Assembly (NCBI RefSeq): GCF_023638035.1
Contig: NZ_JAKRVX010000005.1
Span: 62,001-126,000, forward strand
Length of the DNA: 64,000 bases
Origin: Natronocalculus amylovorans
GTDB taxonomy: Archaea; Halobacteriota; Halobacteria; Halobacteriales; Haloferacaceae
Reading direction: 5' to 3'
This document shows positions 1-64,000 of this stretch, in pieces. Every line of letters starts with the position of its first letter. Positions within the stretch are counted from its first letter, which is position 1. A program made the position numbers and the translations under genes. The notes beneath the pieces were generated by a model. That model was not told where the DNA came from. It saw only the letters and a program-made list of their open reading frames with translations, and did no database searches.

Positions 1-115
1 GGCCCATCTTCCTGCAAGGAGGGAATCCGACAATGGCTGAACTAACCACGTTCTGACAGCCAGCCCGAATGCCGACCGTTAGCTTTAACTTACATAGAAA
101 CTTACGCTTAGGCGA

Positions 116-277
116 ATGAGAGCCGACTTCGATATGGATCGAGGCGGGCCACTTCACGAGGCCGTGAAGCAATACGCCCGCGATAACGGGATACGCCACT
201 CACGAGCGTACCCCGAACTCCTCCGCAAAGCACTCGAATCTGAAGGCTACGATGTCAACGACTCAGACGGCGAATAA
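116..277 (+). CDS. Small 53-aa protein encoded ahead of and overlapping TnpB
   Basis: An ATG at 116 opens a 53-codon frame that ends in TAA at 275-277, running 26 bases into tnpB in another frame. The protein is charged (MRADFDMDRGG at the start, RKALESEGYDV near the end) and shows no domain I can name. Its overlap with tnpB suggests translational coupling and membership of the same IS1341-type element. Similar short proteins upstream of TnpB are common in haloarchaeal elements, but their role is unknown to me. It could bind DNA or merely support reinitiation at the tnpB start. I see no CxxC motif or membrane segment. Confidence 0.55.
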   Translation: MRADFDMDRGGPLHEAVKQYARDNGIRHSRAYPELLRKALESEGYDVNDSDGE

Positions 278-1577
278 GACGCTGGAAGCCACGTTCGCAC
301 CACCCACGCGGTGCAAAGAGCAACGCCTCCAGCAAACGCTGTCCGAATACCGAGACGCACTCAACGACGCCTTCGAGCAAGACTGTACGACGATGAGTGC
401 CACGAACGACGTGGTGACGCCGTACAACCTACCGTACCAAGCGAAAGACGCTCTCAAATCCTACGTCCCGAAACTCCACAACACGTACAACGCCAACGAG
501 TTGGGCGACGAACACCCGCTCAGGTTCGTGAACCGAGCCGGGAAGTTCGACCGCGACACCTCGCGTGAGTACGAAATCTGTTGGAACGTTCCGCAACCCG
601 GTCGCGGAACCAACTTCTGGATTCCACTCCGACCGAACCCCGAACAGCAAGAATTGTGGGACGAGATGCTCGATGACGAGTCGAGTACCAAGGTGGGCGA
701 ACTTCGGTTGCAGAAACACCGGAAGATGTGGACGCTCCACGTCACCGTTGAATACGAAATCGAGGACACCTCCGAACTTCCCGAGAACCCGACTCGGGTT
801 GGATTCGATATTGGCGAGTCGATGTTGGTCACGGGCTGTGCCCTCCAACACGACACTCCCACGAAACCCCTTCTCATCACCGGGAAAGAGGCCAAACAAA
901 TCCGCAAGGAGATGTTCACGACACTCAAGCGACTCCAAGAGCGAGACGCCTCCGAGTGGCGTATCGAGGAGCGATTCTCGTACTACCAGAACCGGCTCAC
1001 GGACATCATCGAGAAGGCGTCTCGGGAATCTGTGGAGTACGCCCGTCAGTTTGAGAACCCCGTCATCGTGATGGAAGACTTGGCGTATATCCGTGAGTCG
1101 CTGGACTATGGGAAGTATATGAACCGTCGCCTGCACTCGTGGGCCTTTGCTCGGTTGCAGGGTCGTATCGAGGACAAGGCGAAGGACGCCGGTATTCCAG
1201 TTCGATACGTCCGCCCGCAGTACACCTCGAAGACGTGTCACTCGTGCAAGCACATCGGGTATCGACCTCGGCAAGCCGAGTTCAAGTGTAAGAATCCAGA
1301 GTGCCACGTATCGACGTTCCAAGCGGACATCAACGCGAGTGCGAACATCGCACGTCGCGTAGACCCGTGGGGAGAGAGCTTGCCGTGGAAACAGGCAGGC
1401 GATGACTCGCCACAGGACGGGAGCCGTTGTGACACGGCCACGACTCAGTGTGAGCAGAGCGAGACACCCTCGCAGATGACACTTACAACGTTTCGAGAGT
1501 CGAAACCTACAGCCAGCGTTCACGAGACTATGTCTCGTGGGCCAACCAGAACCTACGGTTCTGGTGACGACGACTGA
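252..1577 (+). CDS. tnpB: TnpB RNA-guided endonuclease of an IS1341-type element
   Basis: 441 aa. The RuvC nuclease core is complete: RuvC-I Asp in GFDIGES near residue 187, RuvC-II Glu in VIVMEDLAYI near 275, a zinc finger with CHSC and CKNPEC pairs near 335-355, and RuvC-III Asp in ADINASANI near 359. TnpB is known to cut DNA guided by an RNA (omega/reRNA) made from the right end of its own element, which helps the element persist. The helical N-terminal half would form the RNA/DNA binding lobe. No TnpA (Y1 transposase) is nearby, so the element depends on a transposase elsewhere. A hairpin right end follows directly. All catalytic residues being present suggests the nuclease is active. The start could shift slightly, because the 53-aa frame overlaps it. 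Confidence 0.93.
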   Translation: MSTTQTANKTLEATFAPPTRCKEQRLQQTLSEYRDALNDAFEQDCTTMSATNDVVTPYNLPYQAKDALKSYVPKLHNTYNANELGDEHPLRFVNRAGKFDRDTSREYEICWNVPQPGRGTNFWIPLRPNPEQQELWDEMLDDESSTKVGELRLQKHRKMWTLHVTVEYEIEDTSELPENPTRVGFDIGESMLVTGCALQHDTPTKPLLITGKEAKQIRKEMFTTLKRLQERDASEWRIEERFSYYQNRLTDIIEKASRESVEYARQFENPVIVMEDLAYIRESLDYGKYMNRRLHSWAFARLQGRIEDKAKDAGIPVRYVRPQYTSKTCHSCKHIGYRPRQAEFKCKNPECHVSTFQADINASANIARRVDPWGESLPWKQAGDDSPQDGSRCDTATTQCEQSETPSQMTLTTFRESKPTASVHETMSRGPTRTYGSGDDD

Positions 1578-1631
1578 CTGGCATTCCCACCGTGTGGGAA
1601 GCCCCGTCGTTTACGACGGGGAGGATGTCAC
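1578..1631 (+). ncRNA. Right end of the TnpB element: probable omega/reRNA 3' hairpin
   Basis: Just after the tnpB stop lies a perfect 8-bp stem with a four-base loop (CCCCGTCG/CGACGGGG at 1602-1621), then GAGGATGTCA at 1621-1630. Haloarchaeal IS1341-type elements end in this way, and sense-overlapping RNAs from the 3' end of such genes are documented in Halobacterium. Bases just downstream (from about 1631) would be the guide segment if the RNA is made. The RNA itself is inferred. Confidence 0.6.
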
Positions 1632-1694
1632 ACCAGTGATTTCTGTTCTCGTGCTCTTCGATGTACTGTACCGAGGAATCGCCAGTCGTCAACA

Positions 1695-1725
1695 ACCCCG
1701 GTCAAGCCCCGTGGCATCCGCCTTG
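1695..1725 (+). repeat. GC-rich hairpin repeat, copy 1 (also at 30266)
   Basis: CCCCGGTCAAGCCCCGTGGC followed by ATCCGCCTTGT. An almost identical copy lies at 30266-30298 and a partial one at about 5718. It forms a short GGGG/CCCC hairpin and resembles the end of another IS200/IS605-type element. No gene is attached to either copy. Confidence 0.45.
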
Positions 1726-1830
1726 TTATTCTGTGAACCAGCGAATGCCGAGACGAGCTCTCATCACTGACTCCGGGTATCGTCAAGCGTCGCTCAGTCC
1801 ACAAAGCAGTCGACGTTCGTATAAAGTCAG

Positions 1831-3222
1831 TCAGTCAGTCGACAGGTGACCATTGATATCGGCGAGCGCAAACAGAGACCAGTTGTCTCCTATACGCTCT
1901 TCGAGGCCGTCGACAAATCCGCTTTTCGAGAACAGCACAAACTCCTCTGTTCGATCGTCGGGCCCCCATCGGACCTTTGGGGCCTTTGCCTGCAGATTAT
2001 CTACGAGTGCCTCCCCAACTGGTTCTGAGGTCCATTTGCACTCGGCGAATAAAATTCGATTATCGGTCGGCGAGAGACCGACGATGTCGATCTCGTCTTC
2101 CCCGTACCACCACCGACCAACTTCCGAGTACGGTTCAAACGCTCCATTTCGAATGCCTTCCCAGACGACTTCCTGACACACATTCTCGAATGTACTCGCA
2201 ACATGAGTCGGAAGGTCCGGTTCGATCGTTCCATCGTATACGATTTCAGGAGCCTCCTCAATGCTGGATCGGTTCGGCTCGACGTACCGGAACCAAAACC
2301 GGAGGAACTCATCAGCAACGTGGTAACGCGATCGTTTCGATTTTTTGCCCAAGGCAGTCACAGGAACTTCGCGATCGAGGAGCCGAAGACGCCGAAGCGT
2401 TTGGAGATATTTCGACAACGGACCAACATCGATCCCTGTCGCACCTGAAATCTCGTTTGGAGTCGTATGACCCAGTGCAACAGCTTCAAGAATACTCATA
2501 TACCGGGCGGGATTCCGGAGTTCTGTCCGAAGAAGGAACTCCGGTTCGTTGTACAGCACTGCTGTCGGCGACAGGATTTGAGATCTTACGTTTTCGGCAA
2601 TCGATCGGTCGTAATCGAAGAGGGTGAGGTACATTGGCGTCCCGCCAGTAATTGCGTAGGACCGAATCGAGTCTGCCATATTGTAGTCCATGACTTTTCG
2701 GGCCTGTTTGAACGAGAACGGTTGTACATCAAACTGTGCAGTTCGTCGACCATACAACGGACTCTCGTGGCCCAGAACCTCAGACTCCATAGTGCTCACA
2801 CTCGATCCACAGAGAACCACCATTGAATTAGTGTCTTGGAGTTGCTCGTCGATGAATCCCTGCAGGTATGACGGGAGCGAATCGTTCTCGGCAACGAGAT
2901 ACGGGAATTCGTCGATTGCTACTACGAGATCTTCAGTGTCAAGTTTGTCTCCAAGATAGTCGAAGGCCTCGTCCCACCCGTCAATTCGGGGCATACGTTC
3001 GTCGAAGTAGCCTGCAACTTTGTCGACGAATTTCTCGCGTTGTCGATACTCGGCTTCTTGTGCGGCTAAAAAATAAATATGCGGTCGATCGGCACAGAAT
3101 TCTTTGAGCAACGCAGTCTTCCCAACACGTCGCCTCCCGTATATAACAATGAAATCATGGCCTGGGGACTCGAAAGAACTATTGAGGGCCTCGAGTTCTT
3201 CAACCCGATTGTAAAAGGTCAT
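1831..3222 (-). CDS. Archaeal STAND-like ATPase with C-terminal DUF234 (nuclease-like) domain
   Basis: 463 aa, usual length for this family. The N-terminal AAA/STAND ATPase domain has Walker A YGRRRVGKT (about residues 28-36) and Walker B LVVAIDEFPYL (about 99-109). A winged helix follows in the middle, around ISGATGIDVGPLSKYL. The C-terminal part ends with an ECKWTSEP motif typical of DUF234 proteins, whose fold is related to PD-(D/E)XK nucleases. These ATPases are abundant in archaea, are often mobile and have no firm function. The gene stands alone, with promoter-like AT-rich sequence upstream of 3222. The ATG at 3222 fits the conserved N-terminus (FYNRVEELEAL). I infer a P-loop protein that senses or processes nucleic acid. 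Confidence 0.88.
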   Translation of the reverse strand: MTFYNRVEELEALNSSFESPGHDFIVIYGRRRVGKTALLKEFCADRPHIYFLAAQEAEYRQREKFVDKVAGYFDERMPRIDGWDEAFDYLGDKLDTEDLVVAIDEFPYLVAENDSLPSYLQGFIDEQLQDTNSMVVLCGSSVSTMESEVLGHESPLYGRRTAQFDVQPFSFKQARKVMDYNMADSIRSYAITGGTPMYLTLFDYDRSIAENVRSQILSPTAVLYNEPEFLLRTELRNPARYMSILEAVALGHTTPNEISGATGIDVGPLSKYLQTLRRLRLLDREVPVTALGKKSKRSRYHVADEFLRFWFRYVEPNRSSIEEAPEIVYDGTIEPDLPTHVASTFENVCQEVVWEGIRNGAFEPYSEVGRWWYGEDEIDIVGLSPTDNRILFAECKWTSEPVGEALVDNLQAKAPKVRWGPDDRTEEFVLFSKSGFVDGLEERIGDNWSLFALADINGHLSTD

Positions 3223-3452
3223 ACTCTAAGTAATCATTAGTACGATAATGACTTATAGATTGCGAGAGGAGGTACTCTATCGAAGTCAACTTCTTGAAGA
3301 TCTGTTTAAGCACCAAAACCAGTTCAGCGCGCTATATGGCGGTTCTCTTCGAGCTAAAGACTGGTCACTGGTGAGTCTACTGATCAACCGAAAGCCCATT
3401 TGTCCAACAAGTTATAAGATGAGAAACCCATAACCTAACAATACACTAACGT

Positions 3453-3512
3453 ATGTGGGACAAACAGAGTGCTCTTGAGGCGAGGAGTCAACAGAGGGTG
3501 ACACCAGCGTGA
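3453..3512 (+). CDS. Possible 19-codon leader peptide coupled to the Mrr-fusion gene
   Basis: An ATG at 3453 opens a 19-codon frame whose TGA (3510-3512) overlaps the GTG start of the next gene at 3509. The peptide is MWDKQSALEARSQQRVTPA. The overlap would couple its translation to that of the downstream gene. No family is recognisable. It may instead be chance, or mark a frameshift in an older longer N-terminus. Confidence 0.3.
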   Translation: MWDKQSALEARSQQRVTPA

Positions 3513-5677
3513 AACGCTTTCTTCGATATTACCTCTACCGTGAACTGTACCGGTGGATTCGCAATGTGGGAAAAGACACTAATTCCGGCCCTTCACAGTC
3601 GCAGGCTTCTACACAATCCGATCGCCAAGGTACACCAGACTCCACAAATACACCTCCATTTGAGGAGGGGCCTGTCGAAAGCACCGAGCAGTTGAAAACC
3701 GTGTTGCAGCAGATGGACCCCTACGAGTTCGAACATTTCGTTGCTGACCTCTGGGAGCGTATGGGGTGGGAAACGGAAGTCTCCAGTGCATCGATGGACG
3801 AAGGTGTCGATGTCGTTGCTCGAAAAAGTCACCCATATGACCAACTGACACTCATTCAGGCAAAACGATACGGACCGAACACGACAGTCGGTTCTCCGGA
3901 TATTCAGCAGTACGCAAGTCTTGGACAGCAATACAACGGTGTAGACAAAGTGGTGATCGTAACCACAAATGAGTTCACTGGACAAGCTCGCGATCTCGCT
4001 AGCCGACTCAATGTGAAACTCATCAATGGAGATGATCTTGTCTCACTTCTCGTAGAATATGATGCGCTCGATCTCTTCGTTGAGTACTTCGACTTCATTA
4101 CGCCTGCAGATAACGACTCTGAGCAATCGGACGAGCCACCAGACGCAGATCCGGGTGTCGCTAAGACGAACCGAGAATCAAATACTGATACGAGCCGATC
4201 GGAGCCGGCTCCATCCACACGCTGGCAGAAAGCCATCCTCGCGTCGATACCCGGCTGGTTTATTGGGTTCTTTGGAGTCACTGTTCTCCCCGAGTCATTG
4301 TGGGCGATCATCTTCTTTACCGTGTGGCTTGGGCTTCCGATCGCACTCTTTTTTGATGCAAGAGCCCTCCGAAGGCGAGGCGATTGGCCGAAGTATTGGT
4401 GGGCATACGTTTTGACATCACTCATCTGGCTGTTTGCAATCATTCCTGCTGGTGTCTACTTGTGGCGGCGAAGGAGCGTCGATCTCGGAGAAACGAGTGG
4501 AAATTCACCGACGGAGACCGCCACAGTCCAGTCCGAGGAGTCTACACATAGACAAGAAAGCAGCGAGAATGCTACCGAATCAAATTCTGAAACGAGTAGT
4601 GAGTCGGTGTCTCAAGACGGGAGAGTAACAGTACAGAGACAAAGCAATGCTCCCGAGCATCCCAACGAAACCGGGTTGATGAGTTTCGAATATAACGGAG
4701 AGCAGTACCACACACAGACTGTTACCTCACCCAACAGTGCTTACACGGCAGCCTGGCAAGATGGTCGATCCGGTGAAGGTAACGACGATCCGCAGCACGG
4801 CCGCGTTTTTCTCTTCGAAGATGATGAATTATCTTTTACCACCAAAATTGCCCGCCCAAATGCAGCTGCAGTAGCTAAAAACGGGATTGTGTCTGTTGTT
4901 GATTGGCAGTTCGGTTGGGGAGAAACCCGGTCCGGAACGCTCCACGTTTTTAATCGTAGTGGTCATCCACTCGTAAAACACGACTTCGATTCGAATCTTG
5001 GACCAACTGCCATCACGTCTGATGGAGAGTACGCTGCAACGAGCACGTACAACCCGGATTGCAGTACATATATTTTCCACGTCGACACTGGTGAACAGGT
5101 CATTCGACACGAAAACAAGCATGGGAACGTCCAGGATCTCGAATTTATCGATCGGGATGGTAGCATAATGCTGCGCCTTGGTTCTACTGAGGGAGACTCC
5201 ACGTACGGTATTGACCTCGGTGGGCATATTGTCTGGAAGAGTGATAGTTTGAAACAGCGAGATCGATTAGATGCGCTTTTGGAAAGAAGTACCACGGAGA
5301 GCTTAGATGAAGCACGTGAGACTTTGCAGAAAGCATTGGATCTTGCATCCAAAGAGTACGAACAGCGAAATGTAGTGCAACAATTAGCGGATACACATTG
5401 GCAACTTGCTACAACAATTAAAAAAGAAGAGGGAGTGACAGACGAGTGGTGGATGCACCTCGATCGTGCTGCTCAGTATTACCGTCAGAGCTTACCTCGA
5501 TATGCTGGCAAGCAAGGCTTAGCAAAAGTCAAACGCAAGCAGGGTACTCAGCATCTCAACGATGGCAACGAAACAGATGCACGCAACTGTTTCGAGGAGA
5601 TTGCTTCTCTCGAGAAACAGTATGACGTTCAGCTGCTCACGGATACTGATAAGCGTCGATTGACAGAATTAGCATAA
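3509..5677 (+). CDS. Mrr-type restriction nuclease fused to a membrane domain and a propeller-like C-terminus
   Basis: 722 aa from a GTG start. After a basic N-terminus, residues about 65-190 form an Mrr-family restriction domain: MDPYEFEHFVADLWERMGW, then a catalytic Asp in GVDVVA and QAKRY, then VVIVTTNEFTGQA. Mrr enzymes cut modified or foreign DNA through a PD-(D/E)XK core. An acidic linker leads to two or three membrane helices around residues 240-325 (GWFIGFFGVTVLPESLWAII and the WAYVLTSLIWLFAIIPAGVY segment). A Ser/Thr/Glu-rich linker follows, then beta-propeller-like repeats (GRVFLFEDDE, GTLHVFNRSG, TYIFHVDTG), then a helical TPR-like end. This would place a nuclease at the membrane with a separate sensor domain. 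The propeller assignment is by pattern only. Confidence 0.82.
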   Translation: MKRFLRYYLYRELYRWIRNVGKDTNSGPSQSQASTQSDRQGTPDSTNTPPFEEGPVESTEQLKTVLQQMDPYEFEHFVADLWERMGWETEVSSASMDEGVDVVARKSHPYDQLTLIQAKRYGPNTTVGSPDIQQYASLGQQYNGVDKVVIVTTNEFTGQARDLASRLNVKLINGDDLVSLLVEYDALDLFVEYFDFITPADNDSEQSDEPPDADPGVAKTNRESNTDTSRSEPAPSTRWQKAILASIPGWFIGFFGVTVLPESLWAIIFFTVWLGLPIALFFDARALRRRGDWPKYWWAYVLTSLIWLFAIIPAGVYLWRRRSVDLGETSGNSPTETATVQSEESTHRQESSENATESNSETSSESVSQDGRVTVQRQSNAPEHPNETGLMSFEYNGEQYHTQTVTSPNSAYTAAWQDGRSGEGNDDPQHGRVFLFEDDELSFTTKIARPNAAAVAKNGIVSVVDWQFGWGETRSGTLHVFNRSGHPLVKHDFDSNLGPTAITSDGEYAATSTYNPDCSTYIFHVDTGEQVIRHENKHGNVQDLEFIDRDGSIMLRLGSTEGDSTYGIDLGGHIVWKSDSLKQRDRLDALLERSTTESLDEARETLQKALDLASKEYEQRNVVQQLADTHWQLATTIKKEEGVTDEWWMHLDRAAQYYRQSLPRYAGKQGLAKVKRKQGTQHLNDGNETDARNCFEEIASLEKQYDVQLLTDTDKRRLTELA

Positions 5678-5755
5678 CCAGTATTTTCCAGCTACGCTCT
5701 TGTGACGTGAACCTCCTCGGGGTCAAGCCGCGAGATGATTCACTACTGTACCAAT

Positions 5756-5795
5756 TGACATCCTCCCGCGCCTAAAGGCGCGGGTATTCTCCTTG
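5756..5795 (-). repeat. Orphan IS1341-type right end (hairpin plus GAGGATGTCA)
   Basis: On the minus strand this reads as an 8-bp stem (CCCGCGCC/GGCGCGGG with loop TTTA) followed by GGAGGATGTCAA, the same plan as the right end after the TnpB at 252. No TnpB is attached. The remaining 5678-6008 stretch is AT-rich, holds no gene I can support, and probably contains the promoter of the following transposase. Confidence 0.6.
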
Positions 5796-6008
5796 AAATT
5801 CTATAAGTCTCAACAACTGTAAACGTTCGACTGCGTACCAATTCTTTGGTGAATGCTGTGGGAATTGTTATAATGGACAAAATATTCCGATCGATTAGCC
5901 TGTCGCCGAACCTCACAGAGCAAATAAGTATATTTCAACGAAAATAATATTGATATAAATATTAATCTTCAATGAGTTTTATACGTGTCTGTTGAATAGA
6001 GATCTATT

Positions 6009-7961
6009 ATGAAGAAGAATAACAGTTATCTTAAACATACAGATGCGTCAAAAGATCATCTAGATCCCAATCAAAAAGAGACGACCTCAACTCAGACGAT
6101 CGAAAAAAAGCAAGCTAAAAATTCGGTAGATGCTGCAAGCGACGAAGCAAGAGGTAGAACCATACAGTTCAATACACACCCAAGTAAAAACGAGAATCCC
6201 GAACGACACCTGAATTTGAACAACTTTCTAGCAAGTAAAAACCATGGGGACCAACTTCCAAGTGATGAGGTAACTGATCAGAAAATCCTTAAATTTCAAG
6301 ACTTTTGTTATGGAGAACTGGACATCGATCCAACGGATTTCTCTATTAGAGAGAAGTATGTTAGGTTGCTCTATTTTTATTTCGCTCGTGGACTTGGCGT
6401 GAATGAGACGATCAGATATCTTAGAGAGCATCCAGATCTGTTCGGTTCGATTGGTGTTCAAAAAACCATAAACGCAGGGATGCTATCAAGAAAGAAAAAC
6501 AAAGTCACTCCGGAAGAAAAAAATAAAATAGAGCTTGTTGCAAAGCACGCTGTAGGTTCAATCCATAGGAATGGATGGTCTTCAGAACACTTTGCAGAAA
6601 CCCATGGACTTTCGTTTGATGATACTGATTTCACAAGGACCGAGCGACCAATAGAACAAGAGGCTCTCAAAAACATTGTTCAAGAATATATTGATACCGT
6701 AATCTGCTCAACGCTTACATTCAACAGAGCTAGCAATTCCAGTAAGGAATTTAAATATATAATTGGCACCCTGATTTGTACTGCATTATATAATTCTGCA
6801 CCCGATAAAATCAAAGACACAGTTGATTATCAACATGACAGATCAAAAATTCCGACTGGCGGATATATATACGACTTGATAAAGTCGCTTGATTGGGGCC
6901 CAATTGATCCAAAACAAAAGACCCTCTCTGGCGAGGCCGTTGAATACAAAGCGTATCCTACGGAACTCATTGAGCAGGCAGATCAAGCTTTTAAAGAATC
7001 CATCAAGTTCGCGAACAAGTACGGTGTCACAAAAGAAAAACATCATTTGTCTTGTGATGGTACTGTTATAGAGAGCACAGCCGGTTACGAGGGAGAGACG
7101 GAAAATGATCCTCGAATAGATAACAAAAAGTCAAAATTTGATACAAGCGAAAGTAAAAGCGGTTGGGGATATAACGTGGTCGGCACCACGGGAAAGGGCC
7201 TCAATTTAGTTACAAACATTAGGCCGGTATTGTACAACACTAGCTATCTCTCGGAGATCTCGATTGAGCAGTTGAAACATTTTGAAACGATACCTGATAT
7301 AGAGAGAGGTACGATAGTTTTCGACCGTCAATATTACAGAGGTGAGCTAGTTGAAGGCCTTCGTAATATGAAGCGAACATCCACTACCAATAACGAAAGT
7401 ATCGATTGGATCATTGGTGCAAAGAGGAGCAAAAAGTCTGAACAACGAATAAATTCGGATTTAAATGATAAAGTACAAATGAGTCGTTTAGACTTTGCTG
7501 ATGTAGAAAAGGATGTCTGGCTACTTGCCTATCCGCTCACAGACAATACAGATTCAGATGAGAATGGTACTGGTACTAGTAGCAAACAGTTGTCAATCGA
7601 AGGCGGTGAATCAGGCTCACAATCGCGAAAACCAATTGCTTCGAACCCAAAGAGATCAAGCAAATCCCACCTACTACTCATAACTGATAATAAACTATCA
7701 GAGAATGAGGTACATAAGGCGTTCGCCCTGTATCGAAAACGGGGTGGAATAGAGGCAGTCATACGTGGAGTGAAAAATAACATGCCAGAGGGACAGCCAA
7801 AAGATGCCGCATGTCGATACTATTTCATGATCCTTGGCGGTTTGCTCTACAATTTGAGACAGATCGTCAACGGGGCTATTTTGAACGAAGGCGTAGACCT
7901 CAAAACGAATTCGACTCAAATATTAAATGTGGCCGCCAACTGTTGCTTTGATGATGAGTGA
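6009..7961 (+). CDS. IS4-superfamily DDE transposase (650 aa)
   Basis: 650 aa, long for the superfamily. A DDE triad is readable: Asp in LSCDGTVIES near residue 349, Asp in TIVFDRQYYRG near 438, and Glu in RKRGGIEAVIRGVK near 581. The last motif fits the IS4 signature Y-(2)-R-(3)-E-(6)-K exactly (Y-RK-R-GGI-E-AVIRGV-K). The first 330 residues are poorly conserved to my eye and may hold DNA-binding helices (YVRLLYFYFARGLGVNETIR looks like an HTH region). The gene is far more AT-rich and Lys/Asn-rich than its neighbours, which suggests recent arrival from a lower-GC source. I could not pair clear terminal repeats around it. The frame is intact, so the enzyme may be active. Confidence 0.85.
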   Translation: MKKNNSYLKHTDASKDHLDPNQKETTSTQTIEKKQAKNSVDAASDEARGRTIQFNTHPSKNENPERHLNLNNFLASKNHGDQLPSDEVTDQKILKFQDFCYGELDIDPTDFSIREKYVRLLYFYFARGLGVNETIRYLREHPDLFGSIGVQKTINAGMLSRKKNKVTPEEKNKIELVAKHAVGSIHRNGWSSEHFAETHGLSFDDTDFTRTERPIEQEALKNIVQEYIDTVICSTLTFNRASNSSKEFKYIIGTLICTALYNSAPDKIKDTVDYQHDRSKIPTGGYIYDLIKSLDWGPIDPKQKTLSGEAVEYKAYPTELIEQADQAFKESIKFANKYGVTKEKHHLSCDGTVIESTAGYEGETENDPRIDNKKSKFDTSESKSGWGYNVVGTTGKGLNLVTNIRPVLYNTSYLSEISIEQLKHFETIPDIERGTIVFDRQYYRGELVEGLRNMKRTSTTNNESIDWIIGAKRSKKSEQRINSDLNDKVQMSRLDFADVEKDVWLLAYPLTDNTDSDENGTGTSSKQLSIEGGESGSQSRKPIASNPKRSSKSHLLLITDNKLSENEVHKAFALYRKRGGIEAVIRGVKNNMPEGQPKDAACRYYFMILGGLLYNLRQIVNGAILNEGVDLKTNSTQILNVAANCCFDDE

Positions 7962-8023
7962 ATGCTGTCGACTCAACCGAGAGCACATTCTCGGTAATGG
8001 CCAGAACTCACTTACACCTATCT

Positions 8024-8735
8024 GGCTTTGTTGAAATGCTTCAGCTTTGACAAAAACCGGGTGCGGAGTACAACGCGCATATCTCGCACGGAAAGTTTGC
8101 AGAAGTTCGTTTGTCCGGGTCGGTCTATACAGAGGGTTAGAGCAATATGTTATTCATCGTTTACTTCACGAGAAATCTATTGTACCAGTCATTCAGTAGC
8201 CGTGCTAAGTGTATGATTGATGTTCGCAGCGCTCGGCCTGTGTCTCTCAGATGGAGCAAAAATTTTTGACGGATAGACACCGTCTTGTAAATATGTCAAC
8301 CCTCCTGGCTGTCTTCTTTTTTGGTCTCGGTTTGATCTGCTTCCTCCAACCAGAATGGTCTCTCCAGATGAACCGAGAAATAAAAGCGTTTGGAACGAAC
8401 AAAGACGCCGATGAAATTGAGTTCGCTAATTGGTGGTTCTATTTCGAATACGTCTTTGGTATTCTCAGTTTCCTCATTGGGTTTGTCATACTGTTCGGCG
8501 TGATCTGACGACTCATTATTTTCACCAAAGCTCGTTTGGCGCTGGGTTCCTCCTTTATATTGAGCTACTACTGTTCGTCGTAGTTCGCCCCGTCTTCATG
8601 TCACAGCTATATTCCAAATATAATGGTCCCTTCAACGAAGGTGGGGCGGATGAATATATTCACCGTGCTGGATATATCCTCTATACTTAGCACAAACACA
8701 AAAACATATCAGTCTCTAAGGATTTCAACAGGACT
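8024..8735. mobile_element. Candidate 0.7-kb non-autonomous element with one passenger gene
   Basis: GGCTTTGTTGAAAT at 8024 faces an inverted ATTTCAACAGGACT at 8722-8735. The flanks ACCTATCT (8016-8023) and ACCTCTCT (8736-8743) agree at seven of eight bases, as a worn target duplication would. The outermost bases of the right repeat are degenerate, so the limits are tentative. Inside is one small membrane-protein gene and no transposase. The terminal sequence matches the end of the IS5-type remnant at 28276. Confidence 0.45.
8293..8508 (+). CDS. Small membrane protein (71 aa)
   Basis: From the ATG at 8293 the protein is 71 aa with two hydrophobic helices: STLLAVFFFGLGLICFLQP at the N-terminus and a second one ending SFLIGFVILFGVI, separated by a charged loop with KDADEIEF. 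An in-frame ATG at 8251 would add 14 residues (MEQKFLTDRHRLVN), and the choice between the two is uncertain. It lies within a TIR-bounded segment as its only gene. No family is recognised. Other small two-helix proteins in this window (29049, 29906, 30370) occupy similar settings. Confidence 0.5.
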   Translation: MSTLLAVFFFGLGLICFLQPEWSLQMNREIKAFGTNKDADEIEFANWWFYFEYVFGILSFLIGFVILFGVI

Positions 8736-9003
8736 ACCTCTCTTTTTTCAAGACGAGAATCCCGCCGTTCACGAGAGCAGTGCTCTCGTTCGCACATCAG
8801 AACATGTGTGTTCTGATTGGTCAATAAGACCACGATAGCATTTTTCAAAAGTTCGTTGCTGCGTTGACGAACTGAGTCTCTTCCTTTGAGTCGTCTAAGA
8901 GTTCGATAACTGAACAAGTATGATAGTGGTACGCTTCGAACTCGACGATATCAATGGTACTCACTACTAATACCAAAGACTCACGCACAGAGGGTGGCAC
9001 CCT
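8736..9003. repeat. Double hairpin repeat and intergenic DNA
   Basis: 8772-8788 is a hairpin (CGAGAGCAGTGCTCTCG), followed at 8796-8820 by CATCAGAACATGTGTGTTCT plus GATTGG. The second hairpin recurs at 13125-13150 with one small internal change. It looks like the end of an IS200/IS605-type element. No gene is seen in this stretch. Confidence 0.45.
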
Positions 9004-9442
9004 ATGAGCCAGCTCGATCTATCTTGGGATGTAGTTGATGAATGGTGGCTCCGGTACACCAGTGGTCTCACCGGCGAGCTCGTCGAGTTGCATGATGTCT
9101 TGCGCGAACTGAATGAGCAATGGGAGGCGAGCGCGTGCCCGTTCGATGTTGACCCACTCGCGATCAACTGGACGACTGACATCCCGCAATCAGGGCCGTT
9201 ACGAACCAATCAGGAAGAAAACTGGTCCCGCTGGCTTGCCCAGCTGATCAGAGATTCCATGGGGGCGTTCACAACAGCGGTGTTCGGCACTGAGCTCGAT
9301 CCGCAGGCGCTGCAAGTTCGATGTGAAAAGGCATTCCAGGATGAGCAGCTTCACGACCGGCGCGTCGACAGTATCGCCCAGAGCGTGGCACTCCCATCGG
9401 CGTGTCGGGTCGTAAACGTAAATTCCCAAACCAGCGTAACGG
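9004..9442 (+). pseudogene. 5' fragment of an unknown protein, cut by a TnpB right end
   Basis: The first ~135 codons read as genuine protein (MSQLDLSWDVVDEWWLRYTS, later NQEENWSRWLAQLIRDS), with a GGGTGG stretch a few bases before the ATG. Around 9430-9443 the frame runs into an IS1341-type right end (hairpin at 9454-9469, GGAGGATGTCAC to 9483). After that the frame continues only as antisense of hepT. The original C-terminus is therefore lost. I do not recognise the family; the Trp-rich N-terminus has no clear domain. Whether the stump is expressed cannot be told. Confidence 0.5.
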
Positions 9443-9483
9443 GCGTGGGAAGCCCACGACTTCAGTCGTGCGGAGGATGTCAC
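9443..9483 (+). repeat. Orphan IS1341-type right end
   Basis: Hairpin CACGAC-TTCA-GTCGTG (9454-9469) followed by CGGAGGATGTCAC, matching other right ends in this window. No TnpB is attached. It ends ten bases before the hepT stop codon and truncates the gene starting at 9004. Confidence 0.65.
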
Positions 9484-9493
9484 GTGTCCCGAT

Positions 9494-9919
9494 TCATTCT
9501 AATTCCTGATACCACTGTGCGATCTCCTGCTGAAATTGGTCGAACCAATATAGGTCGTCGTGTAATACACCATACACAATATCATGGTTTACGTCACCAT
9601 AACGGTGGGCGAGGATATTTCGAAAGCCAACCGCTTCTTCTACTTGCTCTTGAACCTCTGGTGAGAGTATACCTGCAATCCCAAGTGACTCGATCTCATT
9701 TTTTGCAGTTCCACTTGGCGAAAGGCCCTCCGAAGCACGAATATGCTGGGCAAGGTCAATACAGGATTGAATTAGGTTCATAAATGTTCGCTCAACGGCT
9801 CGTTGGACGATGATATCATCAACATACTGCTGTTTTGACATACCCCGAATCTGCTTCAGATCGTTCGTATACTCGTTGATATATCGAAGTTTGTCAATGA
9901 CAATATTATCATCAACCAT
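9494..9919 (-). CDS. hepT: HepT-type HEPN ribonuclease toxin
   Basis: 141 aa, all-helical DUF86/HEPN protein. It has the family's Rx4HxY motif as RNILAHRY near residue 105. The Arg and His form the RNase site, and in characterised systems the Tyr is the residue AMPylated by MntA to silence the toxin. Its ATG follows directly after the stop of mntA (TAAATG), so the two are co-translated. The motif is complete, so an active toxin under MntA control is expected. HepT toxins of this kind cleave RNA (tRNA in studied cases); the target here is not visible. Confidence 0.9.
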   Translation of the reverse strand: MVDDNIVIDKLRYINEYTNDLKQIRGMSKQQYVDDIIVQRAVERTFMNLIQSCIDLAQHIRASEGLSPSGTAKNEIESLGIAGILSPEVQEQVEEAVGFRNILAHRYGDVNHDIVYGVLHDDLYWFDQFQQEIAQWYQELE

Positions 9920-10354
9920 TTATATATCACCACGAGCCAACCGATCGATAAATTCTCGCTGTTCTCGCTCTCGCTTGCTCGCATCCGCATCATATTTGGT
10001 GTCAATTTGGCGTTTGTATGTGGCGATTTTTTCTGAATCACCAACAAGACGAATCCCGTCTCGGAGCGCAGCGTACGCAACATGCGTTGGGAGTGACTCG
10101 ATATCACTCACGTCAACAAATCCGTCCGCATATACCTGGAGGTCTGCATCGATACGGTTACGTCGCCGAAACCGATTGGCATCGGATAGCTCGTCTGGGA
10201 ACTGAAGTGCGATATCGACATCCGATGACTCATCTGCCACTCCTCTTGCATGTGATCCAAACAACACTGCGAAGCTGACCTCGGTTTGATTGAGGTAGGT
10301 TTGAATCCCATCAAGATCGATTGTTTCGAAAGAGGGATGGTCAGATTTGGACAT
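9920..10354 (-). CDS. mntA: MntA-type minimal nucleotidyltransferase antitoxin
   Basis: 144 aa. The nucleotidyltransferase motif GSHARGVADESSDVD carries the GSx10DxD metal-binding signature near residues 33-47. Known MntA proteins transfer AMP onto the HepT tyrosine, inactivating it without needing a tight complex. Start ATG at 10354; the gene lies first in the two-gene unit, as an antitoxin usually does. The upstream 65 bases recur at 37838-37904 and a truncated second copy of the gene lies at 39382, so the locus was duplicated in this replicon. The C-terminal helical tail ends with RLARGDI. Confidence 0.9.
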   Translation of the reverse strand: MSKSDHPSFETIDLDGIQTYLNQTEVSFAVLFGSHARGVADESSDVDIALQFPDELSDANRFRRRNRIDADLQVYADGFVDVSDIESLPTHVAYAALRDGIRLVGDSEKIATYKRQIDTKYDADASKREREQREFIDRLARGDI

Positions 10355-10420
10355 ACTAGTACTTCACGCTCCTTGCTAATATATTTCAGGCGGTATCGCA
10401 GCTCTGGCGACAATCGCCAT
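10355..10420 (-). promoter_or_regulatory. mntA-hepT upstream region, duplicated elsewhere
   Basis: On the minus strand this reads AGCTGCGATACCGCCTGAAA, then an AT-rich TATA-like stretch (ATATATTAG), then GGAGCGTGAAGTACTAGTA up to the ATG. A near copy stands at 37838-37904 on the plus strand. That both copies are preserved argues for a functional promoter/leader, which is inferred. Confidence 0.5.
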
Positions 10421-10459
10421 CGTACTGACGGTGTTGATATTCATGACCACGCGTACCAT

Positions 10460-10500
10460 TTGACATCCTTCACACGACTAAAATCGTGGGCTCTTTCCTC
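10460..10500 (-). repeat. Orphan IS1341-type right end
   Basis: TTGACATCC at 10460 is the inverted tip, followed by the hairpin CACGACTAAAATCGTG. No TnpB is attached. The rest of 10421-10620 has no gene I can support. Confidence 0.5.
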
Positions 10501-10620
10501 GATGTTCTGTAAGCAGTGGCTCGAAGCGAGTAGTATCTGTTGACGCGTTGATTAGCTAGTGAGGTTTTATATGCGTTATGCGTTTACGCATTCGCAAACG
10601 TGTATGTATATTAAATGAGT

Positions 10621-11290
10621 GGCTCTGTTGAAATCATCTCCTTCAGACACGTTCTTGTTTGAAACAGTTGGTCACTGAGATATGCTCATTGGCCGATCAG
10701 AATTCTACCAGATCCAAATGGTATCCTGAGTGGCGTGCAAGATGCACAGCGCCTATTTGCCGAAATGGTTTTTAAGCTCATTTATGTATTTGTCCCCAAT
10801 TCGATACTTTGCAAGCCCACGACTCTCATCTGCCCAACGTACGTCAATTATATCACGACTAAATTTCTTGCTGTATCGCTTCGTTAAATGTCCTTGGTGG
10901 CTCGCTATAGCCCCACTCTCATCAGGGACATTGAGTCCATGGGAGTCTCTCATTCGTTGCCGAACATCATCACCCATAACCCACTCCCCTTCAGCTTCAA
11001 GTAGCACCTGAATGAGCGCTTCCTTTTTTGGAGAAATCCAATCAAAAAAGTCGTCTGGTAGGGTATTTCGGGTCATACACTTCTCTATGTGAATAGAATA
11101 AATAAAAATCACGGATGGATGTAATAGCTACTTAATCACCCTCAACTTGCTGCTGACTACATCCTCTGTATCTTGCACGCTGCTACTGACATGCCGTGGA
11201 GAGGTCGTCGTTCGACATCGGTGCGTTGATCGCCTTTACTGACCGCGGGGAGGACAATATCAGTCACTTTCTAAGGATTGCAACAGAGCC
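10621..11290. mobile_element. TIR-bounded 670-bp segment carrying a winged-helix gene
   Basis: GGCTCTGTTGAAATC at 10621 faces GATTGCAACAGAGCC ending at 11290; the outer ten bases are a perfect inverted match. No transposase lies inside, only the gene at 10753-11076. No target duplication is visible (AAATGAGT against CTCCAAGA). It may be a composite of two IS ends rather than one element. The segment cuts into the vapC remnant at 11328. Confidence 0.4.
10753..11076 (-). CDS. Winged-helix-like DNA-binding protein (107 aa)
   Basis: From the ATG at 11076 (MTRNTLPDDFFDWISPKKEA) the protein is 107 aa. An N-terminal helix pair (KEALIQVLLEAEGEWVMGDD) leads to a candidate recognition region (GAIASHQGHLTKRYSKKFSR) and a beta-rich end (RWADESRGLAKYRIGDKY), the layout of a winged helix. 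It resembles short haloarchaeal regulators. An upstream in-frame ATG at 11112 would add a hydrophobic MIFIYSI stretch, which I consider unlikely. It sits alone between two IS ends. The target is unknown; it may regulate itself. Confidence 0.6.
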   Translation of the reverse strand: MTRNTLPDDFFDWISPKKEALIQVLLEAEGEWVMGDDVRQRMRDSHGLNVPDESGAIASHQGHLTKRYSKKFSRDIIDVRWADESRGLAKYRIGDKYINELKNHFGK

Positions 11291-11327
11291 CTCCAAGATC
11301 AACAAATTAATGGAAAGAATTTGTTAG

Positions 11328-11543
11328 TTGATGTTCACCGCGGATTCGACTGGCAACGGTGTTCGCAGCCTCGAACGACCCTGTTCGAGCACGCGTAAGC
11401 GTCACCGTTTCGTCAAAGATGTAGTCGTTCGTGTACGGCTGTCCGTACTCTCCATTGAGCAGCGCATCGAACGCATGGTTGTGTCGATCCGCATCCGTAT
11501 CGTGATGTGTGAAGAAAACGCCAGTGTCGACGAATACACTCAG
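11328..11543 (-). pseudogene. Decayed VapC-type PIN toxin fragment
   Basis: Reads as a copy of the intact PIN gene at 39774-40202: VFVDTGVFFTHHDTDAD, later YIFDETVTLTRARTGSFEAA. The start codon has become CTG (11541-11543), about three codons are missing in the middle, and the frame breaks after ASRI at about 11335, near the IS end at 11290. The last catalytic acidic residues are gone. It cannot make an active toxin. Confidence 0.75.
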
Positions 11544-11812
11544 TACAGCACGTCGTCGATATCGTCTTCGGTCGTCGTGACGCCTGACGATACCATCCCA
11601 TCGTGAAATTTCTCACGATCGGAGTCAGCGAGTGGAGCCCGCTCTTCGCGGAAGGAGTCGATGAGGTCGGATTTCGACTCGATCGCACGCTCGACGAGCC
11701 GGGCAAGGATCTCCTGCGGGGTCACTCATGTCCCCGTTTCGAGTCGAATCTCGGCCTGTAACCGTTCGATACGAGACTGGGTATCGTCGTCTATCTTCAC
11801 CGACGTTGTCAT
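11540..11812 (-). pseudogene. Decayed VapB-type antitoxin with a nonsense codon
   Basis: Copy of the antitoxin at 40199-40474. It begins MTTSVKIDDDTQSRIERLQ at 11812, but the codon for Arg after ETGT is TGA (CGA in the intact copy). The remaining 61 codons (TPQEILARLVERAIES and on) stay open. A shortened product could start internally, but it would lack the N-terminal ribbon that binds DNA. Confidence 0.75.
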
Positions 11813-11901
11813 ATATCTGGTAGAATATAGTACCGAGTAAATCTTTATACAGAATATGCTGATGTGTTCACTGTTTGTTGCATACATTCTCTATTTAGTC
11901 G

Positions 11902-12633
11902 TCAGTGCGCCAGCACGTGTCCATCGTGACACCGGCAGTTACACTCAAAATAGGCCGCACTGTACCCCGCACATTCGAACGAGCTAATGAGCGACTCGGC
12001 GTCAGCTTGCTCATCAACTTCGACGTTGACGATCGAGCGCTCACCGCGTTCGAGCGCCTTGAGTGCGCACTCGAGGTCTTGACGCTCGGGCTGGAGGCTT
12101 TCGATGAGTAGTGCCTCAACTGTCCATTCAGGAAGCTCCGGCACGCGCCCATCGGCGATTGCCGTCGAAACCTCCTCGTCATCGTAAAAGTACTCGGCGA
12201 TCTCCGGCCCGTCGGACGTTCGGAGTCGATCCCTCGCCGACTCGCGAAATTGATTAACTACAAGGAAGCAGTTGATATCGTGTTGGTTCGCAAAGCGCTC
12301 GTATGTCTCGGCGCGCTCAAGTGTCGCAGGCGTTGCGACAATAAACACCGTATCCAGTTGGTCGGCTCGCGTTTCGATCGCTTTCGTCCCTGATGGGCAG
12401 TCTTCGACCGTCCACTCAATCCCAAAGCCATTGTCGGTGCTCGTCTCGTGGTCGGTCACCAGTTGTGTTGCCTCACCGATCACCCGAACATTGGTTCGTT
12501 CGGCCAGTCGATTCGCGACGAGCGCGGCGATTGTTGTCTTTCCAGCGTCGCGATCGCCGACAAACGCGATGTAACGCGCCCCAGATCCATGCTCTTTCTC
12601 AGCTGCCTCGATCTCTGTTAACTTTGTTGACAC
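11902..12633 (-). CDS. CooC/MinD-like P-loop ATPase with a Cys/His-rich tail
   Basis: 243 aa. A phosphate-binding loop, FVGDRDAGKTTIAALVANRL, lies near residues 24-43. Later segments (DTVFIVATPATLERAETYER, CFLVVNQF) match the central strands of SIMIBI-class ATPases. CooC proteins of this class help insert nickel into metalloenzymes. The C-terminus ends CNCRCHDGHVLAH, a possible metal site. It lies 566 bases downstream of, and on the same strand as, an oligopeptide/nickel-type ABC operon, which is compatible with metal handling, but no nickel enzyme is in view. The Walker A differs from the deviant KGGxGK of true CooC/MinD, so a plain GTPase-like role is also possible. Confidence 0.6.
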   Translation of the reverse strand: MSTKLTEIEAAEKEHGSGARYIAFVGDRDAGKTTIAALVANRLAERTNVRVIGEATQLVTDHETSTDNGFGIEWTVEDCPSGTKAIETRADQLDTVFIVATPATLERAETYERFANQHDINCFLVVNQFRESARDRLRTSDGPEIAEYFYDDEEVSTAIADGRVPELPEWTVEALLIESLQPERQDLECALKALERGERSIVNVEVDEQADAESLISSFECAGYSAAYFECNCRCHDGHVLAH

Positions 12634-13161
12634 AGTTATTATTAATCTATACCTACTCGATAATCAAAGTTGTTATTTTAATACTTAAGATTAATAATTT
12701 TCCGTTCTCTAATCAGAGAATTCCGTCGGACACCACGCTGTGCACGGCGTCCTCAGAATGCAAGCATTCTGATGGGCATCGCAAAATGGAGGTTTGCTCA
12801 GCGGGCGTGAACCCGACAATTACTCGACAACCCATGTTTGGCGGTAGTAGGGATATTTAATCGATAGCGTATCGTAGCATGGTCTACACCAAGGTGGTTC
12901 CACCGCCTATTTAAATACACAATATCGAGTCTTCGAGGTCCAGAACGTCCGAGACACCCTGTCGGAATAGGAGCAACGGCAGTGTAGTGGTTCGAGAGAC
13001 GGAATCTCGCTTTATTACGAAACTCTTCGATTTTCGAACGACCCCACCACCGGTCTGTCATGACGACAGATCGTAAACCATCGAATATCCTAACCCAGTG
13101 GTGCGGTGCCGTAGGAAGCCTCATCATCAGAACAGATGTGTTCTGATTGGCCAACGAGAAG
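12634..13161. other. Intergenic stretch with IS-end debris, no supported gene
   Basis: The first ~70 bases are AT-rich promoter-like DNA for the gene ending at 11902. About 12750-12830 holds a hairpin (CAGAATGCAAGCATTCTG) and GGGCGTGAACCCGACAA, a motif also seen near 34540 and at the window start. 13125-13150 is a copy of the hairpin at 8796. A 118-codon minus frame (12798-13154) shows no recognisable protein. Confidence 0.4.
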
Positions 13162-13193
13162 CTCAGCGTCTTGTGGCATCATTTACGCTGAGG
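13162..13193 (-). terminator. Hairpin just after the ABC/FAD operon
   Basis: Inverted repeat CTCAGCGT...ACGCTGAG (8 bp, 16-base loop) starts a few bases after the stop of the FAD gene on the minus strand. It could terminate or stabilise the transcript. No U-run of typical length follows. Confidence 0.35.
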
Positions 13194-13199
13194 AGGAGA

Positions 13200-13982
13200 T
13201 CACGACTCCTCGGTAAACCATTCTCGCATCCACGCTCGACCACACTTGGCACGCAAGCGTCGCTCTTCGTGTGAGATCTCTTCGACACCGACCGGAATAT
13301 CCTTGCCGTACCCCTCGTAGTATCCCGCTGGCGCGATCCAATCGTTGTAGAACTCTGGAATTAGTTTGGAGATTAGGTTCAATGCAACTCGAGCACCGTC
13401 TCCGGCGCTTACGAGTGCCTGATGGGGCGTCCCAGTAATACGACCGGCGGCGTAGAGTCCGTCGACGTTCGTTCGACCCTGCGGGTCGGTGATAATCTCG
13501 TCGACAGGCCCGTCTTCTTCCTGCTCGGTTTCGACCCCCAGTTCTTCGAGGTAGTTGCTTTTGGACCACGAGGCGGCGAGAACGGTTCGCGTAGGAATCG
13601 GGCCTTCGTCGAGGATCACGTCGAACCCGTCCTTGGTTCTGCTAACTGTCTTGACGGTCGTTTCTCGAATGGTACACGGTGTTTGTGCGACGTGTGCCTG
13701 CATGATATCACGGAGGTCTCGCGGTTCAATCCCCAGCGGAAAGCCGAGGTAGTTTTCCACGTAGGCACACTTCTGAAGCGTCGAGCGACCGTTCTTGAGC
13801 TGTAGCGCTCGAAGGCCAGCGCGGGCCAAGAACAGACTGGCTGCACAGCCTGCGGGTCCACCACCGACTATGACGACGTGGTATCCCTCGTCATCTGGCG
13901 GATCGATCACTGGTTCATTCGCCGTTCTGTTCGTCGATTCTGGTGCGGTACAAGTTGATTCAGTCTGGTTCGTCAATGTCAT
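13200..13982 (-). CDS. FAD-binding thioredoxin-reductase-like protein lacking the CxxC pair
   Basis: 260 aa from the ATG at 13982, overlapping the ABC ATPase gene by 23 bases. The Rossmann motif VVIVGGGPAGCAASLFLARA and the late FAD motif GLYAAGRITG are clear. It is too short to hold the inserted NADPH domain of thioredoxin reductases, and I see no redox-active CxxC. It is thus a single-lobe flavoprotein whose partner or substrate is unknown. Last gene of a five-gene transporter operon, which suggests that it acts on the imported compound or protects the system. It may be a diverged geranylgeranyl-reductase-type or TrxB-type protein. The fold is certain, the role is not. Confidence 0.75.
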   Translation of the reverse strand: MTLTNQTESTCTAPESTNRTANEPVIDPPDDEGYHVVIVGGGPAGCAASLFLARAGLRALQLKNGRSTLQKCAYVENYLGFPLGIEPRDLRDIMQAHVAQTPCTIRETTVKTVSRTKDGFDVILDEGPIPTRTVLAASWSKSNYLEELGVETEQEEDGPVDEIITDPQGRTNVDGLYAAGRITGTPHQALVSAGDGARVALNLISKLIPEFYNDWIAPAGYYEGYGKDIPVGVEEISHEERRLRAKCGRAWMREWFTEES

Positions 13983-15645
13983 GTGTGCTGTGTGTCTGGG
14001 TATTGAGGTGAGCTCCATCGAGCGTCGCGTCGATCAGCATCCGCGTTTCGACATGTGTCGGTTCGGTAAACAGTGCGTTCGTAGACCCACCGTCAACGAT
14101 TCGGCCGTCAGCGAGCACGAGCGTTCGATCGGACAGTCGGCGGGCGATGTCAAAGTCGTGCGTCACAATCAACATGGATCGGCCGTCCCGCCGACCGAGT
14201 CGCTCGAACAATGAGCAGAGACGATGAGTCGTCACCGTATCGAGCGCGCTCGTCGCCTCGTCGAGAACCAGCAGTTCCGGTTCGAGTGCGAGCGCACGAG
14301 CCACGGCGATCCGCTGGGCTTCGCCGCCGGAGAGTTCGCGCGGGTATCGGTTCTGGTACCCTTCGAGTCCCACCTGCTTGAGCAGCTCCATGACCCGCGG
14401 TTGGCGGCAGGGTCGTTCCCAGCCGGCTCCGAAAAGCGGTTCGGCGATACTTTGGGCGACGGTACGCCGCGGGTCGAGACTCGATCGAGGAGATTGAAAC
14501 ACGTAGCCGACCGCTGCCTGTAGCTCCTGTCGGCGTTCAGTCACTGGACCGACCGACTCACCGTGTATCTGAACCGTCCCACTGGACGGCGTCTCGAGTC
14601 CGGCGATCAGTCGGGCCGCCGTCGTCTTGCCGGCACCGGACCGCCCGACGAGAGCAACACACTCCCCTGTCCGGAGGGCAAGCGACGCATCTATGAGCGC
14701 GTCAGTTGTGGTCCCGTGTCCGAGAAGTCGGGAGACGATCGAACCGTCGCGGTACCGCTTGGTCACGTTCTCGAGTTCGGCAACGATCGAGTCGCACGAG
14801 CTACGCGAGTCAAGAGTCGCTTGTGATCCACCGTCGGCAGCCCACGGACTGGATTGGCGAGCACTAACGAGCGTCGAGGCATATGGATGCGTCGGGTTCG
14901 AGAACAATCGGTTAGTGGAATTCTGGTCGACGAGTTCACCCTTGCGCATGACGAGTGTCCGGTCACAACAGTACTCGACGACATCTAGGTCATGGGTAAT
15001 GAGCAAGACGGTGAGGTCCCGTTCGCTCGCAACCTGTTCGAGCGTCTCAAGCACACGGGCTTGCGTGACCGCGTCGAGCGAGCTCGTGGGCTCGTCGAGC
15101 ACGAGCAGGTCGGGTTCGCCTGCGAGGGCGACCGCCAGCAGCGCCCGCTGTTTCTGGCCGCCAGAGCACTCGTGCGGGTATCGGTCTGCAAGCTCCGGCT
15201 CGAGATCGACGTCCAGAAGTAGGCTCTCAACGTGCGATTCGTGTCGTCGCCGCCACCGTCGCCGTTTCCCGTCGACGCTCTCGGCGATCTGTTCACCGAG
15301 GGTGTATGCAGGGTGGAGAGCATCACCGCCGTTCTGGAACGCTAGCCCAACTCGCCGCTGTCGGATCCGTCGAAGTGTCGACTCATCCGCTTCGACGAGC
15401 TCCGTGCTACCGATTCGAATCGATCCTGACGGCTCACCGGCGAGACCAACGAGCGCGAGTCCAAGTGTCGACTTACCGGCACCTGATTCGCCCACCAAGC
15501 CGACGAATGTCCCTTGATCGAGGCTGAATGAAACATTCTTGACAGCTACTGTGTCCCCGTAGCGAACGGTGAGGTTCTCGACACTGACGGCCGATCGCTT
15601 GTCGTGACGGTCGGCAGATGCCGGGTTACTTTCGTCAGTCGTCAT
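13960..15645 (-). CDS. Fused ABC transporter ATPase (DppD-DppF/NikD-NikE type)
   Basis: 561 aa from the ATG at 15645, which forms an ATGA overlap with the stop of the permease gene. Two complete ATPase domains in tandem. The first has Walker A GESGAGKS, signature CSGGQKQRAL, Walker B LLVLDEPTS and H-loop ITHD. The second has GRSGAGKT, LSGGEAQRIAV, LLVLDEATS and VTHD. The CSGGQ in the first half deviates from LSGGQ. The first domain is followed by the oligopeptide-transporter extension with a THPYA motif. The fusion replaces the usual two separate genes and would energise the two permeases encoded upstream. Confidence 0.92.
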   Translation of the reverse strand: MTTDESNPASADRHDKRSAVSVENLTVRYGDTVAVKNVSFSLDQGTFVGLVGESGAGKSTLGLALVGLAGEPSGSIRIGSTELVEADESTLRRIRQRRVGLAFQNGGDALHPAYTLGEQIAESVDGKRRRWRRRHESHVESLLLDVDLEPELADRYPHECSGGQKQRALLAVALAGEPDLLVLDEPTSSLDAVTQARVLETLEQVASERDLTVLLITHDLDVVEYCCDRTLVMRKGELVDQNSTNRLFSNPTHPYASTLVSARQSSPWAADGGSQATLDSRSSCDSIVAELENVTKRYRDGSIVSRLLGHGTTTDALIDASLALRTGECVALVGRSGAGKTTAARLIAGLETPSSGTVQIHGESVGPVTERRQELQAAVGYVFQSPRSSLDPRRTVAQSIAEPLFGAGWERPCRQPRVMELLKQVGLEGYQNRYPRELSGGEAQRIAVARALALEPELLVLDEATSALDTVTTHRLCSLFERLGRRDGRSMLIVTHDFDIARRLSDRTLVLADGRIVDGGSTNALFTEPTHVETRMLIDATLDGAHLNTQTHSTHDIDEPD

Positions 15646-16520
15646 CGGTTCACCCTCGTCGGATCCGTATCGAGTGAGTCGCGGAGTCCGTCGCCAAGCA
15701 GGTTGAACCCGAGGACGACGACAGCGATCGCGACCCCGGGCACGTTGACCAACCACGGTGCTGATCGGAGGTAATCAGAGCCATCCGCAACCATCGTCCC
15801 CCACTCCGGTGTTGGCGGCTGTGCACCCAATCCGAGAAAGGAGAGACCCGCTGCAGCGAGGACGACACCGCCAAGATCGAGCGTCGAAAGCACCACAACG
15901 GGACCAGCGACGTTCGGCACGAAGTGCGTCCAGACCAGTCGTATGCGGGAGACACCTGCGAGTTTCGCAGCGTCAACGAATGGCTCTTCCCGAACGGAAA
16001 GCACCGAACTTCTGACGACGCGGGCGTAGCTGCCCCAACCGACGACCACCAGTGCTAGGAGAACATTGCGAAGACTCGGCCCGAGAATACCGGCGATAAC
16101 GAGCGCCAGAACGATTCCGGGGAATGCGAGGAGGAAATCGACGACGCGCATCAACACCTCGTCGACGAGTCCGCCGAACAGTCCGGCCAACAGTCCGACG
16201 ACGAAACCGATAATAAGTCTGATAAGGGTGATCGACACAGCCATGGCGAGGGTAATCCTCGCACCATAGACTAGCCTCGACAAGACGTCTCGACCAAGGG
16301 GGTCCGTTCCGAGGGGATGAGCCATCGATGGCGGTTGGAGACGGTTCGAAAGCGCACCGGCGTTAGGATCGCCGACCAGCACCGGGCCAGCGATAGCAAC
16401 TAGCGTGACAAGTGCAATGACGATCCCGCCAGCGAGACTCGCGGGATTGTTCCTAAGTGCAGTGAGTAAATTCGATCGTCTGATGCTTTCGAATCGACCC
16501 GGGTCGGAGAGTGTGTTCAT
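15642..16520 (-). CDS. ABC transporter permease, DppC/NikC type
   Basis: 292 aa with five to six membrane helices and a non-helical N-terminus (RRSNLLTALRNNPASL). It has the family landmarks HPLGTDPLGRDVLSRLVYGAR near residue 70 and the EAA-like loop DAAKLAGVSRIRLVWTHFVPN that contacts the ATPase. Overlaps the ATPase gene by four bases; 34 bases from the upstream permease. Pairs with the DppB-type gene to form the membrane pore for an oligopeptide, nickel-chelate or similar substrate. Confidence 0.92.
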   Translation of the reverse strand: MNTLSDPGRFESIRRSNLLTALRNNPASLAGGIVIALVTLVAIAGPVLVGDPNAGALSNRLQPPSMAHPLGTDPLGRDVLSRLVYGARITLAMAVSITLIRLIIGFVVGLLAGLFGGLVDEVLMRVVDFLLAFPGIVLALVIAGILGPSLRNVLLALVVVGWGSYARVVRSSVLSVREEPFVDAAKLAGVSRIRLVWTHFVPNVAGPVVVLSTLDLGGVVLAAAGLSFLGLGAQPPTPEWGTMVADGSDYLRSAPWLVNVPGVAIAVVVLGFNLLGDGLRDSLDTDPTRVNR

Positions 16521-16554
16521 GGATCAGCCTCTGTCGTGGGTGTGTTCGCGTCAG

Positions 16555-17496
16555 TCATGCACTCGCCTCCAGATCGATTCGCGGATCGAGGTACCGATAC
16601 GAGAGGTCGACGAGGAAGTTCGTCACCACGAATAATACAGCGGTCACCAGCACAACTCCCTGTACGACCGGATAGTCTCGGGCGAAGACTGCGTCGACGA
16701 GAAGCGTTCCCAGCCCCGGTCGATTGAAGACGGCTTCCACGATTACCGCACCGTTTAGGACGTAGGCAAATTGGAGCCCAATGACGGTGACAACCGGGAT
16801 AAGGGCGCTTCGAAGTGCGTGTCGATAAACGACAACTCGCTCGTACAATCCCTTCGATCGTGCCGTTCTCACATACGGTTCCTCGAGCGTCTCGAGCAGC
16901 GACGCGCGTAGTAGCCGGGTAATGACCGCGGCTAGTCCAGTCCCAAGCGTCACTGCTGGTAAAACGAGGTGTGCAGCGCTTCCTGCCCCCGACGTCGGAA
17001 TGGCGTTGAGTGGCAGTGCAACGAGGATAATCAGCAGGTATCCAAACCAGAAGTTGGGGACCGAAACCCCGAAGAGTGCCCCGGCCTGGCTGATATAATC
17101 GAGGGAGGTCTGGCGATACACCGCGCTGACGATGCCCGCCGGAACGGAGATAACGAGCGCGACGATCATCGCGGCAACAGCGAGTTCGATCGTCGCCGGG
17201 AGGTGAGCTGCGATCAACTCGCGAACCGCCCGGCCGTGAAAGTATGACTGACCGAGATCGCCACTAACGGCATTGCCAAGCCAGTTTGCATACTGTACGT
17301 GGAACGGCTCCTCGAGGCCATGTTCCGCACGGAACTGACTGACCTCTTGATCGCTTGGTTGACTGTTGAGCCGCTCGCGGAGGATCGTCTCTGCGGGATC
17401 GCCCGGCGTAATTAATACCAGTGCGTAGGTGGCGAGACTCACTGAGCCGAGGACGACAGCCGAGCTCACGACGCGTTTCAACAAGTACCAACACAT
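16555..17496 (-). CDS. ABC transporter permease, DppB/NikB type
   Basis: 313 aa, six predicted helices. The N-terminus (YLLKRVVSSAVVLGSVSLAT) and the first loop (PGDPAETILRERL, then HGLEEPFHVQYANWL) are typical of DppB. The cytoplasmic coupling loop reads YVRTARSKGLYERVVVYRHALR. It starts one base after the solute-binding protein gene stop and so belongs to the same transcript. Confidence 0.92.
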   Translation of the reverse strand: MCWYLLKRVVSSAVVLGSVSLATYALVLITPGDPAETILRERLNSQPSDQEVSQFRAEHGLEEPFHVQYANWLGNAVSGDLGQSYFHGRAVRELIAAHLPATIELAVAAMIVALVISVPAGIVSAVYRQTSLDYISQAGALFGVSVPNFWFGYLLIILVALPLNAIPTSGAGSAAHLVLPAVTLGTGLAAVITRLLRASLLETLEEPYVRTARSKGLYERVVVYRHALRSALIPVVTVIGLQFAYVLNGAVIVEAVFNRPGLGTLLVDAVFARDYPVVQGVVLVTAVLFVVTNFLVDLSYRYLDPRIDLEASA

Positions 17497-17497
17497 A

Positions 17498-19066
17498 TTA
17501 TTTTGACAGTGTCGTCCAGTCGGTCATGTGGGGAATGGCGTGGAGGTCGGGGCCGTCAACGTCCGCATCGGTTCCGATGACGTAATCTTTGTAATAGACC
17601 GGAATTGTCACCCCATCATCCATTACACGCTGTTGTACTTCGCGGTAAGCCTCGTGTTTGACATCTTCATCAAAAGCTGTATCACCCTGTTCGATGAGTT
17701 CGTCAACTTCTTCGCCGGGATTGACGACGCCGGTCCCCTCGCTCTCGTACTGGCCGACGTTGTCTCCGCCTTCGGAGTGATACATCACGTACACAAGGTA
17801 ATCGGCAGCCCCATTTATTGATCCCAGTTCGACAAACGCGAGATCCGCCTCGCCTCCGGTGTACTCGCCGAAGAAGGCAGCTGACTCGACCTGTTCGATT
17901 GCAATTTCAATGCCAATTTCGTTGTATCGGCGCTGCATTTCCTGTGCGATGAGTTGTTGTTCGGACTGATTGCCATCGATGATAAATCGAAGTTCTTCAC
18001 CGTCGTACTCCGATGTCTCGAGGAGCGCTCTAGCCTGATCCATATCCGTGTATTCCGGTAGTTCGTCGTGGGCAGACCACGGGATCACATTCGAGAATGG
18101 CGATCGTGCGGGCTCGCCAATCCCATCGAGTACCTCTTCGACAAGTTCGCGCTGATCGACCGCGTACTGCAGGGCCTTCCTGAGATCGGGGTCGCTCGTC
18201 ACCTCACGGTAGCGATTCACCATTACCATCCCAGTTCGAGGTTCCGTCTCGGTTCGAATCTTCAGATCGTCGTTTCTGGCGAGCTCACCGTAGCTCCCGC
18301 GAGGGAGGTCTAGTGCCACGTCAGTCTCTCCAGACTCAAGGCGAAGTGACCGCGTCTGGGGATCGGAGACGCCCTCGAAGATGAGCTGTGTTTCCGGGAC
18401 GGCCCTCCAGTAGTCGTCGAATCCTACTGCCTCAACAGGCTCGCCAGAGGTTACGCTTTCTGCAGCGTATGGGCCGGTTCCCACCGGATCATCCGCGTCT
18501 GGATGTTGAATACTTAGCAGCGGATGAGCGAGATTCCCGGGCGTCGCTGGTTCCGGCTGTGTCGTTTCGATCTCGAGGACATACTCGTCAACGGCCGTAA
18601 AACTGTCCGGCGTAAGGCGAGTAAAGCCGATGGGGCGAGCCTCGAGGATTGCTGACAGTGCGTCGCCAGCGAGCGACGCTGTCAGTTCGCTACCGTCGTG
18701 AAGTGTCACGTCATCGCGAATGGTGAAATGCCACGTCGTCTCGTCGACTACCTCCCAGCCTGTTGCCAGTCGTGGTTCAACCGACTGGAGGTCAGGTGGA
18801 GAGGCCGTCAGCGTTTCGTGGAATGGCGTGTAGTAGGGAACGACGCCACCGTACTCCCCCCAGTCACCGTCAGTCGGCTCGCTCGCCAGACTGATACGGA
18901 TCGTCCCCTCGGTTGAATCGCCTGCTGTAAGGCAACCAGCAATCGATGCAAAACCAACACCCGCCATTCCCGATACCAGAGTCCGGCGCGATACCGTAGC
19001 ACTATTTGATTTCTCTTCGCGGTCTCTGGGTGTCGTTAGATTGAACATTTGGGGTATACTTCTCAC
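17498..19066 (-). CDS. Tat-exported lipoprotein, solute-binding protein of an oligopeptide/nickel-type ABC transporter
   Basis: 522 aa, SBP_bac_5 (cluster C) family. The N-terminus holds a Tat motif (SRRTLVSGMAGVGF) and a lipobox ending in AGC near residue 45, so it is a membrane-anchored exported protein. Family landmarks include HETLTASPPDLQSVEPRLAT near 80-100, a VGTGPYAAES segment and ALQYAVDQRELVEEVLDGIG. First gene of the operon; an AT-rich promoter region lies at 19067-19140. The start could be the ATG at 19066 or the one at 19048. Substrate is undecided: peptides, nickel complexes or other small solutes are all transported by this class. Confidence 0.88.
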   Translation of the reverse strand: MRSIPQMFNLTTPRDREEKSNSATVSRRTLVSGMAGVGFASIAGCLTAGDSTEGTIRISLASEPTDGDWGEYGGVVPYYTPFHETLTASPPDLQSVEPRLATGWEVVDETTWHFTIRDDVTLHDGSELTASLAGDALSAILEARPIGFTRLTPDSFTAVDEYVLEIETTQPEPATPGNLAHPLLSIQHPDADDPVGTGPYAAESVTSGEPVEAVGFDDYWRAVPETQLIFEGVSDPQTRSLRLESGETDVALDLPRGSYGELARNDDLKIRTETEPRTGMVMVNRYREVTSDPDLRKALQYAVDQRELVEEVLDGIGEPARSPFSNVIPWSAHDELPEYTDMDQARALLETSEYDGEELRFIIDGNQSEQQLIAQEMQRRYNEIGIEIAIEQVESAAFFGEYTGGEADLAFVELGSINGAADYLVYVMYHSEGGDNVGQYESEGTGVVNPGEEVDELIEQGDTAFDEDVKHEAYREVQQRVMDDGVTIPVYYKDYVIGTDADVDGPDLHAIPHMTDWTTLSK

Positions 19067-19446
19067 CTATTTCATAAAATAATATTGAATATTAATAAAT
19101 ATAGCTAATTCAAAATCTATAGATAATAACATACTGCACATGGTCTGCCCTGATGCAGCCAAAAAATTGTTTGGGTAGTGTTCAAAAGTGCACTGGCCGG
19201 TTGTTCCACCTTGGTAGTGTGTGAACTATTTCTGCCTACTTCAATCGCCTTTGGTCGCTCCTTGAGGGCGGGGACTTAGCCTGTAAGAGTTAAAAACAGG
19301 ATTTTAACAGAGCCGCCTGAGTAATTGGGTGAAATGATCAGGCGTGTAGACAGCAAACGCCAGTTTAACCCTCTCGAACCTACCGTGGCTTAATAATTTC
19401 AAAACAAGATTATTAAAGCAAGCAGGCTAATATCATACAGAACTAA
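19067..19446. other. Intergenic DNA with one IS-end remnant
   Basis: AT-rich DNA next to the ABC operon, probably its promoter. At 19301-19314 stands ATTTTAACAGAGCC, an inverted copy of the recurring IS end with one change; no partner is evident. The last 60 bases before selO are AT-rich. No gene is seen. Confidence 0.4.
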
Positions 19447-20841
19447 ATGGCCTATTCATTCGACACCACTTACAAAAATTTAGACTCAAGCCTCTATTCC
19501 AGAGCAACCCCAAAAAATATCGCCAACCCTGAAACTTTGATTCTTAATGACGAGCTGTGTGCCGATCTGGGATTGGATACGGCTGATCTCAATGCAAAAA
19601 TCCTAGCAGGCCAAGACCTTTTAGAAGGACCAATCGCCCAAGCATATGCAGGTCACCAGTTTGGAAGTTTTACCCTCTTAGGCGATGGGAGAGCGATGAT
19701 ACTCGGCGAGCATGTACACGATGGCGAGAGATACGATATTCAATTGAAAGGGTCTGGTCGAACGCCATACTCTAGAAGAGGTGATGGTAGTGCAACTGTC
19801 AGTTCGATGCTCAGAGAGTATCTGTATTCATACGCGATGCAGAATCTACACATCAAAACATCGAGAAGTCTGGCAGTCGTCAAAACTGGCGAGGCAGTGA
19901 AACGACGACAGACAGAGCCCGGAGCCGTCCTTGTCCGAGTAATGAACAGTCACATTCGATACGGGACCTTCCAATATGTTGCAAGCCAAGCATCCGACGA
20001 ACTACCGCAATTCACGGACTATGTTATTGACAGACACTACCCCCAAATAAATGCAAACGATCGGAAATATCTGGATTTCTTCGATGCAGTCATGCAGTCG
20101 TCGATTGAGATGGTTGTTGATTGGCTGCGTGTCGGATTCATACATGGGGTTATGAATACGGACAATATGAGCATCGATGGCGAAACATTTGATTACGGAC
20201 CCTGTGCGTTCATGAATTACTACGATGAGGAGACGGTGTTCAGTTCGATCGATAAACAGGGACGATATGCATTCGGGAACCAGCGACCCATCTTGCGGTG
20301 GAATCTTGAGCGGCTCGCAGAGGCACTCCAACCACTGTGTGCACGATCAGCACTTACGTATGATGAACTCGAAGGCAAACTAGACGAATTTGAGGACCGG
20401 TTTGATGCACAATACTACGCAATGATGCGGAAGAAATTAGGGATAGACTCGGGCGGTCAAAGAGAACTTGTGGATGAATTTGTCGACTGGCTTCGCGACT
20501 CAAAAGCAGACTATACGAACACCTTCCTCGAGTTAGAGACACCGGGCTCATTTGATGACCCAGCTTACGCATCACCGGAATTCGAACAGATACGGGATCG
20601 CATAGCTGCTATTGGATTAGATGAGAAGCTAATGCAGCAAGCCAATCCACGCTATATTCCTCGCAACTACCTAGTAGAGGAGGCACTGTATCAGTATATG
20701 GAGACGGAGAATCTGTCGAAAATCAAGGAATTGTTGACTTTGTTACAAAATCCGTATACAACGAAAGAGATGGGATCACAATTCCAACAACCGCCTCCAC
20801 GAGAATTTGATACAGAGTATACCACGTTCTGTAATACGTGA
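19447..20841 (+). CDS. selO: SelO family pseudokinase protein adenylyltransferase
   Basis: 464 aa, near the usual SelO length. Landmarks: AYAGHQFGSFTLLGDGRAMI near residues 63-82, IQLKGSGRTPYSRRGDG near 98-114, LREYLYSYAM, and the C-lobe motif GFIHGVMNTDNMSIDGETFDYGPCAFM near 230-256 with the metal-binding Asn and Asp. SelO has an inverted-ATP kinase fold and transfers AMP to protein Ser/Thr/Tyr, with a role in redox stress in studied organisms. The archaeal form lacks the terminal selenocysteine, and none is seen here. More AT-rich than the adjacent ABC operon and standing alone between IS debris, so likely acquired. An older bacterial-type N-terminus is intact. Confidence 0.9.
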   Translation: MAYSFDTTYKNLDSSLYSRATPKNIANPETLILNDELCADLGLDTADLNAKILAGQDLLEGPIAQAYAGHQFGSFTLLGDGRAMILGEHVHDGERYDIQLKGSGRTPYSRRGDGSATVSSMLREYLYSYAMQNLHIKTSRSLAVVKTGEAVKRRQTEPGAVLVRVMNSHIRYGTFQYVASQASDELPQFTDYVIDRHYPQINANDRKYLDFFDAVMQSSIEMVVDWLRVGFIHGVMNTDNMSIDGETFDYGPCAFMNYYDEETVFSSIDKQGRYAFGNQRPILRWNLERLAEALQPLCARSALTYDELEGKLDEFEDRFDAQYYAMMRKKLGIDSGGQRELVDEFVDWLRDSKADYTNTFLELETPGSFDDPAYASPEFEQIRDRIAAIGLDEKLMQQANPRYIPRNYLVEEALYQYMETENLSKIKELLTLLQNPYTTKEMGSQFQQPPPREFDTEYTTFCNT

Positions 20842-20874
20842 GCAGATCTTACGAAAATTGACATCTCCACCGAT

Positions 20875-20963
20875 TTTAGCTGAGTTGAGGTGCTGTATTC
20901 TCTCCCTGCTTGCGCCTTCAGCGCTCGTTGAGGAAGGGGGCTTAGCAGCTCAACTCAGCTAAA
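20875..20963. repeat. 15-bp perfect inverted repeat (IS200-like end remnant)
   Basis: TTTAGCTGAGTTGAG at 20875-20889 and CTCAACTCAGCTAAA at 20949-20963 are perfect complements around a 59-base interior. TTGACATCTCC just before (20859-20870) resembles the tip of the IS1341-type right end. The transcript would fold into a long hairpin. No gene is present between 20842 and the IS at 20979. Confidence 0.5.
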
Positions 20964-20978
20964 CCGCGACGCGGTGTT

Positions 20979-21974
20979 ACAACCACGCTCTTGGGTAGAA
21001 GATTGTTGGTCAAGTCTTGGCAGTAGCTGGAAGTCACAGAGGACAAGGGTGACACGAACGTGTCACCCGACAAACGATGTTCCCAATCAAGACGTTTGTC
21101 TCGGAGCGTCGGGCTGCGAACCTGCTTCGACAGGTTCGCTGGCGTGACGGCGTCTATTGCCCATGCTGCCGTGGCGAATCCGTGATTCGGTACGGCAGCT
21201 ATCGAGTGTTCCAGCGCTACCGGTGTAAAAATTGCGACCGTACGTTCAACGATCAAACAGGCACGGTTTTTGAGGACTCAGCAGTTGCTCTCAGAAAATG
21301 GTTTTTCGCGGTCTACACCTATATCCGCTTCAACACGAGTCTTAGACAGTTTGACGTGGAAATCGGCGTTGTCCTACAAGACGATCTACCGGCGCGTCCA
21401 GCGCTTCCTACGGGCGCTGGACGCACTTCTTCCACATCTCGAAGGTCCTGTTGAGACCGACGAACTGTACGTAAAAGCCGGACTCAAAGGCCGCGAGCGC
21501 GACCAGCCGTCACGCTCGCGTGGAACATACAACAAGGACAAGCCACCCGTGTTCATTCTCGCAGATCGTGGCACCGGTGAACGGCACGTGATCCCAGCGA
21601 AAGACGCCGATGAATCGACAGTCCGACTCCTGCTGGCTAACCGCCAACAGGAGTCTTTGACAGTCTATACTGACGGCTTTCGGGCGTATGAAGCACTTGA
21701 AAAGACGACGCATTCACTCGTGAATACGTCGTCCATGGCGACGGCGAGTACGTTGATGGAGACGTTCACGTGAACACTTGCGAGAGCCACAGATCGCTGG
21801 TGCGATCGTGGCTCTCTCCTCATCGAGGAGTCTCCAAGGACAAACTGACGCCGTATCTGAGAGCGTTTCAGCTTAAACGTGAGGTGTTCAGAAAACCAGG
21901 AAAAGAAGCTCTAAAAAATATCCTTGAAGCTGCACTATGACTCACCAACAATCTACGCCACAAGAGCGTTGATG
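20979..21974 (+). mobile_element. IS1595/ISH4-like insertion sequence with decayed transposase
   Basis: About 1.0 kb. The left end has ACAACCACGCTCTTG then GGTAGAAGATTGTTGG (20979-21009). The right end, read inverted from 21974, has ACATCAACGCTCTTG then TGGCGTAGATTGTTGG. These are imperfect terminal inverted repeats of about 31 bases. The transposase inside is frameshifted. No target duplication was found. The right end abuts the orphan TnpB end at 21975. Confidence 0.65.
21077..21940 (+). pseudogene. ISXO2/IS1595-type transposase with two frameshifts
   Basis: The N-terminal part (from 21077) has a zinc ribbon with YCPCCRGES and RCKNCDRTF. The frame shifts near 21355-21375, after which YKTIYRRVQRFLRAL and the catalytic segment VETDELYVKAG continue. 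ILADRGTGER and VYTDGFRAYEAL supply the next acidic residue. A second shift near 21718 restores EYVDGDVHVNTCESH and the conserved C-terminus ending NILEAAL at 21940. Both shifts would need repair for activity, so this copy is dead unless programmed frameshifting occurs. Confidence 0.8.
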
Positions 21975-21983
21975 TGACATCCT

Positions 21984-22259
21984 CCCACGACTGAAGTCCT
22001 GTCTCTTACCCATAAGTTCGCCGAGTCTCAAACAGTCGTTTCAGACGTTGTCTCCCCAGATCTACTGTTGAAAGAGCAACATGAAGAGAGGTTCGAGCGG
22101 TGAGATCGGCGATCGAGGGGGTGCTGAATGTGGACAAGCGAGATCGCCAAAATCGTTCCACAAGACTGTTCTCTCCGTAGACCTCGGGGTTTTCAGTCAT
22201 ATTCACCAAGATCGATACTGGTTCGATTTGTGGGTAAGAGACAGGACTAAAGCCGTGGG
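21984..22259. repeat. 276-bp inverted-repeat element built from TnpB-type ends
   Basis: The arms at 21984-22012 and 22231-22259 are 29 bases each and match inverted at 25 positions (outer CCCACGACTGAAG against CCCACGGCTTTAG, inner TCCTGTCTCTTACCCA). The left arm continues outward into GGAGGATGTCA, the IS1341 right-end tip. The interior holds a 67-codon minus frame without recognised family. It may be a palindromic MITE or two head-to-head ends. The following 22260-22606 has no gene but the first copy of a direct repeat (22441). Confidence 0.5.
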
Positions 22260-22440
22260 TTTTCTCGCCTAATCTGTATAAATAGTTCCACCCTGCGGCT
22301 GGGGTGTGCCCCTATAGGTGAATCAAGCTTCAAATCATTTTAATATAACCACTCAATCTGATGGACGACTGTTCGTGAGCGTGCAAAATGGACCAGATGG
22401 ACTCGGAGCTCTTTGTGTGTTGGAAACAGAGGAACTTATC

Positions 22441-22468
22441 AATCTCAATATTAAGATTAAGATTAAGG
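22441..22468 (+). repeat. Direct repeat flanking the PIN toxin module, copy 1
   Basis: AATCTCAATATTAAGATTAA then GATTAAGG. The copy at 23421-23448 matches 25 of 28 bases. The preceding ~60 bases share GCGTGCAAA and TTTGTxTGTT blocks in the same order. The copies lie 980 bases apart and enclose the whole toxin-antitoxin pair. Confidence 0.55.
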
Positions 22469-22606
22469 TTATCCTCTGTCGACCACCGGTCTAATCGACG
22501 ACTTTGGGTAAGAGAATACCACACCATTCGCTTCGTGTATCTTGGATATATATGTCCATAGCTCACGAGAGTAATAGCTAATACAGTACAGTGAGAATTC
22601 CCATGT

Positions 22607-22978
22607 ATGTCTGAATCAAATCGGGATGGAGGTGGACGGTACTCACCATCGGTCACAGACGCCGACATTCTTGGGATTCTTGAACGGGCATCTGCACCGG
22701 TGATGACTGCCACTGAAATCGCAGATGAGCTCCCAATTGGGCGGAGTGCTGTTCGAAAGCGACTCGTCGACCTGCACGAACGAGGAACAGTCGAACGAAA
22801 AAGCGTTGGTGCTCGATCAGTCGTCTGGTGGATCGTCGACGAAGACGATGAGACTCCAGATTTCAAAAGCGGATTTGGGTCATTCGCTGAAACTGATCTC
22901 GAAGAGCAGGTTGAGAAAGCAAGTGACGAGTTCGACCAGGGGGTCGAGGAGCGACAAGATGCTTTGTTTGGACACTAG
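22607..22978 (+). CDS. Winged-helix antitoxin-type regulator paired with a PIN toxin
   Basis: 123 aa. A winged helix occupies residues about 15-80 (DADILGILERASAPVMTATE, then IADELPIGRSAVRKRLVDLH). The acidic C-terminal tail (ETDLEEQVEKASDEFDQG) could wrap the toxin, as antitoxin tails do. The stop lies inside the PIN gene, overlapping it by 20 bases, so the two are coupled. This differs from usual ribbon-helix VapB partners, but winged-helix partners of PIN proteins are common in haloarchaea. It likely represses its own promoter in the AT-rich DNA upstream. Confidence 0.75.
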   Translation: MSESNRDGGGRYSPSVTDADILGILERASAPVMTATEIADELPIGRSAVRKRLVDLHERGTVERKSVGARSVVWWIVDEDDETPDFKSGFGSFAETDLEEQVEKASDEFDQGVEERQDALFGH

Positions 22979-23363
22979 CTTTCTCATTGACTACCTTCAT
23001 GGTCGAGATCACGCACTGACGTTTCTCGAAGAGCGACCAAATGCTGAGTACGGTGTTCCAACGCTGGCATTGTGGGAACTCTATGCCGGGGCAGAACGAT
23101 CTGATAAGAAGGGAGATTCGATTGCAGCGATTGATGACTCGCTCGATTGGATCGATGTGATCGGATTCAGTCGAAGTGCAGCCCAAGAAGGTGCTCGGAT
23201 TCGCGCTCGGCTATTCGATCAGGGTACACAAATCAATGCAGTTGATGTCCTCATAGCGGGTGTTGCTCGAGATAGTGGCGCAGACCTTGTCGCGATGGAT
23301 CGAGATTTCGACAATGTTGACGGACTCCATGTTCTCTATCCCAACGATCTGTATTCGAAGTAA
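22959..23363 (+). CDS. VapC-type PIN-domain ribonuclease toxin
   Basis: 134 aa from the ATG at 22959. The PIN acidic residues are visible: Asp in LCLDTSFLIDYL, Glu in LALWELYAG, Asp in INAVDVLIAGVA and Asp in VAMDRDFDNV. PIN toxins are metal-dependent RNases, often cutting tRNA or rRNA. The gene overlaps its antitoxin-type partner. Complete and probably active. Enclosed by the direct repeats at 22441 and 23421. Confidence 0.88.
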   Translation: MLCLDTSFLIDYLHGRDHALTFLEERPNAEYGVPTLALWELYAGAERSDKKGDSIAAIDDSLDWIDVIGFSRSAAQEGARIRARLFDQGTQINAVDVLIAGVARDSGADLVAMDRDFDNVDGLHVLYPNDLYSK

Positions 23364-23420
23364 TTGGCTTGGATAACTCTGTGTGTGCGTGCAAATGGAT
23401 TTTGTCTGTTACAGCTAGTT

Positions 23421-23448
23421 AATCTTAATATTAAGAGTAAGATTAGGG
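23421..23448 (+). repeat. Direct repeat flanking the PIN toxin module, copy 2
   Basis: AATCTTAATATTAAGAGTAA then GATTAGGG, 25 of 28 bases identical to 22441-22468. DNA from 23449 to 23772 has no gene I can support. Confidence 0.55.
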
Positions 23449-23772
23449 TCAAATCGGACGCAAGAGGGATATTATCCTCGAATGTCTCCTTGTCGAGGTC
23501 CTCGAACATAAGATGAGAAACAGTTGGTCGCACGTAGTAGTGATTCGTGCAAAGCGAGTCGTTCCAAGCATCGCTGGGCTTGATGCACAAGAGTTGCGAC
23601 TATTATTTTTCGTCTCTGTCGGGGTGACAACGGGCGTTATGAAGCACGACCTGGCTCAATCAGCTGATGAAGGCAACAAGACTAGATTGCTACATACATT
23701 CTCTGTGCTACTAACGCAGATCTATTACGATCGTAGCACACACACCTTTTTTGACGAGTTAAAACAGCCAAC

Positions 23773-23915
23773 TCACTGCAAATTCAGTGCTTCGTCTACC
23801 ATCTCGGGGATAATCCGTAGATCATACAGGTAGTAGCTGCCGCTACTAATACCGTCGTTTCGTACGTCAGCTTCGACGAACCCTTTCTGTCGCAACTGAC
23901 TGATTCGATCGTGAA
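23773..23915 (-). pseudogene. 3' fragment of a winged-helix protein
   Basis: The minus strand reads HDRISQLRQKGFVEADVRND then GISSGSYYLYDLRIIPEMV to a stop at 23773-23775. The style is that of a haloarchaeal winged helix. It is cut abruptly at about 23915, where a different gene fragment begins on the other strand. Confidence 0.5.
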
Positions 23916-24047
23916 GAAGCAGTGCTCGTCATCCAAGCAGCGGGTGATGATCTCACGGAATACGAAGCAACTCATGCGATCGACCAGTTGTTGAGCTGTG
24001 GGTGGATATACGAGGTTGATGGTGAGATCAGAATTACTGAGCCGTAA
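23913..24047 (+). pseudogene. 3' fragment of a second small regulator-like protein
   Basis: Forty-four codons without a start: EEAVLVIQAAGDDLTEYEAT, then AIDQLLSCGWIYEVDGEIRI to TAA at 24045-24047. It looks like the C-terminal half of a helix-turn-helix or DUF protein. It meets the preceding fragment head to head within a few bases, so a deletion or recombination joint lies at about 23914. Confidence 0.5.
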
Positions 24048-24182
24048 GCCGTAGGGACGCAATGTTATCTGATCCAGCATTGTAGCCCACAAATAAGGAC
24101 CAAACTGTTGTTTCGAACCGTTACCCGACCGATCAGATCGCCTCTGCATCCTCCCCGTTCCAAGTTGCCAAGTGGAAACAAG

Positions 24183-24596
24183 TCAGTGACCGATCGAACT
24201 GTTATACATTGTCTCGAATTCTTGCTCACCACGGATCAGCTCGTCGACACCGTTTGTGAGTGTCACGTATCCGAATACTGTTGCTCGATAGTACGTATAC
24301 AAACCATCTTGTCCTCGTTCGGTACGCTGACGTTTTTCGACAAGAGCAACATCGACGAGTTTGTTAAGGTGATAGTGGAGAGTACTATCGTCAATATCCA
24401 TTACTTTTTCCAGCTCTTTGGGGCTCATTTCATCGCTGTGAACGAGGCGGTAGAGGATTTCGTACCGAGTACGGTGCCCAACCGCAGCGTGCATCCCAAG
24501 GTACTCCTCAAGACTGAGGACGCTACTTTCGGGTAGCAAATCTTCTGGATCTTCCGGAAACCCACCTTCGGAAGTTTGCGTTCGATTTGTAGCCAT
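24183..24596 (-). CDS. ArsR-like winged-helix regulator divergent from a DUF7509-like gene
   Basis: 137 aa from the ATG at 24596 (MATNRTQTSEGG). Winged helix at residues about 35-100: AAVGHRTRYEILYRLVHSDE, SPKELEKVMDIDDSTLHYHL, KLVDVALVEKRQ. C-terminus ends with a conserved-looking ELIRGEQEFETMYNSS. It faces the gene at 24695 across a 98-base AT-rich region, so it probably controls both. In haloarchaea I recall this wHTH type commonly beside DUF7509 proteins. The ligand is unknown. A longer start at 24653 is possible but less likely. Confidence 0.8.
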   Translation of the reverse strand: MATNRTQTSEGGFPEDPEDLLPESSVLSLEEYLGMHAAVGHRTRYEILYRLVHSDEMSPKELEKVMDIDDSTLHYHLNKLVDVALVEKRQRTERGQDGLYTYYRATVFGYVTLTNGVDELIRGEQEFETMYNSSIGH

Positions 24597-24694
24597 CTTT
24601 GGTTCTATTACGTATGGGTGACTTTTAGCTTTTCTCAAGCCAACAATTCTCAAAAAAAGGACTTTTTAAATACTAACAGTGAACATGACCGTGT

Positions 24695-25315
24695 ATGTCT
24701 GTCGATATATCGCGTGACCTGATTGTCGAACAATTAGGAGACGTGACTTACGATCGGTTTCTCTTTTACTTAATGGGACCATACAAATCGTTCAACCTCA
24801 ACTACGTTCTTAGCGAGAAAGAGCGCCAAGAAATTAACGTAGAAGACCTTCCGGGTCCGTTCCGTCGATTATTTCAAAGCAAAGATGAGATCGACGCAGC
24901 ACAAGCACTCTTACGACGGATACAGGGTGAACTTCGCGTGAAACCAGGAGTGAACGCCTTTCTCGCCCTCGATATTGACGTGGATACCGATGATGTAGAC
25001 GCAGCAACTCAGAGTATCGAATATACGAGGTACAGCAATGCAACTGCGTTTATTTTACCGTTTCTTGGACACAACTTTGGCGTCGGAGAAGAAGCTGGAA
25101 GTATTCTTGAGGCACTTTCAGAAACACATGGAGATCGGCTATTCTTTGTTCACGAGAACAATGTTACGAGTGCCATGATACGGTCGGCACAGGTACGATG
25201 GGACCTACGGGTGGAAACATATGAGACAGAGTCAGAACTTGTTTCAAAACTTCGGATATTCACCGCGGGTATTATGCACCGAGAGCGTCGCGGCGATCTC
25301 GATCTGTTAGACTGA
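24695..25315 (+). CDS. Haloarchaeal DUF7509-like protein, possible TIR/deoxyribosyltransferase-like fold
   Basis: 206 aa. The N-terminus reads MSVDISRDLIVEQLGDVTYD, then FYLMGPYKSFN. A conserved central block, ATAFILPFLGHNFGVGEEAG, is followed by RLFFVHENN. The GPYK start, the strand pattern and the GVGEEAG turn with a Glu recall the Rossmann-like fold of TIR or nucleoside 2-deoxyribosyltransferase proteins, where a Glu in this position is catalytic. That comparison is mine and unproved. The gene is divergent from the wHTH at 24596. Family name DUF7509 is from memory. Confidence 0.65.
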   Translation: MSVDISRDLIVEQLGDVTYDRFLFYLMGPYKSFNLNYVLSEKERQEINVEDLPGPFRRLFQSKDEIDAAQALLRRIQGELRVKPGVNAFLALDIDVDTDDVDAATQSIEYTRYSNATAFILPFLGHNFGVGEEAGSILEALSETHGDRLFFVHENNVTSAMIRSAQVRWDLRVETYETESELVSKLRIFTAGIMHRERRGDLDLLD

Positions 25316-25412
25316 CTTTTTAATACAAAAACGGTGCTGAGCGTCATGTGCTCAAATTTTGGACATACAACGACCTTATTTCACACCTTACACCACTTCC
25401 TCTGTTGGTAAT

Positions 25413-25592
25413 TCAAACGATCGCAACGACTACGTCGTCGTTTTTATCCTCGATTGATTCCTCAAACACTTCTTCAGGATTGTCTGGCGTGTCATCTATT
25501 GATGCTGCAAACAGATATCGCCATTCACCATCCTCGGTCGCAAGTATCCAAACAATCTCGTCTTCGGCTGGGTCATCAACTGTAACTGCGAT
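25413..25592 (-). pseudogene. Fragment of a paralogue of the acidic lipoprotein at 32740
   Basis: The minus strand reads DDPAEDEIVWILATEDGEWR, then YLFAASIDDTPDNPEEVFEE to a stop at 25413. The intact lipoprotein has EDDMVWMMATEDGEWRYLFA at the matching place. Only about 60 codons remain, and no signal peptide is left. A plus-strand frame running through here is antisense. Confidence 0.65.
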
Positions 25593-25593
25593 C

Positions 25594-25911
25594 TATGAGC
25601 ATACGCGTGAGATATCCCGTGAAATCAACCACCGTGTACTGAAACTACAGAGCCCAAATGCTCAGATCGAAATCGTTTGGTTTGAGAACGGTGACTTCTC
25701 GCTCCATTACCACGAAGATCATGAGCAAGGACAATTTGATCATCGATGGGACCGCCATCCATCAGATCACAACGCTCGTGACCACATCCACCTTGGTCTA
25801 AATGCACTAACACCTGGAGGTGATTTATTTCATCCCAGCGATTGGCGTGACGTTCTCTCAGTGGCTCTCTCCGAGGTTGAAGCCCGTCAACGTGCATTTT
25901 GGGAGGAATAA
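25594..25911 (+). pseudogene. C-terminal fragment of a haloarchaeal DUF protein (GDFSLHYHE type)
   Basis: About 105 codons: EHTREISREINHRVLKLQSP, then IVWFENGDFSLHYHEDHEQG, DHRWDRHPSDHN, and FWEE at the stop. The HYHE/DHRWDRHPS pattern belongs to a family I have seen in haloarchaea but cannot name with certainty. The N-terminus is missing; the fragment joins antisense lipoprotein debris at about 25593. From 25912 to 26226 no gene can be supported. Confidence 0.55.
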
Positions 25912-26226
25912 AAAGACCAATCAACTCAAACGGTTACGCCGGGAGCAGGGCCGCGCACGATTTCACCCCAAGCCGATCGTAACCTTGCGTATGGATTGAT
26001 TGAAATTCGTCGAATCATTAGTACGCTGGAACTATCTACCTCGATTCGTGATGAATACACAGCGCGAAGGTCGCAACGACCGAAAACTGGTCTCCTATGA
26101 GATGATAGGTCGATATCTGCACTGTATCAACCAATTTAATACTTCGCAATCAGCTGGAATTTGGCCGTTAAAACGGTAGATTCGTAGCCGTTCGGTCTCG
26201 GCCGAGAGGGTCTCTTGCTACCGCAT

Positions 26227-26580
26227 CTAGCGTCTCGGCTCTGTTTCGAGATATGTCTCAGCGTCGCGATATTTGCCTTCCCCGAGTTTCTCCCCTATTC
26301 GTCGTTCGAGTTCAGCCTCGTTGATCTTTCCGTCCATGTACGCCTGTCGGGGTTGTTCGACGGGATCGTCAATAGTTTCTCCCTGCTCGGTTCTCGCCCC
26401 GTCGGATTCATCGGCATCGTCCGCAAGTATGCTCTTACTGACGAAATACGAGATAGACAGTACTGCGAGGAGGCCCATTGCTGCCATGGGGACCACCATG
26501 CCCAAATTCACAAGAATAATAATAGATAATAATGATACACCAGCCGCAATGGACGCAGCAAATAACTTCCACTCACTCAT
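26227..26580 (-). CDS. Membrane protein with C-terminal SHOCT-like domain
   Basis: 117 aa. Two hydrophobic helices at the start (FAASIAAGVSLLSIIILV and MVVPMAAMGLLAVLSISYFV), a charged linker, then a short oligomerisation-type domain QAYMDGKINEAELERRIGEK typical of SHOCT proteins. Such proteins are common in haloarchaea without known function. Stand-alone gene; start ATG at 26580 gives a good N-terminus. Confidence 0.75.
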   Translation of the reverse strand: MSEWKLFAASIAAGVSLLSIIILVNLGMVVPMAAMGLLAVLSISYFVSKSILADDADESDGARTEQGETIDDPVEQPRQAYMDGKINEAELERRIGEKLGEGKYRDAETYLETEPRR

Positions 26581-26715
26581 ATATTAGACAAAGTAGCAGT
26601 CCTAATAAATGTCATGCAGATGACCCTAGGTTCTGGCCACCAACAACGGCTAAGACCGCAGGACAACACGAACAAAGACACGATGGTATAGCGAACCCAC
26701 ACTGTTAGATTCGCT

Positions 26716-26930
26716 ATGACATTGCTGGGTGCTGGTATCATGGTCTGGTGGGGTAAATATCGACGCGAGCTGACTGTCGAATCGGACTCGGAATCGGGAT
26801 GGCTGGGTCGGTCGCTCTTATTGAGATCTGGACGAACACTGACTTCAGCGAACTCCAGTTGGCGGGATTGGTCGTCGCGCTCGGTGTTGCGGATTACATC
26901 GATTCCCTCTCAATCGGATCAGTATCTGGC
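26716..26930 (+). pseudogene. Frameshifted remnant of a membrane protein
   Basis: One frame reads MTLLGAGIMVWWGKYRRELT. After about 26805 a second frame continues with ALIEIWTNTDFSELQLAGLV then VALGVADYID. Together they look like a small membrane protein broken by a frameshift. It collides with the 3' end of the XRE gene. Low confidence; it could be chance. Confidence 0.3.
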
Positions 26931-27112
26931 TCAAACAGATCTTCAATCTGACACTCGAAGTACACGGCAAGTTTGAACGCTAACTCCAGCGATGGATCGT
27001 AGCGGTCTCGCTCAACTGCGTTAATCGTTTGTCGTGAAACACCGACAGTTGTGCCGAGTTCTCCTTGACTTAACCCTTCACGTTCGCGGTAGGTCGAAAT
27101 GTTGTTTTTCAT
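26894..27112 (-). CDS. XRE-family helix-turn-helix regulator
   Basis: 72 aa from the ATG at 27112. A complete XRE fold is seen: YREREGLSQGELGTTVGVSR and QTINAVERDRYDPSLELAFK. Short acidic tail. It lies 13 bases after the membrane protein gene on the same strand, a pairing common in archaea and firmicutes. It probably binds the palindrome at 27576-27610 and represses the pair. Confidence 0.9.
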   Translation of the reverse strand: MKNNISTYREREGLSQGELGTTVGVSRQTINAVERDRYDPSLELAFKLAVYFECQIEDLFEPDTDPIERESM

Positions 27113-27125
27113 AACGACTCTGCGT

Positions 27126-27563
27126 TTATTTGTACTGTTGTTTCCCAATCCAGCGGGCTGATAAGAAAATGAGGATCAGTAACATGTATCCCCAGATTGC
27201 ACCTCGAACAGCGGCAGGGGCAGTATAGATGCCAGTCGTGGTAAGGACGACTTCCGCTGGGAGTCCGACTGTCGTCACTGCTATGACGAACATAATCGTT
27301 GTTTGGCTGGCCTCCCGCTCCATCTGTTGTTCGAGTTCATCTCTAACCGAAACCGGGGAGTACCAATATCCAGCAACCATCCCGAGACAACCGAGCCAGT
27401 AGAGCCCGAGTCCCACAAAGAGTACCACTGGTTCTTGAATAAACATCCACACCGCAGTCATAATAAACAGACAGACGGTACCGAGTCCAACGGCCCAGTT
27501 TACCCACTTTTTGTACTGTTTTCGCTTCTTGACTTGCTGTGTCGCGGTAAGTCCTTCACTCAT
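27126..27563 (-). CDS. DUF2178-like membrane protein in an XRE operon
   Basis: 145 aa from the ATG at 27563 (MSEGLTATQQ); a GTG at 27572 is also in frame. Four hydrophobic helices, including WAVGLGTVCLFIMTAVWMFI, VVLFVGLGLYWLGCLGMVAG and IWGYMLLILIFLSARW. Such proteins accompany XRE regulators; the role is unknown. Immediately upstream lies a long palindrome overlapping the likely transcription start. Confidence 0.8.
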   Translation of the reverse strand: MSEGLTATQQVKKRKQYKKWVNWAVGLGTVCLFIMTAVWMFIQEPVVLFVGLGLYWLGCLGMVAGYWYSPVSVRDELEQQMEREASQTTIMFVIAVTTVGLPAEVVLTTTGIYTAPAAVRGAIWGYMLLILIFLSARWIGKQQYK

Positions 27564-27575
27564 TCTAATCACGGG

Positions 27576-27610
27576 TGTAAAACACCCTTTACAGTAAAGA
27601 GTGCTTTACA
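27576..27610 (-). promoter_or_regulatory. 35-bp palindromic operator of the XRE/membrane-protein operon
   Basis: TGTAAAACACCCTTTACAG on one side mirrors TGTAAAGCACTCTTTACTG read from the other, with few mismatches. A TATA-like TTTATATAC lies about ten bases further upstream on the minus strand (27614-27625). The operator would cover the transcription start, so repression by the XRE protein is likely. Confidence 0.65.
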
Positions 27611-27681
27611 CAAGTATATAAATCTATAGCTTTTGTTCAAACGGCCATCATATTCGGTGAATGCCAGAAGTTACTAGCTGT

Positions 27682-28224
27682 TCATTTCAGGGAGTAATTT
27701 GATGTCTGTCGCGTTATACAGTTTGCCTGTATTGACCGCTCAGAGTCGTGTTTTCGAGTCGTCGTCAGCTGTAAATCGAGAATTGCGTTCACCTTCGTAT
27801 CTACCAACAGCGTCACTTCGAGCGGCTGAATCGTGAGTTCAGCTCGTTTCGAGGCGTGACTGCGGTCAAATCCTGACGCATCAACACCAACAACGCCACT
27901 TGTCGGAAGTAGTGTTGCTGAGAGAGTCAATATGACACGCCACACAGCCATATCAAGCCGATTGAACGCCTTACAGAGCGTTGAAGGCGTAGGTAGTTCA
28001 GCTAATCAAAGAGTTCGACGAATGCGTGGCATCTCGATTAATTCGTCAAGCAGGCCACGATCGGTCGTGTTCTTCCGAATTTTGAGACATAGCAGAACAA
28101 CGTCCTGTGGGAGCGTATAGCGGTGTTTGGAGAATTTCGAGGAGTATCGAGGGACCGCTCGGTGTGCCAGATGAATCGCCTTCTCAGTAAACTGGAGAAT
28201 CTGCGACTTCGGGAGGGCCTTCAT
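27682..28224 (-). pseudogene. IS5-type (ISH) transposase remnant, N-terminal two thirds
   Basis: Starts MKALPKSQILQFTEKAIHLA at 28224 and continues in one frame through one nonsense codon (after MPRIRRTL) into LAELPTPSTLCKAFNRLD and GVVGVDASGFDRSHASKRAE. After TTRKHDS the known sequence is lost, so the final catalytic region is missing. The matching terminal repeat lies at 28263-28276. This identifies GGCTCTGTTGAAAT as the end of this IS family, which matters for the scattered copies elsewhere. Confidence 0.8.
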
Positions 28225-28262
28225 TTCGTGGAATTACAGGGCAGACCTGTAACTCTTTGAGG

Positions 28263-28276
28263 ATTTCAACAGAGCC
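28263..28276 (-). repeat. Terminal inverted repeat of the IS5-type remnant
   Basis: ATTTCAACAGAGCC, i.e. GGCTCTGTTGAAAT read from the element outside inward, 39 bases before the transposase start. It serves as reference for copies at 8024, 10621, 11290, 19314, 28935, 31028, 37237, 37905 and 39378. Confidence 0.75.
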
Positions 28277-28314
28277 TGAAATCTCTATGTAGCCTCGGAG
28301 TCGAAACCGTTGGC

Positions 28315-28848
28315 TCAGTCAGTGTTCAACTGGTCCTGCATCTCGGAGAATTCTTCAATAACAAACGAATTGACTGGCGTATCGGTTTCCTCAGTACCGA
28401 GCACGACGACGATGTGTTCGTCTTCTGTGTCCGTAATCGAGACCTCCTGTGCAGTCGCTGTCGTCCCATCAAGAGCACTATCCTCATCAAGTTCAAGTGC
28501 AATTCGGTAGACCCCGTCAGTATTGAACACATCTCCAAACGTGGCCCCAGAGTCTCCGTCGGCATCTTCATCGTCCTCCCCCTCAGGGTCGACTTCGAAC
28601 GATTCCGTGAGGACAGCCGTCCCGTTGGGATCAGTGATTGTGATCTCTCCGGAGAGTGTACGGTCAGTCGCATTAAACAGATTGACGTCATCAAGGACGA
28701 GTCCAGCCAGGAGATCAATAGCGCTCGTGCATCCGGCGAGTGTCGCCGAACCGACTGCGACTGTGATCCCAAGAAAATGGCGGCGAGAGGAAGTAGTTGA
28801 TCCAATTGGTGACCGATCAATACCACTGATGGAGGGCTGGCGAGACAT
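28315..28848 (-). CDS. Tat-type lipoprotein, unknown function
   Basis: 177 aa from the ATG at 28848 (MSRQPSISG). A Tat motif SSRRHFLGITVAVGSATLAG precedes the lipobox Cys (AGC). The mature part has immunoglobulin-like beta segments (LSGEITITDPNGTAVLTESF) and an acidic loop (EGEDDEDADGDSG). No enzyme motif. Likely anchored outside the membrane. A longer start at 28902 is possible. Confidence 0.75.
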   Translation of the reverse strand: MSRQPSISGIDRSPIGSTTSSRRHFLGITVAVGSATLAGCTSAIDLLAGLVLDDVNLFNATDRTLSGEITITDPNGTAVLTESFEVDPEGEDDEDADGDSGATFGDVFNTDGVYRIALELDEDSALDGTTATAQEVSITDTEDEHIVVVLGTEETDTPVNSFVIEEFSEMQDQLNTD

Positions 28849-28934
28849 AAGCAATCTATTGGATTCTGCCAGATATTTAATGGTTTTTGTTGAGGGCGGC
28901 AAGTCGACTCGACAGTCGATGTAACCCTCCCATC

Positions 28935-28948
28935 GGCTTTGTTGAGAT
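28935..28948 (+). repeat. IS-end copy (GGCTTTGTTGAGAT)
   Basis: Two mismatches from GGCTCTGTTGAAAT, oriented into the region holding the small membrane protein at 29049. The next inward-facing end is at 31028, with other IS debris between. Confidence 0.4.
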
Positions 28949-29048
28949 CCAATTTGTCAGACCGGTTCTCACCTGAAACAGCCTGTCGATGAGAACTGCG
29001 GACTAAACAGGGAAAGGACTATCTGAGAGTAGTTAAAATTCTTATAGT

Positions 29049-29264
29049 ATGGAGACAGGTCACCTGCACCTCAGAAAGGGACTTAGTTTTATTTTAGTCT
29101 TCGCACTCCTTGTACTGCTCCTAATAGCCACAAGAGGCGCTATGGGAGGTGCATATGAGTATATATCTAGTTTGAACTGGGTGACTGGCATCGTATTCCT
29201 CATACTTGCAAGTATAATCCCAATTTGGCTTGTTCTTCAATACGCTGGTTCTCATGGTGACTAA
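29049..29264 (+). CDS. Small two-helix membrane protein (71 aa)
   Basis: 71 aa. Helix one is LSFILVFALLVLLLIA, helix two VTGIVFLILASIIPIWLVLQ, joined by a short loop (GGAYEYISSLNW). It starts with an ATG at 29049 in a leaderless-looking context. It lies about 100 bases inside an IS end (28935). No family recognised. Confidence 0.55.
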   Translation: METGHLHLRKGLSFILVFALLVLLLIATRGAMGGAYEYISSLNWVTGIVFLILASIIPIWLVLQYAGSHGD

Positions 29265-29526
29265 ACTCCCTGTATTGACTGATCAGAGCGATCGGTTTAC
29301 ATTATGAGCGAGACAGGCGATGGTGAGTTCACATCACTTCACAAGACATCGAACGTACGCGTAAACGACCACTGGCGCGGTGGCCCGTGGCTTTTGTAAT
29401 TCCCTCAGCCTACGCCGATAGCACTCCACGCGAAGCGATTTCGCGGGATGAGGATGGGCGGTTTACTGAACGCCCCGACCCGGACAGACGCACCAACCGA
29501 ACTTGTGGTTGGGTTTTGTGAGTCCG

Positions 29527-29640
29527 GTAAGTAACCGATTCAATATCTACGCCAGCGTATTTTGCCCACGCTCACCACGCCACGTTCACACTCGCGTTCC
29601 GGTCAGCATGGTCTTGCTGAACCTCACACGAATCGTTCGT
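29527..29640 (-). pseudogene. TnpB fragment: zinc finger and RuvC-III
   Basis: The minus strand reads RFRCTNDSCEVQQDHADRNA followed by SVNVAW and a stop, the last zinc-finger pair and RuvC-III Asp of a TnpB. Only this tail survives, and the plus-strand IS5-type fragment begins at its upstream edge. The 29265-29526 stretch has no separate gene and may include more of the TnpB 3' region. Confidence 0.6.
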
Positions 29641-29641
29641 A

Positions 29642-29804
29642 CACCGGAACCGCCGACCTCTACGGCCAACGGAGTCACTCAGAGACAGTTAACTCAACGC
29701 TCAAATGGAAGTACTGCGCGTTCGTCCGTTCACGACGCTGGTGGAAGCAGTTTCGTGAACTCGCCCGGGCGTGTATCGTCCACAACCTTGACCAAGCCCT
29801 CTAA
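29642..29804 (+). pseudogene. IS5-type (ISH) transposase C-terminal fragment
   Basis: Reads ADLYGQRSHSETVNSTLKWK, then YCAFVRSRRWWKQFRELARA and CIVHNLDQAL to a stop, the Glu-containing C-terminal part missing from the 27682 remnant. It is on the opposite strand, so the two may derive from one IS split and inverted, or from different copies. Confidence 0.7.
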
Positions 29805-29905
29805 CAAATCAGTGCAGCGAGTAGACGTATCGCTCAGTGAAAGTCAGGTGTCTTGAGGTGACTTAGGTAGGAGGATTTATTTAAGAGTGCAGTTATCACT
29901 CATAG

Positions 29906-30112
29906 ATGGGTTCTTCCGATGATTTTAACGGCTCAGCAGTGGTCGGTGCAGGTATCGGTGTTGGGTTAGTAATCGGTGCCGGGTGGGGAATGGTGATGGC
30001 ACAGATTGTTGGTGCTGATGTAGGGACCGGGATTACAATCGGTGCAGGTGCTGGGTTACTAATTGCACTCGTTTCCGGGGCCGTTGTCTATTACACCACA
30101 AAAGCTGAATGA
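29906..30112 (+). CDS. Small glycine-rich membrane protein (68 aa)
   Basis: 68 aa with two glycine-rich hydrophobic segments, GSAVVGAGIGVGLVIGAGWG and TGITIGAGAGLLIALVSGAV. The GxxxG-like spacing suggests packing of helices or oligomers. ATG at 29906 after an AT-rich stretch. Function unknown. Confidence 0.55.
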   Translation: MGSSDDFNGSAVVGAGIGVGLVIGAGWGMVMAQIVGADVGTGITIGAGAGLLIALVSGAVVYYTTKAE

Positions 30113-30265
30113 CCAGTATGCGTGCATACTGAGCGGATGTCGTTCATTGATTTATTCGTGATCGTCTAAGAACCGCCAATATAGGAAGAAGTAGGCTTAT
30201 TGAAATCATTGGGTAGGGGAATTCAACTCAAAAGTCGTCAAAAGTTAGCCTCTACACGTCAACAG

Positions 30266-30298
30266 CCTCGGGGTCAAGCCCCGTGGCATCCGCCTTGT
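30266..30298 (+). repeat. GC-rich hairpin repeat, copy 2
   Basis: CCTCGGGGTCAAGCCCCGTG then GCATCCGCCTTGT, matching 1695-1725 over about 28 bases. A GGCTTATTGAAAT IS-end-like sequence stands 70 bases upstream (30194). Confidence 0.45.
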
Positions 30299-30369
30299 AT
30301 TTCTGTGAAGAGGGTTTCAACTGAACCACTCTCACAAAGAGATATGATGCTTGTTTTCCATTCAGAGGC

Positions 30370-30558
30370 ATGGACAAATTTACCGAAGAATTGAGCGATG
30401 ATGAATTACTCGCTTATTGCGTGGCCTTTGGTATTGTTATCGGAGTAGTACTCGGGATCTTCAGCGGGTTAATTGCCAGTAATGGGTTTCTTATAGCAAT
30501 GGGGCCCGTTATAGGCATCTTTATTGGTCTTACAGCATGGTTTATATTTTCTGGCTAA
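30370..30558 (+). CDS. Small two-helix membrane protein (62 aa)
   Basis: 62 aa. Acidic N-terminus MDKFTEELSDDELL, then VAFGIVIGVVLGIFSGLIAS and IAMGPVIGIFIGLTAWFIF. It resembles the 68-aa protein at 29906 in its glycine-rich helices, so they may be distant relatives. It lies between a degenerate IS end (30194) and one at 31028. Confidence 0.55.
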   Translation: MDKFTEELSDDELLAYCVAFGIVIGVVLGIFSGLIASNGFLIAMGPVIGIFIGLTAWFIFSG

Positions 30559-30677
30559 ATTGGTTTTAGCTCTTAATAACCCGACATATCTTGATCCTTG
30601 GTTGCGTACCAACTGCACACTACAGACTTCCTCTTGATTCGTTGTTCAGAGGCTGCTAAACTCAGGGCCCAACTGTT

Positions 30678-30833
30678 TCACGGAGCTGAGGAGATCACGA
30701 TTAGACTTTCACCCAGTTCAGAAGAAACCAGGTGAACACCAAATGATCTACCGAGAAAAACACTAACAAGCGCGAGTATTGGTGAAACCAAATTAATAAG
30801 CCGTGTATCGTTCCACGCCTCTGTTCCAACCAT
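30678..30833 (-). CDS. Possible small membrane peptide (51 aa)
   Basis: ATG at 30833 opens 51 codons: MVGTEAWNDTRLINLVSPIL followed by ALVSVFLGRSFGVHLVSSEL. One hydrophobic stretch. It could be the stump of a longer gene. The rest of 30559-31133 shows only an IS end (ATTTCAACAGATCC, 31015-31028) and no other gene. Confidence 0.3.
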   Translation of the reverse strand: MVGTEAWNDTRLINLVSPILALVSVFLGRSFGVHLVSSELGESLIVISSAP

Positions 30834-31133
30834 TCTGCCTTTCAGCGAGTCAGTCATACGGGAAAACCGATTTCAACCCACAAATAGTCACTGCGCAGTA
30901 CACACGTCTACGGACATGCTGGTTCGACCCACGCAGGACGAACCAAACAGAGTCACAGTGCTGCGTTCACTCTTTGTATGCAGCACAACCCATGAAAAAT
31001 ATTAAAATTTGACTATTTCAACAGATCCGATCTGTGTTATAATTCTGCTTATATATCCAAGCTGTGTGTAGTCGTTCTTGCTATCTCACTAAGTTCTGAG
31101 TCTTCCTGTTGTTGGAGTAGCAATTACACGCCT

Positions 31134-31333
31134 ATCATTGGAAGCAGTGGCAGTTGCTAGCATTGGTTTCAGAACCGCGAATAGTCATTCTCCACGGGTC
31201 CTTGTTCACCAAATATCCGAATCGAGATTGATCGGGTAGACGAACAGCGCGATCCCCACGATCGTGTGCAAGTGCAACTGCCTCAAACTTTCTGTCAGTG
31301 AGCCCAAATCGATCGACTGGAGTCGCTAAATCT
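31134..31333 (-). pseudogene. C-terminal fragment of an unknown protein
   Basis: The minus strand reads LATPVDRFGLTDRKFEAVAL, then AHDRGDRAVRLPDQSRFGYL to a stop at 31134-31136, with no start codon. The codon pattern is convincing but no family is recognised. From 31334 to 31610 there is no supported gene. Confidence 0.4.
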
Positions 31334-31610
31334 GTGCTGAATCAGTTGGTCAATGAGAAATGAGAATCGAGTACTTAGAAAACGGTTCGGCCGACAAGAA
31401 CAGCCGATCCGTAGGCGACACCCAACTGGAGCTGATAGACGTGTCAGCGGGGACCAGCCACAGACGAGGGAGGGCCATCACCTCCGAGTGAGGCGTCGCA
31501 CATATTGACTAAGTTGTTATTAGAAGTTCTATCTTAACTGTGTATATTCCGGACAATCCGGACAATCCGTATAACCTATATAAAACGGCTCATGTATACC
31601 GCCAGCAGTT

Positions 31611-32435
31611 TTAGTGGGTCGGATTCTTGTGTTCAAACGCATAATAAACGCGACGGCCGGTGTCGGTGAGATGCACATCATCAGATCGGCCAACTGACCG
31701 TAGTTCAACGTATCCACGCTCACGCAGCGGTGTGAGGATGTGTGTCTCCAGCGCACGATACTTTGCCGTACGACTCCCGCCAGCGTCCACGACGAAATGG
31801 AGCTCGTAATCTTGAGCCCACTCAATGAGGTTCCATTTGTCCGTTGTCCGGTTATTTGCTTCGCGTTCATGAATACGGCCAAGGATTGCGACCTGCTCTG
31901 CGCTCGGTCCATCAACGGGGTAGAGTGGGAGGTCGATGATCTCATCAACGCCAGCGGTGACTGACTCCGCTGCTCTGTTGTGGTTATGTTCCGCCGGTGT
32001 AACGCTGTACGGTCGGGCACCAACCACCATACACGCCATAGCAAGCCCGACTGCTGTGATTCGTGGTCCAGTCGAAACGTTGGCAAACAAACGATCGCCA
32101 TCCGGATCAGTGACCGCATGCTGTGCTGCGACCGTTGTTGCCACGCCGAGCACATCATATACATCGTTCAATCGAACCGGAAGTGGCCGGACTTCGGCGA
32201 ACTCTGCAATCGTAGTCAACGCATCGCGCTGATACTCGGTCAGCGACTCGACGTCAACATCAGTTGCGTCGGGATCCTCCCACGCCACGTCGAAATTAAC
32301 GGCGCCGCGGTCGGCGTCACGATCGGGGTGTGAAACAAGCAGGTATACCACGTCGGCACCATGACGATGGAGGGGCGTGACGATACGATCGTATTCGTGT
32401 CCAAGAGGGACTACATGGACACGCCGCTCGTTCAT
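31611..32435 (-). CDS. HFX_2341/DUF6293-type CARF and winged-helix regulator
   Basis: 274 aa from the ATG at 32435 (MNERRVHVVPLGHEYDRIVT). The N-terminal Rossmann-like CARF domain has LGHEYDRI, VYLLVSHP and NVSTGPRITAVGLAMAC, where cyclic oligonucleotides bind in CARF proteins. A C-terminal winged helix (AKYRALETHILTPLRERGYV, DVHLTDTGRRVYY) completes the Csa3-like architecture. In haloarchaea this protein is widespread, also outside CRISPR loci. It lies about 10 kb from the RAMP cluster, so a functional link is not shown. An earlier start at 32456 is possible. Confidence 0.85.
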   Translation of the reverse strand: MNERRVHVVPLGHEYDRIVTPLHRHGADVVYLLVSHPDRDADRGAVNFDVAWEDPDATDVDVESLTEYQRDALTTIAEFAEVRPLPVRLNDVYDVLGVATTVAAQHAVTDPDGDRLFANVSTGPRITAVGLAMACMVVGARPYSVTPAEHNHNRAAESVTAGVDEIIDLPLYPVDGPSAEQVAILGRIHEREANNRTTDKWNLIEWAQDYELHFVVDAGGSRTAKYRALETHILTPLRERGYVELRSVGRSDDVHLTDTGRRVYYAFEHKNPTH

Positions 32436-32739
32436 ACGGGGGACAAAATTTTCCATATGTAACCTGCCCCGAGCGAACAATTAAACATGCATATTGGGCT
32501 GTGCTTACGATCAGTGAGTTCAGTAGTACTGACGGGATTCCCTGTTTAAAGTAAGATGTTGGGTCAAAAGATACCTGTGGCCTTGTCCGGAGAGTTAGTA
32601 GGGACAGCTCAGCGACGTCCAGAGCAGTCACTGTCACGACTGGCGTCGAACCACATCGCCGGTTCCAAAATATCCCCTGACGCTGTGAAATCTTTCTTAA
32701 TCCCAAACGCTCAAGATATACAATCTATATAGTTGTATT

Positions 32740-33753
32740 ATGGTCTCCAAGAAAAACAATCCCTCCCAAAGTGGTGATAGCAACCAAATCACTAAGAGTG
32801 TCACAGTTTCTCGACGGCGCGCAGTTCAAGCCGGACTCATCACTGCTTTCTCGTTGTCGGGATGCCTCACGACCGAGCCACCGGCCGACGAAAGCGACCT
32901 AGGCGACAACGAGGTCGATAGCAGCAGCGACGAGCCGAGAGAAGAAACGACTGATGACGGGACTGAAGACAACACGGATGAATACCAAGACAATGATACT
33001 TATCCGGGTAGTGGACCATTGTTTGCTGTTCGCACGTTCTTACAGGCGGCCGTGGATGAGGACATAGACCAGATGAGCGAAGTATCTCACTCACGCAACC
33101 CATTAGACCCCGCTGCTTGGGTCGAAGATGGCTGGGAGTTCCGCGGTGGTGGCGACGAGCAAGAGCTTGATGAAATTGAAATGGAGGTGATTGATGACGA
33201 TGCCACGATCGCGGATGTGTTTGAGTTAGAGGGTGCAGAGTTCTGGTTCGAAGAGGAAGATCTCGATGAAACTCTCGACGGCGAAGACTTGGCAACAGTC
33301 GAGGTTATTGCCGAAGATCCAACTGAGGATGATATGGTTTGGATGATGGCTACTGAGGATGGTGAGTGGCGGTACTTGTTTGCGGCAGCGATTGATGATA
33401 CACCAGATGATCCCGAAGAGGCGTTTGAAGAACCGATTGAGGATGAAAACGATGACGTAGTCGTTGAGATCAATTGGGATCATGAAAGCGCGACAAGCGA
33501 TGTTCCGCAAGCTGCTGTCGTGATCACCGAAGAGCGAGGAGTTGACGCCAACCGGATAAGGATTGAATCTACGATCGAAGGTGCGTCCACCGAAGTATTT
33601 GACCGGGACGATGACGAATTTACTGCAACATGGGATGGTGGTCATACTCTCTATATCGCCTACGATACCGACGGTGACCAAATTGTCGTCACGGCGATCG
33701 ATGAGGAAGGAGATGAGTCAGAAGTCGTCCACCGAGAGCATTACGAGCCATAG
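32740..33753 (+). CDS. Highly acidic Tat-type lipoprotein
   Basis: 337 aa. A Tat motif SRRRAVQAGLITAFSLSGC merges into the lipobox. An extremely acidic linker (residues about 50-85) follows. Residues about 90-215 resemble an NTF2-like/DUF4878 fold: AVRTFLQAAVDEDIDQMSEV and EDGEWRYLFAAAIDDTPDDP. The C-terminal part is beta-rich. Probably anchored on the outer face of the membrane; ligand unknown. A fragment of a paralogue remains at 25413-25592. Confidence 0.78.
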   Translation: MVSKKNNPSQSGDSNQITKSVTVSRRRAVQAGLITAFSLSGCLTTEPPADESDLGDNEVDSSSDEPREETTDDGTEDNTDEYQDNDTYPGSGPLFAVRTFLQAAVDEDIDQMSEVSHSRNPLDPAAWVEDGWEFRGGGDEQELDEIEMEVIDDDATIADVFELEGAEFWFEEEDLDETLDGEDLATVEVIAEDPTEDDMVWMMATEDGEWRYLFAAAIDDTPDDPEEAFEEPIEDENDDVVVEINWDHESATSDVPQAAVVITEERGVDANRIRIESTIEGASTEVFDRDDDEFTATWDGGHTLYIAYDTDGDQIVVTAIDEEGDESEVVHREHYEP

Positions 33754-34255
33754 GAAGATATTATGAAATAACTGACACCCTGTATTGAGCGCGAGTTTCA
33801 CCACTGAATCTGAATAAAAAATTATACTGTCAACTAATGTTATAAATCTCGGAAAAACTACTCACCTAGTATATCGCCCAGAGCACCCGTCAAATCCGGC
33901 TCTCATCTCTGTTGAAACCCTTTTTAGACACTATTAGGATGGAATCACTGGTCAATCCACCTGCAAATCTATTGGTCAAGAAATCTATCACGGCGTAGTA
34001 GTAAGTGGAGAGTAACTGTCAAAGGTATTGCAACGTACGTTATTTCAAGAACTGAAACGGGGATACCATGAGCCAATGACACTCCCTTGTACGTGCAGAC
34101 CACCTCCCGACCCACGAAATCGTCAAAGGTGGGCCATCAAACAGCAAGGTCTATACGAATCTTGTTATTTTACCACCTGATGAGGATGAGAAAACGAACG
34201 AGGAGGCTCTCCGCAGTCGTTCATCACGAGTCTTGATGTGAGTGATGAGATTCCT

Positions 34256-34494
34256 CTAGACCGCCAATGGGCAAGGAACCATATTAAAAGCTACAGCGAT
34301 CGATCCATACAACACGAGCACGAGACTGAGTCCCAGAAAAAATAGCGTACCGAGGATGTTGAGGATCGCATCTTCAACAGGCTTCGTACGGTATGATGGA
34401 GTCTCTCTTCATCGATACCTGCGTCATATCTGTTGTCGGTCTCAGGAGATCCATTTGGAGGGCACATACGGTTTCGATCGATACCTCGCCACAA
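34256..34494 (-). pseudogene. Frameshifted membrane-protein remnant
   Basis: The minus strand reads GSPETDNRYDAGIDEERLHH in one frame and EDAILNILGTLFFLGLSLVL then VLYGSIAVAF in the next, to a stop at 34256-34258. A single frameshift near 34375 separates the soluble half from the membrane helix. DNA from 33754 to 34255 holds only a short open stretch around 34110-34243 whose coding status is doubtful. Confidence 0.4.
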
Positions 34495-34522
34495 AAGAAG
34501 CTACCTGAATCAAGGAGAGAGT

Positions 34523-34554
34523 CCCGGCGTTCACGCCGGGCGTGAATCCGACAA
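34523..34554. repeat. Hairpin with CGTGAATCCGACAA tail
   Basis: CCCGGCG-TTCA-CGCCGGG then CGTGAATCCGACAA. The tail recurs at about 12808 and as GGAATCCGACAA at the window start, so it marks an IS200/IS605-type end. It stands about 100 bases ahead of the second tnpB. Confidence 0.5.
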
Positions 34555-34655
34555 AACACTGCACAAACCGCGCTCAACGCTTAATCTGGGGTATCCCTTC
34601 TGACTTTCTGTTCACCTTCAAGAAGTAGTATTTATCTGCGTTCCAGTGCAATAAT

Positions 34656-35939
34656 GTGGCAATGGAGCGTACCAACAAGTTCGTGGTCGTTCCACAGTCC
34701 GATGAGGACGAGGAGCTGCTACGTCGTCTATTGGACGCTTCTGCCGCTCTCTGGAACGAGATCAATTACGAACATCGACAGAACTACGCTGACCCAGACG
34801 GCGACATATGGGACATCAGCGAATACCGAGGCCGATACGGTGGCGTTCTCGGTGCGTCGACTGTTCAGCAGATCGAGCGAAAGAACCGCAAAGCGTGGAA
34901 GTCGTTCTTCGCCAAGCAGCAAAAAGGCGAGCCCACTGGCAAACCCGGATACTGGGGCAACGAAGACGACGGACGCGAGTTTCGGACATACATTCGCAAC
35001 ACGTCGTACACCGTTGAGTGGGGCAAATACTCCCGCCTCGAAATTCTCGTTGGGCAAGACCTGAAAGACGAGTACGGGCTGGGACACCGCGAACGCATCC
35101 GGCTCGAAGTCCGGGGAGAACCCAATTGGAAGGAGTGCGAGAAACAAGGTCGGTTGGAGTTGTTCTACGACGAGCAAGCACAGACGTTCAGGGCCTTTCA
35201 GCCAGTCACTATTGACGATTCTCGGCTGGCACACCCACTGGCTTCGGAAGAAGCCGCTCTGGACATCGGTGCAAACAACCTCGTCGCTTGCACAACCACA
35301 ACCGGCCAACAGTATCTGTACGAAGGACGTGATTTGTTCAGGCGATTCTGTAAGACGACACGAGAGATTGCCCGTCTGCAATCACTCTTGAGAGACGGCC
35401 GATACAGTAGTCACCGTATCCGCCGCTTATACGACCGCAGGACAAAACGACGCGATCACGCCCAAGACGCTCTCGCACGCGACTTGATCGAGCGATTGTA
35501 CGATGAAGGCGTTTCGACAGTGTACGTGGGCGATTTGACCGACGTGTTGGAAACTCACTGGTCGGTCGAAACAAACGCGAAGACCCACAACTTCTGGGCG
35601 TTTCGAGCATTCGTAACACGGTTAGCCTGTACTGCTGAAGAATACGGCATCAGTGTTGAGGTTCGATCCGAAGCCTGGACGAGCCAAACCTGTCCAAACT
35701 GTGGGTCGACCACAGACACGGTTCGGCATCAAGATTCGCTAGCGTGTTCGTGTGGGTTTGAAGGCCACGCCGATCTCGTAGCGAGTGAATCGCTTTTGAG
35801 ACGACAGACAACAGTAACACGGTCGATGGCACGGCCTGTATGCCTCAAGTGGGACGACCACAACTGGTCGGAGTCACCACGCTCTCCCCGTCCCAACGAG
35901 GAGCATACAAACCCGCAAGTTGCCTCCGTGGGCCGGTAA
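34656..35939 (+). CDS. tnpB: TnpB-family protein with a displaced RuvC-II glutamate
   Basis: 427 aa. RuvC-I Asp ([13 protein letters not shown], near 203), zinc finger ([18 protein letters not shown]) and RuvC-III Asp ([10 protein letters not shown], near 371) are present. The RuvC-II block reads [10 protein letters not shown], with Gly near residue 291 where TnpB has Glu; the TnpB at 252 has MEDL there. A Glu occurs instead in [10 protein letters not shown] near 338, where the other TnpB has RPQYTSKTC. Some TnpB groups are reported to use relocated catalytic residues, so this may be active rather than dead. A typical right end follows. The two TnpBs are clearly different subfamilies. Confidence 0.9.
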
Positions 35940-35992
35940 GCGATACCCCCAGCGTGAGGAAACCTCGCCGTTCACGGCGAGTAAGATGTCAT
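35940..35992 (+). ncRNA. Right end of the second TnpB element, probable omega/reRNA end
   Basis: Hairpin CTCGCCG-TTCA-CGGCGAG (35964-35981) followed by TAAGATGTCA. Same plan as the first element. Bases from about 35992 (TTGGCACGTTCTGG) would be the guide if the RNA is transcribed. The RNA is inferred. Confidence 0.55.
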
Positions 35993-36203
35993 TGGCACGT
36001 TCTGGTGAACGCACGGACGATCCCAGTTCGGATTGGGCATCACAAGTAGGATAACAATTAATTCGGTATGGATGACACGTTAGTATGTGTCCCCTCAATG
36101 ATTATTCACGAAAATACGGTGCAGGGATTCATGAATGATGTCGCTCGGAGCGAGATTACAGATCGAATTCCGTCTGCTGCACAAATCCTCTGGGTACTGT
36201 TTT

Positions 36204-37019
36204 TCAAAATACGTGTAGTACGTTTTCATATAGAATAAACGACATAATACTTGCACCTATGATGCCTGCAATTACTTTCCCACTGCCGAATATTCCATAG
36301 CGCCATGCAGTCCGACGTTTCGATCTGTCGTACACGACAAATTCGACGTTGTCCGCTCCATCTCTAACAAGAATGCTTTCATCGGAGTCCCACCCAGCTG
36401 GCTCTAGTGTGGAACCTTTAACATACACCGTATCGCCGATATCTAGTCGCCGCTCAACGAATCGATTGTGATTGTTCATAATATGTGAAATCATAGGGTG
36501 GATAACAAGTTCTGGTGGCTGTGATTCCGGGTGTTGTTGCATATATTTTTCAACCGGTTTTGGGGTGTCACTCAACGGTGCATTGTAGTAGTACTCCGGT
36601 AGAAACTCAAACCTGGCCTCAGTTGGATCAACGAGAACCCGACCTGTGTCATCTTCAACGACGAATGTCGTGTTCTCTCTCCCTTTATCAAGAACCTCAA
36701 ATTTCCCATCATCACTAAACGATGCATCTGAAGGCCCCGAGCCTTTTGGTGCTTGGGTGCTGTACTCGTAAGCAAGACACTTGGTGCCAGTGAATAATCC
36801 AGGAACTGGTTCGCGTTTTTCAGCGATGACTGCTGTTCCTTCTACCTCAATTGGTCCGCTCCGGGTGGAAAGTTCACTAATCGGTTGGGGTTTGGAAGTT
36901 ATGGTCATATACATCTTCCGTAGATCTCCGATGCCGAGGTAACATAGATAGCCTGCGAAGATGAGAAACGGAGGGGTCACCACAAGAATGATAAAATATG
37001 GTACCAGGTTCTCTAGCAT
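36204..37019 (-). CDS. Membrane protein with a GIDE-like domain
   Basis: 271 aa. An N-terminal helix (LVPYFIILVVTPPFLIFAGY) and a C-terminal one (VIAGIIGASIMSFILYENVL) flank a soluble part. This carries the GIDE pattern: GPIEVEGTAVIAEKREPVPG, then TGTKCLAYEY and FVVEDDTGRVLVDP. GIDE domains occur in the MUL1 E3 ligase and in prokaryotic membrane proteins. No RING finger is present, so no ligase role follows. Function unknown, likely at the cell membrane. Stand-alone gene. Confidence 0.75.
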   Translation of the reverse strand: MLENLVPYFIILVVTPPFLIFAGYLCYLGIGDLRKMYMTITSKPQPISELSTRSGPIEVEGTAVIAEKREPVPGLFTGTKCLAYEYSTQAPKGSGPSDASFSDDGKFEVLDKGRENTTFVVEDDTGRVLVDPTEARFEFLPEYYYNAPLSDTPKPVEKYMQQHPESQPPELVIHPMISHIMNNHNRFVERRLDIGDTVYVKGSTLEPAGWDSDESILVRDGADNVEFVVYDRSKRRTAWRYGIFGSGKVIAGIIGASIMSFILYENVLHVF

Positions 37020-37236
37020 ATTGTGGTCTTTCGAGTTGTCACATATATATGATCCTGATGGACCGCTTCAGTTGACGAGGCAAAAATCCCATCAGAGGAA
37101 ACAGAACGGTCCGAACGGTTCTGAAGGGAACCGTGAGAGTTCCACGGGTCACCCGACCCGTGGTTGTTTACTGATTCCTCAAGGTCTGGATCAACATCAT
37201 CAACACTCGTGATCAATATCGTAATGTCTTCTCCTT

Positions 37237-37250
37237 GGCTCTGTTGAAAT
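37237..37250 (+). repeat. IS end GGCTCTGTTGAAAT
   Basis: Exact match to the end of the IS5-type remnant, continuing with CCTCAGAAAG as that end does. Oriented toward the small membrane protein gene at 37298. Confidence 0.6.
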
Positions 37251-37297
37251 CCTCAGAAAGCCAGATATTTTGAACTTCCGTGTTCAGTACATTCTGT

Positions 37298-37561
37298 TCA
37301 CACAGCGAACTCGATCATAATACCAATAAACCAGATAACACCACCAAGCGTTGCCAATCCCCGTTTGTGAACGGTCTTTCCCAGTTGACCATTATCGATG
37401 ACTGTTGTGAGCGCAGCAACTAGAACCACCCCAGCGCCAGCAAACTGCACCAGTCTTGGTCCTGTAATTAGTGGATCGCCAGGTACCTTCACAATCCACG
37501 ATGCCACCACGAGGAACACGCTGATCACCGCGTATCCCCCAACGATTATCCACTTACTCAT
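37298..37561 (-). CDS. Small three-helix membrane protein (87 aa)
   Basis: 87 aa: IIVGGYAVISVFLVVASWIV, ITGPRLVQFAGAGVVLVAAL and LATLGGVIWFIGIMIEFAV. The loops are short and charged. Start ATG at 37561. It lies 47 bases inside an IS end and is followed upstream by more debris, another case of a small membrane gene next to these ends. No family recognised. Confidence 0.6.
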   Translation of the reverse strand: MSKWIIVGGYAVISVFLVVASWIVKVPGDPLITGPRLVQFAGAGVVLVAALTTVIDNGQLGKTVHKRGLATLGGVIWFIGIMIEFAV

Positions 37562-37569
37562 ACTTCATT

Positions 37570-37615
<46 letters not shown>

Positions 37616-37621
37616 CCTGAC

Positions 37622-37673
37622 CGGATGTCGATATCGCACTTCAATTCCCAAACGAGCTATCCGATGCCGATCG
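37622..37673 (+). pseudogene. 52-base mntA fragment
   Basis: Encodes DVDIALQFPNELSDADR, the metal-binding block of MntA, nearly identical to 39515-39565. It is fused to the antisense end of a winged-helix fragment at about 37673. A third trace of mntA in this window. Confidence 0.7.
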
Positions 37674-37783
37674 ACGAGTTCTGAGGTGTAGCTAAGACTC
37701 CGATCGAGATTCGTCGCGAGTTCAGAGACCGTCTGCTCACCGTGGAGGGCAGTAAGGGCGCGAATCTCTCCTTCTGTGAGCAT
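37674..37783 (-). pseudogene. N-terminal fragment of a MarR-like regulator
   Basis: Starts MLTEGEIRALTALHGEQTVS at 37783 and continues with ELATNLDRSLSYTSELVDR, a winged-helix beginning. It then runs antisense into the mntA fragment. Truncated after about 37 residues. Confidence 0.6.
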
Positions 37784-37837
37784 ACTGTTGCATATTAACG
37801 AATCAATATATAAAATACTTCGTCATTTTGCAACATT

Positions 37838-37904
37838 CAGACGATCGCTAGAACTGCGATACCTCCTGAAATGTATTAACAAGCAGCGTGAAGTACTAGT
37901 ATGT
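37838..37904 (+). promoter_or_regulatory. Second copy of the mntA upstream region
   Basis: Contains AACTGCGATACCTCCTGAAA and AGCGTGAAGTACTAGTATG, matching the sequence before mntA at 10355-10420. The start region is interrupted at 37904 by the mobile element; the gene resumes at 39382. Confidence 0.65.
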
Positions 37905-39378
37905 GGCTCTGTTGAAATGGTTAGAAGTTGACATCCTTTCGTGGTCGTGCTGGATATAGAGGTTACATTCAGCAATGTGGTACCTACACTTAAAGTGGAT
38001 ATTGGATCACTATCACCGGTAAATGAAGAGTGGATGAGAGGAACTTTTTCGCAACCCCAATGTGAATAACTTTTAATGACAGAAGATAACGAGAAATCAG
38101 AGAACGAGAAAGAATTTGAACCCACCCCGGAGGACGTTGCGGACGAATTATTCGAATCGAATTTTGAGGAACGTCGAGAGGAGAACCTGGCCCACGCCGA
38201 GTTCGAGGATTGTGAACTAATAAGACAAGCGGGGAACCTGTACCAAGAATCCGAGTTCACAAGCCCCGCTGAAGCGATTGTTCTCGTAAGCGAGGGTCTG
38301 GCGCTTGATCAAGAGGAAGCCACTAGGCTCCTTTCGATCTATACACGTATCTTCACAGAGTTCTCGGGCTACGCTTCGGGTCATGCTGATACCGCCGGTC
38401 GGGAGTTCTTTTCGGGGCGGACAATCGAGGTGACCGCCGAGAACAATGATCGGACTCGAGAAGAAGCTCAGGAGGATGTTGTGGAGTTCGTTGGCGCATA
38501 TATCCGGGAGCACGATGTCGACGAAATCGACCTGGATCAATCACTTCCCAATAATCCATATCGTCCGTATCAAGAACTCTTCGAATCACTACCAGACATG
38601 GATACCTTTTTGAAAGGAATCCAATTTGATATACCGAGAATCGGACATATTCTTCCCCTCATCAAACCGGAAATCGAGTTTCCAGTCGCACCGATTATTG
38701 AAAACTTTAGTCTCCAAGTCGAAGAGATGCGGGAAGCAATTCTCCCCACGTTAGGCGTCTTTGAAGAAGCCAATGTCTACTTTGATGAGGAATTCATTGA
38801 AGCGATTTCCACCGCAGCGTCGTCCCCTCCCGATAATTGGGAATCGTACTCAGTTATCGAAGAGATCGACGAAGAGGAACTTCAGAAAGAACCAGAAGAT
38901 CGGGAAAGTTACGAGGAACAGGGGGCGAAAGCCGTTGCCCAGCTCGGCAACGTCGATACGGAAACAGCACGGGAATTGTATTTGACTTTTTGGAGTTCAA
39001 CCCATGCGGGTGCCGCCGCGATTGGATCCCGTATATCCGACGGTAGGATCGCAGCGATTGCTGCGATAACGACGATTCTCTTCTTATACACGGGAAACAT
39101 TCCGGCGGCGATGGGATTCCTGTTTATTGTGCTCAACAAGGTGTCGAGTCTTTCACCGGATGATGATCCAGCGGAGTAATTCAATAATTTTGAGATTCCG
39201 GAGTGCACTTAATCCATTCAGTACCTCACTAAAGTCCAGTTCGTTCGATCCATCTCCTAAAATATCGGTCGATATGTGGGCTTAGGGATCGGTGATTTCG
39301 TATTGATTTCGGATGCAAGATACGCGCTCTGTATTCAGCAGGACAATCCTGTCACGATTTGAGGGTTTCAACAGCGCC
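37905..39378. mobile_element. 1.47-kb non-autonomous element inserted at an mntA start, with target duplication
   Basis: Ends GGCTCTGTTGAAA (37905) and, inverted, GGCGCTGTTGAAA (39378), one mismatch in 13. The seven bases AGTATGT occur just before (37898-37904) and just after (39379-39385), and the uninterrupted locus at 10354 carries this sequence once. This is strong evidence for transposition as a unit. The only gene inside is at 38076; no transposase is present. Confidence 0.8.
38076..39179 (+). CDS. Passenger gene: acidic 367-aa protein with a C-terminal membrane helix
   Basis: 367 aa, very acidic. The first half is helical (EFEPTPEDVADELFESNFEE, later EEATRLLSIYTRIFTEFSGY). The middle contains DIPRIGHILPLIKPEIEFPV. 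The end has a hydrophobic stretch AAITTILFLYTGNIPAAMGF then LFIVLNK, likely one hairpin or helix. I recognise no domain. As sole cargo of a mobile element it might be a resistance, immunity or toxin-like protein, but nothing in the sequence proves that. The intact frame suggests that it is maintained. Confidence 0.7.
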   Translation: MTEDNEKSENEKEFEPTPEDVADELFESNFEERREENLAHAEFEDCELIRQAGNLYQESEFTSPAEAIVLVSEGLALDQEEATRLLSIYTRIFTEFSGYASGHADTAGREFFSGRTIEVTAENNDRTREEAQEDVVEFVGAYIREHDVDEIDLDQSLPNNPYRPYQELFESLPDMDTFLKGIQFDIPRIGHILPLIKPEIEFPVAPIIENFSLQVEEMREAILPTLGVFEEANVYFDEEFIEAISTAASSPPDNWESYSVIEEIDEEELQKEPEDRESYEEQGAKAVAQLGNVDTETARELYLTFWSSTHAGAAAIGSRISDGRIAAIAAITTILFLYTGNIPAAMGFLFIVLNKVSSLSPDDDPAE

Positions 39379-39381
39379 AGT

Positions 39382-39711
39382 ATGTCCAAATCTGACCATC
39401 CCTCTTTCGAAACAATCGATCTTGATGGGATTCAAACCTACCTCAATCAAACCGAGGTCAGCTTCGCAGTGTTGTCTGGATCACATGCAAGAGGGGTAGC
39501 AGCTGAGTCATCGGATGTGGATATTGCACTTCAGTTCCCAAACGAGCTATCCGATGCCGATCGGTTTCGGCGACGTAACCGTATCGATGCAGACCCTCAA
39601 GTGTATGTGGACGGGTTTGTTGAATTAATGGATGGGCAGCCATCCAAACCAGTCCGATCGGAGCGTGCTAATTTCGGTGTTGGTGAGTCAACTGGATTTG
39701 AAGAGTTGTGA
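39382..39711 (+). pseudogene. mntA: Truncated second mntA copy
   Basis: Begins MSKSDHPSFETIDLDGIQTY as in the intact gene and keeps the motif SGSHARGVAAESSDVD (Phe-Gly changed to Ser-Gly). Similarity stops after VYVDGFV at about residue 81; the remaining codons are unrelated. No hepT follows. With its promoter displaced to 37838 it is probably not expressed normally. Confidence 0.75.
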
Positions 39712-39773
39712 GGGGATTAGTCGGTAGGGCTTCCTCTGTCATCTGTGGGTGGTACTATGGATTGAAACACCGC

Positions 39774-40202
39774 TTAGTATCCCGGTTCGATGCGGTCGAT
39801 CAGTCCATCGAAATCAGTATCGAAACTTAATACTGCATCGATACCACGTGACTCACACAGCGCGATGATTGACGCGTCGGTGAAACTGAGGTCATGGTCG
39901 TCGTATCGGCGAAAGACTTCTAAGGACGCCTGAACGTCGTCCGGTTGAACGTGGAGTAGCTCAAAAACGTGAGGAAATGGCTCTTCACCGAGGATTCGAC
40001 TCGCAACGGTGTTCGCGGCCTCGAATGACCCTGTTCGAGCACGTGTAAGCGTCACCGTTTCGTCAAAGATGTAGTCGTTTGTGTACGGCTGTCCGTACTC
40101 TCCATTGAGCAACGCATCGAACGCATCGACGGCGTCGTTGTGCCGAGCCGCATCCGTATCGTGATGCGCGAAGAACACGCCAGTGTCGACGAATACACTC
40201 AT
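39774..40202 (-). CDS. VapC-type PIN ribonuclease toxin
   Basis: 142 aa. PIN acidic residues: Asp in SVFVDTGVFFAHHD, Glu in YIFDETVTLTRA, Asp in LSFTDASIIALCE and Asp in VLSFDTDFDGL. Overlaps the antitoxin-type gene by four bases. Complete, probably an RNase. A decayed copy lies at 11328-11543, confirming a duplicated module. Confidence 0.9.
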   Translation of the reverse strand: MSVFVDTGVFFAHHDTDAARHNDAVDAFDALLNGEYGQPYTNDYIFDETVTLTRARTGSFEAANTVASRILGEEPFPHVFELLHVQPDDVQASLEVFRRYDDHDLSFTDASIIALCESRGIDAVLSFDTDFDGLIDRIEPGY

Positions 40203-40474
40203 CCGTATAGCACGTCGTCGATATCGTCTTCTGTCGTCGTGACGCCTGAGGAGACCATCCCATCGTGAAATCTCTCACGATCAGAGTCAGCAAGCGGAAC
40301 CCGCTCTTTGCGGAAGGAGTTTATGAGGTCGGCCTTCGATTCGATCGCACGCTCGACGAGCCGGGCAAGGATCTCCTGCTGGGTCACTCGTGTCCCCGTT
40401 TCTAGTCGAATCTCGGCCTGTAACCGTTCGATACGAGACTTGGTGTCGTCATCCATCTTCACCGATGTCGCCAT
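40199..40474 (-). CDS. VapB-type antitoxin
   Basis: 91 aa. N-terminal ribbon-helix-helix-like part (MATSVKMDDDTKSRIERLQA and VTQQEILARLVERAIESKAD) for DNA binding, and an acidic tail (SSGVTTTEDDIDDVLYG) to bind the toxin. First gene of the pair. The start at 40474 follows an AT-rich promoter stretch. The copy at 11540-11812 has a nonsense codon. Confidence 0.85.
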   Translation of the reverse strand: MATSVKMDDDTKSRIERLQAEIRLETGTRVTQQEILARLVERAIESKADLINSFRKERVPLADSDRERFHDGMVSSGVTTTEDDIDDVLYG

Positions 40475-40808
40475 ACTAGCTGGTAGAATATACTACCGAG
40501 TAAACCTTTCTACAGACTCTGCTGATATGTTCACTGTTTGTCACATGCATCCTCTATAGGCGGATCAGGGTGAGAACCCGACCCTTTTGGTTCGGGGTTG
40601 TTCACAAAACGGGTGTACTCCTCGTCCGAGAGAGAGTGAACTTACCTCACTTTTGTAAATTAACTCAGACCACGGCTAACCAACAGAAGTTGTTCATCAA
40701 GTTCTTATTCAATTGATATAATCGCTACCGAACCAGAACTAACGCTGAGTCGCTGTAGTAGTGAACTGGTTGCACCACTCTTGGATACGATCGGTCGATA
40801 CAGATGAT

Positions 40809-40970
40809 GTACTTGTCAAGGTACATCTCTTTCACGGCTGAAAACCCGTGCGCCATAACAACTGTTGGTACGGGTCCTTCGTTACCATCTGGTGTGTATA
40901 GCCATCCTCGAAGCGTGTCTCCCTCAGCTTCAAATTCTATATCTTTTCGTATAGCTCCTGAACAGTCTAT
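40809..40970 (-). pseudogene. N-terminal fragment of an alpha/beta hydrolase
   Basis: The minus strand reads RKDIEFEAEGDTLRGWLYTP and VPTVVMAHGFSAVKEMYLDK, the oxyanion-hole region of dienelactone-hydrolase-like proteins. The Ser nucleophile region and everything after are missing. DNA from 40475 to 40808 holds no other gene. Confidence 0.65.
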
Positions 40971-41109
40971 TCCTTCATTATTAATCAGATATCCGCGATT
41001 GCAATACAATAGTACTGGTGAAGTATCGGTCGCAGAACGTTGCACGATACAGAGACTCATCGAGGAGCCTCATATGGATGGGAAATACCAATAAGACGGT
41101 TTGCGTCTT

Positions 41110-41139
41110 GTGACGACGCTTAAGTCGTGGAGGACGTCA
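41110..41139 (+). repeat. Orphan IS1341-type right end overlapping a toxin stop codon
   Basis: ACGACGCTTAAGTCGT hairpin followed by GGAGGACGTCA. The last three bases (41137-41139) are, on the minus strand, the TGA stop of the PIN gene. Confidence 0.55.
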
Positions 41140-41649
41140 CTGATCGAATGATTCGAGCTTTCTGACGAGTTGTGTATACAAAGGGGGTGAACAGTACCAG
41201 CCGTGTTCAATCATTGAATCAATACTCTCGTGCGCTTCTGAAATGCTAATATAGCCATGCTTAGCACAAAACAGAATGATGTAGGCTGTCCCCCGAGTGT
41301 CGATTCCTTCAATTTCCGCAGCGGTCCTCCCAGACGTCTCGTCCATTACGGCAATTCCGTCAACCGATGTAACACATCCAAGGACAGCTACGTCAGCGGT
41401 ACTTAGATTAGGATTGCGTTTCAATCGCGTAATAAGTTCAGAGTTATCAACTGAAATTAGTTCAAAACTCCCCGACTCAATACCTTGGTCAACACGGCGA
41501 GCATCAGGATATCCTGATTCAAGCCCAGTGACGACGACCTCTGAGTAGATTTCTTGAGGGATATAACAGGTTCCGTCAAGATGACAGACAAGTTCAATCC
41601 GATCGACTTTTGCAAGATAAATAAGCGGTGTTGCGTCGAAAACCCACAT
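41137..41649 (-). CDS. PIN-domain toxin (DUF3368-like)
   Basis: 170 aa. Begins MWVFDATPLIYLAKVDRIEL with the first PIN Asp; Glu in PQEIYSEVVV, Asp in LSTADVAVLGCV and Asp in GIAVMDETSGRTAAE follow. The EIYSEVV and DETSGRTAAE patterns fit the DUF3368 group of PIN proteins. The ATG directly follows the partner's stop (TGAATG). Its own stop lies within a TnpB-type right end, so the C-terminus may have been trimmed. Confidence 0.85.
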   Translation of the reverse strand: MWVFDATPLIYLAKVDRIELVCHLDGTCYIPQEIYSEVVVTGLESGYPDARRVDQGIESGSFELISVDNSELITRLKRNPNLSTADVAVLGCVTSVDGIAVMDETSGRTAAEIEGIDTRGTAYIILFCAKHGYISISEAHESIDSMIEHGWYCSPPLYTQLVRKLESFDQ

Positions 41650-41940
41650 TCACAGCTCCTCAAGATCGCCTTCAAGATGCTCACCAGAAACCCACGTAAT
41701 GTCATGCTCTTTGGCGAACTGGGCGAATTCCCAAACGGACATATCAGCAAGCTGAGCTGCCTTCATAAAGGTGATTTCATCAGCACCGAGACGTTTGAGT
41801 GCTTGCTCACGACGCCACTGCTCAAGGCCCTCTGATAAGAGTTTTCTGACGGCTGTACTCCGGTCTATCCGTTCTTTCTTAAGATACTCTTCAAGATCCC
41901 CTTCGAGTTCATCTGGAACCCTCGTAGATATTGTTCCCAT
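41650..41940 (-). CDS. UPF0175-type antitoxin with ribbon-helix-helix
   Basis: 96 aa from the ATG at 41940 (MGTISTRVPDELEGDLEEYL). The ribbon-helix-helix continues with IDRSTAVRKLLSEGLEQWRR, then the UPF0175-like part DEITFMKAAQLADMSVWEFA. It pairs with the DUF3368-like PIN gene in a toxin-antitoxin unit and probably autoregulates. An upstream in-frame start at 41982 is less likely. Confidence 0.82.
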   Translation of the reverse strand: MGTISTRVPDELEGDLEEYLKKERIDRSTAVRKLLSEGLEQWRREQALKRLGADEITFMKAAQLADMSVWEFAQFAKEHDITWVSGEHLEGDLEEL

Positions 41941-42168
41941 ACAGTATACTATGTTTACAATGTATACAAATGCTTTGGTCATCTAAAAATAGACCAATAA
42001 GGGGCTCTAGTAAGTGAACACGAGAGAATATTTCGATACGATACGAACAAATCTCAAGGCTATGGTTCCCGCTTGTTTGGCCAACCCTGCATCTTGGAAC
42101 GCTCGAATATCTGAATGGAGAGAAGTGGCGCCCAAACTCTTATTTTTGGCTCGAACGTATCTTGAAGT

Positions 42169-42372
42169 ATGAGTACAATGCGAAAAATCAGCCTCATTGA
42201 AGACGCGGAAGGTGGTTGGTCCGCGATCGACGAGGAACTTGGTGTTGCGAGCCAAGGGGAAACTCGATCAGAAGCACTCGAAAATTTGGACGAGGCAGTC
42301 GAGCTAACGCTTGAAGCACGAGCTGATGAAGCGGGATATCCGGAACCCGATGCACCGTGGTTTGATTCGTGA
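42169..42372 (+). CDS. hicB: HicB antitoxin
   Basis: 67 aa. The HicB fold is seen in SLIEDAEGGWSAIDEELGVA and SQGETRSEALENLDEAVELT. The first is a partly degraded RNase H-like core that blocks HicA. No C-terminal DNA-binding domain is present, as in short archaeal HicBs. Overlaps hicA by four bases (GTGA), antitoxin first. Confidence 0.87.
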   Translation: MSTMRKISLIEDAEGGWSAIDEELGVASQGETRSEALENLDEAVELTLEARADEAGYPEPDAPWFDS

Positions 42373-42620
42373 GCAATCCACCACGTGATTTTTCCGGAAA
42401 AGAACTAGTTAATGTCCTTACGGGCTTCGGCTATTACCGCGATCGTCAACGGGGTAGCCACGTCATTCTCAAATATACGAATCCAGACACTGGTGAGAAA
42501 CGAACCGTGACCGTTCCGCTTCACGATCGAATTAAAATAGGAACTCTGCAATCGATCGCCGACCAATGTGGGGCTGAAAACTTTCACTTGTGGTGTGAGT
42601 GGATTGACGAACACCGCTAA
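42369..42620 (+). CDS. hicA: HicA mRNA interferase toxin
   Basis: 83 aa from a GTG start. dsRBD-like HicA fold: SGKELVNVLTGFGYYRDRQR, GSHVILKYTNPDTG with the catalytic His, and VTVPLHDRIKIGTLQSIADQ. HicA toxins cleave mRNA. Complete, likely active. DNA from 42621 to 42903 has no gene. Confidence 0.9.
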   Translation: MSNPPRDFSGKELVNVLTGFGYYRDRQRGSHVILKYTNPDTGEKRTVTVPLHDRIKIGTLQSIADQCGAENFHLWCEWIDEHR

Positions 42621-42903
42621 ACTCACGCAGAACCTCAAACAGCTTCGATCGGGATTCTTCTACTCAAGTGGATCGCGAAGATATGCCATCGATATATATT
42701 GTATCGCCCTGGAGACATCTGGTGTCCATAGATACCTATCTCAAGGGAGTCCGCAGAGCATACCGACGACGACCGATCGATCGACGGACTCGACAGTAAC
42801 GGAACCGCGAACACAGGGCCGATCGCGTGATATGGTGTATGTGAAAGCTGTGAATTCCCGCTTGGGAACGTGAATCAGCGGTTACAGACGTGCGGTGACA
42901 CCC

Positions 42904-43746
42904 TTACCCGTGGACACCATCTGTCGCTGTATCCGTTGGTGAGTCACCGACCTCTCCGGGGATTGCAGCATCACTCGGGATGAGCAGACGACGCTCTGTG
43001 TATGAGAGCCCATTCTTTCGTTCGGTCTTGCGACTAATAGCAACCCGATTCTTTGTCAGGTCTAACAGTGCGTCGAATACTCGTGAGACTAACTTCTTCG
43101 CGTAGGTTTTTGAGATCCCTCGATCTTGCCGACGTATCCAGTGTCTGAGGTCGCTTGATTTCACATACTCACGAATCGATCGTGAGCCACGCTTCCAAGG
43201 GCTGTCACCAACAGTATCGTCTTCCCGTGCTTTCCACAACTTCGCTGCAAGCCGTGCAGGCCGCGAGGAAGTCATCGATCGCAGCATATCATCATCAACG
43301 CGTGCAAGCTGCTGGATCGGAAGCAGATCCGCATGTGCAAGCGTAATGTTTCCACCTCGATCAAGCGGATCTTCCCCATTCGGGAGCCGAAAGTACTGCT
43401 TCCCATCATCCTTGGTGATCTTTTCGAGGCGACCGTCGTGGACGTCGATCGTCTGAGAATCAACGTTCTCTCTTTCAAGATGTGCACCTTTCTCAAGCTC
43501 ACGTGCTTGCAGCTCCTCAACTCGCTCTTTGTTCACTTGTGATTTCTTCGCGATCGCGTCTGTCTTCGCATCTGTTGCGTTAAATCGACGTTCGTACTCC
43601 GAGAGAGTGCTTCGAAGCCGATCGTTTTCAGCTTCGACCTTCTCAACTCGGTGTTTTAATTGCTCATGCTCAGCGACTGTCGCTTCAAGTTTGGATACCC
43701 GATCGAGGAGCTGTGTGATAGTCTCTCGGAGCGGTCCGATCGTCAT
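42904..43746 (-). CDS. Coiled-coil protein of the RAMP cluster
   Basis: 280 aa. Residues about 10-85 form a long coiled coil (ITQLLDRVSKLEATVAEHEQ, LKHRVEKVEAENDRLRSTLS). The C-terminal half is compact and basic: LRHWIRRQDRGISKTYAKKL, VSRVFDALLDLTKNRVAISR, then ERRLLIP, which looks like a winged helix binding nucleic acid. It is downstream of the HNH gene on the same strand with a 312-base gap. Similar coiled-coil proteins accompany haloarchaeal RAMP modules as I recall them. The role is unknown. Confidence 0.65.
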   Translation of the reverse strand: MTIGPLRETITQLLDRVSKLEATVAEHEQLKHRVEKVEAENDRLRSTLSEYERRFNATDAKTDAIAKKSQVNKERVEELQARELEKGAHLERENVDSQTIDVHDGRLEKITKDDGKQYFRLPNGEDPLDRGGNITLAHADLLPIQQLARVDDDMLRSMTSSRPARLAAKLWKAREDDTVGDSPWKRGSRSIREYVKSSDLRHWIRRQDRGISKTYAKKLVSRVFDALLDLTKNRVAISRKTERKNGLSYTERRLLIPSDAAIPGEVGDSPTDTATDGVHG

Positions 43747-44058
43747 TTTGCTACCTCCACTTGAGCCGATCGGGATTGTACCTCACTCGATTCTGGTGTG
43801 AGGATTGGATGTTCGGTATCGTTGCTATGCGGACTCTGTTGCTGTCGTGTTACTCTCATCGTGTAGTGTGATGGACACAGATTGAGCCTCCGGTAGGCGA
43901 CACGTCTGTGCCACTGTATCGTGCGTAGTTATCTCTCTGTACGGTCTTGCGACTCTGACTGCAGTGTAGGCTGGCCGATCGGCGTGCGTCCTCGAATGTA
44001 GTGAAAAAATCTAGTGTGTCGGAGACACGCTCTCAACCATCCAGCGTCGGTCTATCAC

Positions 44059-44802
44059 CTACTCCGTGTCAGTGTCCTCCTTTCGCGGTCTGCCAGCACT
44101 ACTTTCGAGCGCATCAAGCGGGAATTTGTATGCAAGCGCTCGTTTCTCTTTATGCAAGACCGTTCGTGGTGCGATACCAAACACTTCAGCAACGAGGTCC
44201 CGATCTCCAGTTCGTTCTAATGCTCGATACACGCGCTCGTCATGTATGCGCTGGATCAGACGCTGGTCACTCTCTGGAATGCGACCACGCTCTGGATGGT
44301 CGATCTGTCCTGATAATCCCCACTTGCCAGTCTTGACATCTTGATTAATGAGTGGTTCATCTACGTCTGGGATGATCTCTGAGAGGCCCATCATCACCCA
44401 GCACCGCTCTCTGACCGCGGGATGAGTCAAGTCTGCTGTTAATTCATCTTTCAGTTCAGGTGTTGACAGCAGTCCCTTCTTGTGGAGTATGCTGATAATC
44501 TCGAAATCATGTGGAAGCATTTTATTTGCTGCTTCCTCGCTGACGTCGATCGGCAACGCCTCTTGCTGGGGCTGTTTGTGGGTCCAATTGTGACATTGAA
44601 TGCATAGTACGGTAAGATTCTCCTCATCGTGCACATCGTATCCCTCGGGATCATACGTCTGATGGTGAACTTCTAAGATTTTGTTTCCGCCTTTTTCAAT
44701 ACCGCGTCCACCACAGAGTTCGCACTTGTAATTCTCCCGACGGAGCATCTTTTTGCGAACATTTGACGGAACATTCTCGCGGTCAGGATTGCCAGACGCC
44801 AT
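44059..44802 (-). CDS. HNH endonuclease of the RAMP cluster
   Basis: 247 aa from the ATG at 44802 (a GTG at 44829 is the alternative). HNH core at residues about 18-75: YKCELCGGRG, the HH pair in ILEVHHQTYDPEGYD, and LTVLCIQCHNWTHK with the second Cys pair. This is a zinc-stabilised beta-beta-alpha-metal nuclease. The C-terminal 160 residues contain DRDLVAEVFGIAPRTVLHKE, a helix-turn-helix look. It is separated by 275 bases from the five-gene operon upstream, so it may have its own promoter. It is the clearest DNA-cutting enzyme in the cluster. Confidence 0.85.
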   Translation of the reverse strand: MASGNPDRENVPSNVRKKMLRRENYKCELCGGRGIEKGGNKILEVHHQTYDPEGYDVHDEENLTVLCIQCHNWTHKQPQQEALPIDVSEEAANKMLPHDFEIISILHKKGLLSTPELKDELTADLTHPAVRERCWVMMGLSEIIPDVDEPLINQDVKTGKWGLSGQIDHPERGRIPESDQRLIQRIHDERVYRALERTGDRDLVAEVFGIAPRTVLHKEKRALAYKFPLDALESSAGRPRKEDTDTE

Positions 44803-45104
44803 TAGTTCGTCCCTCCTATCGATCGGCACTGCGGTTGGTGAGTTGGGTTGCTTCGTTTCTGTCGGCTACTTCGTGGAATTGTGTTTATTTCTTCCATGTC
44901 TTGTTGTCTGTTTGTTGATTGTCGATCGGTGCAAACCGCGGGTAGTGATGGTGTATCGCTTCAATATCTGTCTCTGCTCGTGGTCACGGCTGATCAGACG
45001 CCCTTTTGCATCCTTGATCAGAGTGGCACACGGTGACTGGTACATCCAAATGATGTCTCATAGCGTCGCCGTCGCCTGAGATCACCCCCTCCGACGTCAC
45101 GGGA

Positions 45105-45797
45105 TTACAGCCGATCACCTCTGGTTGGGCTGAGTGATTTCAGCGTGAAATCCGATCGGCTACAGTACGACTCGGCGACCGTTCCGATCGCAGCTGTCCG
45201 GCAGATATCGGCGAGATTGTGCAGACACAAGTCTGTAAAATTACCCTCCTCAAATGCACGTACTGCCTCATCACTATCGACAAATGGGTCAATTTCCGAA
45301 TCATCGCCATCGACAAGCGCACGATATGCATGTGCCAGCGTGTTCTGTTCAGCGTCTGCAGCCGTGGTGTTGAATTGCTTCTCCACGATCGGGAGCAGGT
45401 CCGTATAGGCCACATCCACAAACGGCCATGGCTCGCCAATCCGAGACAGGCGTGTGCGCAGGAATGGAAGATCAAATCCGCCACTCCAACTCTCGCCATT
45501 GTAGGCAACTAACACTACATCTTCATCCTTCAGCCGATCGCGACAGAATGCATCCACCGCTCGAATCAAATCCGTCTCCGTTGTGTGGAGCGACACAACT
45601 GTGTGCTTGCTTGACTCCGATCGAACCGCTGCCTCTACATCGATATTATCGACATCTTCTCGTCCAGCTGTTTGGCAGAATATCCGAGCACCCAATGGGA
45701 GCATGAAGCCGATTGCGGTCACCTCGTCAGTTATCTCAAAACCTGTTGTTTCGATATCGAATGCAATCTGCGTCAGCAGTGATGATGTATCCGCCAT
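45105..45797 (-). CDS. DEDD-family 3'-5' exonuclease (RNase H fold) of the RAMP cluster
   Basis: 230 aa. Exo I motif QIAFDIETTGFE (Asp and Glu), Exo II region YNGESWSGGFDLPFLRTRLS, and a late Asp in LCLHNLADICRTA. This is the DnaQ-like fold of polymerase-B-type exonucleases. Stop/start overlap with the RAMP gene (TAATG), last gene of the tight operon. It might trim guide RNA or degrade target; no direct evidence. The final Exo III motif is not textbook, so activity is probable but unproved. Confidence 0.8.
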   Translation of the reverse strand: MADTSSLLTQIAFDIETTGFEITDEVTAIGFMLPLGARIFCQTAGREDVDNIDVEAAVRSESSKHTVVSLHTTETDLIRAVDAFCRDRLKDEDVVLVAYNGESWSGGFDLPFLRTRLSRIGEPWPFVDVAYTDLLPIVEKQFNTTAADAEQNTLAHAYRALVDGDDSEIDPFVDSDEAVRAFEEGNFTDLCLHNLADICRTAAIGTVAESYCSRSDFTLKSLSPTRGDRL

Positions 45798-46780
45798 TAT
45801 GCGTCCTCCATGCGCTGTGGGGTTGCCGATCGAACAGCAGCGGCCCTTGTTTGGGTTGCTGCAGACGAGCCATCCATCTCTGTGACGCGATCGACCGTTG
45901 CTGGGCGAACCCGAAACTCGCCAAAGCCAATCTTTGAATGTGTCCCAATACGGTTGATTCCATTCCGGGCAGTCTCGATCGGGGCATCACCAACATACCG
46001 AACGGTTTGCCCGTGATCAATCGTCTGCACGTCATAACAGTGGTCGCCAAACGCCAACTTCGTCTGTCGTTCTCGAAGCAGCTGCTCGGTCTCCCACCAC
46101 CATGGAACCGATTGATCATCGCCACTGGGATGCTCACTGTGCAATACGTACGGCGAGTAGAGATCGATCTCAAACGTATCACTCGCATGCAGACTTGCGT
46201 ACGAGAGCTCATCCAGATCGATCAACTGGGTATCAACAAGCGTCAGCTGGCCCAATCCAAAATTCCGGCCCCCACCAACCTGTATTTCATCAAGATCGTC
46301 ATCTTCGATCGGGAGGATATCCCTACGTTGACGGTCATAGGCCTGTAAATAACAGTGGATATGCACCTTGACCGTTCGCTTGTATCTTCGTCCACCGGGT
46401 GGCCGGCCGAATCGACATTGGGGAGCAACCGCAATCCGCCCACCATGGTTCTCCAATGTCAGGCAGTTATGCACCTCACGTGCTCGACTGTCTAACAACC
46501 ACCGCTGGGCAGCATCTCTGAAGATGAACAGATCCTCATAGCGCTCTACATCCGGCAAACTGGTCGAGTAGATCGATCGACGACTCTCGTCAGTGGCGGC
46601 TGGTATCTGTCCATACTCGCCAACGAACAGCGATCCCATGCTTACGCGAAGGTTGCTGGCAACCGCTCCTGGAACCGATTGTGCGATCGCAGCATACAGC
46701 GCATTCCCGCTCACGTAGTAGGGATGGCCATAGTAGCTGGTGTCCAACTCAAACAGCACTGACTGGATCTGTGAGCTCAT
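45797..46780 (-). CDS. RAMP-fold protein with two glycine-rich loops (Cas5/Cas6-like)
   Basis: 327 aa. Two glycine-rich segments typical of RAMP (ferredoxin-like) proteins: EIQVGGGRNFGLGQLTLVDT near residues 165-185 and INRIGTHSKIGFGEFRV near 275-292. The N-terminus (YGHPYYVSGNALYAAIAQSV) also suits a RAMP-type start. A basic stretch (RPPGGRRYKRTVKVHIH) could bind RNA. It overlaps the upstream gene by four bases (ATGA). Two loops suggest a duplicated fold as in Cas6. No CRISPR array is present for it to process. Confidence 0.65.
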   Translation of the reverse strand: MSSQIQSVLFELDTSYYGHPYYVSGNALYAAIAQSVPGAVASNLRVSMGSLFVGEYGQIPAATDESRRSIYSTSLPDVERYEDLFIFRDAAQRWLLDSRAREVHNCLTLENHGGRIAVAPQCRFGRPPGGRRYKRTVKVHIHCYLQAYDRQRRDILPIEDDDLDEIQVGGGRNFGLGQLTLVDTQLIDLDELSYASLHASDTFEIDLYSPYVLHSEHPSGDDQSVPWWWETEQLLRERQTKLAFGDHCYDVQTIDHGQTVRYVGDAPIETARNGINRIGTHSKIGFGEFRVRPATVDRVTEMDGSSAATQTRAAAVRSATPQRMEDA

Positions 46781-47610
46781 GCAACGTCACCTCCAGTGGA
46801 TGTCTCGTTACTTGCCTTCCATGGCGGCAACACTCCTGCGCGATCGTACACAACGTCTTCAATATATTGCAGTGCAACCGACCACGATCGAATCCGTCGC
46901 AACTGTGCATCCAGAATCCGTGCCTGCCGATCGCCGTCTACAGCCAACGGGTGAGCTGGAAGCTGTGACCACCGATCGGCAAACGAGCGCGCTGGTGCAT
47001 TGCCAAGCCGAACCGATTGCTCATCACCCTTGTCTGGCGAGAGATGCAACACCATCACCGGTGTCCAACAAATCGTCTCATGCGCCCGAACACGATCGGA
47101 CGCAAGTGCTCGATCGGACAGCGGTTCATATTCTGGTTTTGCATCCGGATCACCACGCTCTGCGACGATCGAGAGCTCATCAAATGTGTACCCCGCTCGG
47201 TACCATCGATACAATGCGGCAACAAGCAGCGTGTGGTATTTGAGGGATGTGTATGGGTAGTACACAGACTCGGTGATTCCAGCGGCCGTCTGACTCGTGA
47301 GCCATGCCGCATGTAGTTCCGCTGCATCAGAGGGCATCACAAGCGGGTCCAACACCTCAGAAGAGGTGTCCAGTTGGCGAACCGGCTCACCAGTGAGCAA
47401 TGAGAGTCGCTCCGGCGACACATGATTCGCCAAAACCTGTGTTGGCTCCCCATGCGGTCGACTAAGCAACGCTGCATCAGCATCCGCCCCAAACGGAACC
47501 TCCTCGTTGATCGGCACGCCACGGTACGACCGGAACCCCGACGCATGGCTCCGACCTCGGAGCTTGTGTACGTCATGTCGATATGCACGACACAGTGCTT
47601 CATCGCTCAT
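46777..47610 (-). CDS. Unknown protein in the RAMP operon
   Basis: 277 aa with four-base overlaps on both sides. No recognisable domain. Visible segments: YRHDVHKLRGRSHASGFRSY (basic start), a helical middle (SLKYHTLLVAALYRWYRAGY), TPVMVLHLSPDKGDEQSVRL and a helical end (ARILDAQLRRIRSWSVALQY). By position between two RAMP genes it could be a large- or small-subunit equivalent (Cas8/Cas11-like) of a ribonucleoprotein complex; this is inference. Confidence 0.6.
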   Translation of the reverse strand: MSDEALCRAYRHDVHKLRGRSHASGFRSYRGVPINEEVPFGADADAALLSRPHGEPTQVLANHVSPERLSLLTGEPVRQLDTSSEVLDPLVMPSDAAELHAAWLTSQTAAGITESVYYPYTSLKYHTLLVAALYRWYRAGYTFDELSIVAERGDPDAKPEYEPLSDRALASDRVRAHETICWTPVMVLHLSPDKGDEQSVRLGNAPARSFADRWSQLPAHPLAVDGDRQARILDAQLRRIRSWSVALQYIEDVVYDRAGVLPPWKASNETSTGGDVA

Positions 47611-48629
47611 TTCGAATCACCACCCGAATTCTCCTTGCTGGCCGATCGAGTCTCGAGGCTCTCGCCCAACTCTCCGTCTTCGTTACTCAGACGGTGCTGT
47701 AATGCTTCGACAAAGCTATCTCGTAATCCCTCGCGCCAGAGTTCGTCTTTCTTCTCCATCGACTGTGTGGGCCCCTGTGCGCGATTGTAGACACGCCGTA
47801 CCTCTGCATCCGAATACAGTGGATTGATCACGTTCGCATGGACAATGCCTGCACCGAAATTCCGCGATCCGCCTAACTGCATTGAATATGTGTCATTATT
47901 CGATTTGAGATAGCACACTGCCTCACAAATCAATCCCACATACTCTGGGCGGAGTTCTCGGAGCGTCAGTCGCCACGTCCCGTCCAGATTTCCAACCGCA
48001 TCCTGTGTCGCATGCCGGAGTGGTTGGCCTTCATCCGCCTCATTCCGCGATCGGACATGTGTATTCAGCTGTCGATAATGTGCTTCGGCTTCGCCTTTGA
48101 GGACATCTACATGCCGGCGGATCGGCGAAAACCCGATCGGCCGACGAATTAGCTTCCCTGCCTGATGGCCAAACCCACCAAACAAGTCATACACAACGCA
48201 CGTGCTGGTTGGCATCGGGAACTTGGATTCTCCATCACGACGGTCTGGATCGCAGCTTCCTTTCTCGTGATAGCCCGCCGCCAAATCCCGATCGTACACA
48301 TCTTTGAGTTTGAAATCCGCATTCGGCTCACCGGGATGGCATGCTGTGACGCCAGCGATATGATGCACTCGCTCACAGCCATGTCGCAGCCATCCACTCA
48401 ACGTGAACGGCGAGATCTGGCCTGCTATTTGGTTCATCGGGTCATCCGCCTCATACCGATCGGCCGAGGCATGATGTCGATCGGTGATAATCCCGTCACC
48501 GGGCGCTAACAATCCAATATTGAGTCCAACGTAGATATCCGGGAACGTTGTCTCCGAGATGTCGACAGGGAGGTCGAATTCCATCGGAAGGTGATCACTC
48601 TCAAACCCGCGATCGTCGTCCGATCGCAT
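47607..48629 (-). CDS. Cas7/Csf2-like RAMP protein
   Basis: 340 aa. IYVGLNIGLLAPGDG opens the fold and SPFTLSGWLRHGCERVHHIA matches the loop after the first helix in Cas7-type proteins (usually IPGSSLKG-like). KFPMPTSTCVVYDLFGGFGH comes next, and MQLGGSRNFGAGIVHANVIN is the glycine-rich loop near the end of the core. Cas7 proteins form the helical backbone on guide RNA. The C-terminal 60 residues are a charged helical tail. The strongest RAMP candidate of the cluster, similar in layout to type IV Csf2. Confidence 0.7.
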   Translation of the reverse strand: MRSDDDRGFESDHLPMEFDLPVDISETTFPDIYVGLNIGLLAPGDGIITDRHHASADRYEADDPMNQIAGQISPFTLSGWLRHGCERVHHIAGVTACHPGEPNADFKLKDVYDRDLAAGYHEKGSCDPDRRDGESKFPMPTSTCVVYDLFGGFGHQAGKLIRRPIGFSPIRRHVDVLKGEAEAHYRQLNTHVRSRNEADEGQPLRHATQDAVGNLDGTWRLTLRELRPEYVGLICEAVCYLKSNNDTYSMQLGGSRNFGAGIVHANVINPLYSDAEVRRVYNRAQGPTQSMEKKDELWREGLRDSFVEALQHRLSNEDGELGESLETRSASKENSGGDSK

Positions 48630-48631
48630 GG

Positions 48632-49210
48632 TCAGTGCTCCCCTCTTTCAGTTATCGAGTTTCTTGATTCAGAGCCGTCCGCGATCGGATCACACAGCTC
48701 TGTCATATTCGTTGTTGAGTCTTCCTCGTACGCTGTGTTTACATCTGCTGCGATGCGATCGCCATATGTCCATCCACCATCGCCAGCGGTTGGCAATGTC
48801 GTTTGAAAACCATCTGTCTGTTCAGTGGGTCCACAAACCCGTGTGAGTTCTGTCGACCCAGTACGTGAAACCGCAACGATCGCTTCGCCAAGAAAGACCG
48901 GCCACGATGTCTGCATTGCCTGATCTGCGCACCGTGCCATCCGACCGCGTACGAGCACCGCGTCTCGCTCGTCCGTAAAGTCGTCCGGACAATCAGGATG
49001 GTCCGCACATCGTAGCCCATCAATCGTGTAGCAATCCGACTCTGCCGATCGGCTGAAACACGCTATAACCGGCGATCCAGCCGTTACTCTGCGGGAGCAC
49101 GCTTCGCACAGCGCCTCCCCTTCCCCGAGAAAATTTATTTTCAGTTGATATATTTCTTCAATTAAGTTGTGTTCAACAGTCTTTTTTATTATTGGTCCGT
49201 TTATTCTCAT
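48632..49210 (-). CDS. Cys-rich, zinc-finger-like first gene of the RAMP operon (Csf1-like by position)
   Basis: 192 aa. The first ~30 residues are encoded by AT-rich DNA (MRINGPIIKKTVEHNLIEEI), unlike the rest. Cys residues follow: ALCEACSRRV, VIACFSRS, SDCYTID and LRCADHPDCPDDF, enough for one or two zinc sites. Type IV Csf1 proteins also carry a Cys-rich zinc site, which with the Csf2-like neighbour makes the comparison reasonable, but sequence similarity is not shown. First gene of the unit; an AT-rich promoter region lies at 49211-49320. Confidence 0.55.
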   Translation of the reverse strand: MRINGPIIKKTVEHNLIEEIYQLKINFLGEGEALCEACSRRVTAGSPVIACFSRSAESDCYTIDGLRCADHPDCPDDFTDERDAVLVRGRMARCADQAMQTSWPVFLGEAIVAVSRTGSTELTRVCGPTEQTDGFQTTLPTAGDGGWTYGDRIAADVNTAYEEDSTTNMTELCDPIADGSESRNSITERGEH

Positions 49211-49388
49211 GGGTTTTCTCCTAGATTATGAGAACCCACCCCGACGACGCACATCGTCGGGAATCTTCTGGATGAGTTCTCAATTATCTATTGTACTGTT
49301 TGCATCATAAATGTTTGCATATTTGCATACGTTTGTATATGTGCACATCAACGGAGTATTTAGAATGGTGGATATAAACTCCAAATCG

Positions 49389-49589
49389 ATGGGTAGAACA
49401 CGTGCACTCATGACCAAGACCGATCGTGAACAAATTTCGAACACGAGTGAAACTGAAGAAAATAAGCGATACCAGGCTATTTCTCGAGTCAGGGGCAGGG
49501 TACAAGATGAGCTACCCAAAGATTTGGAAGTTCTTGCTGAGCATCATCCTGAGTTACTCAAAGAGCTTCGTGAGATTGTTTGCGAATAA
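49389..49589 (+). CDS. Small conserved haloarchaeal protein (MGRTRALxT type)
   Basis: 66 aa from the ATG at 49389: MGRTRALMTKTDREQISNTS then ENKRYQAISRVRGRVQDELP and a helical end ELLKELREIV. Proteins starting this way are common in haloarchaea, of unknown function and often near mobile DNA. Basic first half suggests nucleic-acid contact. From 49590 to 49926 there is only AT-rich DNA without a gene. Confidence 0.75.
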   Translation: MGRTRALMTKTDREQISNTSETEENKRYQAISRVRGRVQDELPKDLEVLAEHHPELLKELREIVCE

Positions 49590-49926
49590 AATATCAAGAT
49601 AGACGGATCTAATATAATATTTAATATGCTTCTGTATTAATCTAATTGCATAACTCAATCAGATACGGCTTGTTCGGCAGTTATACTTATATACGACTAT
49701 CCAAACTATTCGCTCTATGATATCTTGCTATCGAGGTCTTAATCCATGATTCATACATAGGTTTTGATATAGTGTCGGTGAGTCATCATAGGGTGAGATG
49801 GATAGGAGTCCAAGTTCCGTGTAAGAAGAGGTCCCCACAATCGATTCAGTACACTACGATTGGAGCGCTTCGGACGGCAGAAACAACTTTTCAATCGATA
49901 TACAACAGGTGATTTTATTGCTTTAC

Positions 49927-51174
49927 TCAGAAAACTTCTAGCGATTCTACGGCAGTCTGTACATCTTCAGTAATAGTGGCAACAAAGTCCTCATAGCTCG
50001 GTTTATCCAGATTAAGGCTGAGGACACAGAGTTCTTGATCATTACTCAGTTGATAGACCCGAGGCTCAGGCACCACACTAGGAGGATATAATAAGATGCC
50101 GGGAGCGTGCTCATGTGTAGAATATGATAATACCTGGTACACGTCCTGCTTGCTTGGGGTTGATACATCCTTCCATTTAACGTCTCCGACAAGAACACTG
50201 CCCCCATTGAGTTGAGCAATAATATCCGGTTGCATAGGTCTACCGAGAGGTTGATCATCTGATCGTCGCTTCGCCAAATAGCCAATATTACGCTTCGTGA
50301 CGGTTATTTTCGAGTTATCAAAAACGGCTTTTACAGCACGCCGGGCAACCATTTCAAAGAGATTGTCCATATTCAGGAGGAACGTCGCTCCAGCGCCAGC
50401 TCCGGCATGCAGATTTTCAATAGAAGTTTGCCGGATCACCATATTCGCAATCTTTAGTGCCGTTTCGTACGTGGAAGTGAGTCTCATTTGTGAGGAAATA
50501 GTCTGCAGGCTATGTATGGGAACTTTCCTCTGTGAAACCCCTGCATCCTTGAGTATGGTAATCTGCCGGTTAAGACGATGAGTTATTTTGTCACCTGAAT
50601 GTAGTCGTGTGAGGATAATAGCAGCATGTACGAGCGTCTGATTCAGAGTCGAATCATAACTGAGCTCAGAGTAATCACACTCAAATTCAGTCGAAATAGG
50701 TCCTCTCTTCTGGAGTTGACGATGGAGGTTTATTTTCCCTCTTACCTGTTTTCTGCTCTCATTCTGATTGACGTATTCAGGCCGGATACCTCGTTGAAGC
50801 ACTCGCTGTAGAATTGAAGAATAATAGTAGGCAATGAGACGCGTGAACTCTGAATCGTCAGCGACCTCATAACTAGCCTTTTCAAGATACGAGTCTGGAG
50901 GTGCGCCGATTCCGAAACGAACCAAATTCAGGAGCTCCAATTCAACTTTGGGCCGGATACGTAGAACAGTACCACTAGGTAAGGAGACAGTCCCAACGTG
51001 CCTTTTGGAAGTAATCTTAAATCTCTCAGATGAGTAAGGTTTAACATCAAGCTTCGTGACCTTCTTACCGTCAGAGTTACGGTTTATTTTCTGGTTGATA
51101 TACTCTAAATCTTGGGTACTCAGTGATAATGGGTCAGAAGGGACCCATTCACGAAGCGGTTCTTCAGTCACCAT
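49927..51174 (-). CDS. mcrC: McrC, nuclease subunit of the McrBC modification-dependent system
   Basis: 415 aa from the ATG at 51174; a GTG one codon earlier overlaps the mcrB stop. N-terminal McrC beta domain (VGTVSLPSGTVLRIRPKVEL, near 60-80), the NKVRGKI-like block (ESRKQVRGKINLHRQLQKRG), then the PD-(D/E)XK site: MQPDIIAQLNGGSVLVGDVK plus WK. In McrBC, McrC joins the McrB ring, stimulates its hydrolysis and cuts DNA bearing modified cytosines or other bases. Complete. Confidence 0.93.
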   Translation of the reverse strand: MVTEEPLREWVPSDPLSLSTQDLEYINQKINRNSDGKKVTKLDVKPYSSERFKITSKRHVGTVSLPSGTVLRIRPKVELELLNLVRFGIGAPPDSYLEKASYEVADDSEFTRLIAYYYSSILQRVLQRGIRPEYVNQNESRKQVRGKINLHRQLQKRGPISTEFECDYSELSYDSTLNQTLVHAAIILTRLHSGDKITHRLNRQITILKDAGVSQRKVPIHSLQTISSQMRLTSTYETALKIANMVIRQTSIENLHAGAGAGATFLLNMDNLFEMVARRAVKAVFDNSKITVTKRNIGYLAKRRSDDQPLGRPMQPDIIAQLNGGSVLVGDVKWKDVSTPSKQDVYQVLSYSTHEHAPGILLYPPSVVPEPRVYQLSNDQELCVLSLNLDKPSYEDFVATITEDVQTAVESLEVF

Positions 51175-51176
51175 CA

Positions 51177-52745
51177 CTATGTATCAACTAATCCACGGAG
51201 TGTCTGGTCAAGATTTTCAAGAGTGAAGTCACTTCGAAATTCTGGACGAGATGGGTGAGTAAGCTGTTCATCAACTTCGGCAAAGACCTGATCGCGGATT
51301 CGGTAGAAATCACCGAAGTAGTACTCCTCTATCAGCGGGAGAATCTCATATTTCCACGCGTCGTGTAGACTTTCTAAGTCATACTCTTGGGGTTCAGAAT
51401 CCGATAACAGATACGAGTGACCGATCTGCTTTCCTTGCCCTAAATCAACCGCGTCGAGAATTCTGTCGTTGATCACTTCGAGAGCATCAATGGAGTTTAG
51501 TTGGAGACGACGTTCAAGATTGGTCGGCTGTTCATCCTGTCCAGACATACTGTAGACTTCACGGAGATATTCGTAATCAGGACCGAATCGGATAAACCGA
51601 AATCGTCGGCGGATCGCAGAGTCAATTAGCGCGATAGACTGGTCAGACGTGTTCATCGTTCCAATGATGTAGAGGTTTGGGGGGACAGAGAATTCCTTAT
51701 CTTTGGAGTGTGCGAGTGTGATTTTTTCGCCACGTTTGTCTTTCTCAAGTAGCGTGACTAACTCTCCGAATACCTGCGATATATTGGCTCTATTCATTTC
51801 ATCAATTACTAAAACATACTTATTGGCGTTTTTTTTTCGGGCACTATTCTCGTATTCCTCCCTCGCCAATTCGCAGGTGTCTTTGAATATACCGGGTCGA
51901 AGTTCATACCGCAAATTATGTTCACTATTCTCATCCGAGCTGTCCGCAGATACGCTCAATCCTTCTATAAAGTCCTCATAAGTGAATGATGGATGGAATG
52001 TGACTTTCTGGAGATTCTCAGTGGTTGGTTCATTATTCTGTTGTCCAAGCCATGCTTTGGCATATTGAAGTGCGTGGTAAGTTTTTCCAGTTCCAGGTGG
52101 TCCATAAAATACAACCTGGCCTTTTGATTCTAACTGCCGAATAGTCTCCCTATACCTTTCTTCGTCCTCTATTGTAGGAATATCAAGTGGTCGACTGGTA
52201 TCCTGATTCGGTATGTGTTTCTTGACGTATTCTTCCACAGTGTCGTAGTCTTCCCTAATCGCCTCCATCGCAGGGTTATCGAGCCGTTGGAAGGAATGAG
52301 GTCCTTCAGAGACATATTCGTAATAAGTTGCGAGTTCTTTAGTCGTGATCTCTATTTCAACTGGGTTTTGTAAATAAATCAGGCGGTCACCAATTCCGCT
52401 GGATTTGGCTAACGAATCTTCATCTGGGTCGGGGAAAATATACCCTGCGAGTTTGCGATTTTCCTCTCGTCCAATAACCTTCGCTGCTGTATTATAATAG
52501 GGATTCTCATCTGGTTCATTCCGAGTATAAAAAAGAAGATAATCTCCCTTACTCACTTTAGACCAACTGCCTTCTTCTTCCTCCGTTGTTGCCCATAACC
52601 GTACTACACCTCTATCCGTGTGGGGTGGGGGTGGTTCTATATCAAGTTCATCAATCGAGATACCAGATTTAACTGTACGCAGAAGCCGTTCACGCGCTTC
52701 TGCTGAATCACATGGCACTAGAAAAATTGTGGATTGGTTTACCAT
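51177..52745 (-). CDS. mcrB: McrB, AAA+ motor with an N-terminal EVE-like reader domain
   Basis: 522 aa from the ATG at 52745. Residues about 1-140 look like an EVE/PUA-type domain (STIFLVPCDSAEARERL, GDYLLFYTRNEPDENPYYNT), which in such fusions reads modified bases. The AAA+ part has Walker A VVFYGPPGTGKTYHAL, Walker B YVLVIDEMNRANISQVFGEL and the McrB signature IIGTMNTSDQSIALIDSAIR followed by RRFRF. Known McrB uses GTP. Promoter shared with the divergent gene at 52925. Confidence 0.92.
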   Translation of the reverse strand: MVNQSTIFLVPCDSAEARERLLRTVKSGISIDELDIEPPPPHTDRGVVRLWATTEEEEGSWSKVSKGDYLLFYTRNEPDENPYYNTAAKVIGREENRKLAGYIFPDPDEDSLAKSSGIGDRLIYLQNPVEIEITTKELATYYEYVSEGPHSFQRLDNPAMEAIREDYDTVEEYVKKHIPNQDTSRPLDIPTIEDEERYRETIRQLESKGQVVFYGPPGTGKTYHALQYAKAWLGQQNNEPTTENLQKVTFHPSFTYEDFIEGLSVSADSSDENSEHNLRYELRPGIFKDTCELAREEYENSARKKNANKYVLVIDEMNRANISQVFGELVTLLEKDKRGEKITLAHSKDKEFSVPPNLYIIGTMNTSDQSIALIDSAIRRRFRFIRFGPDYEYLREVYSMSGQDEQPTNLERRLQLNSIDALEVINDRILDAVDLGQGKQIGHSYLLSDSEPQEYDLESLHDAWKYEILPLIEEYYFGDFYRIRDQVFAEVDEQLTHPSRPEFRSDFTLENLDQTLRGLVDT

Positions 52746-52924
52746 AATGACGCGAGGAGATTGGAGCGCCCCGATAAAAAAATACCGAACGACGGGTTGA
52801 TCAACCAATTGGTAAGAGGATGATTGAACAAATTTTTATCAATCACACGAGTTGAGTGGAGTATACCGAACTAAATATATCCGCCCGGCATTGACGAAAA
52901 TTTGCTTCGGACTTAAATCAACAC

Positions 52925-53761
52925 ATGACAGATACAGAATTCGTCCCTCTCATCCTCAACAACGAGTCTGCGGCACAGTGGGAAGTGGTATACTCTTCCA
53001 TTCAGGATGGGCAGGTTACCGATGATGCACTCAAAGATGGAACGGGGCTATCAGGTATTCATATAGAGGAAGCTCTAAAAGGGTTAGCAGCGATGCGTCT
53101 GATTAATGATAGGAATGAACCGTATGAGGAAAATCCCCTAATCGAGATAGACGACGTTTCCGATTCTATCCGGTATCGCCTAACAGGGCTCCAAGGCTTA
53201 ATGGACGAACACGTTCCTGACAACTGGGGCAGACATGCTGGTGTTCTTTTGCACTACGAATACCTCGTCGAAGAGAGAGAGCAATACTTTCGAGATGACG
53301 ATGAAGGGCTCTGGAAAAAAATCCGAAACTGGGAAGAAGACAGAGGTTATGAACCCAAAAAGAAGAACGGAGATAACTATCAATTCAATACAAAAAAGTG
53401 GACTCACTGGACCGTAATTGCAGATCACTTGGGTCTGATTCGTAAGACAAAAGGTTCATTCTATACGACGTATTTTGACCCAGAGATTTTGAGAGGTACA
53501 CTACTGTGGTATAGTGATAAGACTGGTACATACTCATTCCCGATTTCCAAGTATATCAATTGGTTAGATGAAAACGTTGTTCCATGCCCAACACAAGGTA
53601 ATACTGTACCAGTTTCAATATCCCATACACTCCACCTGCTTTCTCGTACAGGATGGTTAAATTTCGTTGAGGAAGGTGATAGTGCAACTGCAAGCCTTGC
53701 AGGCATAGAACCAAGTCAGTATCCAGACAGCGTAAATTCAATTAGCATCATCAAATCATGA
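52925..53761 (+). CDS. DpdG-like protein, copy 1
   Basis: 278 aa. A winged-helix-like start (WEVVYSSIQDGQVTDDALKD, IEEALKGLAAMRLIN) is followed by a helical region whose core (LLHYEYLVEEREQYFRDDDE, then LWKKIRNWEEDRGYEPKK) is shared with the protein at 63464 (LLNYQYLLQEERQAFKSNDG and RINRWQRDRGYAP). ATGA overlap with the next gene. The layout G, ATPase, small protein, DUF1998 helicase recalls DpdG-DpdH-DpdI-DpdJ of 7-deazapurine DNA restriction islands; that naming is from memory and unverified. Confidence 0.6.
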   Translation: MTDTEFVPLILNNESAAQWEVVYSSIQDGQVTDDALKDGTGLSGIHIEEALKGLAAMRLINDRNEPYEENPLIEIDDVSDSIRYRLTGLQGLMDEHVPDNWGRHAGVLLHYEYLVEEREQYFRDDDEGLWKKIRNWEEDRGYEPKKKNGDNYQFNTKKWTHWTVIADHLGLIRKTKGSFYTTYFDPEILRGTLLWYSDKTGTYSFPISKYINWLDENVVPCPTQGNTVPVSISHTLHLLSRTGWLNFVEEGDSATASLAGIEPSQYPDSVNSISIIKS

Positions 53762-56673
53762 GCGATACATCCAGAGACCAAATTGAAAGTAGGAGTCTAC
53801 AGTGTCCACACTTTGACTACTATTCGAATGTCGATTTAGAAAACGTATTCTCTACAACTGCAAAGTATCGACAGCAACATCCAGACCTGTTCTATTTTAC
53901 CCATACTCGGATCAAGGCGTACCGAACTGACGATCGGGTGGAGGGAAAAGTCGAGTATTGGGAAGATGAGATCTATGACCAGTTCGAAGAAGAAAGAGAA
54001 ATTAACTTTGTCACATTAATTGAAGGGAACACGGGGACGGGGAAGTCCGAACTGTGTGCGTACCTTTCTTTGCGGTTGGAGGAAGAAGGAAGACCGGTAC
54101 TCTATATTAAAAAGAGTGACGGAATTCTAACGATAATAAATAAGAGAATACCCCAATTCTGTGAGAATCACGGGAAGGAACCGCCAGAGACGACTGCCAA
54201 ATCTCGACAATTCGAGGAACAGATCGAGAAACTTCCGAAGACAGTCGCATCTCAAATAGCTGGTGACGCAATCTCTGCACTAGCAAATTACGACATAAAG
54301 GACAACGTCGACGAACTCTCAGATTTCATCTATGAGAGGCTTGATATCCTGCTGGAACAATCGGAGAATGATGAAAAAGAGGATGAGAAAGAGTCCAAAA
54401 AGATGATTGACGAAGGCGATTATAAAAATAACTCCGATATTCAAATATTCAACAATGAAAAAGAATGGCCGCCTATCAAGGCAATTGACGAGCTGAATAA
54501 CCGGATAATCAACGCCATTGAAGGAAAATATGGGGTTCCGCCTATAGACGAGCTCCTCCGTGATGTAGGTGACAAATTCGAGAATACCCGGCCTGTATTC
54601 GTTATTGAGGACGTGTCGATTACAGGCTCGGAAGCGGACAAGCTCACCAATTTTATGGAGGACAAGGACACGAAGAGTAACTGGGACTTCATTCTTGCTG
54701 GGACAACAGATTCAACGGAGGAATTCAAATCACAGACCTCAGAAGCCCGATTCAATATATATCAAACAACTGATAATATTGATGGGAATCAGGTTCCCCA
54801 TCTCACAAAAGAGGATGCAGTGCAGTTCATCCGCCCATATCTGGGCTATATCAAGAACCACGATGGGAGTGTTAGTTATGAGCGCGACGAGTACAACAAA
54901 GTGAAATCAATAAAAGATCCTCTCCAAAATACCATCTGTACCACATGTGAGTTCTGTGACCGCGAATTCCGAGATCTTTTCCCATTTAACGAAAATTTCA
55001 TCGAGCGATTGTTTGAGTCGCTAGAGCCTCCGACACCAAGGGCTTACATCGTACGCGTGAGTCAGATCTTGAGACGGTGGGCAAGAGGTGATATCAATTC
55101 CCCTGCCGACGCTGATGTTCTTCAGAATGTTGGGTTTAATACGCGGCCAAGCGAGGAGGTACGTAATTTCTCGAAGCCTCTCACTCGCAGTGCTCTGTGG
55201 TACGGGAATGTTAATGAAGACGAAGGATTTTTTACGGTTAACAAAAAGTTCCTCGATGCATTCAATATTATTGATAATAAGTGGGATCTTAACGAAGCGC
55301 CAATTGAAGTGAATGAAAGTGAAGTTCGCGTACCAATTTCAGATGCCACAGAGTATATTCAACGAGAAACCGACCTTGAGGACTCTGAGAGCGTCAGAAA
55401 CGAGATTCAAAAAAGACAGGGACAGGTTCATCCGTGGCGCAACAATCCTACCGACCCCGCTCTCGTAACAACTGATACGGACATTCACACTGGTGCTCGA
55501 TCGATTCTTCAGGAGTTGACTGATGATTTTAAAATTAAACCGCGCGCACCGATCCGGTACTCTATGGGCGGCGAAAAAAAGCCTCTCTCTTTCCATAGAG
55601 GGTCGAATCCAAGAGACGATGATGCGATACGAGAAGAAATTGAGGGTTACCAACTACCTGTCGGAACTCAGGAGCTATCACTTGACCTCTTCTACCGGTT
55701 TGTTTCAGTGGGCGTAGAAACGAGGTTCGACAAGAATCCGTCTCACAATACCTTTCTTCAGAAATTCGGGTCACAACTCACCAGCTATGCTGAGGAGTGG
55801 CAAAAGAATGTCAACAAGCGAGAACTGGATCCAGCAGAGAAAATTTTCACCAATGCAGGGAACCACTACGACCTCGCAGACTTTACTCTCGCATCCTACG
55901 GGCTGGTGTATCTATTGAGTAATCCCGACCGAGAGCTAACCGCAAACAATATCGCCGAAGATTTCAGCAATAAACTTTCCTTAGATACAGATCTTGACTC
56001 CTATCTCGAGGAAGAGTTCGATGACGACGATTATGACCATCTTAGAAGCTTGATGGATAACTCTGAAACAATAATAAATCTCATGAAATGGAAATTCGGA
56101 GTTATTAGTTCAGTTCTGGACAGACAGGCAATCGAAGAAAAATTGGCTGCAAATCGCCCCTTTAGCGTTCTTGATACGCTAGGAATCGGAGCTATCTCTA
56201 GGTTATCATCAGATGTTCAATTCACCGATGGTACCTCGTTTAAATCTGTGGGGGTTGACCTATACAGAGTTAATGCTGCTCTGAGAACACTGGAAGCCCG
56301 GGAAAGTAGCGAACCAGCCAGTGAATTAATTCTTCAGAGCTTAGATGGTGCCGATTTAGAAGAGATACAGTCAACGGGTGATATCATAAGGAGTGGGTAC
56401 GATGATGAAATTGACACTTATTTGTACGAAGCACTAGGGAAGCTGGAGCAACTTGATCGTGATGAGATTGAGGAGCAAATAGACAATAGCCGACTCGCCC
56501 AATCACTCAAAGACGGCGACAAGCAGGACCGCATACAACAAATTCTGATTGAACAACAACTTAGAGATAGTGAAATCTATCATGTTCTATGTAATCTGGA
56601 TTTTGAAAATATCGAAGATGCGGAGGATATTGGGGCATACTTCCTACAAGTAGGTGATTTCTATGTCGAATAA
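53758..56673 (+). CDS. Large P-loop ATPase, DpdH-like
   Basis: 971 aa. Walker A TLIEGNTGTGKSELCAYLSL near residues 85-105, Walker B RPVFVIEDVSITGS near 278-290, and FILAGTTDST as sensor region. A Cys pair (TICTTCEFCDREFRD) near 395 may bind zinc. The long C-terminal half is helical with a very acidic end (DLEEIQSTGDIIRSG, DEIEEQIDNSR). No nuclease motif is evident. Overlaps both neighbours, so part of a three-gene unit. In the Dpd comparison this is DpdH, an ATPase of the restriction arm. AT-rich like its neighbours. Confidence 0.65.
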   Translation: MSDTSRDQIESRSLQCPHFDYYSNVDLENVFSTTAKYRQQHPDLFYFTHTRIKAYRTDDRVEGKVEYWEDEIYDQFEEEREINFVTLIEGNTGTGKSELCAYLSLRLEEEGRPVLYIKKSDGILTIINKRIPQFCENHGKEPPETTAKSRQFEEQIEKLPKTVASQIAGDAISALANYDIKDNVDELSDFIYERLDILLEQSENDEKEDEKESKKMIDEGDYKNNSDIQIFNNEKEWPPIKAIDELNNRIINAIEGKYGVPPIDELLRDVGDKFENTRPVFVIEDVSITGSEADKLTNFMEDKDTKSNWDFILAGTTDSTEEFKSQTSEARFNIYQTTDNIDGNQVPHLTKEDAVQFIRPYLGYIKNHDGSVSYERDEYNKVKSIKDPLQNTICTTCEFCDREFRDLFPFNENFIERLFESLEPPTPRAYIVRVSQILRRWARGDINSPADADVLQNVGFNTRPSEEVRNFSKPLTRSALWYGNVNEDEGFFTVNKKFLDAFNIIDNKWDLNEAPIEVNESEVRVPISDATEYIQRETDLEDSESVRNEIQKRQGQVHPWRNNPTDPALVTTDTDIHTGARSILQELTDDFKIKPRAPIRYSMGGEKKPLSFHRGSNPRDDDAIREEIEGYQLPVGTQELSLDLFYRFVSVGVETRFDKNPSHNTFLQKFGSQLTSYAEEWQKNVNKRELDPAEKIFTNAGNHYDLADFTLASYGLVYLLSNPDRELTANNIAEDFSNKLSLDTDLDSYLEEEFDDDDYDHLRSLMDNSETIINLMKWKFGVISSVLDRQAIEEKLAANRPFSVLDTLGIGAISRLSSDVQFTDGTSFKSVGVDLYRVNAALRTLEARESSEPASELILQSLDGADLEEIQSTGDIIRSGYDDEIDTYLYEALGKLEQLDRDEIEEQIDNSRLAQSLKDGDKQDRIQQILIEQQLRDSEIYHVLCNLDFENIEDAEDIGAYFLQVGDFYVE

Positions 56674-57397
56674 GTTGGCTAAGTCTGAAGAAGACGGGGG
56701 GGCTTATAGTCAAAAACTTGACGAACAGCTCAAAGCTGTTTATATCCGACTCCAGCATCGGCATCTGGCCAACCAGCTGGACAAAATAGCCAACACTCTA
56801 GAAGGCACTCTCATCCGGGCTATGATAGCAGAAAGTTTATTTAATGATTTTGATATAAAAATAGACGAGGAGACGAGAACCCAGGTTTCAGAAGCTATCA
56901 ACTTGTTGAAGAAAGAGCAATATGATGAGCTGGAGTCTGAAATACCAGATTTACGTACAAAAGTAGAAGAACAAAGGTCGAGAGTTGACCGTCAAATCAG
57001 CATCCCACACGCAGATCACAACAAGCAGCTCAATGCTATGCAACAACTCAATGAAAAATTCGATGTACTAGAACAGTCTAAGCTCGATAATCTTGAAACT
57101 CGACTGAATGATGAGCAGTGGGTAGAATCGATCAACGGGGATACAACGGGAGAGAAGCTTATCTCATCGAAAGAATATGGCGAGACTACCGCTGAAACTC
57201 TCGGTGAAATTCAGTCCGATATGTTCACAGAACTTCTTGACGACGATAGCACTGAATTAGCATCCAAGCTGATCAGCGATGAGCCCTACCATCTGACGAG
57301 CCTGGGCAATGATGACTTCTCGTCGCTACAGAGGTCCAAACTCGGGGATTATATTGAGTTGTCTCTGTCTCCACTAAAATCAAAGGAATATAATTAG
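56663..57397 (+). CDS. Coiled-coil protein in the DpdI position
   Basis: 244 aa from the ATG at 56663 (a GTG at 56654 adds three residues); the first 11 bases overlap the ATPase gene. Mostly helical: SQKLDEQLKAVYIRLQHRHL, LRTKVEEQRSRVDRQISI, DVLEQSKLDNLETRLNDEQW. No catalytic motif. It ends the first operon. Likely a structural partner of the ATPase. Confidence 0.55.
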   Translation: MSNKLAKSEEDGGAYSQKLDEQLKAVYIRLQHRHLANQLDKIANTLEGTLIRAMIAESLFNDFDIKIDEETRTQVSEAINLLKKEQYDELESEIPDLRTKVEEQRSRVDRQISIPHADHNKQLNAMQQLNEKFDVLEQSKLDNLETRLNDEQWVESINGDTTGEKLISSKEYGETTAETLGEIQSDMFTELLDDDSTELASKLISDEPYHLTSLGNDDFSSLQRSKLGDYIELSLSPLKSKEYN

Positions 57398-57816
57398 TCG
57401 GTAGCTGGTCAGTGTATCTGATGAATCTGCTCTTGCATTGTCTTTCTAGTACCGGAGCGCATCGTGAAGCAAGGTGTAACCGCTACTGAGGTCAAAGATA
57501 GCACTAATTCTCAAATACTGTACGTTCTTTCTTTTATAAATTTCCTGTATGCTATCTTAGATAATTTAAATTTTCGACATCGGTAAAATGAAAAATATAT
57601 TGCTAAACAATGCGTTCTTATGATTATTGATAAATAATATCCCAAACCCGCTTTTTAAATCGTCATACATCACCAGAATAGAACAGTACACTGTTCAACA
57701 ATTATGATGTTATAAATGTACACATAGGTCTGCTACGCAAAATTGTGTCATGGATATCAATTTTGCCCCATATATAATACCCTGTAAGCGAATAAATAAA
57801 ATAGACCCTAAGTAAC
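57398..57816 (+). other. AT-rich intergenic region before the helicase gene
   Basis: About 420 bases with no gene. Very AT-rich from 57520 on, with several TATA-like stretches (for example CATATATAATACCC at 57768-57781), the last about 36 bases before the helicase start. It probably holds the promoter of the second operon and a termination region of the first. Confidence 0.4.
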
Positions 57817-60800
57817 ATGGATTCACCGCAATCAAGACTTGACGCAGCAACGAACAGGGCCGCAGAGATTACTTGGTGGAACCGCGCAATGACCAAACTC
57901 AATACAATTGACGGGGTCAAAGGGGCTCAACGGTTTGTCGCCGACCAAACAATTGAGCGAAAAGGTCCATTTGTTGAATTCGTCGATGCCCCGGCGTTTC
58001 ACAACCAGAGTGCAGCGGAATTCCTTACAGGGCTCGATTATGACGAGGCAATCATAGATGCGATTGTCAGAGAGTTATTTGGTGGTGATGGAGAGGGAAA
58101 GCTATACCAACACCAAGCTGAAACCATCAACGCAATCGAAAACGAGCCTGGCAATAACGTACTTGCAGTCCCAACCGCAAGCGGAAAAACTGAGTCATTC
58201 TTTCTACCCATCCTCAACGCATGTCTCTCAAGCGATGACCCTGGGGTAAAGGCTGCAATTCTATATCCGATGAAGACACTGGGGTCCGACCAATTCAACC
58301 GATTCATAACCTATCTCGATCACATCAACCGAAACCGGTCCCCCGAGGACCGGGTTACAATTGGCATCTGGGATTCAGATACAGCACCTCGTGTTGGAAC
58401 TCGTGATTACGAGATCGAAGAGGGAACCTATGTTCGCGGACTCATTGACCCACGAAATCCCGACGAGAAGCTCCGTGTCAACGACGATGCGTCAGTCGGC
58501 ACTGATGACAACACCTACTCGTGGATCAAGGTCACTCGTGATTCGATTCGGCAGGGAGTCGACATCCTGCTGACCAACCCCGAGGCGTTAGACTATATGT
58601 TTGTTAGCGATAATGAGGAGACGAGAGCAATTCTAGATGACCAACCGTTGGAACATATCGTATTTGACGAGGCCCACGTGTGGAGCGGTATCCAAGGTGC
58701 GGCAATTTCGCTGCTCTCTCAGCGGCTAAAGACGTTTTATGCTAACAACGACCCGCAGGTGACGATGGTCTCGGCAACTGTTGACAATCCTACCGAGCTT
58801 GCTGCATCGCTTACTGGGAGCAGTATGCAGAGTATCAACAGTATCGAATTCACCGGTCGACAGTTTTCCGTAACTAGCACACCAAACTTTGACCGGTTCG
58901 CTCCATGCGGACTCGACGAGATTATCGTAGCCCTCGCTGTGGCTGGGCTTGATATTACTAATCCAGACAAATTCGTGATCGAGCAGGGGCTTGAAAACGC
59001 AGTCACAACACTTCGCGAGATAGGACTCCTTGACACGGAACTGATTGCTCCTGCGTCGGATGCACCAAGCTGGGCATTCGAGCCGATACAGACAGCTGCC
59101 AACAGATGGATTGCAGCTGGAAAAGCGAACACGGTCGATGAGTTACTCCGATCAGAAGATGGGTGTGAAGAACTTATTGAAGCCGCTGTTGAGTCCGGCG
59201 GCTTCTCTAGCGGCTGGTATGAGTTTGTTCTTACCCAATTGCCGGAGGTAGCTTCGTTCACTGAATGGTTCGACCGGGACACAACTGGAGAAGTCGGCTT
59301 TCGCTCCTACGACGGACTCGTATCGGAAGCCGAACGCAAGGACGTAGCGAATCCAGAGAGAATCCTCGAAACGGTGATGGCGTTCGGTCGGCTTGCTGGC
59401 ATTGTCACTGAGAAGTACCACGTCTTTCTGAAGCCACCACACAGCGTCCATTGGTGTGGTGAGTGCGGGGCACTCTCACGAGACAACCGTTGTCGGGAGT
59501 GCGGTCATGCACCGATTCCTGAGATTCAATTCTGTCGTAACGGTACCTGTCACGAACCACATGTTGCGGTCACAGATGATGAAGGGGACGAACACTTCGT
59601 TCCAATACGTGGAGACGCCAACGGAGACTGTCCTGGCTGTGGTAAATCTCCCCGCCTCACAGATATTGGTGTTCCAACATCGTCATTGCTTTCCTATATG
59701 TTGTCGGAGGTATGTCGCGTCTCGCCATCGAAAAAGACACTCGTCTTTTCAGATTCCCACAGCGCGGCCGAAAGTGTCGGTGAAAAAATAATAGATACGG
59801 AGTACGGACTGATGGCACAGACGCTGTACCTCAATGAACTGCTTGCCGCTGGCGGGGAGGCCGACCAGTACGAGTTGTTCAGAACTGTGGCCCATACACT
59901 CCGCAAAGAGTACTGGGAACCACTCGTCCAAAACAATCTCAGTGAGGATGCGGAGGCCTACAACTTTTTGATCCCCTTGCGTGAGGATATTGAGGCCCAC
60001 GCATATCTCTCAAACTGTGAGTCTCTGCTTGACAGTGCACTCGTGACTGCAGATGTGGTCGCCGCCTATGATGATCCGGTCGACGTGACAATCGCACATG
60101 CCCTGTACAAACGGTTTGTCCTCGGTGATGCCTCTTTCCAGTACTCAGGCGTGAAAATCGATGGACTGACCAGAGCGAAAATACTCGACCGGCTCTCCGG
60201 AGATCTTATCATTGATCGCAGTCGGATCGAGGCATCACTTGATACGATTCTCGCCGACTTTTTGGAATCAGGTATTATCTCAATCGCAACACACGAATCC
60301 CTCAAGCGCGCAGTTGACGATGCCAATCTGACCGATAAGGACAAACGAACTGCTGTCGGTACGTTCCTCGAAGAGACACGCGATGAACTCGAACAGAGCG
60401 GGATCGTCGAGCCGCCAGCTGACAGTGGCGTTTTCAGTCGAAACGTCCGTGATGACGACTCTGCACTAACGCTGGTTCAGGAGGCTGTATTCTGTATGGA
60501 CTGCTATACATCGTTCCCGACTACTGAATCAGGTAATTCGATTGATAGCTGCCACGAATGCGGAGCTCCAGTCGAGGCGTATACTCGATTCACCGAACAG
60601 GATAATGGAGAGCTGATTTGTGACCCCGGATATGCGGTTGTGGACTCCGGCTGGGAGTACGCTGTGGACCACTGGGCCCACGATGTCACCGAACCGATTC
60701 GAAACGGTGCAGAACCGGATTTTGTTACTGCAGGGATACACAAAGGAAACATCTCGCCAGCGATCCGCGGTGCTATCGAAGAGGGGTTCCGAAAGGACCC

Positions 60801-62541
60801 ACCCGAGGTCAACGTCGTCAGCTCGACGCCCACAATGGAGCTCGGTGTAGATATCGGAAGTCTTGACACGGTTGCACAGGTGGGAGTGCCGCCCACACTG
60901 ACGAACTACGTCCAGAGATCTGGTCGAACTGGTCGTACCCGAGGGAGTTCCTCGCTTGTTATGACTGTAATTCGTGGTCAACATCCGGTTGATGGCCACT
61001 ATTATGCGAACTTAGACAGCTATCTTGGAGAGTTCGAACCGGTCCGAATCCCGGACCCACACGATTTCGATGAGGTTCTGGCGAGCCACATCGTAACCGA
61101 GGTGTTTGCATACCTTGCACGCAATCCGCATGAATCGGGTGTCTTCGAACGAATGTACAAGGTCCCCGAGCCGGAACTAGAGAACTTGGAGAAGTTCGTC
61201 AGTACTGTCGAAGAGCGACTCGATATCTTTGGCGAGTTTATTCGTGAGGAAATGGACCCCGTTCTCCGTGAGTACGTCAAAGATATTTTTGGTGACCATG
61301 GCGTCGATGTTTACGAACAGGTGTTTTTCGGGGATGGTCCCCTTTCGCTATCACGTCGTGTCGAACAGACGTTTTCGAGGCTTCGTGGGATGTCAACTGG
61401 CGCGACAGCAAACCGCAATCTTACGAGTAATACTGCGCGGCTCGATCAGTGGCTGAGCAAACTCGGATATCTTGCAAACTACCGAAGCTTCGGCCAGAAC
61501 TTCCCTGTTAATTTCAGTGGGCGTCGTGAGGAGATTTCCTTCGAGGGAAGTGGTCGACTGTACGATATGTACCCTGGTGAAGAAAACAATCTTGGCGGCA
61601 TGGTGTCGCTACATGGAACCGACTACATCGTCAAAGACGTTCGTGGGACGCCAACACCATTGACCGATGTTGCAGTCTGTGATAACGATGAGTGTGATCG
61701 CCGGTTCAAGAGCTTCGACCCCGACGAAGAGATCTGTCCACACTGTGATTCAGAACTTGCCGAAACGCAGATACACGGCATCTCTTCGGTCGAGTGTTCA
61801 ACGGCAATGGGGGGTCAGAAGGGGTACCGAACGCACGCACAGATGTCGACCTACGTCCGTCCGACTGATGCCGAGCGCGACCGTTCCGAGAGGCAATTGT
61901 TTGATATTGACTGCAAGATTGAGTATGGACAGTTCGAGATCACGGACTTCGTCTATGCGTTCGAGCGTGGTCACTCGATGAGTGCCTCGACAAATATCCT
62001 CCGCTCCCAAGCGTTGATCGAGCAGGATGATGGAGGCAACTCGACCACTGGACTCTCGTGGCGAGATCGGCTCGACGAGGCTGAACAGGAGTTGTACCGT
62101 CCAGTTGGTCAGCAACACCACACCCAAGGGCTTCGTCTCTCGTTCGACCGCGATACAATCTTCGAGCGGTTCGAACAGGCGACCCACGAAACGGTATCAT
62201 GGCCACAGCTGTTGACAAGTCTGGAGCAGGCTCTCGACCGGGCGATTCCGGTGGTCGTCAAGTGTGATCGGTCCGATTATCGCGTTAAGGCCTCGATTAC
62301 AAACGAGACTATCGAGGTCTACATTGTCGACGGTCGGCAGGGTGGCAACGGAATAGGCTGGCACGTCCACGACAGCCTTAGTGAGGTCGCTGACCAGGTA
62401 GTTGATGTTGCTGACTGTGATCGGTGTGTCGACTACTGTGATGAGTGTTTGCTGCTCTCACGGACACCGAGCCACTACCTCGAAAACAATCTGCTCGACC
62501 ACCGAATGCTCGCCACAGTTGTTGGACACCCAGGACAGTGA
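57817..62541 (+). CDS. DEAH-box helicase with zinc fingers and DUF1998 (DpdJ/DrmAB/DruE-like)
   Basis: 1574 aa. Motif I NVLAVPTASGKTESF near residue 121, motif II IVFDEAHVW near 285, motif III MVSATVDN near 310. Zinc clusters (WCGECGALSRDNRCRECGHA near 546-566; CPGCGK) follow. The second RecA lobe has SSTPTMELGVDIGSLDTVAQ and motif VI YVQRSGRTGRTRG near 1030. The C-terminal DUF1998 ends with CDRCVDYCDECLLLSRTPSH, a four-Cys site. Helicase-DUF1998 proteins act in DISARM, Druantia and Dpd defence. The fused length and neighbours favour a DpdJ-like assignment, not proven. Stop overlaps the next start (GTGA). Confidence 0.8.
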   Translation: MDSPQSRLDAATNRAAEITWWNRAMTKLNTIDGVKGAQRFVADQTIERKGPFVEFVDAPAFHNQSAAEFLTGLDYDEAIIDAIVRELFGGDGEGKLYQHQAETINAIENEPGNNVLAVPTASGKTESFFLPILNACLSSDDPGVKAAILYPMKTLGSDQFNRFITYLDHINRNRSPEDRVTIGIWDSDTAPRVGTRDYEIEEGTYVRGLIDPRNPDEKLRVNDDASVGTDDNTYSWIKVTRDSIRQGVDILLTNPEALDYMFVSDNEETRAILDDQPLEHIVFDEAHVWSGIQGAAISLLSQRLKTFYANNDPQVTMVSATVDNPTELAASLTGSSMQSINSIEFTGRQFSVTSTPNFDRFAPCGLDEIIVALAVAGLDITNPDKFVIEQGLENAVTTLREIGLLDTELIAPASDAPSWAFEPIQTAANRWIAAGKANTVDELLRSEDGCEELIEAAVESGGFSSGWYEFVLTQLPEVASFTEWFDRDTTGEVGFRSYDGLVSEAERKDVANPERILETVMAFGRLAGIVTEKYHVFLKPPHSVHWCGECGALSRDNRCRECGHAPIPEIQFCRNGTCHEPHVAVTDDEGDEHFVPIRGDANGDCPGCGKSPRLTDIGVPTSSLLSYMLSEVCRVSPSKKTLVFSDSHSAAESVGEKIIDTEYGLMAQTLYLNELLAAGGEADQYELFRTVAHTLRKEYWEPLVQNNLSEDAEAYNFLIPLREDIEAHAYLSNCESLLDSALVTADVVAAYDDPVDVTIAHALYKRFVLGDASFQYSGVKIDGLTRAKILDRLSGDLIIDRSRIEASLDTILADFLESGIISIATHESLKRAVDDANLTDKDKRTAVGTFLEETRDELEQSGIVEPPADSGVFSRNVRDDDSALTLVQEAVFCMDCYTSFPTTESGNSIDSCHECGAPVEAYTRFTEQDNGELICDPGYAVVDSGWEYAVDHWAHDVTEPIRNGAEPDFVTAGIHKGNISPAIRGAIEEGFRKDPPEVNVVSSTPTMELGVDIGSLDTVAQVGVPPTLTNYVQRSGRTGRTRGSSSLVMTVIRGQHPVDGHYYANLDSYLGEFEPVRIPDPHDFDEVLASHIVTEVFAYLARNPHESGVFERMYKVPEPELENLEKFVSTVEERLDIFGEFIREEMDPVLREYVKDIFGDHGVDVYEQVFFGDGPLSLSRRVEQTFSRLRGMSTGATANRNLTSNTARLDQWLSKLGYLANYRSFGQNFPVNFSGRREEISFEGSGRLYDMYPGEENNLGGMVSLHGTDYIVKDVRGTPTPLTDVAVCDNDECDRRFKSFDPDEEICPHCDSELAETQIHGISSVECSTAMGGQKGYRTHAQMSTYVRPTDAERDRSERQLFDIDCKIEYGQFEITDFVYAFERGHSMSASTNILRSQALIEQDDGGNSTTGLSWRDRLDEAEQELYRPVGQQHHTQGLRLSFDRDTIFERFEQATHETVSWPQLLTSLEQALDRAIPVVVKCDRSDYRVKASITNETIEVYIVDGRQGGNGIGWHVHDSLSEVADQVVDVADCDRCVDYCDECLLLSRTPSHYLENNLLDHRMLATVVGHPGQ

Positions 62542-63467
62542 GTCTCGACGTACTCCAAAAGCGGCTCACCGATGCAGATGTCGCGTACATCTATGACCCC
62601 GATGGGAGCATTCATTACTGGAAGCTACGGTCCCTCCCGGCGCTTTCGTATCTCGGGATTGGAAACGCTACTTACCCTACCTCGTGGCGACAACTGAAAC
62701 ATACGTGGCAACACGAGCGTGGTGGGAGACAGTACAGTTTTCCAGGATACCACTATCACGTTCTCGGTGGGATCGACCTCGCTCCGAGTGAAGACCTCTG
62801 TGTCGTGACGACGAGCTACTATGAGCAGCACACACAGTACTCTATCAACGAACTCGTCGACCGGTATACACAGATAGACGGTACGTTGGTCGTCATTGCT
62901 GATGAACGGCGATTCCAACCAGAAAAGGGACTCCGCCCGTTGTATCAAGAACCGTTCTGTGAACGTATCGGCGAGTATGATAGGCTCTACAACGCATTTG
63001 AGGACCACTTCACTGAGGAGGGATGGGAACTCCCACTACAGGATACAAAGAACCTATTTTTACAAGATAATGCGAACCTTTACCAACTTGTTGAGAATAT
63101 GTCGATCAAATCCACTGTGAAACTCTTTGATATACTCCCGGATGCACCATATCTCCCGCTGTACAGACCATTCTCCGAGATATTTGCCCGTCAAAATCAG
63201 CTCGGCGTTGAGCCGCTGGAAAGCGAGGATATGGTCGAGGCCTTTGGTGGGTGGTTACGCCGGCGAATTGAATGGGACAAAGCAACCGCATCCAAGGTCG
63301 CACATGAGTTGAACCGGACGGTTTCTATGGAAGGAACTGCATTTGATCCATCGTATGCAAAGCAGAGCCCAAAAATAGGCGATGCACGCCGGGCGTGTGA
63401 CGAGCTTGACCCAGATGCAAGCCCAATCGAAGCGCGATATCACGACTGGTTACAGAATCCATTATGA
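62538..63467 (+). CDS. Unknown protein co-translated with the helicase
   Basis: 309 aa from the GTG at 62538, which overlaps the helicase stop; the longer upstream frame is inside the helicase gene and unlikely to be used. No HKD (phospholipase D) motif is present, so it does not match DpdK by pattern. Segments: YIYDPDGSIHYWKLRSLPAL, VVTTSYYEQHTQYSINELVD, TLVVIADERRFQP (a Rossmann-like strand/loop), and a helical end. Overlaps the next gene by four bases. Function unknown; probably a helicase partner. Confidence 0.55.
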   Translation: MSLDVLQKRLTDADVAYIYDPDGSIHYWKLRSLPALSYLGIGNATYPTSWRQLKHTWQHERGGRQYSFPGYHYHVLGGIDLAPSEDLCVVTTSYYEQHTQYSINELVDRYTQIDGTLVVIADERRFQPEKGLRPLYQEPFCERIGEYDRLYNAFEDHFTEEGWELPLQDTKNLFLQDNANLYQLVENMSIKSTVKLFDILPDAPYLPLYRPFSEIFARQNQLGVEPLESEDMVEAFGGWLRRRIEWDKATASKVAHELNRTVSMEGTAFDPSYAKQSPKIGDARRACDELDPDASPIEARYHDWLQNPL

Positions 63468-64000
63468 GCGAAATATCCCCATACATTTTGAATGCGGTAC
63501 AGACACCGACTCCACTGCGAACCGTGTACAAATCGGTCGAGCGAGGTAATACGACCGAAGACGAACTCATCGATAACACCGACCTCACCAGCGATCTTCT
63601 TAATCAAGGGTTAACAGGACTTCGCGCGGTCGGATTGATCGGTCGACAGGAGCCTGATTACTACACAGTTGAGCTTCCATGGCATACGGGCGATTCCGAA
63701 CTCGACTTTCGGCTCGGTGTGTTACATAATCTTGCCACCGATGCCGAGAAGGCTGATTGGGGGAAACAGTCGGTTGTACTGCTGAATTACCAGTATCTCC
63801 TGCAGGAGGAACGACAGGCGTTTAAATCGAATGATGGAGCCCTGTACGAGCGCATCAATCGCTGGCAACGAGACCGTGGGTACGCACCACGATCCCAACA
63901 GGGGGAAATCGATTTGAATGAGCCAAAATTCGTCAACTGGTCGAGACTTGTCGACTTCCTTGGACTAGTTCATAAGGCAAGTGGGCGAACCCACACTGTC
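63464..64000 (+). CDS. DpdG-like protein, copy 2 (cut by the window end)
   Basis: 179 codons are visible. Starts MSEISPYILNAVQTPTPLRT with a winged-helix-like N-terminus (NTTEDELIDNTDLTSDLLNQ) and repeats the core of the protein at 52925: LLNYQYLLQEERQAFKSNDG and RINRWQRDRGYAPRSQQG, then FVNWSRLVDFLGLVHKASGR against the THWTVIADHLGLIRKTKGS stretch. The C-terminus lies beyond the window. The second copy, in a less AT-rich operon, implies two related systems or a split one. Confidence 0.6.
   Translation, partial: MSEISPYILNAVQTPTPLRTVYKSVERGNTTEDELIDNTDLTSDLLNQGLTGLRAVGLIGRQEPDYYTVELPWHTGDSELDFRLGVLHNLATDAEKADWGKQSVVLLNYQYLLQEERQAFKSNDGALYERINRWQRDRGYAPRSQQGEIDLNEPKFVNWSRLVDFLGLVHKASGRTHTV

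What the first reader, a model, noticed from the sequence alone, without database searches (positions are those of the whole stretch)
42904..49210. RAMP-protein cluster with HNH and DEDD nucleases but no CRISPR array or adaptation genes
Five overlapping minus-strand genes encode a Cys-rich protein, a Cas7/Csf2-like RAMP, an unknown protein, a RAMP with two glycine loops and a DEDD exonuclease. An HNH nuclease and a coiled-coil protein follow. The glycine-rich loops (LGGSRNFGAGIVHANVIN; EIQVGGGRNFGLGQLTL; IGTHSKIGFGEFRV) are seen directly. From memory this matches the HRAMP modules noted in haloarchaea in CRISPR-Cas classification work, whose function is open. An array-less RAMP complex with two nucleases suggests guides taken from elsewhere, or guide-independent RNA/DNA sensing.
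Basis: partly seen in the sequence, partly recalled or inferred. Interest (0 to 1): 0.9.

Follow-up and report, generated by a model that had tools for sequence, protein, structure and literature searches.

The report
HRAMP operon; relatives hide an RNA
The genes are a haloarchaeal HRAMP locus, a known CRISPR-derived system without a CRISPR array and of unknown function; comparison with relatives shows that many HRAMP operons, though not this one, carry a structured, stop-free RNA element between two core genes that may be the guide or scaffold RNA the system seemed to lack.

Summary
Window 44059-49210 (- strand) is an HRAMP operon: Zn-ribbon protein, Cas7, conserved unknown (U277), Cas5, DEDD exonuclease, then HNH. 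The Cas7 model matches solved Cas7s (35 PDB hits E<=0.001, all from class 1 effectors of types III, IV, VII, I-D). Cas5 relatives match Cmr3 (25 of 27). Both nucleases keep their active sites. No CRISPR array or adaptation gene lies nearby; the coiled-coil gene is not part of the module. HRAMP was published in 2019, so the locus is a new member of a known kind.

New here: in about 23 of 37 HRAMP loci of the window's clade, U277 and Cas5 are separated by 108-595 bp unlike a normal gene. One frame is open end to end and nearly all indels are multiples of three, yet substitutions ignore codon position. The stretch carries covarying hairpins (loop GUGGUG) and/or copies of CACTKGAAACGGGGTGTG, almost absent elsewhere. 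This is a candidate in-operon guide or scaffold RNA for a system called array-less. A held-out plasmid locus shows the same features.

The window lacks this cassette, and no copy was found in its genome. Six of 18 near-complete HRAMP genomes lack Cas1 and Cas6, so borrowing CRISPR guides cannot be general. No function has been shown for HRAMP or the cassette.

The parts
48632..49210 (-). Cys-rich protein (192 aa), Cys-x2-Cys plus a distal Cys, likely zinc-binding; first gene of the operon
   Evidence: C35, C38, C68 invariant in 21 relatives; homologue upstream of Cas7 in the clade-A loci; no Pfam/NCBIfam/PADLOC hit
47607..48629 (-). Cas7 homologue (340 aa), backbone-type RAMP with invariant DRHHAS-type loop and LGG-RNFG glycine loop
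   Evidence: AlphaFold2 model pLDDT 76; Foldseek PDB: 35 hits E<=0.001, all class 1 CRISPR effector entries of types III, IV, VII, I-D; PADLOC Csm3 in 18 of 34 family members, best 3.4e-6 over the Csm3 models
46777..47610 (-). U277: conserved uncharacterised HRAMP protein (277 aa)
   Evidence: Present in nearly all HRAMP loci of both clades; confident model pLDDT 88; best PDB fold matches are Cas10/Csm1 but not significant, E 0.05-0.5; no profile-profile match to Cas10
45797..46780 (-). Cas5 homologue (327 aa, Cmr3-like) with two glycine loops
   Evidence: PADLOC Cmr3 matches 25 of 27 family members, best 8.8e-9; G169-R172-N173-G175-G177 and G279-H281-G285-G287-E288 invariant; not folded here
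45105..45797 (-). DEDD-type 3'-5' exonuclease (230 aa), overlaps Cas5 by 1 nt
   Evidence: Pfam RNase_H_2 1.6e-5; D14, E16, D109, H193, D197 invariant in 17 relatives; optional, absent in some clade-A loci
44059..44829 (-). HNH nuclease (256 aa), putative DNA-cutting effector
   Evidence: Pfam HNH 4.7e-4, NCBIfam IscB-type HNH region 9e-9; C36, C39, H55, H56, N71, C76, C79, H80 invariant in 20 relatives; its slot holds a different conserved protein (candidate PD-(D/E)XK) in 7 loci, never both

Best explanation
The locus is an HRAMP module of the DEDD+HNH clade: a derived type-III-like effector that has lost the CRISPR adaptation genes and array. Most likely Cas7 subunits polymerise on an RNA, Cas5 caps one end, U277 and the Zn-ribbon protein complete the particle, and recognition of invading nucleic acid recruits or activates the HNH (in relatives, a different) nuclease to cut DNA, while the DEDD exonuclease trims the bound RNA or degrades cut ends. 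Shown: gene content, Cas7 fold, Cas5 family, intact active sites, absence of an array nearby, frequent defence-gene neighbours. Inferred: assembly on RNA, target recognition, nuclease activation, and that the outcome is defence. In many relatives the RNA may be the stop-free structured cassette between U277 and Cas5; the window lacks it, so its RNA source is unknown (cellular RNA, or crRNAs of the genome's own type I CRISPR-Cas).
For: Cas7 fold and Csm3 profile matches; Cas5/Cmr3; conserved DEDD and HNH residues; conserved operon; two different nuclease-slot proteins exchange at one place and are never both present; defence neighbours: McrBC next to the window operon, BrxL upstream of Cas7 in 7 of 38 clade-A loci; literature calls HRAMP an array-less, type-III-derived putative defence system with HNH or PD-(D/E)xK nucleases.
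Against: No function is shown for any HRAMP. The window lacks the RNA cassette and has no array nearby, so no guide is identified for it. Several related operons also lack the cassette, so it is not universally needed. DEDD is missing in some loci. U277's role is unknown.
Confidence: 0.55

Rival explanations
1. HRAMP works with a dedicated RNA encoded inside the operon: the stop-free cassette between U277 and Cas5 is processed and bound as scaffold or fixed guide. It is innate, not adaptive, because cassette sequence is shared across genera.
For: GUGGUG hairpins with covarying stems: 32 double-changed cells against 11.6+-2.7 in shuffles, slid controls far lower. Repeat CACTKGAAACNGGGTGTG: all copies found in about 80 loci lie in or at the border of this stretch; 15 of 18 exact matches in 99 genomes lie there, no match for the reversed control pattern. 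One open frame and in-frame indels with no codon-position bias. All three reading phases of the repeat occur. Held-out plasmid DL31 agrees.
Against: Absent from the window and about a dozen clade-A loci, and from all clade-B loci with both genes called; no RNA data; no phage match to one cassette; the handle-like TTGAAAC is only a resemblance.
Confidence: 0.35
2. The cassette is a cis-regulatory or translational-coupling element: ribosomes must read through it to reach Cas5, and its hairpins or HRAMP binding tune expression.
For: One frame open end to end, with start and stop codons overlapping the flanking genes (GTGA/ATGA junctions) in many loci; sequence constrained only at RNA level.
Against: Copy-number variation of repeats (1 to 5) and hairpins is unusual for a simple coupling element; many operons do without it.
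Confidence: 0.3
3. HRAMP borrows crRNAs from the host's CRISPR arrays.
For: The window's genome has Cas1, Cas6 and further cas genes with two long arrays on another contig.
Against: 6 of 18 near-complete HRAMP-bearing genomes lack both Cas1 and Cas6.
Confidence: 0.12
4. The operon is a decaying or domesticated remnant without nuclease activity.
For: Shortened HNH protein in the window and loss of DEDD or cassette in some relatives.
Against: Catalytic residues of both nucleases invariant; intact overlapping ORFs; third-position excess in compared U277 and Cas5 pairs of relatives shows purifying selection.
Confidence: 0.05

Closest known systems
HRAMP (haloarchaeal RAMP; Makarova et al. 2019, doi 10.1093/femsle/fnz079, described in PMC8730458 and PMC12669027)
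   Same: Diverged Cas5 and Cas7 homologues, nucleases (HNH), uncharacterised proteins, no array, haloarchaea
   Different: No difference in kind for the window locus. The in-operon RNA cassette of relatives is not mentioned in the passages on HRAMP of the two reviews searched; the original paper could not be read
Type III CRISPR-Cas effectors (Csm/Cmr)
   Same: Cas7 fold and Csm3 profile matches, Cas5 matches Cmr3; U277 weakly resembles Cas10 in fold only
   Different: No Cas10 recognised, no array, no Cas6, no cOA effectors in the operon; extra HNH and DEDD nucleases
Type IV and type VII CRISPR-Cas
   Same: Cas7 structural matches (Csf2, type VII Cas7) as good as type III; compact effectors without adaptation genes
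   Different: No DinG or Cas14 found in the operon; type VII has an associated CRISPR array (PMC12669027), HRAMP does not
ARAMP of Asgard archaea
   Same: Described as array-less and distantly related to HRAMP (PMC8730458, PMC12669027)
   Different: Most ARAMPs carry a Cas1 form (PMC8730458); none is found here. Not compared directly

Membership tests
HRAMP | Diverged Cas7 homologue | tested here: met
   Foldseek 35 PDB hits E<=0.001, all class 1 CRISPR effector entries, mostly Cas7 chains; Csm3 profiles
HRAMP | Diverged Cas5 homologue | tested here: met
   Cmr3 profiles match 25 of 27 members; window protein itself 4.3e-4; structure not predicted
HRAMP | Additional uncharacterised conserved protein | tested here: met
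   U277 between Cas7 and Cas5 in both clades; no Pfam family
HRAMP | Associated nuclease, most often HNH or PD-(D/E)xK | tested here: met
   HNH with intact motif; a different conserved protein in the same slot in 7 relatives, taken as PD-(D/E)XK from sequence and literature only (no library hit)
HRAMP | No CRISPR array or adaptation genes at the locus | tested here: met
   No array in 64 kb; the genome's only Cas1 match is on another contig
HRAMP | Found in haloarchaea | tested here: met
   Nearly all named relatives are Halobacteria (one is a 3-kb contig binned as Elusimicrobia); window genome shares family and order with unnamed HRAMP-bearing relatives
Type III CRISPR-Cas | Cas10 large subunit | tested here: inconclusive
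   No sequence or profile match to Cas10; U277 fold resembles Cas10 only weakly
Type III CRISPR-Cas | CRISPR array at the locus supplying guides | tested here: not met

The most novel reading that the evidence does not exclude
HRAMP is not RNA-less. Many HRAMP operons carry an in-frame, stop-free RNA cassette between U277 and Cas5 that is constrained as RNA and not as protein, made of GUGGUG-loop hairpins and handle-like repeats, and this RNA is the built-in guide or scaffold of an innate, non-adaptive CRISPR-derived defence complex. The window's own HRAMP would be a cassette-less branch that relies on another RNA.
Probability: 0.35. Interest if true: 0.9.

Novelty: new member of a known kind. 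Interest (0 to 1): 0.62.

Why it matters
HRAMP has been a named but unexplained CRISPR derivative since 2019, and its missing guide is the central puzzle. A conserved structured RNA inside the operon gives a concrete, testable candidate for that missing part, and cassette-bearing and cassette-less operons offer natural controls. If the RNA is bound by Cas7, HRAMP would show how a CRISPR effector can turn from adaptive to fixed-guide innate immunity. An RNA element kept free of stop codons but not constrained as a peptide would also be unusual in itself.

Tried and rejected
1) The U277-Cas5 gap as plain stop-ridden noncoding DNA: rejected, one frame is open throughout in almost every locus. 2) The gap as an ordinary protein gene: rejected as main reading, since substitutions are even over codon positions and mostly nonsynonymous while flanking genes show third-position excess, and the repeat is read in different frames. 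3) The gap as an adaptive CRISPR array: not supported, its sequence is shared across genera, repeats are short and spacings irregular, no phage match for one cassette. 4) Known RNA family: no Rfam hit in six loci. 5) Trans copies of the cassette in the window's genome: none found. 6) U277 as a Cas10 remnant: top PDB fold hits are Csm1 but not significant and hhalign found nothing; left open. 7) Coiled-coil gene as part of the module: rejected. 8) HRAMP Cas7 in IMG/VR viral contigs: none. 9) Direct PDB sequence search for Cas7, Cas5 and U277: no relevant hits. 10) Whole-cassette RNAalifold on few sequences gave no net covariation bonus; the covariation claim rests on the hairpin family. One row of A10 (L029) used wrong-strand coordinates and is ignored. 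The script hit its time limit, so fold z-scores exist only for the loci it printed.
Full report
OBSERVATION. From Cas7 to the exonuclease the genes overlap by 1-4 nt. The window has no tRNA and no repeat array. The same gene order recurs in many haloarchaeal genomes: 24 of 99 sampled relatives have a Cas7 match, some partial, and 79 loci were drawn from the GTDB collection.

IDENTITY. The 340-aa protein: AlphaFold2 on 34 homologues gives pLDDT 76, and Foldseek finds 35 PDB matches with E<=0.001, all class 1 CRISPR effector entries (types III, IV, VII, one I-D), mostly Cas7 chains. Csm3 profiles match up to 18 of 34 members. The 327-aa protein: Cmr3 (Cas5) profiles match 25 of 27 members, best 8.8e-9; it was not folded. 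The 230-aa protein keeps D14-E16-D109-H193-D197 and matches RNase_H_2. The 256-aa protein keeps a complete HNH motif. The 192-aa protein has an invariant Cys-x2-Cys. The 277-aa protein (U277) has no family; its confident model (pLDDT 88) finds Csm1/Cas10 as its top fold matches, but with E 0.05-0.5 and TM up to 0.41, and hhalign against 14 Cas10 sequences finds nothing. I treat Cas10 ancestry of U277 as an open hint.

KNOWN OR NOT. HRAMP is described in PMC8730458 as haloarchaeal Cas5 and Cas7 homologues with nucleases and uncharacterised proteins, and in PMC12669027 as array-less, derived from type III, with HNH or PD-(D/E)xK nucleases. The original paper (fnz079) is not held. The window locus meets the features I could test, so it is a new member of a known kind.

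CLADES. A tree of Cas7+U277+Cas5 separates clade A (window-like, with the Cys-rich protein, usually DEDD, and HNH) from clade B (L081 onward except L114; about 50% Cas7 identity). In clade A the nuclease slot holds either HNH or, in 7 loci (L044, L045, L047, L048, L053, L065, L080), a different conserved protein of about 246 aa, never both. I take it for the PD-(D/E)XK nuclease of the literature, but no library hit supports that. BrxL of BREX ends about 1 kb upstream of Cas7 in 7 of 38 clade-A loci; in the window McrB/McrC-like genes (49927-52808) are next door. These neighbours fit a defence role.

THE CASSETTE. In the window U277 and Cas5 overlap. In about 23 of 37 clade-A loci with both genes they are separated by 108-595 bp. 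Facts: (1) At least one frame is open over the inner part in all 16 loci tested; in most it begins at a GTGA/GTGATG overlap with the U277 stop and ends at the Cas5 start. In the other loci the printed frames show the same apart from L079, where the called U277 end is shifted. (2) Between relatives the indels are multiples of three, apart from a few that sum to multiples of three or sit at alignment edges. (3) Substitutions are even over codon positions and mostly nonsynonymous, for example L071/L063 [21,24,26] with 11 syn/41 nonsyn, while the flanking genes show third-position excess (U277 [30,11,83]). In most pairs overall gap identity is at or above that of third positions in the flanks; L053/L061 is an exception on the Cas5 side. 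(4) Repeat 1, about CACTKGAAACNGGGTGTG, occurs 1-5 times; allowing 2 mismatches, all hits in 1.34 Mb lie in the gap, except one in a decayed locus lacking U277/Cas5 calls (L047) and one just inside a long Cas5 ORF call (L074). In 99 genomes 15 of 18 exact matches lie in HRAMP gaps, with no match for the reversed control pattern. (5) The repeat is read in all three phases (LETGC, TGNGVC, HWKQGV). The variant CACTTGAAAC, which would give a stop in the TGNGVC phase, was not seen there (0 of 19; 8 of 13 in the LETGC phase, loci with a single open frame; not corrected for kinship). (6) Seven loci carry CGTGGTGG in hairpins: of 22 distinct octamers taken without regard to stems, 19 have at least 7 of 8 arm positions paired; pair counts show 32 double changes against 11.6+-2.7 in shuffles, covariation 0.65 against 0.27, and slid controls at most 0.24. 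GTGGTG hairpins with stems of 7 or more: 13 observed, 0.07 in dinucleotide shuffles. (7) Held-out plasmid CP002989 (DL31): 327-bp unannotated gap, one open frame, two repeats found only there, one 7/8 hairpin. A second held-out plasmid (Haloarcula halobia) has a 112-bp gap without the repeat. (8) No Rfam family. A Halorubrum-type cassette with a different repeat unit occupies the same gap in six loci and was not tested for covariation.

READING. The stretch is constrained as RNA and apparently read through by ribosomes, but not constrained as a peptide. Its place inside an operon of Cas7/Cas5 RNA-binding proteins makes it a candidate guide or scaffold; the repeat's TTGAAAC resembles a CRISPR 5' handle, which is only a resemblance. 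Against a universal role: the window, about a dozen clade-A loci and the clade-B loci with both genes called lack it.

GUIDES FROM ELSEWHERE. The window's genome has Cas1 and Cas6 with further cas genes and arrays on another contig; from its gene content I judge it type I-B. By my count, of 18 near-complete genomes with a full HRAMP Cas7, 9 have Cas1 and 6 have neither Cas1 nor Cas6 (G001, G024, G029, G056, G075, G094). Borrowing crRNAs is possible in the window's host but cannot be the general mechanism. The cassette has no detectable copy in the window's genome.

MECHANISM. Best supported: an RNA-bound Cas7 filament capped by Cas5, with U277 and the Zn protein, that recruits an exchangeable DNA nuclease; DEDD trims RNA or ends. 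Shown: parts, folds or families, active sites, neighbourhood. Inferred: RNA binding, targeting, activation, defence.

Noticed in passing
window 49927-52808 (-): McrC-like and McrB-like restriction genes directly upstream of the HRAMP operon, same strand, supporting a defence-island setting.
   Followed up: partly
window 39774-40474, 41137-41982 and 42369-42620: PIN-domain gene with a small upstream partner, a DUF3368 gene with an upstream partner, and a HicA-type toxin gene next to HRAMP: a cluster of likely toxin-antitoxin genes.
   Followed up: partly
window 39313-39711 (+): Short nucleotidyltransferase (Polbeta/NTP_transf_2) ORF, possibly part of a toxin-antitoxin type pair or truncated.
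   Followed up: no
G000:C1 30000-59999 (L042, L043): cas gene set (Cas3-, Cas5-, Cas7-, Cas8-, Cas6-, Cas4-, Cas1-like; type I-B by my reading) flanked by two long arrays with repeat GCTTCAACCCGTCTACGGTCCTTCTGTAAC.
   Followed up: partly
L022, L024 between Cas7 and U277 (also 150-300 bp spacing in L044, L045, L048, L049, L051, L053, L057, L061, L064, L065, L074): In L022 and L024 an extra small acidic ORF with a duplicated ELAxPV-(E/D)I-MPVG-like motif, apparently a short adaptor peptide; absent in the window. The other loci have a gap there that was not read closely.
   Followed up: partly
L055, L056, L063, L066, L069, L071 (mostly Halorubrum) U277-Cas5 gap: A different repeat unit (CGATATGGTC-N-GCGGTGAGTC) with about 150-nt copy-number steps in the same stop-free gap; not folded or tested for covariation.
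   Followed up: partly
L047 (Halosimplex salinum): Decayed HRAMP: Cys-rich gene, Cas7, one cassette repeat and the alternative nuclease-slot gene remain; no U277, Cas5 or DEDD called.
   Followed up: no
L046, L054, L059, L060, L072, L073, L079: BrxL of a BREX system about 1 kb upstream of HRAMP Cas7, suggesting functional or insertion-site linkage of BREX and HRAMP.
   Followed up: partly
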